Assembly: GCA_013151865.1 (NCBI GenBank) | Contig: JAADHN010000145.1 | Location: 1-64,000 of the forward strand | DNA length: 64,000 nt | Reading direction: 5' to 3' | From: Kiritimatiellota bacterium | GTDB lineage: Bacteria > Verrucomicrobiota > Lentisphaeria > Oligosphaerales > JAADHN01 | In this document: positions 1 through 64,000 of the stretch, in pieces | Position numbering within the stretch: position 1 is the stretch's first letter | Layout: the number at the start of each line of letters is the position of its first letter | The notes under the pieces: model-generated | Told to the model about the DNA's origin: nothing | Database searches by the model: none | The model's input: only the letters and a program-made list of their open reading frames with translations | Program-made: the position numbers and the translations under genes

Positions 1-2069
1 CCGCCGAGCAAAAGGATCGGACGGCGACGCGTCAGCGCCCGCCCGCCCCACGCCGCGGCCAGGACGCCGGCCAGGATCCCGGCCGCCGCACCGCCGGCCA
101 GCGTAACGGGGACCGCATGCAATTGGAGTGCGGGCAACTCCCCCACAATGCTCCGCCAGCGGGTATTCACACCCCAGATCAGCATCCGGGCGTACCCGAC
201 CCCCGCAGGCAGGCCGAGAATGCCGGAGACGAGCGCCAACGTCGCGGCTTCGATCAACAGCAGTCGTCGGACGGTTTTGGCTTGCCACCCCACGGCAAGG
301 AGGAGGCCCGTCTCTCGCGCACGGCGAGTGGCATTGAGGCGAACGGCCAATCCGGCAAACAGGGCGGCGGCGCCGATCAGGAACATGCTCATCCCCAGGA
401 ACAGTCCGCCGAAATCCGAAGATCCGTGCGCCGCGGCCAGGGCCTCGCGCCGGACCGGTCGGAACTGGAGTTGCAAGGCTGACCTGTTGAGTTCGTCCAG
501 GAAAGCGCCGACAAAGCGCTCGCGGGCGGTCACGGCGTTCGGCGCATTGCCGAAGTCCAGTACTGCCGTGGTGATCCAATCGGCAGCGGGACCGCCCGGA
601 CGCTCCCGTGTTCCGGGAGACCGCGGCTGCCAGAGGTTGCGCATGAAGGCCGCGGAGACAAAGGCCTTCGGGGTCGTCCGATACCGGCGCCAGTACGCCT
701 CGTCCGCGGGCCGAATTCGCCGGAGGTCCACCGGGAACGGCGGGTCCCAATCCGCCAAGGTCTCGGCGTCCGTGATGCCCCGGTACTGCGGAACCAGCGC
801 GGACGTTTGGAGAGGAGACGTCATGGGGAGGACGGCGCGCAAACGCAACACAGCGGTGCCGGCGTCCAGTCCGCCGTCATCGCGCATCGCAAAGTAACGC
901 AATCGGATACGATCTCCCGGTCCGGCCCGGAGTTCCCGGGCTGTCCATGCATTCAAAACGATTTCGTCCGGTTCGAGCGGGGCGTTCCAACGGCTGCCGT
1001 CCTCGAACGCGACCGGATCGAGGGGAGGGAACGAAGCCAGGGCGCCCAAGACCGAATACGGCACGGTGCGCCCCGATGCGTCTGCCCCCGCTTTGTCGCC
1101 GACTTTTTCGATGCTGTTGGCCAGGAAGAAAGAAGTCAGCATGACGCGGGCGTTGCTGCGCGACGCGGCCCGGTCCACCAGCCGTACGGCGGGTCCGGGC
1201 AGCACCAGTCGGCGGTTGTCGAGCCTGCAGCGTGCGCCGGGGTCCGGCGCCGAGAGGCGAAAGCCGTAGTCGGCCAGTGTTGCGGACTCCGCGAATGCGG
1301 CAGCCAGTGCCGAATCGGTCGCCGGGGCGTCGGCCTCGGCGCCGGGCGCCTGGGCCGCCAGGAGAATGTTCGCTTTACCCTCGGCCCGCACCTGCCGCCC
1401 AAGCCAAGCGCGGTCCACGAACAGGTTGGGTGGACCGTACTGGTCGTGTCGCAGGCTGAAGAAAGCGGGCCCGCCGGTGAGCACCGCACGGATAACGACC
1501 CGGAAAGAAATCTGGGTTGTATCCTGTTTACGGTGGGCGAAGAGACTCAGCGCCGGGGCCGCGGCCTCTTTGCCGACCGTGACGACGACGGCATCGCCGA
1601 CGCCTGCCCCGAGGGCGTCGGCAAGGGTTTTGCTCACTGCAGCCGACCGACCATCCAGCGCCGGACCGACGGCGGTGCCGAACCCCGAGCCGAAGATCTT
1701 CCAGAATTCCGGGCCGATCCCCAGAACCACGGCGCGGGCGGGGACGCCGAGTTCGCCCCCGGCCGCACGACGCGCGGTCCCGGCGGTGCGCAGGATCGCC
1801 GCGGGCGGGCCCACTGCCGAAACCGGCCACCGCTTCGAGGCCCCGAGGGCTTTCGCCAGCTCCTGACGGAACAGGTCTCGGTCTTCGAGTACAAACGCGA
1901 TGCGCCCGAGACGGCGGACGGCCAAGTCCCGCAACGTCCCCCGCAAGGAGTCTCCGACGCAGAGGGCCCCCGTGATGACCGCGGCGCCGAGGAACATACC
2001 CGCCGCCGCGGCCAGGTTGAGTCGGCGGTAATACCACAGGCTCCGGAGAACGAGTTGGAAACGAGTCAT
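1..2069 (-). CDS. ABC transporter permease, FtsX/MacB-like (3' end beyond window)
   Basis: Minus-strand ATG at 2069 gives MTRFQLVLRSLWYYRRLNLAAAAGMFLGAAVITGALCVGDSLRGTLRDLAVRRLGRIAFVLEDRDLFRQELAKALG..., a typical FtsX-type N-terminus (TM helix, then periplasmic 'VGDSLR'). Frame is open to the window edge, so it is absent from the ORF track. Confidence 0.75.
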   Translation of the reverse strand, partial: MTRFQLVLRSLWYYRRLNLAAAAGMFLGAAVITGALCVGDSLRGTLRDLAVRRLGRIAFVLEDRDLFRQELAKALGASKRWPVSAVGPPAAILRTAGTARRAAGGELGVPARAVVLGIGPEFWKIFGSGFGTAVGPALDGRSAAVSKTLADALGAGVGDAVVVTVGKEAAAPALSLFAHRKQDTTQISFRVVIRAVLTGGPAFFSLRHDQYGPPNLFVDRAWLGRQVRAEGKANILLAAQAPGAEADAPATDSALAAAFAESATLADYGFRLSAPDPGARCRLDNRRLVLPGPAVRLVDRAASRSNARVMLTSFFLANSIEKVGDKAGADASGRTVPYSVLGALASFPPLDPVAFEDGSRWNAPLEPDEIVLNAWTARELRAGPGDRIRLRYFAMRDDGGLDAGTAVLRLRAVLPMTSPLQTSALVPQYRGITDAETLADWDPPFPVDLRRIRPADEAYWRRYRTTPKAFVSAAFMRNLWQPRSPGTRERPGGPAADWITTAVLDFGNAPNAVTARERFVGAFLDELNRSALQLQFRPVRREALAAAHGSSDFGGLFLGMSMFLIGAAALFAGLAVRLNATRRARETGLLLAVGWQAKTVRRLLLIEAATLALVSGILGLPAGVGYARMLIWGVNTRWRSIVGELPALQLHAVPVTLAGGAAAGILAGVLAAAWGGRALTRRRPILLLG

Positions 2070-2185
2070 GGTTCCCGTCCTTGCCTGCCGCCTCGAGGCG
2101 CCGCGGCTTTATCCCGTCCCCCCCACCGATACCATACGTCCCACCGCGCCGGGCGCCACTGCACCGAACCACTCCGGCCGGAAGA

Positions 2186-3598
2186 TCAGGCCCGCTGCAG
2201 GATCCGATAGTTGGCCATCGAGACTCCGCTCAAGAGCGATCCCACAATCCCGAGGAACCCTTGGTCGGTACCGCAAACGAACAGGCCCTCGACCGGCGTC
2301 GAACCGTCCCGGATTTTGCGCGGCGAGCCGTACAGTGCACCGTTCACATGACCGGTGAAGCGATGAATGGTGCGAGGCGTCATGAGGTCCGTGAACACCG
2401 TGTGTGCACGCAGGCCGGGGACGAACCGTTCGAGAACGGTCATCTGTTCTTCGAGGGTTTCGCCCTTGGCCTCCCGGTAGGCCTCCGGCGCAAGTCCGAG
2501 CCAATACTCGGGATTGGCCAAGCTGGAGAGCCGGACAGTGGGCGTCGTGTCCGGCGACGCATGGCTTCCGGCGAAGTTCTCCGCAGCGCAGACCACCCCG
2601 CCCCCGCGGTCTACCGGCCCGCTCGGGCAGGCATAATGAAGCGCGGAGTTATCGCTCCAGAACAACGTCGACGGCGTGAATCCCAGCTCCGAAGCCGGAC
2701 GGTCCAGCCCAACGATCAGTTCGACCAGCGAGAGCCTGCCCCGGGGCCAAGTTCGGGCCTCGGGAGGCGCCGGCGCACACAGGGCCAGCGTCTCGACGTA
2801 TCCGGCGCAGGAAAGGACCGTTTCTGTCTCGATCCTGGCGCCGCTGTCCAAAGCCGCGGCGGCGATGCGTCCGTCCCTGACCTCGAGGCTGCGGACTCCG
2901 CAGCCGGTAATCAGTTCGCCGCCGCACTCCCGGAAGCGTGCGGCGAGCTGTTCGAGCACGGGGCGCATCCCGCCCGCCGGTCGTGAGAGGCCTTCGAGAA
3001 AGACACTGCGAAACAACACGCAGAACAGGGCGAAATCCATATCGTGTTCATCGGCGTTTCCGTAGAACATGATTGGGCAGAGAATCATGTCGATCAGACG
3101 CGGATCGCCGACGTGAGCGGCGCAAACGGCCCGCGTCGAGAGTCGCTCGGGAAACAGCGAGTAGGCGTCGAACCGAAGGATGGCGTCCACCAGTCGGCGG
3201 AATTCGGCGTGGCGTTTCGGAAACGCCTCGGCCACGGCCGCCTCGAAGACTTCGAACTCGTTGGTAAACTTCAATTCGACGTCCGGGAAGCGGATGGTCG
3301 AATACCGTTGCGGGCGCAGTTCGAGAAAATCGTAGGGCAATCGGAGCTGCCGGAGCAGTCGATTGAGCGGGGCGCGTTTTTCGCCCGGCGACGCGAAGTT
3401 GGTCATGGCGTGCAGGCCCGTATCCAGCAGATGGGGCCCCCGGCGAAAGAAAGAGTTCAAACCGCCGATCCGGGAATGCCGCTCGAGAATGCAGACATGT
3501 CGGTCGAAATGGGCGAGGCGAATCCCCGCCGCCAGGCCCGACAAGCCCGCACCGATGATGATCACGTCGTATTGTTCGTTGCGGGGGCCGGAGTTCAC
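2186..3598 (-). CDS. FAD-dependent NAD(P)/FAD-binding oxidoreductase, phytoene desaturase / carotenoid isomerase-like
   Basis: GTG start at 3598, VNSGPRNEQYDVIIIGAGLSGLAAGIRLAHFDRHVCILERHSRIGGLNSFFRRG (Rossmann GxGxxG); C-term GLFVCGTDQGFLGIVGSLLSGVSMANYRIL. Overlaps the stop of the upstream gene. Confidence 0.8.
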   Translation of the reverse strand: MNSGPRNEQYDVIIIGAGLSGLAAGIRLAHFDRHVCILERHSRIGGLNSFFRRGPHLLDTGLHAMTNFASPGEKRAPLNRLLRQLRLPYDFLELRPQRYSTIRFPDVELKFTNEFEVFEAAVAEAFPKRHAEFRRLVDAILRFDAYSLFPERLSTRAVCAAHVGDPRLIDMILCPIMFYGNADEHDMDFALFCVLFRSVFLEGLSRPAGGMRPVLEQLAARFRECGGELITGCGVRSLEVRDGRIAAAALDSGARIETETVLSCAGYVETLALCAPAPPEARTWPRGRLSLVELIVGLDRPASELGFTPSTLFWSDNSALHYACPSGPVDRGGGVVCAAENFAGSHASPDTTPTVRLSSLANPEYWLGLAPEAYREAKGETLEEQMTVLERFVPGLRAHTVFTDLMTPRTIHRFTGHVNGALYGSPRKIRDGSTPVEGLFVCGTDQGFLGIVGSLLSGVSMANYRILQRA

Positions 3599-4767
3599 TG
3601 CTTTCCTTCCTTCCCTGTTTCGGGGTCCCCCGGCAGGTCCGGCCCGCTGTTCGCGGCGCCCCCGAATTGCCGGGTGGTGTAATACGTTGCAACAGCCCGG
3701 CGCAACGTACGGAGTTCGCGACGCGTCTGCACCACGATTTCTTTTGGAGTGGGTTCCCCGCCGTATCGGATTCGGTCGAACACGGCGGCAACCCGGCGGA
3801 AAGAGCCGCCGAGGCCGCCGACACGGCAGGCGACGGATTCGAGGTACAGGTCGGCGGGCGTGCCCGGTCGACGCGGGAACCCATGCCAAGCCAGGAACTC
3901 GAAGAAATCGAGGAAGGCTGCCAAGAGCTGACCGCACGCGCCTTTCGCACCCGATGCGTGCGCCATGGCGGTCCGTTTGACCAAGTCTTCCGTTTCGCCG
4001 AGAACGGTTTCGGCGTCCAGGCCGGGCACGCGGGGCTGCCGGCGATCGAGAAGGGCGGCCAGCCTGCGCCAGAACACCAGGAAAACGACTGCACCGGCCA
4101 CCAGAAGGAAGAAGTCCCGGGGAGAGGCCGGGCCCGTTTGCGGCACTGTGCCGCTCGGGAAGCGCTCGCCGAAACCGCGTTCCGGATGCAAGAGCATGGT
4201 CAATAGGTACGCCACGAGCGCCACGGGCGGCAGGAGACCGGTCCCCCACGCCAAAACGGCGCCCAACCCGGCCAAGTCCGTGGGGTCGTCGCGGGTCCCG
4301 AGCCATTGATGCATCTGCAGGAACCCCAGCAAACCGGCGGTGTAGAGGGTCCCCCAGGCGCACCGGACCCACAGGGCCCCGCCGAGGCGATCGAGAAGCA
4401 ACGCGTTGGCGACCAGGGACAGCACGACGGCAACGGCCGTGAGGACGGGCGTCAGCGGAAAGGTCCCCAAAACGAACCCGAACAGCAGCACCCCCCAAAC
4501 TCCGCCCTTGAGGCAAAAAACCAGAAGCACGGCCAAAGCCAGGATTGCGGCAAGGATGCGTGCCGAGGGGAACTCGTCGAGTTCCGGCAGTTGCACTTCC
4601 CAACCGGTCGCTTTCACCGCCGCCCACAGCGCCGCCCCGGCCGCCAGGCTCCAGGCGGGCCCGGACCGACCGGCCGTGAGCGAGATCGCCAGGGGAACCA
4701 GCAACCAGAGCCCGGCATAAAGGGCTGCCTGCACCGCACGCAACACGGGGAAATGCCACGTATTCAT
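3595..4767 (-). CDS. Multi-pass membrane protein, DUF4129-like C-terminus
   Basis: 390 aa, several hydrophobic segments, C-term 'RIRYGGEPTPKEIVVQTRREL' DUF4129-like; directly downstream of a DUF58 gene. Confidence 0.55.
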   Translation of the reverse strand: MNTWHFPVLRAVQAALYAGLWLLVPLAISLTAGRSGPAWSLAAGAALWAAVKATGWEVQLPELDEFPSARILAAILALAVLLVFCLKGGVWGVLLFGFVLGTFPLTPVLTAVAVVLSLVANALLLDRLGGALWVRCAWGTLYTAGLLGFLQMHQWLGTRDDPTDLAGLGAVLAWGTGLLPPVALVAYLLTMLLHPERGFGERFPSGTVPQTGPASPRDFFLLVAGAVVFLVFWRRLAALLDRRQPRVPGLDAETVLGETEDLVKRTAMAHASGAKGACGQLLAAFLDFFEFLAWHGFPRRPGTPADLYLESVACRVGGLGGSFRRVAAVFDRIRYGGEPTPKEIVVQTRRELRTLRRAVATYYTTRQFGGAANSGPDLPGDPETGKEGKQ

Positions 4768-6035
4768 GCGCTCCCCCCTTCCCGCCGGTCTCCGACAACG
4801 TCCGTCTCGACCACCTGGAACCCACAGCGGCGGTAAGCGGCCGCGATTTCATCGAACGGCGGCGCGTGGGAGTCCTGCTCCATGTGGCGCACGTCACGCC
4901 GCAGAAACTTCCGGTCGTCGAACAGCAGAGCGACGGGCGTAAGCGACCGCATCCGGCAGTCTCGGGCGAGGCGGCTCATGGCCTCCACCGAGACCGCGAG
5001 ACCGCCCAGGACGAACACGGCAGTGGACCCGAACGGCAACAAAGCGACCTGTCGGGAAGCGATGCCGGTGAAATCCGATTGACTCCAGAGCGGACGCAGG
5101 TTCACCATTTCGGTGAGGACCAATTGGAGATAGCGCGTTCCCGCCCCTTCGAGCGGATAGGAGCAGGACCCGCCGATGAAAACGGTCCGCATGACGTGTC
5201 CGCGCTCGACGGCCTCGGCCAGGATCGAGGCGGCCAAGCCCAACGCGGTCTCGTGGGTGGTGTGCGTGCCCAGCCCCCGGAGGGATACCCGTCGGAAATC
5301 CACCAACAGCGCTACGACGGTCGCCGCGTTGCCGTCGAACTCCTTCACGGTCAGCTCACCGTACCGCGCCGTGGCCTTCCAATGAATCGAGGACAACAAG
5401 TCCCCTGGGCAGTAGGCCCGCGGCCCGCGGAAATCGCCTGCGTACCCGGACAGGGAGATGACTTCCTCGCCGACGCGTCGCCAGAGCGGATGATGGAGGA
5501 ATGGGATGCGACGCTGCAGGCGCCCCGGAGTCGGATACACGCGCAGACGGGTCAGGACGGGCAGTTTTTTCCGGCGCACAAAGACCCCGAGCGGATCCTG
5601 TAGAGTCAAGGTCGCCGGGCCGATTTCATACTCGCCCCGGGGTTTGTTGATGCGGCAGACATACTCGAAACGGAACACTTTACGCGGCGGCACTACGCCG
5701 CCCAGCCGCATGGTTTCCTCGACCACCCCGCTGGGATAGACCGCGTCGCTCACCCAGGCATCGAGCAGGGGCGCCAGGGAATGGTTTCCCAACGCGACAT
5801 GAATCCGCAAGTCCTCGCCGCGCACGGCATGCGGCGAATGCCGGCGCCGGAGGCGAACCCCGGCGGCCGCGTGGAACAAGAGGAGCCCTTGAACCAACAG
5901 AAAAATCAACAGCACGCAACCCACGAAAAAAGCCGCGGGCGCCCCCTGCCAAAGCCCGTAGGTCATGAGACAACTGCCGGTGAAGGGGAGCACGTACCGG
6001 AGTTGGCAGTGGGCATTGTCTGCTGTGGATTGCAC
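4764..6035 (-). CDS. DUF58 domain-containing protein
   Basis: 423 aa; N-terminal TM pair; DUF58 signature 'YCPGDLLSSIHWKATARYGELTVKEFDGNAATVVALLVDFR'. Confidence 0.85.
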   Translation of the reverse strand: MQSTADNAHCQLRYVLPFTGSCLMTYGLWQGAPAAFFVGCVLLIFLLVQGLLLFHAAAGVRLRRRHSPHAVRGEDLRIHVALGNHSLAPLLDAWVSDAVYPSGVVEETMRLGGVVPPRKVFRFEYVCRINKPRGEYEIGPATLTLQDPLGVFVRRKKLPVLTRLRVYPTPGRLQRRIPFLHHPLWRRVGEEVISLSGYAGDFRGPRAYCPGDLLSSIHWKATARYGELTVKEFDGNAATVVALLVDFRRVSLRGLGTHTTHETALGLAASILAEAVERGHVMRTVFIGGSCSYPLEGAGTRYLQLVLTEMVNLRPLWSQSDFTGIASRQVALLPFGSTAVFVLGGLAVSVEAMSRLARDCRMRSLTPVALLFDDRKFLRRDVRHMEQDSHAPPFDEIAAAYRRCGFQVVETDVVGDRREGGSA

Positions 6036-6054
6036 GACACGGGTCCCCCGCCGG

Positions 6055-6966
6055 TCACTGACCTTTCCGTTCCCGGGCGGCCCGACGGCTTGCCGCCGGG
6101 GCTTTGCCGAACTTGAGCATCACGGCTTGCAGGTCTTCCCAGGCGCCGCGTTTAAAGTGCGGACTTCGCAGCAGGAAGGCCGGGTGAAACGTGGGCATCA
6201 CGGGGATGCCACGGAACTCGCGCCACTGCCCGTGGCAATGCGTGATCCCCTTGGCGCCGAGCAGGAAATGCAGTGGAACGGCCCCGAGCAACACGATTAC
6301 TTTCGGTTGGACCAACGCGATTTGCCGGTACAGATAGGGCAGACAGGCCTCGGCTTCGGCCGGGTGCGGGTTCCGGTTGCCCGGCGGATGGCATTTGACG
6401 ATATTGGCGATGTACACGTCCTCGCGGCGGAACTGCATGGCCTCGATCATCCGGGTCAGCAACTGCCCGGCGGCCCCCACGAACGGTCGGCCTTGTCGGT
6501 CTTCGTCCACGCCCGGACCTTCGCCGATGAACATCAGGTCGGCGTCGCAGTCGCCTTCACCGAAGACCGTTCGGGTTCGCGCCCGGGCCAGCAGGCACTT
6601 CCGGCAGGCCGCGACGGCCGCTTCGAGCTGCTCCCAGGTCGCTTCCGAGACGGGGCCCCCGGCGAGCGTCGAGGCGGCCGGAGCGGCGTCCTCCCGTCGG
6701 GGTTGCGTCGCCGGGCCGCTCGATTCGGGTCGAAAACGACGCTCAGTCGGGCGCGGAGCGGGCCGCGGCGCGGGAGGTCGAGTCGGGGGCGCGTCGAAGA
6801 GCAGGGCAAGCGTGCGCTCGTCCAGGTCCAACGTACGCCGGCCCCGGTCGCGCTCGCCGCGCAACAGGTCGATCACGTCCGCCAATAACTGGGCATCCGG
6901 TTTTCGGGCCCGGTACGCCTCCCAGAGAGCGACCTTGTCGTCGTCGCCGGGCGTTTTTTTCAGCAT
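6055..6966 (-). CDS. Uracil-DNA glycosylase, family 4 (Fe-S)
   Basis: '[57 protein letters not shown]', '[25 protein letters not shown]', '[11 protein letters not shown]'. Start [11 protein letters not shown]. Confidence 0.92.
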
Positions 6967-7293
6967 GACTCGGTCCTTTATGGGAGGGACGGCGGAGGGA
7001 ACATGCCGGCCAACTCCTCGAATGCGGTGGAGCCACGGGCGGGAAAAAGCCTGCGTGCGCTCGGCCTTGAAACGAACGTGTGCGGTGTCGGCGCAGGAAT
7101 ACACTACCCGCTGGTACGCCGGTTGGCGAGCAGTGGCCGAAACGATCCAGCGGCGGCTTTGGCGGTCTTTTGCGAAGCAGCACACAACGCGCGGGCGGAC
7201 GCGTTCCGTTCTCCCTCCCCTCCCTCACTCACGGGCGACGATGGTATGTCGCTTTCTGCTCTACGCGCGGGAAGAAGAGGAGGATTGACGCCG

Positions 7294-9576
7294 TCACCGT
7301 CCCGGCGCTGCCACTGCCAGGAGTTTGACGGCCGCGTCCCGTGAGATCTGCGGGGTCCGCAGTTCGAGACGTCCGGCGGCCGCGGTCGCGGTCCCTCCTC
7401 TGCGGACTGCGCCGGTGTAGGTGTCCCACCATTCGAGACGGTAGCGGCCGTCCGGGATGTCTCGAAGGACGACTCGGGTAGGCGGGACCGGCGGGGGCGT
7501 CTCGCCCTGGTTGTGCCGGAACCATGTATTGGCCCGGTTTTGCAGCCACAGGAACACTGTCGGGCCGTCCGGGACGGGAGCTTCGGCGGCCAACCCATAC
7601 ACTCGCAGGGCGGGCCGGTCCGGGACGAAGAAATTCCGCAGACGGAACTCGACGAACACCCAGTCTCTGCCCTCGTCGCTCACCGTAATGCGGTGTTTGC
7701 CGGCCGGGACGGGCACGGCGTAAAAGCCATCGTATTTGTGGAGTGTCTTGCCCCCGTCTTCATCATCGGGGAAGTCCCGGGTCAGGGCGACTTTTCCGTC
7801 CACTTCAACTCGGAGGTTCGCTCCACCGTAACCGGAGACGCCGGTGACGCGAACGACGAATTCACCCGGGATCGGGTAGTCCACGTCGAAGGTGACGGGG
7901 TTGTGGAGGTCGGCATGATTCTTCGTGCCGTGGAGCAGACGGGTCAGCCGCTCCCCATCCCGAACGCGCCCGTTGCGCGGGACGGTGAAACGACTGGGTT
8001 TGTTCCAAGGGGCGGCCGTCCATGTGGCGTGTTTCCCTGTCAGAAAGAGGGTGCCGGGTCGTTGTTTCGGCGGGGGCGCATCCCAGTCCACCCGAGCCTC
8101 TTTCAGGGGCCGGTACTCCACCCGGTTGAATGGAATGCCCTTTACGAAGTCGGCCACGGGGCGGAAATGATAGTACAGGTTCTGGGGGTCGACGTAATTG
8201 TCCCACCACCACAGCATGGATGTTCCCGCGGCCCCGGAAGCCACCGCGCTCCACAACCCGTTGTGGAGGTGGATGCCGTCGGTGTCGGCCCGGGTATTCT
8301 TTGCCTGCCAATCGGTGCCGAATTCACCGAAGTAATGGGGTTTTTCATACTTACGGGATTTTTCGATACAGACGTTGTGGACGTTTTCCGCCACGTCGAC
8401 GGCCCCGTACCGATGGCTCTGCACGTAATCCATTTCCGGCAGGCCGTCCACAGCAGGATCGCCGGGCGTACGCGCGAAACTGGTGGTGATCAGGTGATCC
8501 CACGGATCGATGTTCCGCAGATACCGCGCCATGTCCCGGTGCCAGACGGCCACCTCCCGGCTGCGGTACGTCTCGACGATGTCGACTTCGTTCCAGAACT
8601 CCCAGGCGAGGACGGCGGGGGTCCAGGCCCAGCGGGCCACGATGTAGCGAAGGCGACGCATGAAAAGCTTACGGGCCGCGGGATCGGTGAAGAAGTCTTC
8701 CGGTTTTTTCAACGGTCCGCCGTTGGCGGCGTTGTAGGGGCTCTCTTTCCAGCGGGCGTACATGGGCCGGATCCGGAGAGAATTGAACGACTCGATGCAG
8801 AACATGATCCGGATGCCCTCAGTGGCCGCCCGTTGCAGCACGGTATCCAGCCGCCAGGCTGCAGCCAGGTCGATCCGCCCCAAGCCGGCAGGGTCGTTCG
8901 TACCGCGCGCGGTGCGCTCGAGCGTGAAGCAATCGAACGGTCCGACCCAAATGCGGGCATAGTTCGCGCCGTTCGCGGCCAGTTTTTTCCAGTACCGGTC
9001 GTAATCGTACGTGCCGCCCTTTCCGGGCCAGCAAACGTTTTCACCCACGGCAAAGTACGGTTTTCCCGAATCGAACTCGAAATAGCGGGGGTTCGTTTTG
9101 GCGACCCGGACGAAACCGTCGGCGGCGGCCGGGAGCGCCCGGAACTCGACCTGCGGCGCCTGCACTTCGGTCTCGCCGTCCTGAAGGCGGATTCGGCAGC
9201 GATATTCTCCCGGGGTTCGCGGCAGGTAACGGATTCGCCAGTCGGCCGTTTGGGCCGGCGTGAGGACTTCCGTGCCGTCTTTGCGGCGGGAACGCACGAA
9301 GCCGCGGTAGAAGAAGCCGGGAACGCGTTCGCGACGACCGGACGGCGTGATGAACTCTGCTTCGAGCGCCACGTCGTCGGGATCGAACGGGTTCGTGTAA
9401 CGGGCGGACAGTTCCACTTCGATTTCCAGGAGCGACCAAGCCGGTACGGTCCGCTTGGGGATCCGCACGGAACGAATAGAAGGCGGGGCGTCGGTCCCGC
9501 GCAGGAGAGCGGCGCCGTGGGCGGGAGCCGCGGCGAGCAACGCCAAAACGACGGGGGACGTCAGGTCGCAAATCAT
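7294..9576 (-). CDS. DUF5060-type glycoside hydrolase (GH5-like fold), secreted
   Basis: 760 aa with signal-like N-term; 'NPFDPDDVALEAEFITPSGRRERVPGFFYRGF', 'NGANYARIWVGPFDCFTLE', 'VLAWEFWNEVDIVETY', 'YFGEFGTDW'. Confidence 0.8.
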   Translation of the reverse strand: MICDLTSPVVLALLAAAPAHGAALLRGTDAPPSIRSVRIPKRTVPAWSLLEIEVELSARYTNPFDPDDVALEAEFITPSGRRERVPGFFYRGFVRSRRKDGTEVLTPAQTADWRIRYLPRTPGEYRCRIRLQDGETEVQAPQVEFRALPAAADGFVRVAKTNPRYFEFDSGKPYFAVGENVCWPGKGGTYDYDRYWKKLAANGANYARIWVGPFDCFTLERTARGTNDPAGLGRIDLAAAWRLDTVLQRAATEGIRIMFCIESFNSLRIRPMYARWKESPYNAANGGPLKKPEDFFTDPAARKLFMRRLRYIVARWAWTPAVLAWEFWNEVDIVETYRSREVAVWHRDMARYLRNIDPWDHLITTSFARTPGDPAVDGLPEMDYVQSHRYGAVDVAENVHNVCIEKSRKYEKPHYFGEFGTDWQAKNTRADTDGIHLHNGLWSAVASGAAGTSMLWWWDNYVDPQNLYYHFRPVADFVKGIPFNRVEYRPLKEARVDWDAPPPKQRPGTLFLTGKHATWTAAPWNKPSRFTVPRNGRVRDGERLTRLLHGTKNHADLHNPVTFDVDYPIPGEFVVRVTGVSGYGGANLRVEVDGKVALTRDFPDDEDGGKTLHKYDGFYAVPVPAGKHRITVSDEGRDWVFVEFRLRNFFVPDRPALRVYGLAAEAPVPDGPTVFLWLQNRANTWFRHNQGETPPPVPPTRVVLRDIPDGRYRLEWWDTYTGAVRRGGTATAAAGRLELRTPQISRDAAVKLLAVAAPGR

Positions 9577-9876
9577 GGCGCGGGTCTCTCCCTCGGCCCG
9601 GCGGCTCGCCCGAGGCAGACGCTCCCTGTCGGGATCCGACGGGCAGAAAGGCGGATCGGGTCATCTGCGGGTGGGACACGAAACTGAATCATACACGATT
9701 CATCTGCCGCGACGACACGCCTCCGGGACGTTGCGGCCGCCCACCGGGCGGTGTCTCGAGGCAGCCTTGTCCCGACGTTCGGCACAATGCCCCGAACCCG
9801 ATGAGCCGCACCCTCTCGCGACGAAGTTCATGGATTCATCGGGCTCAGGGACCGGGGCCGGCGTCCGGGGTGGGCG

Positions 9877-10095
9877 TTACGCGGCCTCGACCACAATGTC
9901 CTCGCTCACTTTTTCACGGAGGATCCGCTCGATTCCGGCTTTAAGTGTCATGCGCGCATGGGGGCAGTGTCCGCAGGCGCCCGTGAGTCGGACGAGCACG
10001 TCCGTCCCTTGGATCGACACAACCTCGAGGTCGCCGCCGTCGGCTTGCAAGGCCCCGCGCAACTCTTCCAGGACTTCCCGGATTTTTTCTTCCAT
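9877..10095 (-). CDS. NifU C-terminal domain protein (Fe-S scaffold)
   Basis: MEEKIREVLEELRGALQADGGDLEVVSIQGTDVLVRLTGACGHCPHARMTLKAGIERILREKV; NifU-C CxxC motif. Alternative start MRTVRK at 10113. Confidence 0.88.
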   Translation of the reverse strand: MEEKIREVLEELRGALQADGGDLEVVSIQGTDVLVRLTGACGHCPHARMTLKAGIERILREKVSEDIVVEAA

Positions 10096-10116
10096 TTTCC
10101 TCACCGTCCTCATTGG

Positions 10117-10189
10117 CCGGCCGGACAAGAGAGCGTCCGGCCGGTGGATCCTGCCGGCCCTTGGCCTTGGGACCGGCATTTTTTGCCGG
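10117..10189. terminator. Two inverted repeats downstream of valS (candidate terminator)
   Basis: Perfect 10-bp stem CCGGCCGGAC/GTCCGGCCGG (10117-10126/10135-10144) and CCGGCA/TGCCGG with a T5 loop (10173-10178/10184-10189). No clear U-tract after the larger stem. Confidence 0.35.
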
Positions 10190-10212
10190 GCAAAGATCGT
10201 CGAGCCGGGGTC

Positions 10213-12888
10213 TCAGGCCTCGTCGAGAGCCCCGAGTTGTTCCCGCAGCCGGGTCAGGCGATCTTCCAATTCGACAGCGCGCTGTCGCTCGCGTTCCACG
10301 ACTTCGCTGGGTGCCCGGGTCACGAAATTCTCATTGGCGAGTTTCTTTCGGGCCCGGGTGAGAAACCCGAGAGTTTCTTCCGCTTGCTTGCGCAGTCGGG
10401 CCTTTTCCGCTGCCAGGTCGACCACTTCGGCAAGCGGGACGTATGCCGTGGCAATGGTGCTGACGGCCGTAGCCGCGGGCCCCGCGTCCTCCGGTGCGGC
10501 GGCCGCGAACTCGACCTCGGAGGCGTACAGCAGAGCCTCGAGTGCGGAGGCGTCCTCCCGCAGAAACGCCTCGTTCTCCGGCGCGGTCGGGACAATGATG
10601 ACCCGAACGCGTCGATTGGGAGCGATGACATACTGGGCTCGAATGTTTCGGACGTTCCGGACAAGGTCGAACTTGGCCTGGACCCGCTGGACGACTTCCG
10701 GCCCGGCCGCGAGCTGTGCCAGAGTTTTATCGGAGAACGGCTGCGGCCAGGGCGCGAGCATAATGGAATCGTCCTCGCCCGCATAGCCGAGCTGGTGGTA
10801 GAGTTCCTCGGTGACGAAAGGCATGACGGGATGGAGGAGGCGCAACAAGACGCTCATGGTGTAATCGAAGACACGGAGGACCGTTCGCCGCCTCGCCGGG
10901 TCGCCGTTTCTGAGGGCCGCCTTGGCGGATTCGAGGTACCAATCGCAGAATTCGTTCCAGGCGAACTCGTACAGCAGGCGTGCGACCTCGTGGAACCGAA
11001 AGCGTTCGAGGGCGGACTGCACTGCCGCGGCAGTCTCGGAGATCCGCGCCAGGACCCAGCGGTCGTCGGCCCGGAGTTCGGCGGCGTGCAGATCGTCCAC
11101 CTGTTGCCAATTGCTCGAACAAGGCCCTTGACGCGTGCGAAAACGGACGGCGTTCCAGACTTTGTTGGCGAAATTCCGACCGATCTCGCATTTTTCGTTA
11201 CTGTAGCGGATGTCCTGCCCCATGGGCGCGATATAGACCATGGTGAACCGAAGTGCGTCGGCCCCATAGGTGGCAATGACTTCGAGCGGATCGGGCGAAT
11301 TGCCGAGACTCTTGGACAATTTTCGGCCCTGGTCGTCCCGGATGATCGATGTGAAGTAGACCTCGCGAAAGGGGATATCCCCCATGAATTCCAGGCCGGC
11401 CATGATCATGCGGGCAACCCAGAAAAAAATGATGTCGGGTCCGGTGACAAGGGCGTCGGTGGGATAAAAGCACGCGAGTTCGTCGGTTTTCTCGGGCCAG
11501 CCGAACACGGAGAAAGGCCAAAGCCAGGAGCTGAACCACGTATCGAGGACGTCCTCGTCTCGGCGCATTTCCCGAGTTTGACACTTCGGACAAGCTTCCG
11601 GACGGGTGCGACCGACCATGATGTGGTCGCAGCCGGCGCAATACCAAGCCGGGATCCGATGTCCCCACCAGAGCTGCCGACTGATGCACCAGTCCCGGAT
11701 GTTCTCCATCCAATGCCGGTACGTCTTCACCCATTTCTCGGGATAAAAGCGGATGCGTCCGTCGAGCACGGCGGCGAGGGCCGGCTCGGCCAGAGGCTTG
11801 ACTCTCACAAACCATTGCTCGGAGAGCCGCGGCTCCACCGGGACATTCCCGCGCTCGGAATATCCGACTTGGTGGACGTGGTCCTCGATTTTTTCGAGCA
11901 GACCCAACTCTTCCATACGGGCGACGACCCGGCGGCGACACTCGAAACGATCCAGGCCGGCGAACTCCGGACCGGCCTCGGCGTTCATGGCGCCTTCGTC
12001 GGTCATGACGTTCACGGCGGGTAGGTGGTGCCGCTGTCCGATCTCATAATCGTTCGGATCATGGGCGGGGGTCACTTTGACGGCGCCGGTACCGAATTCC
12101 GGATCCACAAAATCATCGGCCACAACCGGAATTTCGCGATTCACCAAGGGCAATGTTACAGTTCGGCCGATCAGATCGCGATAGCGGGGGTCCGTGGGAT
12201 GGACGGCCACGGCGGTGTCGCCGAGCATGGTTTCCGGACGTGTGGTCGCCACGATCACAAAACCGCCCCCTTCCCGAAGCGGGTACCGAAAGTACCAGAG
12301 TTTTCCCCGTTCCTCCCGATAAATCACCTCTTCGTCCGAAAGTGCGGTGCGCGATTTGGGACACCAATTGATGATTCGGTGTCCCTTATAGATCAGTCCC
12401 TTCTCGTAAAGTCGAATGAACACGTCTTCAACGGCCGCGGAAAGGCCCGCGTCCAAGGTAAACCGCTCGCGTTCCCAGTCGCACGCCGTACCCAGCCGAC
12501 GGAGCTGACGGATGATGGTGCCGCCGTACTTCTCTTTCCATTCCCACACCCGCCGCAGGAACGCCTCCCGCCCCAAATCGTACCGAGTAACTCTTTCGGT
12601 ATCCTGAAGGAACACCTCGACCTTGGATTGGGTGGCAATGCCGGCATGGTCGGTGCCGGGGACCCAGCAGATGTTCCGGCCCCGCATTTTCTGCCAGCGA
12701 ATCAGGATATCTTGCAACGTATTGTTCAGGACGTGCCCCAAGGTCAACATCCCGGTGACGTTGGGCGGCGGGATCACGATGGTGTAGGCCGGCGCATCGG
12801 CGTGCGGGTCGCCCCGAAAGTAACCGCGCCGCTCCCATTCCGGATACCATTTGGCCTCGACATCGGCGGGGCTGTACGCCTTGGCCAT
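10213..12888 (-). CDS. valS: Valine--tRNA ligase
   Basis: MAKAYSPADVEAKWYPEWERRGYF...; 'PPPNVTGMLTLGHVLNNTLQDILIRWQKMRG' and KMSKS-type 'GRKLSKSLGNSPDPL'. Confidence 0.96.
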   Translation of the reverse strand: MAKAYSPADVEAKWYPEWERRGYFRGDPHADAPAYTIVIPPPNVTGMLTLGHVLNNTLQDILIRWQKMRGRNICWVPGTDHAGIATQSKVEVFLQDTERVTRYDLGREAFLRRVWEWKEKYGGTIIRQLRRLGTACDWERERFTLDAGLSAAVEDVFIRLYEKGLIYKGHRIINWCPKSRTALSDEEVIYREERGKLWYFRYPLREGGGFVIVATTRPETMLGDTAVAVHPTDPRYRDLIGRTVTLPLVNREIPVVADDFVDPEFGTGAVKVTPAHDPNDYEIGQRHHLPAVNVMTDEGAMNAEAGPEFAGLDRFECRRRVVARMEELGLLEKIEDHVHQVGYSERGNVPVEPRLSEQWFVRVKPLAEPALAAVLDGRIRFYPEKWVKTYRHWMENIRDWCISRQLWWGHRIPAWYCAGCDHIMVGRTRPEACPKCQTREMRRDEDVLDTWFSSWLWPFSVFGWPEKTDELACFYPTDALVTGPDIIFFWVARMIMAGLEFMGDIPFREVYFTSIIRDDQGRKLSKSLGNSPDPLEVIATYGADALRFTMVYIAPMGQDIRYSNEKCEIGRNFANKVWNAVRFRTRQGPCSSNWQQVDDLHAAELRADDRWVLARISETAAAVQSALERFRFHEVARLLYEFAWNEFCDWYLESAKAALRNGDPARRRTVLRVFDYTMSVLLRLLHPVMPFVTEELYHQLGYAGEDDSIMLAPWPQPFSDKTLAQLAAGPEVVQRVQAKFDLVRNVRNIRAQYVIAPNRRVRVIIVPTAPENEAFLREDASALEALLYASEVEFAAAAPEDAGPAATAVSTIATAYVPLAEVVDLAAEKARLRKQAEETLGFLTRARKKLANENFVTRAPSEVVERERQRAVELEDRLTRLREQLGALDEA

Positions 12889-13145
12889 AGTCTCTTTTTC
12901 AACGGTCATGCACACGCTCTCCTCAACGGCGAAACGTCCACCCCCGCAGGACAAGCTCGGGTCAGGTTCTCTGCGGCGCACGCTGGAAACGTGCCGCTCT
13001 CCCTTGCGGACCTCGCCCCTCCGGCTGAGGCGTCCGGGGGACGCGTCCCCAAAAAGAGCCTGCAAATGTACAGCGTAAAGCGCTGAATGCCACGCGCGAC
13101 GGCAGTCTGCCCCCGACGCGGCGACACGAACGCGACCCGCACGCA

Positions 13146-14324
13146 TCATCCGAAACAAATCCTGGAAATCGAATCCCGGAAGCTCCCTTCGCCGCTGAGG
13201 ATGTCAATCTGCACGCGCAGGAAATAGACCGGCAAGTCCCGCCGGTCGAGCTTGGGAAAGCGAACGGCGTCTTTTTCGGTGGTGACGGTCAGTGCCGCGT
13301 TGTGCGACAGCGCCGCGTTGACGAAGTCGATCACCTCTTGCTGTCGGTAACGGTGATGATCGGCGAACCGCTCGGTGTGGACGAGGTTTGCACCCAGGGT
13401 TTCGAGAAAGGCCTCGAAACTCCAGGGCGCGGCAATTCCGCTGATGGCGGCGACAGGCTGACCTTTGAGGATATTCAGGGGGTGGCGCCGGCCGGTATAG
13501 ACATCCTCGAGGTATTGAGGACGGTGGGTGCATTCGATGATTTCGGCACGGGGGTTGTGATGGGAGAGGAACCGCCGCAAATGCCGAAGGCGGGGACTGC
13601 CGTCGGATTTCGTCAGAAAGATGTAGTCGGCCCGACGGATGTTGCGGATCGGCTCCCGGAGGAGCCCGCGCGGCAGCAGGTGATGATTGTGAAACGGGTT
13701 GGTGGCGTCCACCAGGAGGATATTGAGGCGCGGGCGCAGACGCAGATATTGGAAACCGTCGTCGAGGATGAGCGTATCGGCCCCGAATTGTCGGATTGCG
13801 TAACGTCCGGCCTTGACGCGATCCTTGTCCACGATGACCATGACGTCGGGCAGGTTGGTGGCGAGCATGTAAGGCTCATCCCCGGCGCGGGCCGCATCGA
13901 GCCGGAGCCGGCGTCCGTCCGAGACCACCCGCGGCGGGGGCGAACGGCGGCGGCCGAACAGGATCGAAACCAACTCCCGCAGTCGCTCGCGCCAGGGGCG
14001 ACTCTTGCTGCGGTAGCCCCGACTGAGCACGGCCACACGGCGGCCGTTGGCGGCCAGCGTTCGGGCGAAGACCTCGACCACGGGTGTTTTGCCCGTGCCC
14101 CCCACGCTGAGGTTGCCGATACTCACCACGAGGCAGCCCAGGGTGCGCTGGCGCAGGATGCGTTCGCCATAGAGACGGAGGCGCGCCTGGACCGCCCCTG
14201 CGTAAACTTGAGACAAGACAAACAGGAACGCCCGGACGGTCCGGTCGGCCCGCCCGACACATTGGCCGTCCAGGATGCGGACCACATACTGCTCCGCGTT
14301 TTCCGCGAATTCCCGGATCGTCAT
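13146..14324 (-). CDS. lpxK: Tetraacyldisaccharide 4'-kinase
   Basis: '[41 protein letters not shown]', '[40 protein letters not shown]', '[17 protein letters not shown]'. Confidence 0.93.
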
Positions 14325-14688
14325 AAAAGCACTTCCCTGTTGATCGGTCGCCGCCCCCGGTTGCCGACTCGACGGCATCGAGGGGAGAAAGTATGGTAGG
14401 GACGATTCGGAGTTGCAAGGGTCCGGTCGGCCAACCCCATGCCGACCGGCGCCAACGTTCTCCTGCAACCGACCCCGAAGAGGTTGTGCGGGAATATAGC
14501 GAAATCCGGAAAAAACACCATGTCGGCACTGCGACACGGAACGCGCAGGGGCTCCCCGTGAGCCTCACCGGCGCCGCCGAATGTGGGATTCAGCAAGGCG
14601 CCGCCCTGGGGGGGGGAGTCGACCTCTTGCTCTGTGCTTCGGAAACGTCGTGGCGCGGCGCCTTCGCGTGCAAAAGGGGAGCAACCAC

Positions 14689-15138
14689 ATGATTCTCGAC
14701 CACCTCGATCAGGCCTGTCGTTACCGGGCGCTGCATCCGGCCTTCGACCGGGCATTCGCTTTTCTCGAAGAGGCCGATTCGGGCGCATTGTCGGAAGGGC
14801 GCCACGAACTCGGCGGCCCAAACGGCGTATACGCGCTGGTGGCCGACGGCGCCGGACGCGGACGCGAGGTGGCCAGGCTCGAAGCCCACCGCGGGGTCAT
14901 CGACATCCAGATGGTCGTTGCCGGGACCGATCTCATGGGATGGCGTCCGGTCTCCGACTGCAAATCGGCCGGAGGGTACGATCCGGACAACGACATCGAG
15001 TTTTTTCATGACCCGCCAATCGCTTGGCTGACCGTGCCCCGGGGGTGCTTTGCCGTTTTCTTCCCCGAAGACGCGCACGCGCCGCTGGCGGGGCAGGACC
15101 CTGTACGCAAGATCGTTGTCAAAGTGCCTCTCGGTTGA
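14689..15138 (+). CDS. YhcH/YjgK/YiaL (TabA-like) family protein
   Basis: ATG at 14689: MILDHLDQACRYRALHPAFDRAFAFL...; 'LEAHRGVIDIQMVVAGTDLMGW', 'FFPEDAHAPL'. Confidence 0.85.
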   Translation: MILDHLDQACRYRALHPAFDRAFAFLEEADSGALSEGRHELGGPNGVYALVADGAGRGREVARLEAHRGVIDIQMVVAGTDLMGWRPVSDCKSAGGYDPDNDIEFFHDPPIAWLTVPRGCFAVFFPEDAHAPLAGQDPVRKIVVKVPLG

Positions 15139-15396
15139 CGGCGGACGACTCCGGCAAGCACTCGCGAGAGGGGGCCGCGCCGAAAAGACGGGGACGGCGC
15201 AGGAAATAGGCGTTCGACATCGCCGCCCTTGGAGCTGAAGCCGACAGATCCAGATGGGCGAGAACATCGGCCCGGCGAAAGGGCACGTCAACGCTGGCGA
15301 CACGGCTTGAGAGGCGGGGGTGTTCGGATAGGTCCGAACCCGAACCAAGACGGGCGGAAACACAACGCGGAGTTCGGATCTTCGATCGGGGAAGAG

Positions 15397-16035
15397 TTAC
15401 TTGCCGATGATCCACTCGGATTCGTACCAAAAGATACGGTATTCGGAGCGGATTTCCTGGCCGCTGGCAGCGTAAAAAGATTCCAGTTCTTTGAAGGCCC
15501 ACAGCAAGTTCATGTAGTCTTCGTCTTCCGCCAACTCGATTTCCCCGCCCTTTTTCTCGACGCGGCTGATCTTGCGGGCGTTGGCCACCTCTCGGAGGAG
15601 CAGGAGAAAAAGCATCATGCGGGGCGGCAGTTTCCCCAGTTCGGCGAGGTAGGCCCGTCGCCGGTAGCCGGTGAAGTCCTCCCGTCCCTCCGGCGTCCGC
15701 AGCAGTTCCTTGGCTTGACTGCAGGCCTGCCGAAATCGGAAGACCCCCACCGGGTTGACAAAGATCACGTTCTCTTCGGCCGAGAATCGGGCCGCCCAGG
15801 CAGGGAACTCATCCCCCTCTTCCAAGGTAAAGAAGCGCACAGTGGCCTCTTCCATTCCCGGGTGAGGATGCACGAACAACGTGGCAAGGGCCTCGACGAT
15901 CCGGGATCGGTTGACGCGGCGCCCCAAAGAATTCAGTGCGTCGATCTCCTTCTTCCGGGGGGCGTCCGCACGCTCGTATCCTCGGAAGACTTTTTCATAC
16001 TGCTTCCAAGTGGAAGCCAAGGTTCTGGGAGCCAT
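15397..16035 (-). CDS. Hypothetical protein
   Basis: 212 aa intact ORF, charged N-term MAPRTLASTWKQYEKVFRGYERADAPRKKEI; no family recognised. Confidence 0.6.
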   Translation of the reverse strand: MAPRTLASTWKQYEKVFRGYERADAPRKKEIDALNSLGRRVNRSRIVEALATLFVHPHPGMEEATVRFFTLEEGDEFPAWAARFSAEENVIFVNPVGVFRFRQACSQAKELLRTPEGREDFTGYRRRAYLAELGKLPPRMMLFLLLLREVANARKISRVEKKGGEIELAEDEDYMNLLWAFKELESFYAASGQEIRSEYRIFWYESEWIIGK

Positions 16036-16927
16036 GGTTTGACCTCGAAATTGGGTCTGTTACTTTAGAGCCTGCAACAGATTTTACCAGTCGTCTGCAG
16101 CGGTTTTCGCGAACTTCAGGGGGGATCGAGCACGTCCCGCCGTGTCGGCCCACTCGCGTGTGACCGGAAGGGCGCGCACTGCCGGCCCGCGAAATCGAGG
16201 CAGCCGCCTTGTCCGGGCGACGTCGTGCTCTCGCGGCCCCGGCAGGCCGCCCTGCGCTCCCGATCCCGCTGAGCGGGAGAGATGGGCCACCCGAAAGTGT
16301 AGCTGCGATTCGCCGCCGGCGAAGAGCGACAACTCCCGCGGCTCACGCCCCTTTGTGGACGGGCTCAAGCTCGGCCGGGCGCACACTTGGGTGGAACCTG
16401 CGCATCGGCAACTTGCGATCGGCGTTTCCATCCGCGCCGGGAGGCACGGTCCTCCCTTGAGGCGGCGGCAACGGACGGCATGGGCGCCGCGCCCACGCCC
16501 CATCAAAGCCTTGTCGGTCGCAACCCGGTCGGACGCCGGACATTCGAACTCGCGCCCCGATGTTACAAAGCAAAACGAGACCTCTCCGTGTCCCGTGCAG
16601 GAGGTTACGAACGGAAAAAGAATCCGTTTCGCATTGATTCCCCCTGCCAAGCATTGTATTATGCACTATTCGTGCATTGTTCCCTCGGTTCTCTGCCGGG
16701 AAAGCTGTTTGTCCGTCTGCCCCCGGATTCATGTCGGAAGGATCGATGGCGATAGCCGTTCCTCGAACCGGCGCGAGCGACGCGTCGGCTCGTCGTGTGC
16801 GTTCGCGCCTTGCTGACAAACAAGAAAAACGCCTCCTTCATTTGGCCTTTGTTTCCGACGTGAGTCCGGGGCGGGACACCACTCTGATCCCGTATTGATT
16901 CGAAGGGAAAACGGAAGGGGATGGGCA

Positions 16928-17866
16928 ATGTCTACGACCCTTTATTGGCTGCAATGCGGCGGTTGCGGGGGAGACAGCATGTCTCTCCTGGGCTCGGAAT
17001 CCCCTGACTTGGTGGAACTCGTCGAACTGCTCAACTTGGATGTGCTATGGCATCCCTCCCTTTCCAACGGCACTCCGGCAGAGCATCGTCGACTCGTCGA
17101 GGCCATCCTGAACGGGGGGCAGGAACTCGATGTGCTGTGTGTCGAGGGGGCCGTCATCCGGGGACCGGGGGGGACCGGGATGTACGACCTTTGGGATGGC
17201 CGCCCCAAGAAGAACCTGACCGCCAGGCTGGCCGCTCGGGCCCGGTTCGTTGTGGCGGTCGGTACGTGCGCCAGTTTCGGCGGGATTCCCGGCATCGGCG
17301 AAGGTGAAGCCACCGGGCTCCAGTTCCATCGAGAAACGCCTGGCGGGTTCCTGGGCCGGGAATTCAGGTCGAGGGCTCAGTTGCCGGTCGTCAATCTGCC
17401 GGGCTGCCCCTGCCATTGCAGCGTCCTCGCGGGAAGCTTGTCGGCCCTCGTGCGAGGACGTCGCCTTGTTTTGAACCAGTACAATGCACCCGTTGAATGG
17501 TATGGCCTTTTTGTGCACCAGGGATGCGTTCGGAACGAATACCACGAGTATCGGGTCGAGGAACACGAGTTTGGGGAAAAGGGGTGCCTTTTCTTCCACT
17601 TGGGGTGTCGCGGTCCTCTGGCCCACGGCCCCTGCAACAAACTGCTGTGGAACCGGCGCAGTTCCAAGACGCGAGTGGGGGTTCCCTGCGCCGGGTGCAC
17701 CATGCCGGACTTCCCCCATGAATACCCCTTCTTCGTTACACCCAATATCGCCGACATTCCGCTCGATCTGCCCGAAGGGGTCGACCGTGCCCATTACCTG
17801 GCCTACAAGGGCATGGCGGCCGCGGCCGCACCCGAAAGGCTCAGGCAACGGAAGACCTTTGTGTAG
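16928..17866 (+). CDS. [NiFe]-hydrogenase small subunit, cytosolic (group 2-like)
   Basis: MSTTLYWLQCGGCGGDSMSLLGSESPDLVELV...; conserved Cys (CGGC, VGTCASFGGIPG, NLPGCPCH, distal cluster 'CLFFHLGCRGPLAHGPCNKLLWN..CAGCTMPDFP'); no Tat signal peptide. Confidence 0.92.
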   Translation: MSTTLYWLQCGGCGGDSMSLLGSESPDLVELVELLNLDVLWHPSLSNGTPAEHRRLVEAILNGGQELDVLCVEGAVIRGPGGTGMYDLWDGRPKKNLTARLAARARFVVAVGTCASFGGIPGIGEGEATGLQFHRETPGGFLGREFRSRAQLPVVNLPGCPCHCSVLAGSLSALVRGRRLVLNQYNAPVEWYGLFVHQGCVRNEYHEYRVEEHEFGEKGCLFFHLGCRGPLAHGPCNKLLWNRRSSKTRVGVPCAGCTMPDFPHEYPFFVTPNIADIPLDLPEGVDRAHYLAYKGMAAAAAPERLRQRKTFV

Positions 17867-17884
17867 TTCGGAGGTACGCCCCTT

Positions 17885-19423
17885 ATGGCTCCCCCCAAGA
17901 AACTCAACGTCCCCCTGAACCGGGTTGAAGGCGATCTGGAAATCCGGGTCGAGATCGAGGACGGCATGGTCACGGATGCTTGGTGTTCGGGCACGATGTT
18001 CCGTGGCTTCGAAAGAATCCTGGTCGGGCGCGGGGCCCTTGACGGACTGGTGATCACCCCACGGATTTGCGGTATTTGCGGCACTTGCCATCTCACCGCC
18101 GCCAGCCGGGCACTCGACATGATTGCCGACGTGACTCCACCCCCAAATGCCACGCGGGTCCGCAATGTGGCCCTGATGTCCGAACACATCCAAAGCGATG
18201 TGCGACAAACTTTCCTCATGTTCGCACCGGACCTTGCGAACCCGGCGTACGAGGGTTGCGACCTTTACCCTGAAATCCGAAGACGGTATGAGCCTTTCAA
18301 GGGCGAGACGGTACTTGAAGTCATCAGAGAGACAAAGAAAGTCCCGGAGGTCATCGCGATCCTCGGCGGGCAGTGGCCGCACTCGTCTTACATGGTCCCG
18401 GGAGGTGTCGTGTCGTTGCCGACAAACGGCGACATCACGTCATGTCAATTCATCATCGAACGTTACCGACGATGGTACGAGAAACGGATCTTGGGCTGTT
18501 CCCTGGACCGCTGGCGTCGGATCCGCACCGCGGCAGACCTGGATGCGTGGCTCGAAGAGCGGGACGAACACCGCCAAAGCGATTTGGGGCTCCTGATCCG
18601 ATTCAGTCGGACTGTCGGGCTGACGAAGATCGGGCGTGGACATGCCAACTTCGTCAGCTACGGGGCCCTGGACACCCCGGACGAACGGCAGCCGGCCAAG
18701 CCGGGAAGCGATGGTTTTTTCATCCCCGCCGGGTTCGTCCGGGGTGGAGTGCCCCATCCGTTCGACCAACAACGGATTGCCGAACACGTGGCCCACTCCT
18801 GGTTCGAAGATTACGATGGCGGGCGGCACCCCGCTGCAGGCGAAACAACGCCTTACGCGACCGGCGACGAAGGGCGGAAATACTCCTGGGCCAAGGCACC
18901 CCGCTTTGACGGACTGCCGGCCGAAACCGGGCCGTTGGCCGAGAAAATCGTGGAGGGCGACCCGCTCTTTACGGACCTGCTCGAGCAGGCCGGCCCCAAC
19001 GCCTTCCTGCGCCAATTGGCCCGTGCGGTGCGACCGGTCAGTCTCATTCCACAAATCATCACCTGGCTTTCCGAAATCGACGTGAACGAACCTTTCTACG
19101 CGACGCCCGGAGAAATCGCCGCTGGGGAGGGTTATGGCCTGACGCAGGCCGCCCGGGGGGCCCTGGGGCATTGGGTCCGGATCGTTGACGGCAGAATCGC
19201 CCATTACCAAATCATCACCCCCACGGCATGGCATGCCTCCCCCCGCGATTCCGCCGGCATCAGGGGACCGATAGAAGAAGCTTTGATCGGGACCCCCGTC
19301 CGGGACGCGGACAATCCGATAGAACTTGGACACGTAATCCGGTCGTTCGACCCGTGTCTGGTGTGCACCGTTCACACGGTCGGGCGCGGACAGCTTTTCG
19401 GACGATCGACACTGGATGTCTGA
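17885..19423 (+). CDS. [NiFe]-hydrogenase large subunit
   Basis: L1 motif 'RICGICGTCHLTAASRALD', L2 motif 'FDPCLVCTVH' followed by a 15-residue tail TVGRGQLFGRSTLDV. Confidence 0.94.
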   Translation: MAPPKKLNVPLNRVEGDLEIRVEIEDGMVTDAWCSGTMFRGFERILVGRGALDGLVITPRICGICGTCHLTAASRALDMIADVTPPPNATRVRNVALMSEHIQSDVRQTFLMFAPDLANPAYEGCDLYPEIRRRYEPFKGETVLEVIRETKKVPEVIAILGGQWPHSSYMVPGGVVSLPTNGDITSCQFIIERYRRWYEKRILGCSLDRWRRIRTAADLDAWLEERDEHRQSDLGLLIRFSRTVGLTKIGRGHANFVSYGALDTPDERQPAKPGSDGFFIPAGFVRGGVPHPFDQQRIAEHVAHSWFEDYDGGRHPAAGETTPYATGDEGRKYSWAKAPRFDGLPAETGPLAEKIVEGDPLFTDLLEQAGPNAFLRQLARAVRPVSLIPQIITWLSEIDVNEPFYATPGEIAAGEGYGLTQAARGALGHWVRIVDGRIAHYQIITPTAWHASPRDSAGIRGPIEEALIGTPVRDADNPIELGHVIRSFDPCLVCTVHTVGRGQLFGRSTLDV

Positions 19424-19425
19424 CA

Positions 19426-19878
19426 GTGAGACGGATCATCGGAATCGGCAGTCGGTTCGTCCCCCGGGATGCGGCAGGCCCCAAGGTATGCGAACAGTTG
19501 CTCGCAGGGACGCTCCCGGACGAAATCGAGGTGATCGACGGCGGCCTGGGAGGAATCGACCTGCTCCGATTCATGGAAAACACCGAACGAGTCGTTTTCG
19601 TGGACAGTGTCGAGGGTTTCGCGCCGCCGGGACAACTCGTAATTCTCACGGCCGGGGAAATTGCGACGGCAGCGTCGGGGTACGGCCATGAGGCAGGCTT
19701 GCCGTATCTGGTGCGCGTCCTGCCCGAGGTCTGCCCGCCGCCTTGTCCCGAAGTGCTTCTGGTAGGGGTGGAAGGCCCACCGAGCGACCGACTCATCCAC
19801 TCGGCGGCACGCCTGGCGTTGAGAGTGGCTCTCGACGACAAACCGTATGGGCAGAAGACGCGGGGATGTCCCGCCTGA
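19426..19878 (+). CDS. Hydrogenase maturation protease (HycI/HybD-like)
   Basis: GTG start at 19426: VRRIIGIGSRFVPRDAAGPKVCEQL...; 'VIDGGLGGIDLL', 'VVFVDSVEG', 'GHEAGLPYLVRVL'. Confidence 0.82.
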   Translation: MRRIIGIGSRFVPRDAAGPKVCEQLLAGTLPDEIEVIDGGLGGIDLLRFMENTERVVFVDSVEGFAPPGQLVILTAGEIATAASGYGHEAGLPYLVRVLPEVCPPPCPEVLLVGVEGPPSDRLIHSAARLALRVALDDKPYGQKTRGCPA

Positions 19879-19890
19879 GGAGAAACAACG

Positions 19891-21717
19891 GTGTCAAGAG
19901 GTGGTGAGAAACGGTCCGTCGAAGAACTGGCAGCGGAGAACGCGCTGCTGAACCGGGAGGTGCGTGTCGCCCGCGAGGCTTCGGAAATAACTGCCGCCCT
20001 TGTCGTCGAACAGTTCCAGAAAATGGAGGAAATCCTGCGCAGACTGGAAGATACCGTTGCGGCCGAGCGTGAGCTGCAGAAAAAACTGAGCGACCAACTC
20101 CGCCAAGCCGAGATTCGGGAACGGAAGCTCAGCGAGGCGCGAATGGCCGCAGACGTGGCGAATCGCGCCAAGAGCAGTTTCCTCGCCAACATGAGCCACG
20201 AACTGCGCACGCCGCTGAACGCCATCATCGGCTACAGCGAAATGCTCCAGGAAGACGCCGAGGACTTGGGACAGAAAAGTTTCATCCCCGACTTGAAGAA
20301 AATCCATGCTGCCGGAAAACACCTTCTGGATTTGATCAGCGAGGTGTTGGATTTGTCCAAAATCGAGGCCGGGAAAATCGAATTGGTGCTCGAACAGGCC
20401 GAGATCAGGTCGGTGATCGACGGGATCGTGGCAACCATCCAACCCCTCATCGCCAAGAACGATAACCGGCTCCAAGTGGATGTTGCCGATGACCTCGGCA
20501 GCATGAAAACCGACATAACCCGATTGCGTCAATGCGTTTTCAACCTCTTGAGCAATGCCGGCAAATTCACCAGGCACGGCGTGATCGCTCTGCAGGCGCG
20601 TCGAGAGAACATTGACGGAGTGGAATGGCTCAAGGTCGCCGTCTCCGATACGGGCATCGGTATGACGGAGGAGCAGTTGGGGAAAATATTCGAGGCATTC
20701 TCGCAGGCGGACGCCACCACGAGCCGGGACTATGGAGGTACCGGGCTGGGACTGACGATCACGCGGCGCTTATGCCAAATGATGGGCGGAGATGTAACAG
20801 TCGAAAGCACGCCGGGCAAGGGATCGACTTTCACAATCCTGCTGCCCGTGTCCCCGTCTGCCCCTCCGGGCTCCGGCGCCGTCATCGACGCCGGTCCCGG
20901 CAAGACCGCGGAGGGCGCGCTTGATGCCGCCCCGGTCCCCCTGAACGCCGTTCTGGTCATTGACGATGAAGACTCGGCACGAGAACTGATTACCCGGCAG
21001 TTGACCAAGACAGGCCTGCATGTCGTCGCGGCCGCGGGCGGCGAGGAAGGATTACGTCTCGCCAGAGAGCTGCATCCGGTCGCCATCACACTGGATATCG
21101 CCATGCCGCACATGGATGGCTGGGCCGTGCTCACTGCCCTCAAGGCCGATCCGCAGACGGCCGACATTCCCGTCATCATCTGCTCGGTCGAAAAAAAGGA
21201 GAACATGGGCTTTGCATTGGGGGCGGTCGAATACCTGACGAAACCCATTGACCGGGAACGACTGACGAAGACCCTCGACGCGCTCAAGCCACGTGCCAAC
21301 GACAATCAGGTATTGATCGTCGAAGACGACCCGTCCACAAGGCAGTTGCTCGTCCATCTGTTGCGCAAAGAAGGCTGGACTGTCAGTGAAGCGGAGAATG
21401 GCCGAGTCGCCCTCGACCGAATCGCCGAGAGCATTCCCGGACTGATCCTCTTGGACCTGATGATGCCCGAAATGGACGGATTCGAGTTTGTGGCACAACT
21501 GCAGAAGCGCGAGCAGTGGCGCCGCATTCCTGTGATCGTGATCACCGCCGTAGACCTGACCGCCGCCGATAAAGAGCGACTGAACGGACATGTCAGCAGG
21601 ATACTCCGGAAAGGGAGCTTCAAACTGGAAGATGTACTGCGTGAAGTCCGTGACTTGCTGGACCGAATCGTCCCGAAGCCGCCCACGGCCGGGGTCGGAC
21701 CGGCCGCCACAGGCTGA
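19891..21717 (+). CDS. Hybrid histidine kinase (coiled coil-HisKA-HATPase-REC-REC)
   Basis: GTG start; H-box '[20 protein letters not shown]', N-box '[11 protein letters not shown]', G-boxes '[11 protein letters not shown]', '[13 protein letters not shown]'; two receivers '[28 protein letters not shown]' and '[32 protein letters not shown]'. Confidence 0.93.
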
Positions 21718-21742
21718 TGGGACCGAGTGTGGGAGGAGATCA

Positions 21743-22105
21743 ATGGCGAAAATCTTGCTCGTCGAAGACAATGAGATGAACCGGGACATGCTCTCCAGAA
21801 GACTCAAGCGACGGGGGTACGATGTCCTCATGGCGTTTGACGGCCGGGAAGGCGTCCGGATGGCGCGCAGCGAAGCGCCGGACCTGATCCTGATGGACAT
21901 GAGCCTTCCGATCCTGGACGGCTGGGAGGCCACGCGCCAAATCAAGGCGGACCCTGCGATCAGTTCCATCCCCGTCATAGCCCTGACCGCCCATGCCATG
22001 CCGGGCGACCGCGAGAAGGCCGTCGAGGCCGGATGCGACGACTACGACACCAAGCCGATCGAACTGGTTCGCCTGCTCGAGAAAATTCAGGCGTTGCTGG
22101 TTTGA
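21743..22105 (+). CDS. Single-domain response regulator (CheY-like)
   Basis: MAKILLVEDNEMNRDMLSRRLKRRGYDVLMAFDGREGVRMARSEAPDLILMDMSLPILDGWEATRQIKADP...PVIALTAHAMPGDREKAVEAGCDDYDTKPIE. Confidence 0.92.
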   Translation: MAKILLVEDNEMNRDMLSRRLKRRGYDVLMAFDGREGVRMARSEAPDLILMDMSLPILDGWEATRQIKADPAISSIPVIALTAHAMPGDREKAVEAGCDDYDTKPIELVRLLEKIQALLV

Positions 22106-22272
22106 ACGGTCCTCCGAAGGTCTGCCGTAAACCTCGCACGCCTTCTCGGTCCGTTGCCGCCATCCAAAACCAGTCTCGACGCGCGGACCCCCGCTGGGCC
22201 CCGGTCGGTCCGTTCGTTGCGGCGGGTTCGCAACACACAGCCATCCCCCTGGAGTCGACCCGAGGAAACACG

Positions 22273-24531
22273 ATGAAGAGCGACGACCTAGTCCCCCATG
22301 CAGCAGAAAAGCGTTCGTCCGGGGACGCTTCGGCCCGCAACCCCCGAGAATTGGACGCCAAGCGGGCCGTTATTGCTCACATCCGGCACGAACTGCGCAC
22401 TCCCATCAACGGCATCATCGGGTACAGCGAGATGCTGTTGGAGGATGCAGCCGCAGAAGGCTGGGACACGATCACCGAAGATCTCACCAGGGTCCTCAGC
22501 GCCGGGCAGGAGCTTCTTTCTCTCGTCAATGAACTACTCGGGGCCCGGGAGCTGGCAGAGCAGACCGACCTCGATGTGGCCGAACTCGGCCGGAGCATAC
22601 GGCACGCCCTGATTACACCCATCAGCGCCGTCACGGGGTATAGCGAACTGCTCATGGAGGACGCGGAAGACACCGCATTCGCCGGGATTATTCCGGACCT
22701 CCGAAGGATCCATTCTGCCGGCAAGAAACTTGCCGCCCTGATCGACGATATCGTCAGTTTCTCGATGACTGCCGAAATCGCACCGGATTCCGGTGTGTCC
22801 GCCGGAGTGAGCGTTGTCCTTGACACGGTGAGTATGATCCGGGCACTGGCCGAAAACCGAACGGGGGCCGACCGGGTCGAATGCGGGTCGCTTCTCATCG
22901 TGGACGACAACGAAACCAACCGGGACCTCCTGGCGCGCCGACTGGAACGGTGCGGGCACCAAGTGGCCGCGGCATCCAACGGCCGCCGGGCGCTTGAAAT
23001 GTTGCGAGAACAGCCGTTCGACCTCCTGCTGCTCGACGTGATGATGCCCGAAATGAACGGGTTCGAAGTCCTCCAGCACCTTAAGCACGATCCCGAGCTG
23101 CGTCACATCCCGGTCATCATGATTTCGGCCCTGGACGAAATGGACAGCGTTGTCCGATGCATCGAAGCCGGGGCCGAAGATTACCTGCCGAAACCTTTCA
23201 ATCCAGTACTCTTGCACGCCCGAATCGGCGCAGGCTTGGCAAAAAAACGGTTGCACGATATCGAACGGGAGTACGCGAAACGACTCCAGACGCAATGGGA
23301 GAGCGCCAAACGGCTCGAGGACAACTTGCGGAAAGTGGTCCGCTACAGCCTTCAGAAACCCCCGGAGGAAATGCTGGCCGAATCACTCCGCATCCTCATT
23401 GCCTTGTCCGAAGCGCAAATGGGCGCAATCCTCGAAGAGGACGGCCCCAACCTCCGGTTCCTCTGCGCCAGCGTCCCGGACTTGATCGGTGCCGTGGTCC
23501 CATGGGAAAGCGTTGCAGGAGAGACGTTCACCCGGAATGTCATAACCTATGCCCCCGCCCGCGACGAACTCCGCCACTACGGACCGGCCGGCGAGTCACA
23601 CACCAATCAAGTCAAGTGCCTCCTCAGCGTGCCCATCCCACGCGTCATTTCCGCGCGCCGGACGCAGGCCTCGGCTGGGAGTGCAGGCGTATTGCAGCTC
23701 TTGTTCGCTCGAAACGCCCTGGCCCAGTTCGATCTCGCCCAAGGACCGCTGCGGCTCGGGATGGACCTCTCCGGCAGGCATGACTCCGAGGACCGCCTGT
23801 TGCAGGAACTCTTCATGGTGCTGCCCATGATCTCCCTGGGCATGGAAATCCAGAAGCTGCGTCAAACCTCGTATCAGGCCATCCATGAGCTGAAGAACAA
23901 GCTGATCGCGGCACAGTCGTGGACGAATTGCCTGAAAGAAGACTTGGAGGCGGTCGCGGCCGAGGCGCTCGGGGACGAGGACGTCATGGAAGACATCAAA
24001 CTCGTGGAGGAGGCAGTCACCTCTGGATACAACCTGGCCGTGGGCTACTTGCAGTTCACGAAAATCTACAATCCGCATTTCGAGGTGTGCCGAATCAACA
24101 CAGTACTGAAGGAAGTGGCCACGGACATCAAAGCTTTTGCCGACAACGTGGGTGGGCCCGGTTCCGTGTCCGTCGTGGTGGATCCCGGGCAGGCTCTCCC
24201 CAAGCGACAACTTGACCCGGCGCAATTGAAAATGGCCTTCTTCAACATCGGTAAGAACGCGGTGGAAGCCCTCATCGAGCACGGCACGGAGAGTCCGACC
24301 ATCACCCTCCTGTCGCAACTCCGTGACGACCGAATCGTCGTGACGATTGCCGACAACGGGAAGGGCATGCCGAAAGCAGTTGCAGAAAACCTGTTCGTCC
24401 CGTTCACCACCCAGAAAACCGGCGGGACCGGACTGGGCCTGACCATCACAAAGAAGATCGTCGATATGCACGGCGGCAAGATTTCGTGCGAAAGCGACTC
24501 AACCGGGACGCGCTTCCAGATTCTTCTGTGA
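22273..24531 (+). CDS. Multi-domain hybrid histidine kinase (two HisKA-like segments, REC, GAF-like region, HisKA-like, HATPase)
   Basis: Start MKSDDLVPHAAEKRSS; '[19 protein letters not shown]', 'IRHALITPISAVTGYSELL', REC 'SLLIVDDNETNRDLL..LLLLDVMMPEMNGFEV', 'IHELKNKLIAAQSW', N-box 'FNIGKNAVEAL', G-boxes 'DNGKGMP', '[12 protein letters not shown]'. Confidence 0.88.
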   Translation: MKSDDLVPHAAEKRSSGDASARNPRELDAKRAVIAHIRHELRTPINGIIGYSEMLLEDAAAEGWDTITEDLTRVLSAGQELLSLVNELLGARELAEQTDLDVAELGRSIRHALITPISAVTGYSELLMEDAEDTAFAGIIPDLRRIHSAGKKLAALIDDIVSFSMTAEIAPDSGVSAGVSVVLDTVSMIRALAENRTGADRVECGSLLIVDDNETNRDLLARRLERCGHQVAAASNGRRALEMLREQPFDLLLLDVMMPEMNGFEVLQHLKHDPELRHIPVIMISALDEMDSVVRCIEAGAEDYLPKPFNPVLLHARIGAGLAKKRLHDIEREYAKRLQTQWESAKRLEDNLRKVVRYSLQKPPEEMLAESLRILIALSEAQMGAILEEDGPNLRFLCASVPDLIGAVVPWESVAGETFTRNVITYAPARDELRHYGPAGESHTNQVKCLLSVPIPRVISARRTQASAGSAGVLQLLFARNALAQFDLAQGPLRLGMDLSGRHDSEDRLLQELFMVLPMISLGMEIQKLRQTSYQAIHELKNKLIAAQSWTNCLKEDLEAVAAEALGDEDVMEDIKLVEEAVTSGYNLAVGYLQFTKIYNPHFEVCRINTVLKEVATDIKAFADNVGGPGSVSVVVDPGQALPKRQLDPAQLKMAFFNIGKNAVEALIEHGTESPTITLLSQLRDDRIVVTIADNGKGMPKAVAENLFVPFTTQKTGGTGLGLTITKKIVDMHGGKISCESDSTGTRFQILL

Positions 24532-24741
24532 AACATCGAGAGCCGATGAGGCCGTTCCCGCCCCTGGGACGCGTCGTGGGTCCACGCAGTTTGCGTCCGG
24601 GGTCCCCGCCTGGACAGCAGTTCGGCTGGCCGAAGCCCGCCCACGGCTCGCGCCGGGACCGTTCGCCCCCCGGGGTTGAATTCGCGACCTGTGCACCGGG
24701 AGGGCGAGCGGCCTCGCGAGCCGAACGAGACGACAGGCCCT

Positions 24742-25638
24742 TCAGCCGGCGAACACGGCGACTTCCGCCTCGGTGGGGATGGAGTCCATGGCGCCCATGC
24801 GAGTCACCGAGATCGCCGCCGCCCGGCAGCCCCAATCGAGCGCCTTGCCCATATTCATGCCCCGGGCCAGCGCCGCCAGCCAAAACCCGATGAAAGTGTC
24901 GCCGGCCCCGGTCGTGTCGCGGGCCCGGACCCGGTACGCGGCGACACGTAACGAGGGACCGCCCCGCGCGGCCCGGAACAGCACCCCGTCTTCGCCGAGA
25001 CTCAAGACGATTCCGGTGTTCGGACAGCGCCGAGCCAGCATGACAGCCAGGGCCTCCGCTTCGGCTTGTTCGCCTGCCAAAGCGGCGGCTTCGTGTTCGT
25101 TGACGACCAGGAACTCAACTCGTTGGAGCGGCAGATCGTCCGCATCAGCAGTCATTGGCGCCGCGTTGAACACCACCCGCAGGCCGGCCTCGTGCCCCAG
25201 CCGAATGAGGTCGGCAGTGACATTGGTTTCATTCTGAAGCAGGAGCCAGTCGCCCGGGGAAAACGCCGCAAGGGTCTCGGCCGCCTCCGCAGGGGTGATG
25301 TCTCGATTGGTGCCGCCGTAGACCACGATACTGTTTTGACCGGAATCCTCGACTTGGATCACGGCGTGACCGCCGGGCGCGTCCGCCACGCGAATCCACT
25401 CGGTGCGGACCCCGGCCTCGGCAAGCCGCTCCTTGAGCCAGCCCGTGTCCACACCCACTTTCCCGGCGTGCCAAACCGGCGCGCCGGCCCGAGCCAGAGC
25501 CATGGATTGATTGGCGCCTTTGCCCCCCGCAAAAACCCGGTATTCCGTGCACGGCATACTCTCCCCGGGCCGCGAAATGGTGGGCACCCGATAGACGTGG
25601 TCCACGTTCAGCGAACCAAAATTCAGAATGCGCATCAC
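24742..25638 (-). CDS. rbsK: Ribokinase / PfkB-family carbohydrate kinase
   Basis: MMRILNFGSLNVDHVYRVPTISRPGESMPCTEYRVFAGGKGANQSMALARAG; C-term 'ARDTTGAGDTFIGFWLAALARG'. Confidence 0.9.
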   Translation of the reverse strand: MMRILNFGSLNVDHVYRVPTISRPGESMPCTEYRVFAGGKGANQSMALARAGAPVWHAGKVGVDTGWLKERLAEAGVRTEWIRVADAPGGHAVIQVEDSGQNSIVVYGGTNRDITPAEAAETLAAFSPGDWLLLQNETNVTADLIRLGHEAGLRVVFNAAPMTADADDLPLQRVEFLVVNEHEAAALAGEQAEAEALAVMLARRCPNTGIVLSLGEDGVLFRAARGGPSLRVAAYRVRARDTTGAGDTFIGFWLAALARGMNMGKALDWGCRAAAISVTRMGAMDSIPTEAEVAVFAG

Positions 25639-25962
25639 CCGGTCTCCTTCGGCCGCCGAGGCTCCGCCGGTGCTGAATACCCGTCACGAACGCAGGCGGT
25701 CGCTCGGGCCGAGAGCCCGAGGGCGCAGGCGCGCGGCCCGCAACTTCCGAATAGGGCCGCCGGCCGTGTGACTGCACGGCGGCGTTCTGCGGGGGCTTTG
25801 CCAAAACATAGTCCGCGTGCGGGCAAACCCCAAGCCATGCACACACGAGACCCGACTCCGAAGAATCGCTGGATTCTTCGGGCTGATTCTCGTACATGTT
25901 CCCGCCGTGACCGAATTCATGTCGAAAGCGATGTTTTGGACCCGTAACCGTACCCCTTCCGT

Positions 25963-26361
25963 TCAGCGCAGTCCCCTGCCGTACCACAGGTTCCCAATCA
26001 GTTGCGGCACGCCGGAAAGCCGCGCAACGACCTTCGCCGCCTCATCCCGAATCAGCACCACCGGCGCGAGGAGAATCGATTCCTTCCAGGGACGTCGCGA
26101 GCACCTTGCGATAAGAAAACAATAGGGCGTTCATGGCTTGATCCTGCGTTGATGGCGCCGCATTCGTGTCCACCGCCAAATGTGTCCGGAACGCCTCAAA
26201 CCTTCTTCATGCGCCGTCCTGAAGTGCTTCCCGCCCTCTCATGCCGTGAGAATGTGCATGGCCCCGGCCCGGCCGCAATATGACCGCTCGGTGTGGATCC
26301 AGTGGTGCAGGCGCCGCATGGTGTCTCACACTTCGTCCAAGAGTTTTTCCCGCCGGAACTT
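25963..26361 (-). pseudogene. Decayed tyrosine recombinase, integron-integrase (IntI)-like
   Basis: Successive frames on the minus strand: 'KFRREKLLDEV*DTMRRLHHWIHTERSY', then 'AFRTHLAVDTNAAPSTQDQAMNALLFSYRKVL', then 'VLIRDEAAKVVARLSGVPQLIGNLWYGRGLR*'. Order and wording match the IntI/XerC-type core-binding and early catalytic domain; several stops/frameshifts, truncated after 'GxGLR'. Confidence 0.75.
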
Positions 26362-26541
26362 GCCATGGCCCTCTTTCTCCTGTAGCATGATTTCGTTCCA
26401 CCCCCTGAATCGGAGTATTCACATCGGACAGATATGCCTGAAATTGCCTGTACTGTCATGGTATCAGGGCAATTCGGACAGATAGTAAGTTGTTCGAAAA
26501 CAGAAGAACCGACTCTCGCAAAGGCGCAACGATCACAAAGA

Positions 26542-26844
26542 ATGAATGAGAACGACATCGGCAGGGGGAAGTTGTGGATGCGGCGATTGCCGTACATCAT
26601 GAACTTGGTCCAGGACTGGTGGAGACGGTTTGCGAAGTTGTCCTTCTGGATGAGCTTCGGAAACGAGGGCTCAGTGCAGAGCGACAAGTGCCGGTTGCCA
26701 TCGAGTGCCGGGGAGCCCGCTTCGACGAGGGGTTTCGCGCTGACATCATTGCTGAGAACAAGGTCATCATCGAACTGAAATCCGGCGAGACGATGAGCAA
26801 TGCGCGCAGGAAGCAAGTGCTGACGTATCTGAAGCTCGGTGGGA
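26542..26844 (+). pseudogene. Decayed GxxExxY-family gene
   Basis: ATG MNENDIGRG at 26542, then a frame change near 26566 into 'VVDAAIAVHHELGPGLVETVCEVVLLDELRKRGLSAERQVPVAIECRGARFDEGFRADIIAENKVIIELKSGETMSNARRKQVLTYLKL', then loss of homology at about 26842. Confidence 0.75.
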
Positions 26845-27307
26845 GGGGGAAACGCCGAAAGATCGGCCGAAAGTGTCCGCGTCCTTTGTGGACGGACTCT
26901 GGCCAAGCCGCGGCAAAGCGATGCTCGCGAAACTGCGGCGCGGGTGGCTTCGCAATGCCCCGCGCCGGTCCGTCACGAGGTTTCCGGGAGCGCGCCCCCG
27001 TCCCATCGGTCTTATGGGGCCTATCTGGCCCATCTCTTACCGGGCAACGCCCCCCCCGGGAATGGGACCGATAAAACGAATGGGACGGACAAAATTGGAC
27101 GGTGCATGCCGCCAAGAGACCGGAGCGGACCATGAACGAAACGGTGACCGGTCCGAATTTCGGATGACGATTACGCGGACGACTGCGGTCCGCGATCGAA
27201 AAGGCGCCGTCCAGCATCGTGAACCGTGATCATCAAGGTAATCGTAGAGCGAACGGAAGACAAGACATCTCGAGTTGATGCCGGGAACTTGCTGTCGCCG
27301 ACCATGA

Positions 27308-29563
<2,256 letters not shown>

Positions 29564-30228
29564 CCTGGATATTCTCAATCGCTTTTGGCAGGATGGCGCA
29601 AAAGCAGACAGTTACCCTGAACTATGCACGCGTCGCCCGGGAAGTGAAGTGCATTGCCGCTCTTCCGGCCCAAGTGCCGGGAATCGAGCTCTGTCGCAGC
29701 ATCGTCCGCAAACGTTTTCCGTCCAGTGTGCATCGACACAATGCTGTCGGCTTTCATTCAGGAATGGTTCCTGATTAGAGCCTGTCCACAATGGATGCGT
29801 GGCCGCGCGTGAACCCGCACTCTTTATTAGTGGACGGGCTCTTTCCGGGCGGACTTCCGTGCATGGATGCGGCGACTGTCTTACAGTTGCCCGCGGATTC
29901 GAACTCGGACGCGTCCTTTTCTGCAAAGCAGTCGCTCACGCCGGCGGTGTCTGCGGCAAGAGAACGAGGGCGTTCTGTTTTGCAGATTGATAGAGTTCCG
30001 GGACAGGGAACCAGTCGACTTTGCTTTCCGGGCGATCCTCGCTACGGTAACGGAATCCGACTTGCCGAAAGGACGTGTGTGGACCGCGCCAAGCCCATGC
30101 GGCGAGCGGAGCCGCACCCCCGCAACCGTTCCGAGAGGCCGGCGGAATGGGATCGACCGGGTCCGGGACCGGCTGCGGCCGCTATTTCGGGATGCGTGTG
30201 CACAGACGCCGTTCAGAGAGGAAGAACC

Positions 30229-31203
30229 ATGGACAGATTGACGGTCGGCATCGATCTTGGCGGGACGAAAATTCTGGCTTTGATCGTGGCGGAGTCCGGA
30301 GAGATTCTGGCCCGAGCCAAAAGCAAGACGAAGACGGGTCTCGGGGTCGAAGGCATCGGCGGACAGATGCACAAGACCGCCGAGAAGGCACTGAAGCGCG
30401 CCGGCGTTTCTTGGGAAGCGGTCGAGCGTGTGGGCATTGCGGTGCCCACTTCGGTGGATCCGGCAACCGGCGACGTCCTGCACGCCCCGGCCCTGGGATG
30501 GCGCAATCAACCGGCCCGGGCCGTGTTCGAAAGCATTTTCGAACACCGCGTCGTCTTGGAAAACGATGTGAATTGCGGCACACTCGCAGAATGCCGAGCC
30601 GGGGCCGCGAAAGGAGCGGCCACCGTGGTCGGGTATTTTGTGGGCACCGGCCTGGGCGGAGGGGTGGTCATTGACGGTGAAATCCGCCGCGGCCGCCGGG
30701 GTGTGGCCGGGGAACTCGGACACGAAATCATCCGTCATAACGGCAAACTCTGCGGGTGCGGTCACCGCGGCTGTGTGGAGGCGTACGCCAGCAAGACAGC
30801 CTTCTGTCGCGAATTCCGGCGCCTGATTCTGAAGAAGGGACGGAAAAGCGTCTTGTCGGATTTGACCTCGGACACGACCTTTAAATCGATCAAGAGCAGT
30901 GTGCTGGCCGAGGCCTATCGCCGGGAGGACCCGGTGGTGTGCAAAGTACTGCGCAAAGGCGCGTGGATGCTGGGGGTTGCCACAGCCAACCTGCACGCCA
31001 TCTTGGCGCCGGACTGCGTGGTCTACGGGGGCGGGGTCATGGAAGCGTTGGGCCCGGAACTGCTCCCGGAAATTCGGCGGGGACTCGAGGCACACCTGTT
31101 CGGGATCACCCCGGAAGACGTAAGCCTGCGGTTGTCCGCCCTGGGAGACGATGCCGTGCCCCTGGGCGCCGCGTGCCTGGCAGCCGATACGGCGAACGAG
31201 TGA
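30229..31203 (+). CDS. ROK-family sugar kinase
   Basis: MDRLTVGIDLGGTKILALIVAESG; 'LENDVNCGTLAECRAGAAKGA', 'GTGLGGGVVIDG', ROK zinc motif 'CGCGHRGCVEAYAS'. Confidence 0.92.
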   Translation: MDRLTVGIDLGGTKILALIVAESGEILARAKSKTKTGLGVEGIGGQMHKTAEKALKRAGVSWEAVERVGIAVPTSVDPATGDVLHAPALGWRNQPARAVFESIFEHRVVLENDVNCGTLAECRAGAAKGAATVVGYFVGTGLGGGVVIDGEIRRGRRGVAGELGHEIIRHNGKLCGCGHRGCVEAYASKTAFCREFRRLILKKGRKSVLSDLTSDTTFKSIKSSVLAEAYRREDPVVCKVLRKGAWMLGVATANLHAILAPDCVVYGGGVMEALGPELLPEIRRGLEAHLFGITPEDVSLRLSALGDDAVPLGAACLAADTANE

Positions 31204-32762
31204 GGAACGACTCCGTGAGCACGCAACCCGCCAGCCCGGGCGGCCCCTACGCCGTCATCGACGTCGGTGCGCACTCGGTGCGTCTGCAGGTTTCTCAATT
31301 GAGGCCAGACGGGAGCATCGAGTTGCTCGACAGTGCCGAGCGCCCGGTTCCGCTGGGCGAGGACGTGTTCCGGCGGGGCGCGATTTCGATCCGGAACATG
31401 CGCCTTGTGAGCGGGATCCTCCGTGATTTCTCGCGGCTCATGACCGAAACACGGGTGCAACGAGTTCGGGCGTTCGCCACCAGCGCGGTCCGGGAAGCGG
31501 AGAATCGGGACTTCTTTTTGGATAACGTGGCCCATGAAAGTCACATCCGGCTCGAAGTGCTTTCGGCCGCCGAGGAAATCCGGCTCGTGTTCCTGGCGAT
31601 CGAGGAGGCCCTGGGAGGGCGGTTCGATTTCAAACAGAGGAACGCCGTCATTTGCCTGGTCGGTACGGGCGCGACACAGTTGTGTTTCACGGAAAACGGA
31701 TTGCTCACCCACGCGGAAACGGCGCGGCTGGGGACCATCCGCGTGGTCGAGCAATTGGCCGAACCGGTGAGCCCGGCTCGACTGCGCCAATTCATCGACC
31801 CGTTCATCGGCGCGGTGGTCAGCGGCGTCGCCCGCATTTCGGATCCCGGCCGGCCTCGGCTTTTCCTGGCCCTGGGCTCGGCGGTTCGGGCCCTGGTGTC
31901 CCTGAACCACATTCCGGAGGATGCGAATGCGGCGGTCCTGTCCCGCAGACGGTTCCGGCAAACGTTCGAAACCGTCGCGGGTGTGCCCCCGGCCCAGTTG
32001 GCCGTCCGCTTCCATTTGAGCGACACGATCGCCCAAAGTCTCGAACCGTGCTGCAACATGCTGGACCATGTGTTCGACATCACCGAAACCGACCGCATGA
32101 TCATTCCCCTGATCAGCACACGGGACGCGGTGGTCCGCGATCTTGTCCGGATCGAACAGGGCGCCCCCGACGCGTTCGAACCCCATATTCGCTCCGCAAC
32201 ACGACATCTGGCCCAAAAGTTCAGCGCTGATATGGCCCATGCCGAGACGGTGGCCGCGTTCGCGCTCCGTCTCTTCGACGTGCTCGGGTCCCTCCACGGT
32301 CTTTCCGCCCGGGACCGTCTCCTGCTCGAAGTTGCCGCCATTCTCCACGACGTGGGGCTGTTCATCAGCAACCGGACACATCACAAGCATTCCTTCTACC
32401 TCGTGCGTTCGAGCGAATTGCCGGGCATCAGCCCGGAGGAACAGGAACTGGTCGCCGTGGTCGTGCGGTATCACCGGCGCGCCATGCCCGCCGCGCGCCA
32501 TCCCGAGTACATGGCGTTCCCGCTGCAGGATCGGCTGCGCATCGCCCGTCTGGCCGCCATTCTCAGGGTGGCCGACGCCCTGGATCGACGGCACCAGCAA
32601 CGTTTCCCCCGAATCGAAGTGGAACTGCACGGGGAAGACGAACTGATCCTGGCGGTCCACGGTTCGCTCGATCTCACGCTGGAGAATTGGGGCCTGCGCC
32701 GAAAGGCCGACCTGTTCGAACAAGTTTTCGGTAGAAGAGTCAACCTGGTGACCAAACGGTGA
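31200..32762 (+). CDS. ppx: Exopolyphosphatase / Ppx-GppA phosphatase with C-terminal HD-like domain
   Basis: 'YAVIDVGAHSVRLQVSQL', 'RVRAFATSAVREAENRDFFL', 'EVLSAAEEIRLVFLAI', 'LLEVAAILHDVGLFISNRTHHKHSFYLV'. GTG at 31200 overlaps the ROK stop (GTGA); GTG 31215 is an alternative start. Confidence 0.88.
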   Translation: MRNDSVSTQPASPGGPYAVIDVGAHSVRLQVSQLRPDGSIELLDSAERPVPLGEDVFRRGAISIRNMRLVSGILRDFSRLMTETRVQRVRAFATSAVREAENRDFFLDNVAHESHIRLEVLSAAEEIRLVFLAIEEALGGRFDFKQRNAVICLVGTGATQLCFTENGLLTHAETARLGTIRVVEQLAEPVSPARLRQFIDPFIGAVVSGVARISDPGRPRLFLALGSAVRALVSLNHIPEDANAAVLSRRRFRQTFETVAGVPPAQLAVRFHLSDTIAQSLEPCCNMLDHVFDITETDRMIIPLISTRDAVVRDLVRIEQGAPDAFEPHIRSATRHLAQKFSADMAHAETVAAFALRLFDVLGSLHGLSARDRLLLEVAAILHDVGLFISNRTHHKHSFYLVRSSELPGISPEEQELVAVVVRYHRRAMPAARHPEYMAFPLQDRLRIARLAAILRVADALDRRHQQRFPRIEVELHGEDELILAVHGSLDLTLENWGLRRKADLFEQVFGRRVNLVTKR

Positions 32763-34879
32763 AGCCACTCTCGCCCGAACATTTCATCAATCGCGAACTC
32801 AGTTGGCTGGACTTCAACAACCGGGTCCTCCAAGAGGCGGCGGACCCGGCCAACCCGCTGCTGGAACGCCTGAAATTCATCGCCATCACCGCCGCCAATC
32901 TCGATGAATTCTTCATGGTGCGCGTGGCCGGATTGCGGCAGCAGCTCGAGTCGGACAGCACGGGGACCGACCCGGCAGGCCTCTCGGTGCGGCAGCAACT
33001 CCGCCGGGTCCGGCGCCGGGTGATCAGTCTGGTGTCGCGACAGTACAAAGTCCTGCACGGCAGTCTGCTGCCCGGGCTTCGGGCCGAAGGGATTTCCCTG
33101 GTGCGTCCCCGGGACCTGGCCCCGAGGGACAGACAGCAGCTCGGGGCTTATTTCGAGCATGAAATCCTGCCGGTACTCACGCCGGTCGCCGTCGGCCCGA
33201 GCCATCCCTTTCCCATGGTCAACAACGGCGCCATCGAGATCGCCGTCCGTCTTCGAGACCCGGGGTCGCCCGGGGCGCGCTACGCTTTAGTCGAGGCCCC
33301 CGGCGTGCTCGACCGTTTCGTCCAAGTCCCCGCCGCCGCGGGGGAAGGGACCGCCTATGCCCTGATCGAGGAAATCATCCTGGACAATCTCGAAAAGCTT
33401 TTTATCGACAAAGAAATAACGGACTCCCTGCTGTTCCGGGTCACGCGCGACATGGATTTCGCCGTGGACGATGAAGATGCCGCAGACTTGCTTCAACACC
33501 TTGAGACCGCATTGCGACGCCGCAAGCGCCGGGCCCCCGTACGTCTCGAACTCCTGGAGCGAAGCAGCAGTCGGCTCGGCAACTGGCTGGCGTCGCAGCT
33601 TGGCTTGGAGCCCGATGCGGTCCACCGGGTGGCGGGGCCTTTGGACCTCTCTCGATTCAACACACTGGCGTTCGGGCTCGACCGAGACGACCTGCGCGAA
33701 CCGCCGTGGCCGCCCCTCGATGCGCCGCAGTTCCCCGTCGACCTGCCCATGTTCGAGGCGCTCCGACATGAAGGCGTCATCCCGCTTTTCCACCCTTTCC
33801 AATCGTTCGATCCCGTGGTGCGCCTCTTGCGAGAGGCCGCAGAAGATCCGGACGTGCTGGCCATCAAGCAGACGCTCTATCGGGTCAGCGGGGACTCTCC
33901 CGTGGTCCGGGCCCTGCAACGCGCCGCGGAACAGGGCAAACAGGTAACGGTGATCGTGGAAGTCAAGGCCCGCTTCGACGAAGCCCGCAACATCGCCTGG
34001 GCCCGCTCCCTCGAGGAATCCGGGGTCCACGTGATCTACGGGATCGCCGGCTACAAGGTCCACTGCAAGATGTTGCTCATCGTTCGGCGCGAACAGGGCC
34101 GAATCGTCCGGTACCTGCACCTGGCCACCGGCAACTACAACGACCGCACCGCCCGGCTCTACACGGACATCGGGATGTTTGTCACGGACCCGGACCTCTG
34201 CATGGACGCCGCGTCGCTTTTCAACGTGATGACCGGATACTCCGCGCCGCCTCCCTGGCGCAAGCTTCACGTGGCCCCTTTCGACCTGCGCGAGCATTTT
34301 TGCGCGCTCATCGAGCGAGAGGCCCGTCTCACCAATCCCCGGCAACCGGGACGCATCACGGCCAAGATGAATTCGCTCGTGGATCCGGGGATCATTCGGA
34401 AACTGTACGAAGCGGCGGAGAACGGCGTGCAAATCGACCTGATCGTGCGCGGCGCCTGCTGTCTCCGACCCGATATTCGACCCGGCCGAATCCGAGTTGT
34501 CAGTATCGTGGACCGTTTCCTCGAGCACAGTCGCATCTATCGGTTCGAGAACGGCGGCAGTCCCGAATACTTTCTCTCGAGTGCGGACTGGATGCCGCGA
34601 AACTTGGATCGCCGTTTCGAAGTCCTTTTCCCAGTGACCGCTCCAGAGGTATGCCGACTGCTGGACCGAATCCTGCTTTTCCAACTGGAGGACCGCTTCA
34701 AGGGGCGATTCCTGGGCCGGAATGGGCGCTACGTCCGCCCGCGTCGTCGGCCCGAAGCCACGCGCAGCCAGCGCCGGACCTACGAATTGTTTCGGGCCGA
34801 ACTCGAACAACTGGGACGCAGGACGCGAAGCGACGGGGTGGTTCGCGCTCTGCGCCGACCGGCAAAGCCCGGGCACTGA
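32759..34879 (+). CDS. ppk: Polyphosphate kinase 1
   Basis: 'FINRELSWLDFNNRVLQEAADPANPLLERLKFIAITAANLDEFFMVRVAGL', 'IKQTLYRVSGDSPVVRALQRAAEQGKQVTVIVEVKARFDEARNIAWARSLEESGVHVIYGIAGYKVHCKMLLIVRRE'. Start GTG overlaps the ppx stop. Confidence 0.97.
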   Translation: MKPLSPEHFINRELSWLDFNNRVLQEAADPANPLLERLKFIAITAANLDEFFMVRVAGLRQQLESDSTGTDPAGLSVRQQLRRVRRRVISLVSRQYKVLHGSLLPGLRAEGISLVRPRDLAPRDRQQLGAYFEHEILPVLTPVAVGPSHPFPMVNNGAIEIAVRLRDPGSPGARYALVEAPGVLDRFVQVPAAAGEGTAYALIEEIILDNLEKLFIDKEITDSLLFRVTRDMDFAVDDEDAADLLQHLETALRRRKRRAPVRLELLERSSSRLGNWLASQLGLEPDAVHRVAGPLDLSRFNTLAFGLDRDDLREPPWPPLDAPQFPVDLPMFEALRHEGVIPLFHPFQSFDPVVRLLREAAEDPDVLAIKQTLYRVSGDSPVVRALQRAAEQGKQVTVIVEVKARFDEARNIAWARSLEESGVHVIYGIAGYKVHCKMLLIVRREQGRIVRYLHLATGNYNDRTARLYTDIGMFVTDPDLCMDAASLFNVMTGYSAPPPWRKLHVAPFDLREHFCALIEREARLTNPRQPGRITAKMNSLVDPGIIRKLYEAAENGVQIDLIVRGACCLRPDIRPGRIRVVSIVDRFLEHSRIYRFENGGSPEYFLSSADWMPRNLDRRFEVLFPVTAPEVCRLLDRILLFQLEDRFKGRFLGRNGRYVRPRRRPEATRSQRRTYELFRAELEQLGRRTRSDGVVRALRRPAKPGH

Positions 34880-35020
34880 GCCGAACACGCGAAACTCGGG
34901 GGCCGACTTGCACAATCCCCGCTCGCGCATAAATTACAGGTCGTCTCGGGGGCGTCTGGAACCACCGGCTTGCCCAAACGATTCCAAGACGTACCGCGAG
35001 CGTATCTCACCGATTTCGGT

Positions 35021-35097
35021 GCGCCCGTAGCTCAGCTGGATAGAGCGTCTGCCTCCGGAGCAGAAGGCCGCGTGTTCGAATCACGCCGGGCGTACCA
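35021..35097 (+). tRNA. tRNA-Arg(CCG)
   Basis: GCGCCCGTAGCTCAGCTGGATAGAGCGTCTGCCTCCGGAGCAGAAGGCCGCGTGTTCGAATCACGCCGGGCGTACCA: 7-bp acceptor (one G-U), D-loop AGCTGGATAG, loop CTCCGGA with CCG anticodon, TTCGAAT T-loop, encoded CCA. Confidence 0.95.
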
Positions 35098-35230
35098 TTC
35101 TTTATTCCATGGGGCGTCCCAGATCTTTTCGAGGCGATCCCCCCGAGTCCAGGGGGATGGGGTCGGCCGCGCTTGCGTTGAAACCATCCAGGGGCCATCC
35201 CCGGGATGTCCGAACCTTCGCCGCCCGGAA

Positions 35231-38200
35231 TCACTCTCCAGCCTGTTCGAGCCGCGCCGCCCATGGTCCCTCGAGCAAGTGCATCGCGCGCGCCAGGCGA
35301 CCGGCCGTCAGCGCCCGTTCCACGAGCGCTATTCGGCTGCGAGCCCGGACCGAGGCAGACTCGGGTCGGGCCGCAAGCGTCCGCCGCAGGCGGGGCGCCA
35401 GTTGTGCGGTCACGGCTTCGGTTCCCTGGGTCCGCCCCCCGGAGAGCCGGAGTGTGCCGGGCCGCCCCCATAAAGCGACCAACTGATACGGGGCCAATCT
35501 CAGGTCGACTCGGCCGTTCACCGGCCGCAGCTCGCGCCGGCCGGCCAGGTCCGTAGCCGGTCCGCCGCCGATGACGGACAGCGAAACCCTCAGCGGATAC
35601 GGCAACCGATTCTGGATGGAACACCAGTCGCCGTCGGCCCGACTGCACGTACGGACACGGACCGGATCGGCGAGACCGGGAACGTCCGCAAACGGGGCGG
35701 CCGGCAGTTGTCGGAAGGCGGTCGCCCATCGGCCCAGCGCCGCTTCCATGCCGGCGGTCCCCACGACAAACCCGCCCTTGGTCAATACGGTCACATCCGC
35801 CTCCCCCATTGCTTCCGCATAGTTCTCCAGGGCGTACGGCTCGGCCGGGACCGGCGTCGAGACGCGCCAACCCAATTCGCGCTGTCCCCATTTTTTCAGA
35901 CCTTCAAGGGGGGAGAGACGGCCGATGGGGTCCTCCCAATACTTGTCGTGAAGATTGACCCCGAACGGACGGCCAAGCTCGGCGAACGGCCGGTACGCAT
36001 TCGAGACAAAGTTCTCGGTTCGGAACACGCGCATCTCCGGCCGAAACGGGCCGCGGCGCGAGCGATGCCATCGGTACAGACCGGGAGAGAAGGTATTCAA
36101 GAACTGGATATTGGGTATGCGCGCGAGTAGACGTACGTCCGCGCCGAACTCCCGGGCCGCTCCGACGAAATCCGTCTGGTCCGCGGGCCTGTCCGCGTTG
36201 GTTTCATCCAGCACAGTGTAGAGATTGACGGCGAGTGTCAGGTCCGGGCGCCGTTCCCGCAGGATGCCGGCATACTCGGCCCACTGACCGGCAAGCCGGC
36301 CGCAGCGCCAGTCCAGCCACTGCTCCCAGTATTTCGACCGCAACGTGCGATAGGCCCGGTTGGCACGCACCGGCGAGGCATAATCGATGCCCAGGCGAAG
36401 CCCGGTGTCTTTCTCGAACCCGTGAAGGTTTTCGTCATTGTATCCGGTATCCGTGCTCCCGAACCACAGCAGCGAGTGCCGGGGCAGATGCAGGCAAATG
36501 CCGCCAAACGCCGGACTGTCGCCGTAGCGGTCGGCGATCTCCCGAACCAGGGCGCCTACGGCGGTGTGCACCTCGGGCGCCAATGGATTGAAATCGCCGG
36601 GGGTTCCGTGCCAGCCGGAAATCTTCAAGGAAGTATCCCATTGCACGGTGACCGGGGTGGAGGCGCCGGCCCGGACCCGGGCCGCATCCGTCACGCAATT
36701 CGCCAGGGACGGCAGATCATGGACATTGAAAGTCGTCACCAGGCGAAATCCGTGTTTCTCGAACCGCATCAGCAGGTAGCGGATGAAGTCGCGGGGATGC
36801 GGGCGTGACCCCAGTTGGCCGTCGCCCTGGCTCGGGGAGGGATAGAGCGGGCCGTGGTACCAAACCGCCGGGTAGTACAGGACGTTCAGACCGCAGGCGT
36901 CCATGTAGGCCGTCAATCGGTCCACAACCGCCTTGAACGACGGGAACTCCGGCGCGCCCCCGAAGTTGGCGGGCAGGACCGGATCTTCGTAATAGAGCCC
37001 CACCTGCCGCTCGGGCGCTCCCCGAAACTTTGCGGCAGGCACATCGAGCGCCGCCGGCGGACCGCTCATTTCATAGAGCCGCACGCGACCGGCGGCGGCC
37101 GGTCGGCCGGTTTCCGCGGTCATAAACACGAGCGCGTCGTCGGCACGGCGAGGCCAAAACCAGACCGTCCGGATCTGCATCCGGCCCGAGTTCGGGTACT
37201 CGTCTCCGGCCAGGATGCCGCCGGCCACATCGTACCGGCAGCCGTTGACGATGATGTCCATGGTCCGAGGACGGTCGTCGGGCCACGTCCATTCAAGCCG
37301 GTGCCATTGCCCGGGCTTCTCGACCCGCAGGCGCACAGCAAACCGAGAGCCCTTCTTCTCGCCGGCTTCGCGGAAGACCCCCGCGCCGCTGCGGACCACC
37401 CTGCTCGTGCCGTCGTCGCAAAACACGGACTCGGGCAATTTCCGGGTCAGGTCCGTTTCCTGTACCAGGCGGCTCGCCGGTTTCGAAGCGCGGGGCGGCT
37501 CAGAAAAGCAGATGCGCAGAAATGCCGCGCTCCCCGGCAGCACACTCGCCCCCGGCGGCACGGCCTCGAGGCGGTAGTCACCCGGGACCAACCCCTCGGC
37601 CTCCACGGTCAGACGCCGAAGCTGCCGCGGTGCGAACTCCGCACTCTTCAGCGTCCATCGACGGGAGGGCTGGGCGGCGTCGCCGGCAAACAGCCGAACC
37701 GTTAGCGGACCGGGGACCGAGACGTCCTGCAGATTACGCACTTCAAAATCGATGCGCACTCGGGCCTGCTGCGCCAGGTAAGGCCGCGGGACCCGGAGCG
37801 TCAACGGAACGCGCGAGGCGTAGAGGCGCCGTACTTGTTCGGCGGTCAGCATTCGGTCGTAGGTGGTGACTTCGTCGAATGCCGCCATGGCGGGATCGTG
37901 TCCCCCGCGGCTGCCGATCCAGAAGAATCGTTTCGGTCGCGGCGTCCAGGGCGGGTGCAGAAAGGCCTTGCCTCTGTCGCTCCCGCCGCGAAACGGGCGA
38001 CCGTCGATATACTGGGCGGAAACGCCGGTCGCGGCGTCCCATGTCTGGACCACGAAGTGCCAAGTCCCCGCGCGCCAACCGCTGATGTCCGCGTACACGT
38101 AAGAGTCCCGCGGATCTCGCAGGTCGAACCGAAGACGCGACTTGGAGGCATGGTACCAGATCCATCGGCAATCGTCTCCGGGTTGGTCCGGCGGGGCTTC

Positions 38201-39230
38201 CCGGAAGAAGACATGGGTGGCCTTCGCGGTCCGCACGGACCAATCCGGACGGACCCAAAAGGCCAGGGCGCCGCGCCGGTGCGGGACGTTGCCGCCGCCC
38301 GGGTATTCGAGCACGGCCCCGGCCCCGCAGTAAACGGCCTGACCGAACGGAGACGGAACGAATCGGACATTGGCGCTCCGCCGCGGCAGAATGCCTGCTT
38401 TTCCGCCAGGACCGTCCGCGGCCAACGAGCCGTCGAAGGCCGCACGGAACACGACTTGCGGCGGCCCGGTCGGGGGCGCCGGCGCGGCGGGCGGCGGCGC
38501 GGCACGCTCCGAAGCAATGGGCGCGAAATTCTCCCTTTGCCAGTGCCGTGACTTCATCGGCCGTCAGGGCGCGGTCGAGAATGACGAGATCCCGATAGTC
38601 CCCCAACCCCGGCTCCAGTCCGGCTTCGCCCCCGCCGAGCCGAAGAATGTCCCCCGGCGGCTTCGGCTCGTAGGTGTAGTCGCGCTTGCCGGCCGGTCGG
38701 CCGTCCACGAACAGGCGTATCCCCTCGCTCGAGTCCCACGTGGCCGTCAGGTGATGCCATTTGCCCGGAGGAATTCGCTCGAGCGGGACCGTAATGTAGC
38801 GGTCTTCCCGGGAACGCATGTCGAATCGGAGGTAACTCTTGTCCCAACGGACGATCCACAGACGCAAGGCATTGTCGCCCTTGACGCTGAAGTTCCGGCT
38901 GTCGGCGAAGAGCAGACGCTGAGCGTGGTCGTCGGCCGGCCAACCCGGCCTGAACCGGAAGGCCAGAGTCCCATGGGCTTTGTTCAGGTTCCCGGCAGCC
39001 AACCAGGCGAGGACATTGTCGCTCCCCTTGACACGCCAGAACCCGCCCACTTTGCTGTCGACACGGCACAGCGCCTCCCCGCAGCCGGCGCTCTGCTCGG
39101 CATCCGGCCCCCGCGTCAACGATGCTGCCAACCGCAATCGCACAACGGGCTGCGCCGCGGACGCCGCCAGGGCGCAACCGACAACGACTGTGGGAATTGC
39201 ACGTTTGAAGACCGAAAGGAACTCTTGCAT
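35231..39230 (-). pseudogene. Secreted protein with two LamG/concanavalin-like domains and a glycosidase-like C-terminal region; reading frame interrupted
   Basis: 5' part in ORF 37743..39230 (MQEFLSVFKRAIPTVVVGCALAASAAQ...LDRALTADEVTALAKGEF), continuing after a one-base frame change at about 38515-38530 in ORF 35231..38557 (APIASERAAPPP...LamG...). The same LamG phrasing (AFWVRPDWS, WHFVVQTWD, DGRP) occurs on both sides. Confidence 0.7.
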
Positions 39231-39542
39231 GGGACCGCTCCGGTTGCGGATCGTCTGGGATTTGTCCGGACAACTCCGTGGAGGCGGGGCGTTCGCTCAC
39301 ACGCCGGATGAATCCGAGTCCGATAGGTTTTCGGAGCGCCGCGCGAACGCACACCCGACGCAGATCCGCCTCCTGCGCCCTGGCCCCGGATGTTGTCGAT
39401 TTCAAGCCCTGTTTGCGTGGCGACGAATCAGCCTCGCGGTGCACGACGCCGCAACATTTCACCCGGACACGGCCGGCCGGGGCCGGTTTCTCGCAACCGG
39501 GTTTCCCCGCCCCGACGCCCGACGTCGAGGTCCCTGTCCCAT

Positions 39543-41003
39543 TCACGGTCCGGGCTTACCGGTGGCCAGGATGGTGCCGGCGGGCGGCAGGTCCCGAGCG
39601 TGCTCCGGCAGCGGGTCGCCGACGTCCTGCAACCAATGCATCAGCCGATCGCGCATGTCGCCCACAATCCTTGCGAACTCCGCGCGGTTTGCGAGGTTCG
39701 TCATCTCGTGTGGGTCGGCCTCGAGATCGTAAAGTTCGTCAACGGCCTGTGGGTTCCAGACGTATTTCCAGCGCTCGTCACGCACGGCCCGGACCGCGAA
39801 ACTCATGCCGTTGTAGAGGTCGTAAACGCCGTAGGCAGCCTGCGGCCAGTCCGGGGGATACTCCGACATGCCGACCAGCGGAAGCAGATCGTGCCCGTCC
39901 CGTTCCGCACCGGCGCCGCCGACAGCACCGGTCAGCTTGAACAACGTCTCGCCCACGTCGAGAATCGATACGAAGGCGTCTTGAACCGCGGACTTGGCAC
40001 CGGGGCGGCGGATGATCAGCGGAATGCGCCACACCTCGTCGTAGAAGTACGGCCCCTTGTCGAACCGGTTGTGTGCGCCTGCCATATCGCCGTGGTCAGC
40101 GGCAAACACGACTGTCGTGTCGTGGGCGAGCCCAAGGCGCTCCAGGGCATCGAGCACGCGCCCGATCATTTTGTCGACCATCATGATATGGGCGTGGGTG
40201 TAGGCGATCACGGTCCGCCACTCGTCGCGGTCGAGCCCCGACGTGTCCATGCACGGCCACCATGGCCGGTTGTGGAACCAAGGCTTCCCGGCGAATGTAT
40301 CCTCCAAGCTCTCCGGCAGTCGCACGGACAAATGGTCCGCGATCTCCGCATATTCTCGGGGCAAATGATGGGGGAAGTGCGGAGGATTGGAGGACACGGT
40401 CAGAAAGAAGGGGTTGGCCCGCTCGCCGGCCGCCCACTCTTCGAGGAACCGGACCCCGTTGCGCATGACACCGGCGGGGGCGGCCTCCTCCTCGGCCTGC
40501 CGCGTTTCGCCCCAGAACGGCCCGCAGCCCCGGACAAGCAGGGCTGCGGCCCGTTCGTATTCGGCCTTGCACCGCCTGTAGGTGTAGGTGCTCGTCTCGG
40601 GGTCGTAAGGCGTGCGTCCGGTCTCGACGCTCGGGTCGAACCGATGTGCGCCCCGTGCCTCGGGATTGACCGGGCCGAGGTGCCACTTGCCGAAGTAACC
40701 GACATGAAACCCCCGGCCGGCGGCATGATCGATCCACGTGGCATGGTCGAGCGCCAGCGAGTCCTGCCGAGAGTAACCGGTGGCGTAGTTGTCGAACACG
40801 CCGGTCCGAGGCGGCCAACGCGCGGTCAGCAACGCACCGCGCGCCGGAGTGCACAACGGGCACGAGGTGAATGCATTGGTAAACACCGTGCCCTGGGCCG
40901 CGAGCCGGTCCAGGTTCGGTGTTGCGAAATCCGCCCCCCGATGGCCGAATGCCTCGGCCGGCCACTGGTCGACCAGGATGAAAAGGATGTTGTCCTGAAC
41001 CAT
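39543..41003 (-). CDS. Sulfatase (formylglycine-dependent)
   Basis: 'NILFILVDQWPAEAFGHRGADFATPNLDRLAAQGTVFTNAFTSCPLCTPARGALLTA' (CxPxR signature CTPAR); 'GYFGKWHLGP'; 'VFAADHGDMAGAH'. Confidence 0.93.
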   Translation of the reverse strand: MVQDNILFILVDQWPAEAFGHRGADFATPNLDRLAAQGTVFTNAFTSCPLCTPARGALLTARWPPRTGVFDNYATGYSRQDSLALDHATWIDHAAGRGFHVGYFGKWHLGPVNPEARGAHRFDPSVETGRTPYDPETSTYTYRRCKAEYERAAALLVRGCGPFWGETRQAEEEAAPAGVMRNGVRFLEEWAAGERANPFFLTVSSNPPHFPHHLPREYAEIADHLSVRLPESLEDTFAGKPWFHNRPWWPCMDTSGLDRDEWRTVIAYTHAHIMMVDKMIGRVLDALERLGLAHDTTVVFAADHGDMAGAHNRFDKGPYFYDEVWRIPLIIRRPGAKSAVQDAFVSILDVGETLFKLTGAVGGAGAERDGHDLLPLVGMSEYPPDWPQAAYGVYDLYNGMSFAVRAVRDERWKYVWNPQAVDELYDLEADPHEMTNLANRAEFARIVGDMRDRLMHWLQDVGDPLPEHARDLPPAGTILATGKPGP

Positions 41004-41143
41004 TGGGCAAATCCTGTCCGTTCCTTCCGGCTCACCGGTGTGGCCGGTCTACCGCACGCGTTCTGAGGAAACCGGCCCCCCTGCCGGCGCCTCTCCCGGG
41101 CCTGGGGCGGGCGAAGGCGGGTCTCCACAGGCCCACGAACCTG

Positions 41144-42589
41144 TCAATCCCGGACCGCCCGCCTCGTCGTCACGCGTTTGACGCTGAAGTACTCCTCGAG
41201 GCTGAGATGCGAGCAGTCCTTTCCGATGCCGCTCTGCTTGAGGCCGCCGTGGGGCAGTTCCACGGAATAGAACGGCTCGTTAATGCAGATGGATCCGTAC
41301 TCCAGCAGGTCCGCGCACGCGTGGGCCTTTTCCAAGTCGTTGGTGAAGACGTAGGAGGCAAGACCGCAGTCGCTATCGTTGGCCCATGCGATGATGTCAT
41401 CCCCGTCGTCGAATGGAATCACCGGCAGGATCGGTCCAAAGATCTCGTTTCGGCACAGCTCGAGCGAACGGTCGCAGAGCAGCAGTGTAGGCTCCATGTA
41501 GTGCCCCGTGGGACACACGGTTCGCGGCACGCGCTTGCCGCCGCAGACGATCCGGGCCCCGGCCTGTTCCGCCGCGTGCACTTTCTCCAGCAATTCCTCG
41601 AGGTGTGTCTGGATCATGATGGGGCCCATGCGGGGTCCCGGTCCCGGCCCGGCTCCGAAGTGGTAGGCGCCCATCGTCGCGACGGCCGATTCGACGAACA
41701 CGTCGAAGACGTTGCGGTGCACGAAGCAACGGTTCGGGGATACGCAAACCTGTCCGCTGTTGGCAAGCTTGAGACCGACGATGCGTTCGGCGGCCAGGGC
41801 CGGATCGAAATCGGGATAGACGATCACGGGGGCGTTACCGCCCAGCTCCAGGGAATAACGTTTGATACTGGTGGCCGAAGTCCGGATCAGCCCGCATCCG
41901 GCCTCGGTGGACCCGATCATGGTGATCATGGCCGGAATCTCGCTGGTCAGCAGACCGGAGGCCACCTCGCGGTCTGCCCCGAGCACAATGTTGACCACCC
42001 CTTTGGGAAAGTCGATGTCGTGCAGGATCTCGCCGACCAGGGCCGTGGCCAACGGCGTGGTGCGCGAGGGTTTGATAATGCACGTGCAGCCCGACGCGAG
42101 GACCGGACCGAGCTTGTAACCGGCGTTCAGCAACGGGAAGTTCCAAGCCAAGAACCCCACCACGACACCGACCGGGTGACGGATCAACTGATGAACGTAC
42201 CGGCCGCTCCGGTCCGGCACAACTTCGCCGCGCAGCCGCTGGATTTCCTCAGCGAAAAAGCGCAGGCATTGAGGCAGCATGTCGTAGTCGTACTCGGCGT
42301 TGTCCAGGGGTTTGCCTGTCTCCTGGATGAGCAGGTCGATGATCGCCTCGCGCCGGGCCTCCAGCGCGTCACCGAGGCGGGTCATCCACTCGATGCGCTC
42401 GGCCAGGGGCGTCCGCGACCAGACAGCAAAAGCGGCCTTGGCCTCGGCAAGGGCCCTGTCGATAATGTCCGGTGTGTAAGCGGTGTAGCGGCCGCAGGTC
42501 GCTTCCGTGGCCGGGTTCTCGACGTCGAAAACGATGTCGCTGCCGATCAATTCGCCGCCGACATAGTTGCGAAACAGTTTTTCGGACAT
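41144..42589 (-). CDS. NAD(P)-dependent aldehyde dehydrogenase
   Basis: 'FLAWNFPLLNAGYKLGPVLASGCTCIIKPSRTTPL', 'LELGGNAPVIVYPDFD', catalytic 'NSGQVCVSPNR', 'EIFGPILPVIPF'. Confidence 0.93.
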   Translation of the reverse strand: MSEKLFRNYVGGELIGSDIVFDVENPATEATCGRYTAYTPDIIDRALAEAKAAFAVWSRTPLAERIEWMTRLGDALEARREAIIDLLIQETGKPLDNAEYDYDMLPQCLRFFAEEIQRLRGEVVPDRSGRYVHQLIRHPVGVVVGFLAWNFPLLNAGYKLGPVLASGCTCIIKPSRTTPLATALVGEILHDIDFPKGVVNIVLGADREVASGLLTSEIPAMITMIGSTEAGCGLIRTSATSIKRYSLELGGNAPVIVYPDFDPALAAERIVGLKLANSGQVCVSPNRCFVHRNVFDVFVESAVATMGAYHFGAGPGPGPRMGPIMIQTHLEELLEKVHAAEQAGARIVCGGKRVPRTVCPTGHYMEPTLLLCDRSLELCRNEIFGPILPVIPFDDGDDIIAWANDSDCGLASYVFTNDLEKAHACADLLEYGSICINEPFYSVELPHGGLKQSGIGKDCSHLSLEEYFSVKRVTTRRAVRD

Positions 42590-42608
42590 GGTCTGCGCTC
42601 CTTGCTCG

Positions 42609-43811
42609 TCACAATCCCGCTTTGCGTGTCGAACTCTGTTCGGCGACGCAGTACCGGTTCAGGGCCTCGCGGTCGATCGCAATGCCCAGCCCGGGCGTCT
42701 GCGGAATCCGCAGGGTATCGCCTTCCAACGCGAAAGGGACACCGGCCAGTTCGTCCCGCAGTGGGTTCGGGTTGCAGTCGTACTCGAAGAGGACGTCGTT
42801 TTCAGGCGCCTGAGGAAAGGCGGTGTGCGGCACGGGTTCGAGCACGGCCGCGAACTGGAGCGCCGCCGCAAACGCGACCGCACTGCCCCAAACATGGGGC
42901 AACAGCGGGGTGCAGAACGCCGCGGTCAGAGCGTGAATCTTGAGGCCCTCGCTAAATCCCCCGCACGCGGAGATATCGGCCTGGACGATGTCCGCCGCGT
43001 CCGCCTGCAGAAGCCGGCGGTAGCCGTAGCGCGTGTACTCGCACTCGCCGGTCGCGATGGCGATGGAGAGTTCGCGGCGCAGCGCGGCGCACCCCTCCAG
43101 GTCCTCCGGGACAAGCGGCTCCTCGAACCAATAATAGTCCAAGGCCTCAAGTGCCTGGCCCATGCGGCGGGCGGTGTGCCGGTTGTAGGCGTGGTTCGCG
43201 TCGGTCATCAGGAGGAACCGGTCACCCACGGCCTCGCGGACCGCTTCCATGCGTTTGATGTCCTGGGGCAGTGGCAGCAACCCGACCTTCCCCTTGAGAG
43301 CCGTGAAGCCCCGCGCCACGTAGCCGAGCGCCTCGTCGCGAACCTGCCCGACCGCGCTTGCCAAGTCCCGCACGTCTTCGCCACGGTAGTAAAGACCGGT
43401 CGCATAACACCGCACACGGTCGCGGTGAGCGCCGCCGGCGAGAGCGTGAATCGGCAGCCCCGCCGCCTGTCCGCGGATGTCCCAGAGCGCCACATCGATA
43501 CCGCTGAGCGCATCCACCGGTGTCCCGCTGCGGCCGAAATCGCGGGAGGAGCTGTACAGCTCGAACCAGATCGCCTCGGTATTCGCCGGGTCCCGACCGA
43601 GGAGCCGCAGGGCAGCCACGTCGTGGATGTAAGCGGCTACGTGCTCGACCGGCATGGAAACCCCGCTTTCGCCCCAGCCGACGTGCCCATCGTCCGTGGT
43701 GATGCGGACCAAGAGGCTCGTGCGTTCGTGGAAGGAGCCCTGGGAGGAGTAGAAACGCTCGGTCCCGAGAGGGGCCTTCAGCACGAAGGTCTCGATACGG
43801 TCGATTCTCAT
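42609..43811 (-). CDS. Mandelate racemase / muconate lactonizing enzyme family (enolase superfamily)
   Basis: MRIDRIETFVLKAPLG; 'GIDVALWDIRGQAAGLPIHALAGG', 'LLMTDANHAYNRHTARRMGQALEALDYYWFEEPL', 'IATGECEYTRYGYRRLL..ADIVQADISACGGFSEGLKI'. Confidence 0.9.
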   Translation of the reverse strand: MRIDRIETFVLKAPLGTERFYSSQGSFHERTSLLVRITTDDGHVGWGESGVSMPVEHVAAYIHDVAALRLLGRDPANTEAIWFELYSSSRDFGRSGTPVDALSGIDVALWDIRGQAAGLPIHALAGGAHRDRVRCYATGLYYRGEDVRDLASAVGQVRDEALGYVARGFTALKGKVGLLPLPQDIKRMEAVREAVGDRFLLMTDANHAYNRHTARRMGQALEALDYYWFEEPLVPEDLEGCAALRRELSIAIATGECEYTRYGYRRLLQADAADIVQADISACGGFSEGLKIHALTAAFCTPLLPHVWGSAVAFAAALQFAAVLEPVPHTAFPQAPENDVLFEYDCNPNPLRDELAGVPFALEGDTLRIPQTPGLGIAIDREALNRYCVAEQSSTRKAGL

Positions 43812-43999
43812 GTCAGCACAATCTCCCACGCAAGTTGCGGCCCGCCGGCGGGAACGGTTTTCGACGCTGAAAATGCTCCCGATACGAACAATCCAAGAGG
43901 CATGACTCCGTCGTATTCGCGCACGAACCCGCAGGGCGGTCCGCCAGCGACATCAGCGTTTTGCAAACCGCAATCTCCGGCGGACACATGCGGCCCGGC

Positions 44000-46777
44000 T
44001 CACAGCGGGTCCGGCAACCATTCCACGGTCGAGCGGGCCCGGCTGCAGACGCGTCCTTTAGCCGCCCGGACCGTGACCTCGAGACTGTACGGGCCCGGCC
44101 GGACCCGGGCCGTGTCCAGCACGAACAGCCCCCCGGCAGTCAGGTCGCGGGTCTGTGTGAGCACCGGTCTCTTGTTCGCATCGAACAGGAGTGCGGTGAG
44201 CCGATGGGTCCCCGGGCGCACCGTACGTGTCCCCATCAGGTCCACCCGGACGGGCAGCAGGGAACACGGGGCGAGCACGAATGCCGGGACTGCAAGGTCA
44301 CGGACGACCGGCGAGTTGAAGCGGACGAGTTTTGCAGCGGCGATATCGAATATGAGTCGGGTGCCGTCCGCGTAGTTCCTCTCGGCGATGAAGAACTGCA
44401 CTCTTCGAATCGAACGCCACGGCGCCCGCCCACGCCCGACTTGAGCGATCATATCCCGCACCGGAAACAGCACCGGGACCCAGACTCGCTGCCGGCCCCC
44501 CAGGTCGCGGGCGACTTCGAAGAACTTGTTGGACTGGATCGTAAACCCGACCGGGGTCGTGTCGTCGGCGACCTCGTCCCGGTCGGAATCCACGCGGATC
44601 AGAAAAAGCAGGTAATCGTAGCGGGTCATGTCCAATTCGTCTTCGGCAAAAGCGCGGAAGATGCGAGGCCAGCCGACGGGGTACTTGCCGCCTTCGCCGC
44701 GGTCCGTCTTCTGATCTACGACCACCTCCCAGCGCAGTCCCGGTTTGCCGTCCTTCCCGGCGTCCGGAGTGATGGAGAGTTTGCCCTCGCCGGTGACGTT
44801 GATCCATTTCGACCAATCCCCGCCCAAGTCTTTTTCCTCGAGCAGCCCGTCTTTCGCAGCGCGGGCGATGAATGCGGCGGAATCCATGGCGGCATCGGCG
44901 CCGTCCGGCGTGGTGTTTGCCACGAGGACCGACGGAGCATCTCCTTGGCGGCGCGACGGGTATTTGTGCAGTTCGCGGATCGCCAAGGCAAGTTTCCAGC
45001 GGCGAGCGTTGAACTCTTCCGAAGGCCACATCCCGGTCGCCAGGTATTTCGGCTGCACACGGATATCGTCCCACATGCGCTGCAGGAGCGCCTTGGCATC
45101 GGCCACGGCCCGGCGGCAGGCCGGATCGCCCGAGCCGTCCCGTTCCCAAGCAGCCTGTTGGAGCGTATAGATGTATCGAGCATCGTCGCGCCCTTCGCGG
45201 AAACATTCCCAATAGACGGCGGGAATGACCTCACCCTTGTCGTCGATGCGCTGTCCGCAGCCCGAACGTCGTCCCCGCAAATAATCGAACTGGTCCGGCC
45301 CCGGGGTCCAGCTCCAGTTCCACGGGATGAGCATGGTGTAGCCGCTGCGCCAGAAACCGAACCCGTACGTCATGCGCCCGCCCTTGCACATCACCCGCCG
45401 GTCCTTGATTTCCCCGGCGTTGTGGTTGGGATAACACCAATACTCGTACCGCTTCTGAGATACGATTTTCTCGTACGGCATCGAATACGGCTGGGAGCAC
45501 CATACGTCCACCACATCCCGGTAATCGACCGCGTCGGCGGCGACCGGATCTTTGGTGATGTACGTGCGGACCCCGCCGTCCCGGACCGCCTTGTACACCC
45601 GTTGTCCGTACTTTCGACTCGAAGCCGCCACTTCGTCCAGCGGGCAGAAAACGAATTCCGGCCACCCCTTTTTCGCGGCGTCGTCCTTGAATTGCCGGAA
45701 CATTTCCGTGATCCTCGAATAGAACTCCGGCGGCGGAAGCTTGCTGAGGCGCCAGTGCGAGCCGACCTTGGCGCCCGGGGTCGTGAGTCGGTACAAATGC
45801 CCGATGGGGTTGCCGGCCGCCACCGGAATCGGACCGCGAAACCCGAGTTTCAACAGCAATGGAATGTCCTCCGGATGCGCCAATTCGAGACGCTTTCCAT
45901 CGCCCCAGGCGAGGTATTGCGTGGGGAACACATCAAGGCCGAAATCCCTCATGGCCCGGTATTCGTTTTCCGCGGTGCGTTGTATCCAGGCCTCGGGCTT
46001 GCCCCGGTATTGCGAGCGATTGCGGGCGTAGTAATAGGCGGAGTAATGTTTGCGCGGGTCGGCTTTGAGTGTGAAATCGAGAACGCGCAGTCCGACGGGT
46101 ATCCGGACGGCCCGGTCGAACCCGTCGTCCCATAGGGTCACCGCGCCGGTGTACACACCCGGCACGGCTTTTTCCGGCACGTGAATCGTAATCCACCAGC
46201 GCAGGCATTCGCCGGCCGGCGAACTGTGGACCGTGACCCGTTCGAGCAGTTCCGGGACGCGCCGGTACGTGTTCCGCGACGTGTACCGGGGGAAGCCGAT
46301 GTTCCAGTACGTGCCCAGGCGCACCTCGAGGGCGGACGCCGGGATCACCGCACCGCCGGGACCGCGGAGAGCGCCGGCCCGGACCCGGAAGTTCTTCAGA
46401 GGGCGAACGGGATAGACGGCGAACGTGACCGGTTCGAATTCGCCCGGGGTCGCGAATGCCCTCAGCGCCTCCAATCGCTCGTGTGCCAACGGGCGCGTGT
46501 TCGGGTAGACCGGCTCCATGATGGGACGCTCGAACAAGAGGTAGCCGCGCGCTTTCTCGGCGGCTGTGAGCACGGGAGCGGGCGCCGTCTCGACAAATGG
46601 GACTTCTTTGTAGTTCGACGGGACCGTCGGTTGCTTCCGGGAACGACGCTCCGGCGCCGAATCCGCAGGCTTGGCGACGAGAGCAATGGCCGGTAAGGGA
46701 CCGGAACGCGCCGCCCCCCCCGGGACGAGCAACAGTGAAAAAGCGCCAAGCGCCACCGGCAGTACCGTTTTCTGCAT
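44000..46777 (-). CDS. DUF4091-type (GH123-like) secreted protein
   Basis: MQKTVLPVALGAFSLLLVPGGAAR signal peptide; 'PGEFEPVTFAVYPVRPLKNFRVRAGAL', 'WEFREGRDDARYIYTLQQAAWE'-type DUF4091 ending (sequence reads CFREGRDDARYIYTLQQAAWERDG). Confidence 0.75.
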   Translation of the reverse strand: MQKTVLPVALGAFSLLLVPGGAARSGPLPAIALVAKPADSAPERRSRKQPTVPSNYKEVPFVETAPAPVLTAAEKARGYLLFERPIMEPVYPNTRPLAHERLEALRAFATPGEFEPVTFAVYPVRPLKNFRVRAGALRGPGGAVIPASALEVRLGTYWNIGFPRYTSRNTYRRVPELLERVTVHSSPAGECLRWWITIHVPEKAVPGVYTGAVTLWDDGFDRAVRIPVGLRVLDFTLKADPRKHYSAYYYARNRSQYRGKPEAWIQRTAENEYRAMRDFGLDVFPTQYLAWGDGKRLELAHPEDIPLLLKLGFRGPIPVAAGNPIGHLYRLTTPGAKVGSHWRLSKLPPPEFYSRITEMFRQFKDDAAKKGWPEFVFCPLDEVAASSRKYGQRVYKAVRDGGVRTYITKDPVAADAVDYRDVVDVWCSQPYSMPYEKIVSQKRYEYWCYPNHNAGEIKDRRVMCKGGRMTYGFGFWRSGYTMLIPWNWSWTPGPDQFDYLRGRRSGCGQRIDDKGEVIPAVYWECFREGRDDARYIYTLQQAAWERDGSGDPACRRAVADAKALLQRMWDDIRVQPKYLATGMWPSEEFNARRWKLALAIRELHKYPSRRQGDAPSVLVANTTPDGADAAMDSAAFIARAAKDGLLEEKDLGGDWSKWINVTGEGKLSITPDAGKDGKPGLRWEVVVDQKTDRGEGGKYPVGWPRIFRAFAEDELDMTRYDYLLFLIRVDSDRDEVADDTTPVGFTIQSNKFFEVARDLGGRQRVWVPVLFPVRDMIAQVGRGRAPWRSIRRVQFFIAERNYADGTRLIFDIAAAKLVRFNSPVVRDLAVPAFVLAPCSLLPVRVDLMGTRTVRPGTHRLTALLFDANKRPVLTQTRDLTAGGLFVLDTARVRPGPYSLEVTVRAAKGRVCSRARSTVEWLPDPL

Positions 46778-47025
46778 GAAATGTTTTCTCCTGTTGATGC
46801 CCTTGCCGCAGCCGTCCGGTCCCGGCACAGCCGGGGTTGGTTGCCGTCCTCGCCTGATCGAGGAATTCGCCCACGGACAGATCGTCGGGACCCCGTCACG
46901 CGATGCGCTCGAATCGATCCTCCTTCCGGGCGTTGTCCAGGTGGCGCCCGGCGCTGCCCGGACCGGTTGTCGTCGCAGAAAGCATCGACGGCGACGGCAA
47001 ATGGGGCCGAGACATGGAATCCGGT

Positions 47026-48519
47026 TCAGTCCCCACGCTTGACTCGAGCGCCGGATCGCCCGGTTGCCTCGAGCACGAATTCCACAATCGGCGTCGGATC
47101 TTCGAGGCTGTGAGGGTGATGTTTCATGTCGGGCTTGCGGAAAACGGAAACCGGACCGCCCAGTTCCCGGTAGCGTTTGACGGCGATCTCGCCGTTTTCC
47201 GCGGGCGGGACCACTGTATCGGCCATGCCCATCAGGTAGAGGATGGGGATGCGCGCCCGGGCCAGGGTCGCCAAGTTGTCGAGCGGATTGCCGCGCCAGG
47301 CCCGGGCCGCATTTTCATCGGCGAAACCATACGCCTTCAAACAGGCTTCCCAACCCGTTTCACTGCCCTGCCCCCGCCCCAGGCCGCCGGGCCAACTCTT
47401 GATGTCGAGCACTGCGTTGTCGGCATAGATCCCGGAGACCTTGCCGGGGTTCGCGACAGCCCAGTTGTGAACGATCAATCCACCGCGGCTCATGCCCTCG
47501 AGGAACGGTTTGGCATTGAAGCCACGGTCTCGCATGAAGGCATAGAACCGATCCCAACGTCTGACGGCGGCAGGTGCGCCGTAGAGGTCGACAACGTCGC
47601 AATAGGCCACGTGAAAACCGCGCTCGAGCAAGGCAAGATCTGCTTGAGGCTCATGCCCCCAGAACCGAGCGCGCCAGATCCACGGGGCGCCCGCCGCGGT
47701 GCGGGGCGGAAAGGCGAGCTTGCAAGCTACGCCGGCCAAGCGGAAATCGACGCCGCGAAAGCCGTGGAACGAGAAAGGCCGGGGGGCCGGCGCCTGGGGC
47801 AAACGAACTTGGAACGCATCGTCCCATCGAGTCTGAATGGCTTCCCGGGCACGTGCGGCAATGGCCGCCGCGCCCGCCGGCGTGGGATGAACCCCGTCAA
47901 CCACCCGTCCCTCGCTCCAACTGGTGTAGCGCATGTCAACGAATTCCACGCCCGCCTCGACGGCGACTTCCCGGGTCCAACGCCGCAGGGCTTCGAGACG
48001 GGGTGCTCGCGCTTCGAGGTCGGCTTTCCGCTCCGGAGTCAGGTGTTTCAGATTCGGACGCATGGACGGCGGGGCGCAAAGCAGAATCCGCACGCCCGAA
48101 TTGACCTTCCGCAATCGATCGATCAAGGCACGATAATCCGGTTTGAACTCTTTCCGGTGCGCCCAATTGCCGCGCGCGCCGGCGCAGGTGTCGTTCGTGC
48201 CGAGCATCACGAGGGCAACGTCCGGTCGGAACCCGAGGGCATCCCGGAAAGCCTGTTGCCGGACGTACGGCCGGTCGCTGCGGCGAAGCAAGGCGGCGCC
48301 GCCGACGCCGAAATTGCGGACTTCGAACCCCGGCCCGAGCAATCTCCCGAGCACGGACGGATAGCAGGTGCGGAGCCGGTCGGGCAACCGGGCGCCGGCT
48401 GTGATGGAATCCCCGAGACAGGCCACGCGCACGGAAGCGGGGTCTCCGCGGACCGCAGCCAACGCACACGCGCTGCCGCACAGAAACATGAGCGAACCAG
48501 TCGTAGCGGCTGGAAACAT
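47026..48519 (-). CDS. SGNH/GDSL-type esterase fused to an alpha/beta hydrolase
   Basis: N-term 'VRVACLGDSITAGARLPDRLRTCYPSVLGRLLG', 'VMLGTNDTCAG', 'VDGVHPTPAGAAAIA'; C-term 'FLEGMSRGGLIVHNWAVANPGKVSGIYADNAV', 'IPILYLMGMADTVVPPAENGE'. Confidence 0.82.
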   Translation of the reverse strand: MFPAATTGSLMFLCGSACALAAVRGDPASVRVACLGDSITAGARLPDRLRTCYPSVLGRLLGPGFEVRNFGVGGAALLRRSDRPYVRQQAFRDALGFRPDVALVMLGTNDTCAGARGNWAHRKEFKPDYRALIDRLRKVNSGVRILLCAPPSMRPNLKHLTPERKADLEARAPRLEALRRWTREVAVEAGVEFVDMRYTSWSEGRVVDGVHPTPAGAAAIAARAREAIQTRWDDAFQVRLPQAPAPRPFSFHGFRGVDFRLAGVACKLAFPPRTAAGAPWIWRARFWGHEPQADLALLERGFHVAYCDVVDLYGAPAAVRRWDRFYAFMRDRGFNAKPFLEGMSRGGLIVHNWAVANPGKVSGIYADNAVLDIKSWPGGLGRGQGSETGWEACLKAYGFADENAARAWRGNPLDNLATLARARIPILYLMGMADTVVPPAENGEIAVKRYRELGGPVSVFRKPDMKHHPHSLEDPTPIVEFVLEATGRSGARVKRGD

Positions 48520-48602
48520 ACGTTCCTCCCGAGGGACGCCTTCTGTTCTTTGGGGCCCGGGCCGGAGCGCCGCGAAAGTTGAAGTTGGACCGAGCCGCGC
48601 GG

Positions 48603-50954
48603 TCAATCCCGGGTCCCGACCTCGACGCGGAGTCGGACTTCGGTCCCGACCACGCCGTCGGCCTGGGCCTGCAGCACGATGACGCCGGGCGCCCCGGTCG
48701 GCTGGACGATTACGAGCCCGCGCCCGCGCCAGACTCTATGGCAATTCCCACGGTAGGGCTCGGTATTCCTCGGGTCCGCGTTGGCCACCGCGGCAATCCG
48801 CCCCGGTCCTCGGAGCGTGAAATAAACCATGCGATCCTCGGTCGGGACCCGGCGACGGGCGGCGTCGAGGACTTCAACGGTAATATAAGCCAAGTCGTTG
48901 GGGCCGGCACGCAGACATTCACGGTCCGCCTGAAGCCCGATGCGTTCCGCCGTTCCCGCCGTGGTCAGTGCGGACTCCGCAACCGGACGGCCGGCTGCGT
49001 ACTCCACGACCCGCAGCTCGCCGGGCTCGTATGCAACCGCGAACGAGGCGATGAACCGGACTGCGACTCCCGAGGGGCGGCGGCCGAGCGACCGACTATT
49101 GAGGAACAGTTCCACCTCGTCTCCGCCGGCGTAGATGTCCACCTGCAGCTCGCGGCCCTCGAGCCCGGGCCAGGTCCAGCTCGGCTGCAGGTCATGCCAC
49201 CCCCAGGGAGAAACCAACACCTTTCGCCCGTCCGAATGCGGCGGATGGACCCCGATCCAGGGACCTTTGGCCACCCCCCAAAGTACGTCTCGGTAATGCG
49301 ACTGGGGTCGCTTGAACCCGCACAAGTCGATATCGCCGCAATTCGCCTGGTTCCAAGGGTAGCCCGGCAGATGTCCCTCTTGTTCGCCTTCGAGATAGGT
49401 GCGGCCGATCCCCGCCTCGCCGAGGTAATCCAAGGCGGTCCAGACGAAATCGCCGGCCAGGAAGTCGAATTTCTCGACCGCCTGCCAGTACTCGAAGGCC
49501 AGCGGCGGGAACGATTCGGTGGCGACGACCACGCGACTCGGGCGCCGCTCATGGTCCGATTCGTACACGTCGAGTCGGTAATTGTAGCCGCAGACATCCA
49601 GGGCGTCGAGCAGGGCGTCGGTATCGCGCCACTCGCCCTGTCCGTCCCAGACATTGCAGATGCCGGCCGTCACGGGACGAGTGGGATCGATTTCCCGGAC
49701 ACGCGCCGCGAGTTTTCGAGCGATCTCCGCACCTTCGGGCAGAGCGCGCTCGACCAGTTCGTTGCCGATGCTCCAAAGAATGATCGAGGGACGGTTGCGG
49801 TCGCGCAGAAGCATGCTGTCCAGGTCGCGCCGCCACCAATCGTCGAAATGGCGATGATAATCGTAGGGCAGTTTGGGGGCGCGCCACACGTCGAAGGCCT
49901 CGTCGACGACCAACATACCGAGTCGGTCGCAGGCAGCCAAAAAGGCGCGAGAGGGCGGGTTGTGCGCACAGCGCACGGCGTTGTAGCCGGCGGCCTTGAG
50001 GAGTTCGACCTTGCGTTCCTCGGCCCGGTCGAACGAGGCCGCCCCAAGAGGACCGCAATCGTGATGGACGCAGCCGCCGCGCAGCGACAGTCGCCGGCCG
50101 TTCAAGACAAACCCTTCCGCGGGCGTGAAGCGAAAGCTCCGGATCCCGAACGTGTCCTCGCTGCGGTCCGCGACGGCGTCGCCGAGGCGAAGCTCAGTGC
50201 GGATCCGATACAGGGACGGGGTCTCCGGAGACCAAAGGCGAGGGGCAGCGACCGCGAGCGAAGCGGCGGCCTGGACGCACCCCTCGGCGGGAACGGTCAC
50301 GGAAGCAGTGCCGGCAGCGGTTTCTTCTCCATCCGGACCCAGGACTTGCCAGCCAACTGTTGCCCGGACGTCGGCGTCGGTTTCGTTCCGGATCGGAGTC
50401 GACAACCGGACAACCGCGGCGTTCGCCGAGACCTCCGGGGTCGCGGCCCACGTCCCCCAATGGCCGATGTGCACCGGCCCACCGACGAGCAGGCGGACGT
50501 GACGATAGATCCCGGACCCCGAATACCACCGGGTGTGCTGATGCGTCGAATTGTCCACGCGCACCGCCAAGACATTTTTTTGGCCCGGACGAAGGGAGCG
50601 GGAGAGATCGACGTGGAAGGTGGTGTATCCGTACGGATGCCGGAGCAGGTAATGACCGTTGCACCAAACCTCGGCGTCGCGATAGACGCCTTCGAATTCG
50701 ATCTCCACGTGGCGGCCGCGCCAGTCCGTCGGGAGATCGAGATGTTTGCGGTACCAGCCCACGCCGTCGAGGAAGAACCCCCCCCGGCCGCCCGAGGGCG
50801 CATCGGACCGGCGGTCGAGTTCGATGCTCCAATCGTGCGGCAAATCCAGTCTGCGCCAGCCGGAATCGTCAAAGTGCGGCGAGGACGCCGCCTCGGGGGC
50901 GTCGAGCAGAAATCCCCAGTCCGAGTCGATGAGAACGCCGTGCATGGCCGCCAA
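48603..50954 (-). CDS. Glycoside hydrolase family 2 (beta-galactosidase-like)
   Basis: 'WRRLDLPHDWSIE', 'GVGWYRKHLDLPTDWRGRHVEIEFEGVYRDAEVWCNGHYLLRHPYGYTTFHVDLS', 'GYNAVRCAHNPPSRAFLAACDRLGMLVVDEAFDVW', 'IGNELVERA'. Confidence 0.93.
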   Translation of the reverse strand: MAAMHGVLIDSDWGFLLDAPEAASSPHFDDSGWRRLDLPHDWSIELDRRSDAPSGGRGGFFLDGVGWYRKHLDLPTDWRGRHVEIEFEGVYRDAEVWCNGHYLLRHPYGYTTFHVDLSRSLRPGQKNVLAVRVDNSTHQHTRWYSGSGIYRHVRLLVGGPVHIGHWGTWAATPEVSANAAVVRLSTPIRNETDADVRATVGWQVLGPDGEETAAGTASVTVPAEGCVQAAASLAVAAPRLWSPETPSLYRIRTELRLGDAVADRSEDTFGIRSFRFTPAEGFVLNGRRLSLRGGCVHHDCGPLGAASFDRAEERKVELLKAAGYNAVRCAHNPPSRAFLAACDRLGMLVVDEAFDVWRAPKLPYDYHRHFDDWWRRDLDSMLLRDRNRPSIILWSIGNELVERALPEGAEIARKLAARVREIDPTRPVTAGICNVWDGQGEWRDTDALLDALDVCGYNYRLDVYESDHERRPSRVVVATESFPPLAFEYWQAVEKFDFLAGDFVWTALDYLGEAGIGRTYLEGEQEGHLPGYPWNQANCGDIDLCGFKRPQSHYRDVLWGVAKGPWIGVHPPHSDGRKVLVSPWGWHDLQPSWTWPGLEGRELQVDIYAGGDEVELFLNSRSLGRRPSGVAVRFIASFAVAYEPGELRVVEYAAGRPVAESALTTAGTAERIGLQADRECLRAGPNDLAYITVEVLDAARRRVPTEDRMVYFTLRGPGRIAAVANADPRNTEPYRGNCHRVWRGRGLVIVQPTGAPGVIVLQAQADGVVGTEVRLRVEVGTRD

Positions 50955-51349
50955 CCTTTCCGTTCGCCCGCCAATGAGGGACTACCGACAACGATTCCCA
51001 TGCCGGTAATATGCGTAGCTTCCCGGCGCAATGCGAACTCCGCCGGCCGAATGGATGTGCGGAGCCGAGCGCCAAGAATTCGCAGCCGGCCGGTTACGGA
51101 GTGGCGACGGCTCGAAATCGAGACCGAATCGACATCGGGGCCGGCCGTAATTGCGGTCGCAACAGCGATTCCGATTCCGTTCCCGCAAAACTGAGACATT
51201 GCGGGAATCCGCTTGGGGCACTTGGGACCGGGCGAGAGTCGGGCTACCTTACTACACCCCCGCACTCGCACTGGGGCAGCCGAAACCGGAGCACACGGCG
51301 CCCGGCGAATTCGTGCCGGGCCGACATCACTCGAGCGGGAACGATCTTC

Positions 51350-52192
51350 ATGCACGGAACCGAGAAAATGCTTGCACGCGCTTTTTGGCCGCGAGGCCTA
51401 TGGGTCCTGGCGTGCGTTTGGGCGATCGGGGTCGCGGCTCAACAGGTGCCCGGGGTGAGCTACCCGCCGAAACCCGGCGACCGCGAATTCATCAGCGACC
51501 AAGCCGAATTGCTGACCCCGGAGGCGCGGAAGGCCCTGAAAAAGCGCCTGGACAAGCTTCTCACCGACAAGGCGATCCCCATCATCGTGGTGACCATTCC
51601 TTCCCTGGCCCAATACGGGGCGCAGGGTATGCGCATCGAGTTGTACGCCCGACTGCTGTTCGACCATTGGGGGATCGGCCACCCGAAGATTCAAGTCGGA
51701 GGGCGCGGCAGGGGGCGCAGGGCGACGGTCGAGTGGAACAAAGGCATTCTTCTGCTGATCTCTGTGGGGGACCGCAAGGCGCGGATCGAACTGGGCGCCG
51801 GCTTCGGTCGGGAAAAGGACAAATTGTGCGGCGACATCATGCGAACCCACATCATCCCGTTTTTCAAACGAGGCGATTTCGCCGGAGGCATCGAGGCGGG
51901 CGTGAAAGCCCTCGAACAGATGGCCCGGGAAGAGGTCATCGAGCCGCCGCCTCGCCCCTGGTGGCATTACGCCGTCTTTCTGGGTGCGATCGCGCTGACG
52001 GTGTTCACCATTTCCTCCCTGATACGCCACGGGACCCGGGGATGGGCCTGGCTTTTCTGGGGCGCGGCGCTGGGCCTGCTCTGGTTCCTGGTCTATAACA
52101 TTCTGATGTCGTCGGGGCGTTCCGGCGGGTTCGGCGGCGGTTCGTTCGGCGGCGGTTTCTCGGGCGGTGGGGGTGCGACCGGATCGTGGTGA
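51350..52192 (+). CDS. TPM-domain (YgcG-like) secreted/membrane protein
   Basis: 'FISDQAELLTPEARKALKKRLDKLLTDKAIPIIVVTIPSLAQYG', TM segment, Gly/Ser-rich tail GGFGGGSFGGGFSGGGGATGSW. Confidence 0.85.
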   Translation: MHGTEKMLARAFWPRGLWVLACVWAIGVAAQQVPGVSYPPKPGDREFISDQAELLTPEARKALKKRLDKLLTDKAIPIIVVTIPSLAQYGAQGMRIELYARLLFDHWGIGHPKIQVGGRGRGRRATVEWNKGILLLISVGDRKARIELGAGFGREKDKLCGDIMRTHIIPFFKRGDFAGGIEAGVKALEQMAREEVIEPPPRPWWHYAVFLGAIALTVFTISSLIRHGTRGWAWLFWGAALGLLWFLVYNILMSSGRSGGFGGGSFGGGFSGGGGATGSW

Positions 52193-52293
52193 CCGGCCCC
52201 GCCGCAGGCGGCCGAGCGGCGGAGCAGGACATGAGATCGCCGTTGCGATCATGACGGCTTTCCACAGGCCGAAGAGTGACGAGGATGGGGCGC

Positions 52294-52980
52294 ATGAATA
52301 TCCGAGACTTCTTTTCGGAAGAAGAAAAAAAACAAATCGATACGGCCGTGGGTGAGGCCGAACGCCGAACGTCGGCGGAAATCGTACCGGTCCTGACGGG
52401 CGCCAGCGGCGATTACGACCGGGCCGAGGACATGTTCGGCCTCTTCCTGGCCGTGGCGGCGGTCTGCGCCTGCTGGGTCCTGTTCCAGGGGCCCAAAGCG
52501 GGCGTTTGGGAAACCGGGCAAGACGTGGCCCTGCGCTACGGGCTGCCGTGGATCGTCGCAACCATCCTGGTCGCCTTTGCGGTTGGGGCCGTGACAGCCA
52601 CCAAGGCCTGGTTCATTCGCCACCTGTTCACGCCGCGCTCCGTCATGCTGGCCGCGGTGCGACGGGGGGCCGAACGGGCTTTTTATGAGCACAGTCTGTC
52701 CCGAACGACAGGAGGAACGGGAGTGTTGATCTACGTGTCGGTTTTCGAGCGCATGGTCTACGTCTTGGGCGATTCGACCATCAGCGAGAAACTGACGGAT
52801 GCGGACTTCGCAGAAGTCAAAGACGCCGTCGTTGCGGGGTTCGCAAGCGGTCGACGCGCCGAGGGCATGTGCAACGGGATTCGCCTGTGCGGCGAGAAAC
52901 TGGCGGCGCATTTTCCGATTCAGGAGGGGGACGTCAACGAACTGCCGAACCAACTGCGCATCTACGAACAACGACTCTGA
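52294..52980 (+). CDS. TPM-domain membrane protein
   Basis: MNIRDFFSEEEKKQIDTAVGEAERRTSAEIVPVLTGASGDYDRAEDMFGLFLA...; 'VLIYVSVFERMVYVLGDSTISEKLTD'. Confidence 0.8.
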   Translation: MNIRDFFSEEEKKQIDTAVGEAERRTSAEIVPVLTGASGDYDRAEDMFGLFLAVAAVCACWVLFQGPKAGVWETGQDVALRYGLPWIVATILVAFAVGAVTATKAWFIRHLFTPRSVMLAAVRRGAERAFYEHSLSRTTGGTGVLIYVSVFERMVYVLGDSTISEKLTDADFAEVKDAVVAGFASGRRAEGMCNGIRLCGEKLAAHFPIQEGDVNELPNQLRIYEQRL

Positions 52981-53023
52981 TCCGGACCGTTGACCGGGAA
53001 CGCTTGGGCACGCCGGTCTCCGG

Positions 53024-54068
<1,045 letters not shown>

Positions 54069-54088
<20 letters not shown>

Positions 54089-55871
54089 TTCTTCCCAGCG
54101 TTTCCATTACTTTCGAACTGGCAATCTCCACCTTCCGGCGGACGGCGATCTCCTCGCCGGCGGCTTCGAGAAAGCCCCGAATCTGCTCGCCGAACTTCTC
54201 CCAGATCTTGTGACGCCGCACCTTCATCGTCACCGTGAGCAGGCCGTCCTCGACCGTGAACTCGGGCAGAATCAGGACGTCTTTCGGACGTTGGAAAGGG
54301 GCGAGGTGCCGAGTTTTTTCCGCGACTTCACGCCGGACCCGCTGCAGGAGTTCTTTCTCCGCAAGACCGGCAACGGCTTCGTCATCCACGTTGACGCAGG
54401 CGTAGATGCTCTTGCATTTGTCGCCGATCACCATGGCTTCGGTGATAATCTCGCTGCTCTTGATGGCGTCCTCCACATGCTCGGGGTGGACTTTTTCGCC
54501 GCCCACCAGCACCAGCATGTTGCCCTGGCGCCCGTCGAGAAAAAGGAAGCCTTCCGAGTCGACGTAGCCCATGTCGCCGGTGTGGAGCCAACCTTCCGAG
54601 AGGGTTTTGGCGCTGGCGTCCCGATGCCGCCAGTATCCTTTCATAACGCACTTGCCCCGCACGAGCAGCTCTCCGTGCAAATCTTTTCCCCGGTTGCCGT
54701 TTTCGTCCAAGAAAGTGTAGTCGCCGCCGTTCTCCGGACTGAGCCAGGAAAGCATTTTGCCGCAACTGCCCAACTTGTGGACGTCGGGAATGTTGGCGCT
54801 GATGATCGGAGTGGCCTCGGTCAGCCCGTATCCCTGGTACATGGGGGCCCCGATGTACTTGAAGAAAATCTGGTGTTCGAGATCCAGCGGAGCACCGCCC
54901 GAAATGAAAAAGCGCAGACGCCCGCCAAAAGCCTGCCGAACTTTGCGAAAAACCATCGGATCATAAAAGGAATGGTGGGCCAGTAGACGCAGGACCCCGC
55001 CGTCCAGCCGCGGTCCCGCGGTAAAAATACGGGAGGCATTGTGCACGGCCCGTTCGAACAGGGCCCGAACTCGCGGCGGGGACTCGGCAATTCGCTTGAG
55101 AATGCCGCTGCGCAGCGCGTCGGCAATGCGCGGCACCACCAACATGATGGTGGGTTGGTACCGCTTGATGTTCTTGCGGAAATCGCGCTTGTCCCTCGGG
55201 ATGATGAGCCGACAGCCGTTCGACAGGGCCGCAATCACCTCGACCACCAAGGCGAAACTGTGCCAGTAAGGAAGGAGTGACATGATCGCGTCGGACGGAG
55301 TGATGGGGACCATCTCGAGCGCCGACTTGGCGTTGATGAAAAAATTGCGATGAGTGAGCATGACGCCCTTCGGCATTCCGGTGGAACCGCTGGTGTAGAT
55401 CAGCGCGGCGACATCGTCGGGATCGACATCGAAGTATTCGCTCGGATCCGCCGGGACGCCCGGCAGCGGCAGGTCCGCGAAACTCAGCAAGGGAATGTCG
55501 CCCGCATTCTGCCGGACTTTGTTCTCAACCGACGAATCCACCAGGATGAGAGACGGTTCGGCGTCACGGATGATGAAACCCATCTCGAGGTCGGCCAATG
55601 CTTCGCAGATCGGCACGGCAATGGCGCCCACCCACCAGCAGGCATAGAACGCCGGGAACTGCGTCGGCGCCTTCGGGGTGATGATGCCGACACGGTCCCC
55701 GGATTTGATGCCTTCCCGAATGAGGCGCGCCGCCCAGTTCCGGACTTGTCCGAGGAGGTCGGAGAAAGTCACGTCCACGATGGTCTCGCCCGCGGTCGGA
55801 TACGAGAGGACGACGTGCTGGGCGTGGCGCTCGGCCGAAGTCAGAAAGAGATGGGATAAGTGCTCTTTCAT
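54069..55871 (-). CDS. AMP-dependent synthetase / long-chain acyl-CoA ligase
   Basis: MKEHLSHLFLTSAERHAQHVVLSYP; 'ALIYTSGSTGMPKGVMLTHRNF', 'YQGYGLTEATPIIS', 'GWLHTGDMGYVDSEGFLFLDGRQGNMLVL'. Confidence 0.93.
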
Positions 55872-56008
55872 GGGTGAATACCCCTCCGTTCTTCCACGTG
55901 TGCAGTTCCGGACGGCCCCGTGCTTCCCGGTGGACCGACGGGTTGCCCTGATGAATTCATGAACTTCGTCGCGAAAGGGCGCAGCGGATGGCTCATGCAT
56001 GACTCGGG

Positions 56009-56707
56009 TCAGAACGAGACGGAAATATCGCCTTTCATCTTGACCGGCCCCGGCACGAGCTTGAGGCCGGGTGTCTCGCCCCAATCTCGGTCCCAGGTCT
56101 TGAAAAGGAGCGGATCGGTCGGGCTGCCCCAGGGGTTGAGGTCCACCAGCATCCACCGGTCGCTCGAAGTGAGGTAGGCGTCCGCCACCACGCTCGAGAC
56201 CGGGAGTCGCTTGGCCACCACGGCCCCAAAGGTCTTGGCGGACCGCCACACCTCCACTTGGCGACCGACAATTTTCGGGAAACACCCGTCCAGGTGATAC
56301 TGGGACATGGCCGTAAGGTGTCTCTCATGAAAAAACATTCTGAATTCGCGGGACCGGTCCATCCGGCGGAAGGGACGGACGGTCAGGGAACAGGTCTGAC
56401 CGGACAGAAAAGCGGCCCGGACTTTCTCGCTGGACGCCAACAATTTCCAGGCGCTACGCCCGAACGAAACCCAGCGTCCGGCCCGGAAATGCGGGCTGTC
56501 CGTGGGGGCGCATACGTCCGCACCGACGAAACAGGCGCCGGTGAGATTGCGAATCGCACGCTGGAGACGGGCGGCGACCCGCTTCGGGGCCGGACCGGTC
56601 AGCTCGCCCGCGGTAAGGGCGTCTCGCTCTTCCGGATCCAGGGCGAGAAAAACCGTCGGAAACGAATACTCGCCCAACGTCGTGTACCATGTCGATATGC
56701 CGATCAC
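56009..56707 (-). CDS. D123 / CDC123-like (ATP-grasp-related) protein
   Basis: GTG start VIGISTWYTTLGEYSFPTVFLALDPEE; 'EFRMFFHERHLTAMSQYH'; C-term 'VVADAYLTSSDRWMLVDLNPWGSPTDPLLFKTWD' matches the D123 C-terminal pattern (D.Y....k..liDfNPfg..TdpLLF). Confidence 0.65.
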   Translation of the reverse strand: MIGISTWYTTLGEYSFPTVFLALDPEERDALTAGELTGPAPKRVAARLQRAIRNLTGACFVGADVCAPTDSPHFRAGRWVSFGRSAWKLLASSEKVRAAFLSGQTCSLTVRPFRRMDRSREFRMFFHERHLTAMSQYHLDGCFPKIVGRQVEVWRSAKTFGAVVAKRLPVSSVVADAYLTSSDRWMLVDLNPWGSPTDPLLFKTWDRDWGETPGLKLVPGPVKMKGDISVSF

Positions 56708-57057
56708 GGTGGACTCCTTTTCTTGCCCGACAAAAGGCGGAGAGATCCCGCGAGTCCCCGCAGTGCGGAAAACCATCGGAGCGCCCACCCTCCGGGAGCG
56801 CCGCCACCGAGCTTGGCGAGAAGTGGTTCGCTCCCCGCGTGAGGGCGACGCCGATCAGCCTTCCGCCGGAGTCCTTTTTCTCGAAAAAACGACCCCGAAC
56901 ACCACTGCGACCCCCTGTGGGCAGGGTCAATATAAAGCGACACGCGCAATTCCGCCAGGCCGGTCCCGCGGCATATTGTTCATCGCGGGACCCGCCGGGC
57001 TACAAGCCAAAACCCCGAACGTCCGGCCGATTCCGCGCTGCTCTCCGTATGGCCCGG

Positions 57058-58758
57058 TCAATTCCCGAGCGTCTCGTACGGCCACATGACGATGCCGCCG
57101 TCCAAGACTTTGACGCTCCGGAAACCCGCCGCGTTCAAGATCAGGGCCGCCTCGTAACCGCGCAGCGAAATCTTGCAAAAAGTGATGATCTCTTTGTCGC
57201 GGGGGACTTCGGCGGTGCGGCCGCGGAGCGCCCCGAGAGGGATGTTCACGGCGCCGGGCAAGGCGATCCCGGCCACTTCCTGCGGAGTTCGCACATCGAG
57301 CAGAAAGAACTCGTCGCCGGCATCCATCTTCCGCTTGAGCTGTTCCGGCGTCACACCTTCGAAGAACCCATCGAGCTTGTTCCGCATGACGTTCGCTGCC
57401 GTAATGATATTGTCCATGGCGGCCGAGTACGGAGGGGCGTAGCAAAGGTCGGCCCCGGCCACATCGTCCACCGTCAAACCCGCGGTAACGGCCATGGCCG
57501 CCACATCCACACGTTTGGCGGCGTCGCCGGGACCGACGGCTTGGACCCCGAGAAGACGACGGGAGCTGCGGTCCGCGATGAGCTTGAGCATCAGCAATTT
57601 AGCGGTGGGCATGAAGTGGGCGCGATCCGGAGCGGGCGCCAACACCGTAACGGGGTCGAACCGCGCCTCGACCGCCTGCTCGAACGACAGCCCGGTGCGG
57701 GCCGCAGTGAAATCGAACACCTTGCACACGCTGCTGCCCAGCACGCCGGGAAAGACACTGTCGACGCCGCACACATTCATGGCCGCCACGCGCCCCTGCT
57801 TGTTTGCCGTCGAACCGAGCGGCACATACACCGGTTTCCCGGTGACAAGATCGCGGCACTCGGCACAGTCGCCTACGGCAAAAACGGCCGGATCGGAAGT
57901 CCGCATGTGCTCGTCGACCCGGATTGCGCCCGTTTCGCCGATCTCGATCCCGGCGGCTTTGGCCAGTGCCGCATTCGGCCGGACACCCACGGCCATAATC
58001 GCCATGTCGGCGGAAAAGTCGCCCCGAGTGGTGCATACCCGCCCGACGCGCCCGCCGCCGTCGGTCCCGGCCTTTATGGCGGTAACTTGGGCATGGGTCA
58101 GCACCCGAACCCCGTGGGATTCCATGTGTTTCCGGACCTGGTGGGCCATTTCCCAATCGAGCATGGGCAGGATTTGCGGCAACATTTCGACCACGGTCAC
58201 CCGACAGCCACGCTCGACCAGGGCCTCGGTAACTTCAACCCCGATCAAGCCGCCGCCAATGACGACCACGTCCAAGGCGCGCCTACGAGCCAGGGCCGCG
58301 CGAATGCCCTCGGCGTCCTCGACGCCGTGAAGCGAATAGACCCCGTCAAGGTCCGCGCCGGGGATGGGGGGGCGAACCGGCGTCGCCCCGGTCGCCAGGA
58401 CCAGTCGGTCGTAGGGGAGCCGGCTTTCTTTCCCGGTCGCCAATTCCCGAACCCGAACCCGCTTTGCCGCACGGTCGATTTCCAACGCCTCAGTCCGGTT
58501 GAGGACCGTCACATTCTTGACCTTTTGAAAATAGGCCGGATCGCGAACGACACCGATCGGACTGCACATCAATTCCTTCTGTTCCTTCACCACGCCGGAG
58601 ATGTAATAGGGCAGGCCGCACCCCGCATACGAAAGGAACTCGCCTTTCTCCACGACCGTCACTTCGGCCCGGGGACAGAGCCGAACGATCTTCGAGGCTG
58701 TTTTGGGGCCTGCCGCAACCCCGCCGATGATGACCACACGCAGTTTCGAGGCTGTCAT
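57058..58758 (-). CDS. CoA-disulfide reductase-like FAD/NAD oxidoreductase with C-terminal rhodanese domain
   Basis: 'RVVIIGGVAAGPKTASKIVRL', 'SYAGCGLPYYISG', 'VVIGGGLIGVEVTEALVERGCRVTVVE', 'VFAVGDCAE', rhodanese 'FFLLDVRTPQEVAGIALPGAVNIPLGALRGR..EIITFCKISLRGYEAALIL'. Confidence 0.92.
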   Translation of the reverse strand: MTASKLRVVIIGGVAAGPKTASKIVRLCPRAEVTVVEKGEFLSYAGCGLPYYISGVVKEQKELMCSPIGVVRDPAYFQKVKNVTVLNRTEALEIDRAAKRVRVRELATGKESRLPYDRLVLATGATPVRPPIPGADLDGVYSLHGVEDAEGIRAALARRRALDVVVIGGGLIGVEVTEALVERGCRVTVVEMLPQILPMLDWEMAHQVRKHMESHGVRVLTHAQVTAIKAGTDGGGRVGRVCTTRGDFSADMAIMAVGVRPNAALAKAAGIEIGETGAIRVDEHMRTSDPAVFAVGDCAECRDLVTGKPVYVPLGSTANKQGRVAAMNVCGVDSVFPGVLGSSVCKVFDFTAARTGLSFEQAVEARFDPVTVLAPAPDRAHFMPTAKLLMLKLIADRSSRRLLGVQAVGPGDAAKRVDVAAMAVTAGLTVDDVAGADLCYAPPYSAAMDNIITAANVMRNKLDGFFEGVTPEQLKRKMDAGDEFFLLDVRTPQEVAGIALPGAVNIPLGALRGRTAEVPRDKEIITFCKISLRGYEAALILNAAGFRSVKVLDGGIVMWPYETLGN

Positions 58759-58891
58759 GCTCTTGTTCCTCCGCTTCAATAAAAGGTACTTTGACACAAG
58801 CATCGCAGCCGCGCGGGCGGACGGTCCGGCCGAAACCGCGCCGGGGGGAGCGTCCGGGAGCGACCAAACCGGGAACTGGCGCGACAGGCGA

Positions 58892-59164
58892 TCAACGGGC
58901 GAAATCGAAGTCTTTTTCGAACAGCTCCACCATCTTGGCGCAAGTCTGCTCCTCGTCCGGCCCCTCCACCTCGACCGTCACGGTCTCGCCGCACCGGATC
59001 GCCATCGAAATCAATCCCAGCAGGTTCGCCGCGTTTTCAGTCCGGCCGGACGGCCCCGTCACACGAATCTCGCCGGGGTACTGGCGAGCCGCTTGGACGA
59101 TGAGGGCGGACGGACGGCAGTGAATCCCGTATCGGTTTCGGACGGTCGCCGTTCGAGAGAACAT
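58892..59164 (-). CDS. HPr-family phosphocarrier protein
   Basis: MFSRTATVRNRYGIHCRPSALIVQAARQYPGEIRVTGPSGRTENAANLLGLISMAIRCGETVTVEVEGPDEEQTCAKMVELFEKDF; active-site His in 'GIHCRPS'. Confidence 0.92.
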   Translation of the reverse strand: MFSRTATVRNRYGIHCRPSALIVQAARQYPGEIRVTGPSGRTENAANLLGLISMAIRCGETVTVEVEGPDEEQTCAKMVELFEKDFDFAR

Positions 59165-59364
59165 AGGGTGAAAACTTTCGTTGAACCCGGGACGGTCCGC
59201 AGGAGGACGCGGCCACGGTTCCGGGCGAGAGTCGAATTCGAGGAAAGGCGCCCCTTTTGTGCCGTCGCCCGAGGGACCGGGACGTACCTTGGCAAAGCCG
59301 AAACGAAAGACCACAAAGGCCTGGATCGGCGTCCTCGGGACCAAGGCGCCCGGGGACCGCACCG

Positions 59365-61329
59365 TTACGGGAGCGTCGCGCGCCGGGTCAAAGTCAGGGC
59401 CTTGAAGGTCTTTCTCTTTTCCCGGCGCCGCCTGGGATCCACATCGAGGTATTTCCAACGGTCATAGGCAAAGTGGTGGGGAATATACCCGCTAACCCAT
59501 GGCTGCACCAGACGGAACGCCACAGGGTAACTCTCGAATATCCAAGCGCAATCGTCCACGAGCAGGCGCTGCATCTGCCGATACAGCCGGGTCCGGGCCG
59601 GACCGTCGGGCATCGGCTCGGCTTTTTCGTACAGGGCGTCGAACTTCGGGTTCCGGTATCGAGCCCGATTGCACGTGAAGGAATTGGGGCCGTAGAAGAG
59701 CTGCAGGAAGTTCTGCCCGTCCGGGTAGTCGCCTACCCATGCCACGCGAAAGAGCTGCACCTCGCCGCGGCGCAGTTTGTCGAGGAAACGCGGCCAACTG
59801 TTCAAGTGCGGAACGATGCGCAGGCCGATCTTCTTCATGTCGGCTACCATCATTTCCGCCTGGCGGCGCCGGATCAGGTCCGTTCCCCCGAGGTCGAATT
59901 GCAGTTCCAACGGCCTCCCGGTGCGGGGATCGATGCCGCCGGGGAAGCCGGCCTCGATCAACAAGTTCCTGGCCCGGGCCACGTCGTGGACCGCCCAGGG
60001 ATTGACCAGATCCGGGTCGTACCCGCCCACGCCGGGCGGAATGGGGCCCTTGGCCGGCAGCAATTGGTTGTTGGACATGGCGATTCGGGCCTGGACATCG
60101 TACGCCAAGCTGATGGCCCGGCGCAGGGCCAAGTTCCGCCCGAGCAACGGATCCTCGTGATAAAAGGCCACGTAGTTGATCTGGAATTGCGGAGTTCGCA
60201 ACAGTCGCACACCGCGTCGCTCCAATTCCGGGGTGAGGGACACACCGCGTTCGATCACCGCCTCGAAATTGTCGCTGGTCAATCCGGTAACGTCCAAGTT
60301 CCCCTGGAGAAAGAGCAGCCAAGCCGTGAGCGGTTCCCGAACGACGCTGGCCACGATGCGATCCACGCGGGGCAGGCGCTTCGTACTGTCCGGATAGTAT
60401 TCGACCCGGAACCCGGCGTTGCGGGCGTAAACGATCCGATAGTCCCTCCGCCAGGATTCGAGTCGAAAGGGACCGCAGCCAACCGGATGCCGGTCGATGC
60501 GCGCCCCGTAGAACCGAAGCGCCTCCTCCGGCAATACACTGCAATACGACATGGCCAGCACATGAAGCAGACGCGGATACGGTCGCGTCAGTTCGAAGAC
60601 CACCACGTCCTCTCCATCGGCATGGAGCCCCGAAATGCCGCTCTCGTAAGGGCTGAAATCGCCGGGAGGCCGTTTGGAACAGGCGGCGCGGAAATCGTCC
60701 AGGCCTTTGAGGTAGCCACGGAAGATCCAGAACCCGGGAGAATGGACCCGTGGGTCGGCGAGCCGCAGGAGGCTGAATACCACATCGCGAGAGCGGACCC
60801 GGCGCCGGGGCCCGTCCGGTCCGTCCCGCACGCCTGGCGCGCCCGGAGTGCGCCGGAAACAGGGGTCCGGGGTGAAATAGAGGTCGTCGCGCAGGCGAAA
60901 AACGTATCGGGTCCCATCGGAACTGACTTCCGGCATTTCGCGGGCCATGGCAGGGATCAGCCGGTAGGGACGGGCCGTGTAGTGATATTGGAGGAGGCGG
61001 TCGTACAAATGACCGACCGCCAGGGCGCTCGAGACGTCTGCGGCCAAGGCGGGATCCAGGGTCCTGATCCGGCTCGTTGTCGTCCGAAACACCCGGCCCG
61101 ACATCTCCGCCGGCGGCGCCCCGCACCCGACCAAGAAGACGAGGACCGCGGCAGCCACAAAGACCGGGCGGGGGGAGCCCGCGCCCGGCCGGTCGCCGGG
61201 AAGACGGCAAGGCGCGACAACGTTCAAAAAAGACAATACGTGAACGAAACGGCCTACACGAAGAGGGATGCAGACGACGCACCGGAACCACACGAGCGGC
61301 AAGGACGGCAATGAGAGACGGCGGTTCAT
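59365..61329 (-). CDS. Peptide/oligopeptide ABC transporter substrate-binding lipoprotein (SBP family 5)
   Basis: Lipobox-like 'AAAVLVFLVGCG'; 'RTLDPALAADVSSALAVGHLYDRLLQY', 'YVFRLRDDLYFTPDPCF', 'LRRAISLAYD', 'FDALYEKAEPMPDGPARTRLYRQMQRLLVDDCAWIFESYP'. True start uncertain (internal start possible). Confidence 0.88.
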   Translation of the reverse strand: MNRRLSLPSLPLVWFRCVVCIPLRVGRFVHVLSFLNVVAPCRLPGDRPGAGSPRPVFVAAAVLVFLVGCGAPPAEMSGRVFRTTTSRIRTLDPALAADVSSALAVGHLYDRLLQYHYTARPYRLIPAMAREMPEVSSDGTRYVFRLRDDLYFTPDPCFRRTPGAPGVRDGPDGPRRRVRSRDVVFSLLRLADPRVHSPGFWIFRGYLKGLDDFRAACSKRPPGDFSPYESGISGLHADGEDVVVFELTRPYPRLLHVLAMSYCSVLPEEALRFYGARIDRHPVGCGPFRLESWRRDYRIVYARNAGFRVEYYPDSTKRLPRVDRIVASVVREPLTAWLLFLQGNLDVTGLTSDNFEAVIERGVSLTPELERRGVRLLRTPQFQINYVAFYHEDPLLGRNLALRRAISLAYDVQARIAMSNNQLLPAKGPIPPGVGGYDPDLVNPWAVHDVARARNLLIEAGFPGGIDPRTGRPLELQFDLGGTDLIRRRQAEMMVADMKKIGLRIVPHLNSWPRFLDKLRRGEVQLFRVAWVGDYPDGQNFLQLFYGPNSFTCNRARYRNPKFDALYEKAEPMPDGPARTRLYRQMQRLLVDDCAWIFESYPVAFRLVQPWVSGYIPHHFAYDRWKYLDVDPRRRREKRKTFKALTLTRRATLP

Positions 61330-61820
61330 TTCGCCGGCGCAGGCGTCTCCGGTTTTGCCGCGGCCCCGGCCGGCTTGGGCGCTTCGACCGCCTTGGCCGG
61401 TTTGGGCGGCTCGGGCGAAACCGTCGGAACGCCCTGGGCTGCCGGGGCTGGGGCCGGGGCTTCCCGAGCTGTCTTGTCCGGCCCGGTTGTGCTCTTCGAG
61501 GCGGGCCCGGGCTTCAGGGGGGTGGCTTCCGCCGGCTGGGGTTGAGCAAGTCGGGTTTCGACCACGCTCTCGCCGGGACGTCGATGGCCGGTGAGGATGG
61601 CCAGCAACAGCGTGGTGGTCAGGAAAATTACGGTCAGGATAACCGTCCCCTTGGTCAGGACGTTTCCGGCGCTCGCCCCGAAAACGGTCTCCGTTATACC
61701 GCCTCCCATGGCGCCCAGGCCCCCGCCGGACTTGCTCTGCTGAATCAGGATGATCCCGATCAGAAGAAGGGCGGCAATGACTTCGACGACGGTCAGAAAG
61801 GCGATGGCAATAGTCAACAT
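61326..61820 (-). CDS. secG: Preprotein translocase subunit SecG with Pro/Ala-rich C-terminal extension
   Basis: MLTIAIAFLTVVEVIAALLLIGIILIQQSKSGGGLGAMGGGITETVFGASAGNVLTKGTVILTVIFLTTTLLLAILTGHR; stop overlaps the start of the downstream SBP gene (ATGA). Confidence 0.93.
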   Translation of the reverse strand: MLTIAIAFLTVVEVIAALLLIGIILIQQSKSGGGLGAMGGGITETVFGASAGNVLTKGTVILTVIFLTTTLLLAILTGHRRPGESVVETRLAQPQPAEATPLKPGPASKSTTGPDKTAREAPAPAPAAQGVPTVSPEPPKPAKAVEAPKPAGAAAKPETPAPAK

Positions 61821-62004
61821 GCGGGCTCTCCGCCGGATTCACCGGGCTTGCAATGCCGGACCAAATCTCACCGCCTGCCGGGCGACAAACGCTCCGATTT
61901 CACGGGCAGGTGAAAAGCGACGGAAAAGATAAGCCACGGGCCGGAAAACGCAAGCCGTGAGTGGGGGGTCGCTTCCACCAACGTACAAACGAACCCGTCC
62001 GACA

Positions 62005-62720
62005 ACACCTGCTCGATTCCTGCCGCCGGGCGGGAGTGGAGACACGACGGAGTTCGGCAAGCGGACGTCCGCCCGCTGCAACCTCCGGTCGTCAATCCGC
62101 CGCCATGGTCCCTGTGATCCCCCTGGTCTATTCCATCGAATGCCGCCGCACGCACGGCGAGATCGAATGGGTTCGAACTCGGGATGGCCCCGATACAGGG
62201 GTTGTCCGAGAATGGCGGGATGGAGGCGGAAGAGGTTGTGGTACGCCTCGGGGTTTGTCGAGCCGCTTCTACAGAGGCAGGGAGTTGGCTTGCGCGCTAC
62301 ATTAGTTCGAGACTTCAGGCATTCCATGGCCGGGCCGACAAGGCCTGCCGGAACGAGACGGGAATGCCGGAAGGCAACTTTTTCCACGGAGGCCCCGGCA
62401 ACCACCGAGGGAAGACAGAGAAACAGGAGGCGCCACGTCCCCGGTTTCCGTGTCGGGCAGCGCCCCACCCGACGCGGCATGCTCGGTTCCTGCCGCGGGG
62501 CGGGAGCGGAGATACGGCGGCGTTCGGCAAGCCGACGTCGGCCCGTCGCAAACGCCAGGCGTCATTCCTCCTCTGCGGCGTGTTTCATCGAACGGCGCGG
62601 CGCCCACGGCGAAGATTTGCTGACACGGGTTCGGCAAAACCGAATGGCATCGAGCACGGGATGGCCCCGATACAGCCGTTTGCCGACAGTGATGGGATGG
62701 CAGTGTCTCGAGACGAGGAA
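62005..62720. repeat. Two diverged direct copies of an intergenic repeat (about 62005-62250 and 62475-62720)
   Basis: Shared: TGCTCG(A/G)TTCCTGCCGC(C/G)GGGCGGGAG(T/C)GGAGA(C/T)ACG(A/G)CGG(A/C)GTTCGGCAAGC(G/C)GACGTC(C/G)GCCCG and, further along, CGGGATGGCCCCGATACAG..GTT..C.GA.A.TG..GGGATGG. Confidence 0.8.
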
Positions 62721-62748
62721 TGAGCATACATTGAATCGGCGGGTTTGC

Positions 62749-63390
62749 ATGGTTGCGGCATTGTTGACGGCGTCGCTCGGGCGGCTTGCGACAGGGGCCG
62801 ATGTTGCCGCGCCGACGGACGCCGTGCAGACCGGGCATGAGACGAGAATCATCAACGGCGGGTTCGAGGCCTGGCTGTCGGGGTCCGGACGCACAGGGGC
62901 GGTCCGCCCCACCGGCTGGGTCCCGGTCCGCGAAACGCTGGAAGGGGCGAGGCCTGGCGGCCATATCGAGCGCGATACCCGAATACGGCATTCGGGTCGG
63001 TGTTCGCTGCGCATTCGCAACGAGAACAACGGCAGCTTGACGTACGTGCGAACGCAAGAACCTGTACCGATCGAGCCCAATCGCCGATACGTCCTGCGTT
63101 GGTGGGTGCGCGGCGAGAGTGTCGGACCGGGCGGGGTGGGCCCCATCATGATGGGCTACTTCCTGGCGCGACGCGATGGCCGTCGAGACCGGATCAACTT
63201 GGTCCAACCCGGTGAAGACCGACCCCGGGGCACATTCGACTGGCAGCAGAAACAGTTTGCGTTCGTGACCTGTCCCGGCGCGACCACAGCGACTTTCACG
63301 TTTCAATTGCGGTATACGACCGGGACCGTGTGGACCGACGATATCGAACTGATTCCGTGCGAAATCGTCACTCCGGTCGACACGTATTGA
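62749..63390 (+). CDS. Secreted protein with carbohydrate-binding (CBM4/9-like) fold
   Basis: MVAALLTASLGRLATGADV signal; 'IINGGFEAWLSGSGRTGAVRPTGWVPVRE...IRHSGRCSLRIRNENNGSLTYVRTQEPVPIEPNRRYVLRWWVRGE...WTDDIELIP'. Possible TTG start at 62731. Confidence 0.6.
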   Translation: MVAALLTASLGRLATGADVAAPTDAVQTGHETRIINGGFEAWLSGSGRTGAVRPTGWVPVRETLEGARPGGHIERDTRIRHSGRCSLRIRNENNGSLTYVRTQEPVPIEPNRRYVLRWWVRGESVGPGGVGPIMMGYFLARRDGRRDRINLVQPGEDRPRGTFDWQQKQFAFVTCPGATTATFTFQLRYTTGTVWTDDIELIPCEIVTPVDTY

Positions 63391-63569
63391 TGTGGCACCG
63401 GATTGCGGGACGGGGGCCGCTGTGCCGCGAAACGTGCCGCGGGTACGGTCGAACCACGGCTTGTCCGCCCTTTTCCTATGCCGGAAAGCGCGAGATTCCA
63501 TCGCGAAAAGGTCCGGGTGCAAAGCGAGCCCGAGGATGATGCATCTCTTCGAACAAGGGAGTCCGCGCC

Positions 63570-64000
63570 ATGGCCTCCGGAAGGGCCGAAGCAAACGAGA
63601 CCGTCGCCACGGAAGCAAGTCCCGAGAGACAACCGGGGGCGGGGTTCCGGCTGACGTTCCGATGGTTCCGGCGGTTTGCGCTGGCCAGTGGAATCGTCCT
63701 CGGGGCGGGCGTGACGTGGTTCTATGTGGCGCGCCGCCCCTGGATTGAGCCGATGCCGGGAGTGCGCCTCGGGCCGACGCCTCGCCGCTTCCCGTCCGCC
63801 TCGAGTCCCGGACAGCAGGACGCGCGGAGAGCGGCCGTGATTCGGGCCTGCCGGCTCCCGGAAGCAATAGGTTGGCAATGGTCTGAGGTACGCTGGAAGA
63901 TCGCCGCCAAACTCGATCATCAGCCATGGCCGGCGAATGCTGAAAAACCGCTGGGGGCCCGAAAGCTCGCCTCGGAGACTCACATTGAGCTTCCAACGCA
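63570..64000 (+). CDS. Membrane-anchored protein, function unknown (3' end beyond window)
   Basis: ATG at 63570: MASGRAEANETVATEASPERQPGAGFRLTFRWFRRFALASGIVLGAGVTWFYVARRPWIEPMPG...; open to the window end, so absent from the ORF track. Confidence 0.5.
   Translation, partial: MASGRAEANETVATEASPERQPGAGFRLTFRWFRRFALASGIVLGAGVTWFYVARRPWIEPMPGVRLGPTPRRFPSASSPGQQDARRAAVIRACRLPEAIGWQWSEVRWKIAAKLDHQPWPANAEKPLGARKLASETHIELPT

Follow-up and report, generated by a model that had tools for sequence, protein, structure and literature searches.

A putative H2-sensing [NiFe]-hydrogenase of Kiritimatiellota with a C-terminal tail and an adjacent maturation protease

Genes at the hydrogenase locus

The window (the whole 64,000-nucleotide stretch of a Kiritimatiellota contig that was analysed) encodes a [NiFe]-hydrogenase together with signalling proteins, in the order small subunit, tailed large subunit, protease, hybrid kinase, response regulator and kinase (Table 1). 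The large subunit has the active-site motifs RICGIC and DPCLVCTVH with the NiFe ligands intact, and its best relative in the PDB is Huc (7UUS/7UTD). The proximal-cluster motif of the small subunit is C13-G-G-D16, and neither a twin-arginine leader nor a membrane anchor was seen in this protein. Lacking from the locus are a DNA-binding regulator and any known target gene.

Table 1. Features of the hydrogenase locus, in window positions.
Feature	Position	Strand	Remarks
[NiFe]-hydrogenase small subunit	16928..17866	+	312 aa; PF14720 81.1 bits, PF01058 77.2 bits
[NiFe]-hydrogenase large subunit precursor	17885..19423	+	512 aa; PF00374 261.9 bits
C-terminal tail TVGRGQLFGRSTLDV	19376..19420	+	15 aa; predicted removal after His497
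HycI/HybD-type maturation protease	19426..19878	+	150 aa; GTG start 2 nt past the large-subunit stop
Hybrid histidine kinase (P0004), HisKA-HATPase-REC-REC	19891..21717	+	608 aa; soluble
Helical module at kinase N-terminus	19924..20097	+	~50-58 aa; candidate hydrogenase-binding input
Single-domain (CheY-like) response regulator	21743..22105	+	
Second large kinase (two HisKA-like stretches, REC, HATPase)	22273..24531	+	start codon uncertain; longest ORF from 22033

The large subunit ends in ...SFDPCLVCTVH-TVGRGQLFGRSTLDV, 15 residues beyond His497, with the stop codon at 19421-19423. The first-pass annotation had described, at 19340-19878, a large subunit running 15 residues past DPCLVCTVH and a protease gene starting 2 nt after its stop; both are confirmed and the coordinates fit. 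Enzymes with a DPCxxCxxH motif are cleaved after the last His, and by this rule cleavage would follow His497.

The protease passes both family thresholds, with 43.2 bits against Pfam HycI (cut-off 23) and 60.3 bits against NCBIfam TIGR00072 (cut-off 47.45). The three metal ligands of the HycI/HybD family (Asp/Asp/His) are intact, and they are also kept in the aligned proteases of related loci (the window clade defined below). In Thiorhodococcus minor, HycI, HisKA, HATPase and REC are encoded as one 755-aa ORF directly after the large subunit (L051:9493-11760). Gene order, the 2-nt spacing, the kept ligands and this protease-kinase fusion tie the protease to the hydrogenase unit. HypD was found on another contig of the genome. 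The genome also encodes a second hydrogenase (G000:C42; L098 5583-9647, minus strand) with large, small, FAD/NAD and FeS subunits, which has a tail of 7 aa after the motif DPCISCSTH and a protease of its own, and was judged by eye, from sequence and neighbours, to be group 3b-like.

Pfam identified neither a PAS domain nor any other input domain in the hybrid kinase, and its first ~70 residues have no Pfam match above cut-off. A PAS domain is typical of the kinase partners of sensor hydrogenases. The second kinase has a domain order that is unusual for a hybrid kinase, its HATPase being distant from the two HisKA-like stretches and REC. Further downstream, an ORF at 26574-27074 (EVVLLDELRKRGL...IIELKSGE), GxxExxY family-like by eye, adjoins a katG-like gene (27311-29563).

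Relatives, class placement and conservation of the tail

Relatives were taken as the best 80 from one scan of 84,980 genomes; many are MAG contigs. Reference loci were added for group 2a (Mycobacterium, Thermus, Runella, Bradyrhizobium and Sulfobacillus) and group 2b (plasmid loci of Azospirillum, Variovorax and Rhizobium), their labels being set by gene context and motifs rather than by HydDB, along with the plasmid-borne, cyclase-linked locus of Ideonella. HMMs built from window, E. coli and Ideonella seeds served to identify the neighbouring genes, and selected proteins were checked against Pfam. Among the best 80, the nearest relatives (~53-66% identity) belong to Planctomycetota, Chloroflexota, Acidobacteriota, Thermodesulfobacteriota, Myxococcota, Pseudomonadota and others, with Methylobacter, Methylomonas, Zoogloea and Vibrionaceae among those further away.

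A tree of 69 large subunits, from which the tails had been removed beforehand, places the window enzyme in a clade of 35 rows (support 100/99), here called the window clade. Its sister is a 2c clade of 22 rows that includes Methylobacter tundripaludum (100/100), and the two are joined in 57 rows (100/100). Group 2a is separate (100/100). Group 2b falls outside the group of 2a, 2c and the window clade (branches 100/100 and 96/95), on a long branch to which the long-branch warning applies. The 2c label follows from the literature: Methylobacter genomes carry hydrogenases that HydDB classes as 2c (PMC12810054), and M. tundripaludum is the top match of the 2c case in a paper that gives the 2c motif as SFDxCLVCTVH (PMC4853749).

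The window sequence SFDPCLVCTVH conforms to this L2 motif. Linkage to a diguanylate cyclase, another 2c trait, is not found in the window, where a histidine kinase follows; several 2c loci also have kinases. The window enzyme neither clusters with 2b nor ends at the last His without an endopeptidase, as 2b does, and it shows neither clustering with 2a nor the DSC motif of that group. The small-subunit proximal motif is CGGC in 2b, C[SN]GN in 2a and C[GS]G[DE] in both 2c and the window clade, so that Asp or Glu stands at the position of the fourth Cys of 2b. Extra Cys residues (C10, C162, C164) are frequent in small subunits of the window clade. From these sequence comparisons we place the window enzyme in a sister clade of 2c, which would lie inside or just beside that group depending on the HydDB boundary. 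It is not 2b, and as a sister of 2c it is expected to carry a tail.

All 37 readable members of the window clade have a tail (4-17 aa), and 26 of the 36 decidable loci include a protease gene; a histidine kinase follows. In 2c, tails of 12-14 aa occur in 42/42 and the protease in 41/42, the 42nd being cut by a contig end, and a GGDEF/EAL or kinase gene comes next. Nearly all readable loci have a kinase or GGDEF/EAL gene in this position. Tails (15-20 aa, after a DSC motif) and a nearby protease were also found in all five 2a references, while in the three 2b references the last His is the terminal residue (0 aa). The tail is not a chance feature, as every relative from the scan with a readable C-terminus has one.

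The groups that naturally lack a C-terminal extension include 2b and 2d, but not 2c (PMC7294309). The earlier statement that HoxC/HupV sensors of group 2b end at the last His is therefore borne out by this source and by the references. The emphasis that the first-pass annotation laid on a contrast with canonical regulatory hydrogenases is nevertheless misplaced, as 2b was the wrong comparison: kinase-linked homologues routinely carry tail and protease, which by the annotation's own standard makes the arrangement ordinary here, a clade-wide trait rather than a peculiarity of one genome.

The N-terminal module of the signalling proteins

The N-terminal stretch of the hybrid kinase has the consensus EENxLLRxEVRVARxASEITAxLVVEQFxKxExILxRLE. 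With an HMM of this stretch, the module was identified at the N-terminus of the post-hydrogenase signalling protein in 36/36 readable loci of the window clade and in none of 42 2c loci (E<1e-5). The window's own genome has a single copy. Across 388 genomes of the same phylum, module and hydrogenase are both confined to the window's genome, and the 387 genomes without the hydrogenase gave no match.

Among 50 whole genomes, the module is present in 33 of the 34 with a window-clade hydrogenase and in 1 of 16 controls. The sole module-less genome of the 34 is a MAG in which the contig breaks off behind the protease. The module-bearing control has a second hydrogenase, of the window clade, directly upstream of the module. 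Extra copies in other genomes all adjoin further window-clade hydrogenases (L132-L136). One of these (L136:4388-5860, minus strand) is carried by a PAS-GGDEF protein instead of a kinase, directly after hydrogenase and protease. The module therefore tracks window-clade hydrogenases and was seen exclusively beside them in the genomes searched.

Because the module follows the hydrogenase while the output switches from kinase to cyclase, it is best read as an input that contacts the hydrogenase. The module is a short helical segment, and a docking role is a prediction from its linkage. Compared by hhalign, the module and the coil at the N-terminus of 2c cyclases aligned in register over 50 columns at 88.6%, against 0.2-95% for coil controls, the two highest of which probably include part of the module itself. 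Homology between the two segments is at most suggested by this alignment. Separately, a Rieske [2Fe-2S] domain (PF00355) opens several 2c signalling proteins of the GGDEF/EAL or kinase type (L073:9983-12607, L055:9975-12065, L048:10007-12631). This suggests that in the sister clade electrons may pass from hydrogenase to signal protein, the Rieske domain being a possible direct acceptor.

Sensing, catalysis and known systems

We consider it likely that this cytoplasmic [NiFe]-hydrogenase is an H2 sensor of the 2c kind, matured like a processed enzyme and unlike the 2b sensors. The module at the front of the downstream kinase, which goes with this hydrogenase clade, favours signalling over catalysis. 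The first-pass annotation had offered a catalytic enzyme or a sensor from a processed lineage; with the kinase module the second option is much better supported, and the first has lost ground. The tailed precursor would receive its NiFe(CN)2CO site from Hyp proteins and lose TVGRGQLFGRSTLDV after His497 to the adjacent protease, and the mature large subunit would then pair with the small subunit. We predict that this pair docks on the helical module of the kinase, that H2 turnover, or its electrons, alters kinase activity, and that phosphate travels via the REC domains and the CheY-like regulator. Points against this explanation are the lack of a PAS domain in the kinase, the shortness of the module, the absence of a DNA-binding regulator or known target from the locus, and the relatives that have no protease next to the hydrogenase. 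Reading O2 insensitivity across from RH was rejected: the position of the RH gas-channel Phe is mostly Met in the window clade.

A catalytic uptake hydrogenase, 2a-like as are Huc or cyanobacterial HupSL and merely located beside regulatory genes, would also have tail and protease, which are the rule in the 2a references, and among PDB entries its nearest relative is Huc, a catalytic enzyme. We regard this as unlikely, given that the window clade is separate from 2a in the tree, that the window has DPC and CGGD rather than DSC and CSGN, that the NifU, NHL-repeat and TPR genes of 2a loci are all missing here, and that linkage to a kinase with a hydrogenase-specific module is conserved across many phyla.

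It is similarly improbable that the enzyme is a sensor with a vestigial tail, the protease gene being a hitch-hiker and cleavage unneeded for function. The 2b sensors do function without a tail, and an adjacent protease is missing in ten of the ~35-36 window-clade loci, four of which have tails of 12-17 aa. Tails of 4-6 aa go with protease absence (6/9 without an adjacent protease vs 4/26 with longer tails; Fisher p 0.007), but the association comprises only three well-supported independent contrasts on the tree, too few pairs for phylogenetic significance. The change from DPC to DAC was not significantly associated with protease loss (Fisher p 0.11). Against a vestigial tail stand the ligands kept in the aligned proteases of the clade and the Thiorhodococcus fusion. 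In addition, most genomes without an adjacent protease have a HycI gene elsewhere, and cleavage in trans is therefore possible for these loci. Short tails together with a missing adjacent protease were recorded at L017, L019, L024, L026, L029, L040 and L133, which are possible intermediates in tail loss; the pattern suggests erosion toward a tail-less state in some relatives. A HupUV-type 2b sensor that regained tail and protease in the window lineage would agree with the kinase linkage and the absence of a secretion leader, but is extremely improbable, as 2b lies outside the 2a/2c/window group (subject to the long-branch warning), tails are already present in all near relatives and the proximal motif reads CGGD where 2b has CGGC.

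Returning to the reading as a 2c-type sensor, we tentatively propose that the window clade is a widespread branch of H2 sensors next to 2c that has not been described before. These sensors may recognise their output protein through its ~50-residue N-terminal helical module, movable between histidine kinase and diguanylate cyclase, and a stepwise loss of tail and protease, to which the 4-6 aa tails without an adjacent protease would point, may record a route to protease-independent sensors. The rule that sensor hydrogenases can do without a C-terminal endopeptidase was drawn from 2b (and 2d); if kinase- and cyclase-linked hydrogenases are sensors, it is not general. A hydrogenase-specific kinase module would provide a handle on how a hydrogenase hands on its signal, and the short-tailed relatives that lack a protease would be natural intermediates in which to ask what reason [NiFe]-hydrogenases have for carrying a tail.

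Group 2a (Huc, cyanobacterial HupSL) shares with the window enzyme a tailed precursor and a nearby protease, and includes the nearest solved structure, but differs in its DSC and C[SN]GN motifs, its neighbouring genes and its catalytic role. Group 2b (HoxBC/HupUV with HoxJ/HupT) is likewise a cytoplasmic dimer beside a histidine kinase, with Ile at the CGIC gas-channel position; unlike the window enzyme it ends at the last His, has no dedicated protease, carries CGGC and is distant in the tree. The protease resembles the HycI/HybD/HyaD endopeptidases in its family matches and Asp/Asp/His ligands, but is divergent (below the HyaD/HybD subfamily cut-off) and dedicated to a putative sensor. HydDB group 2c, a diguanylate cyclase-linked putative H2 sensor, is the sister clade and has the same combination of tail, protease and signalling gene, with SFDxCLVCTVH and C[GS]G[DE]. 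It differs in its less variable tails (12-14 vs 4-17 aa) and in having mostly GGDEF/EAL proteins downstream, where the window clade has histidine kinases with a distinct N-terminal module.
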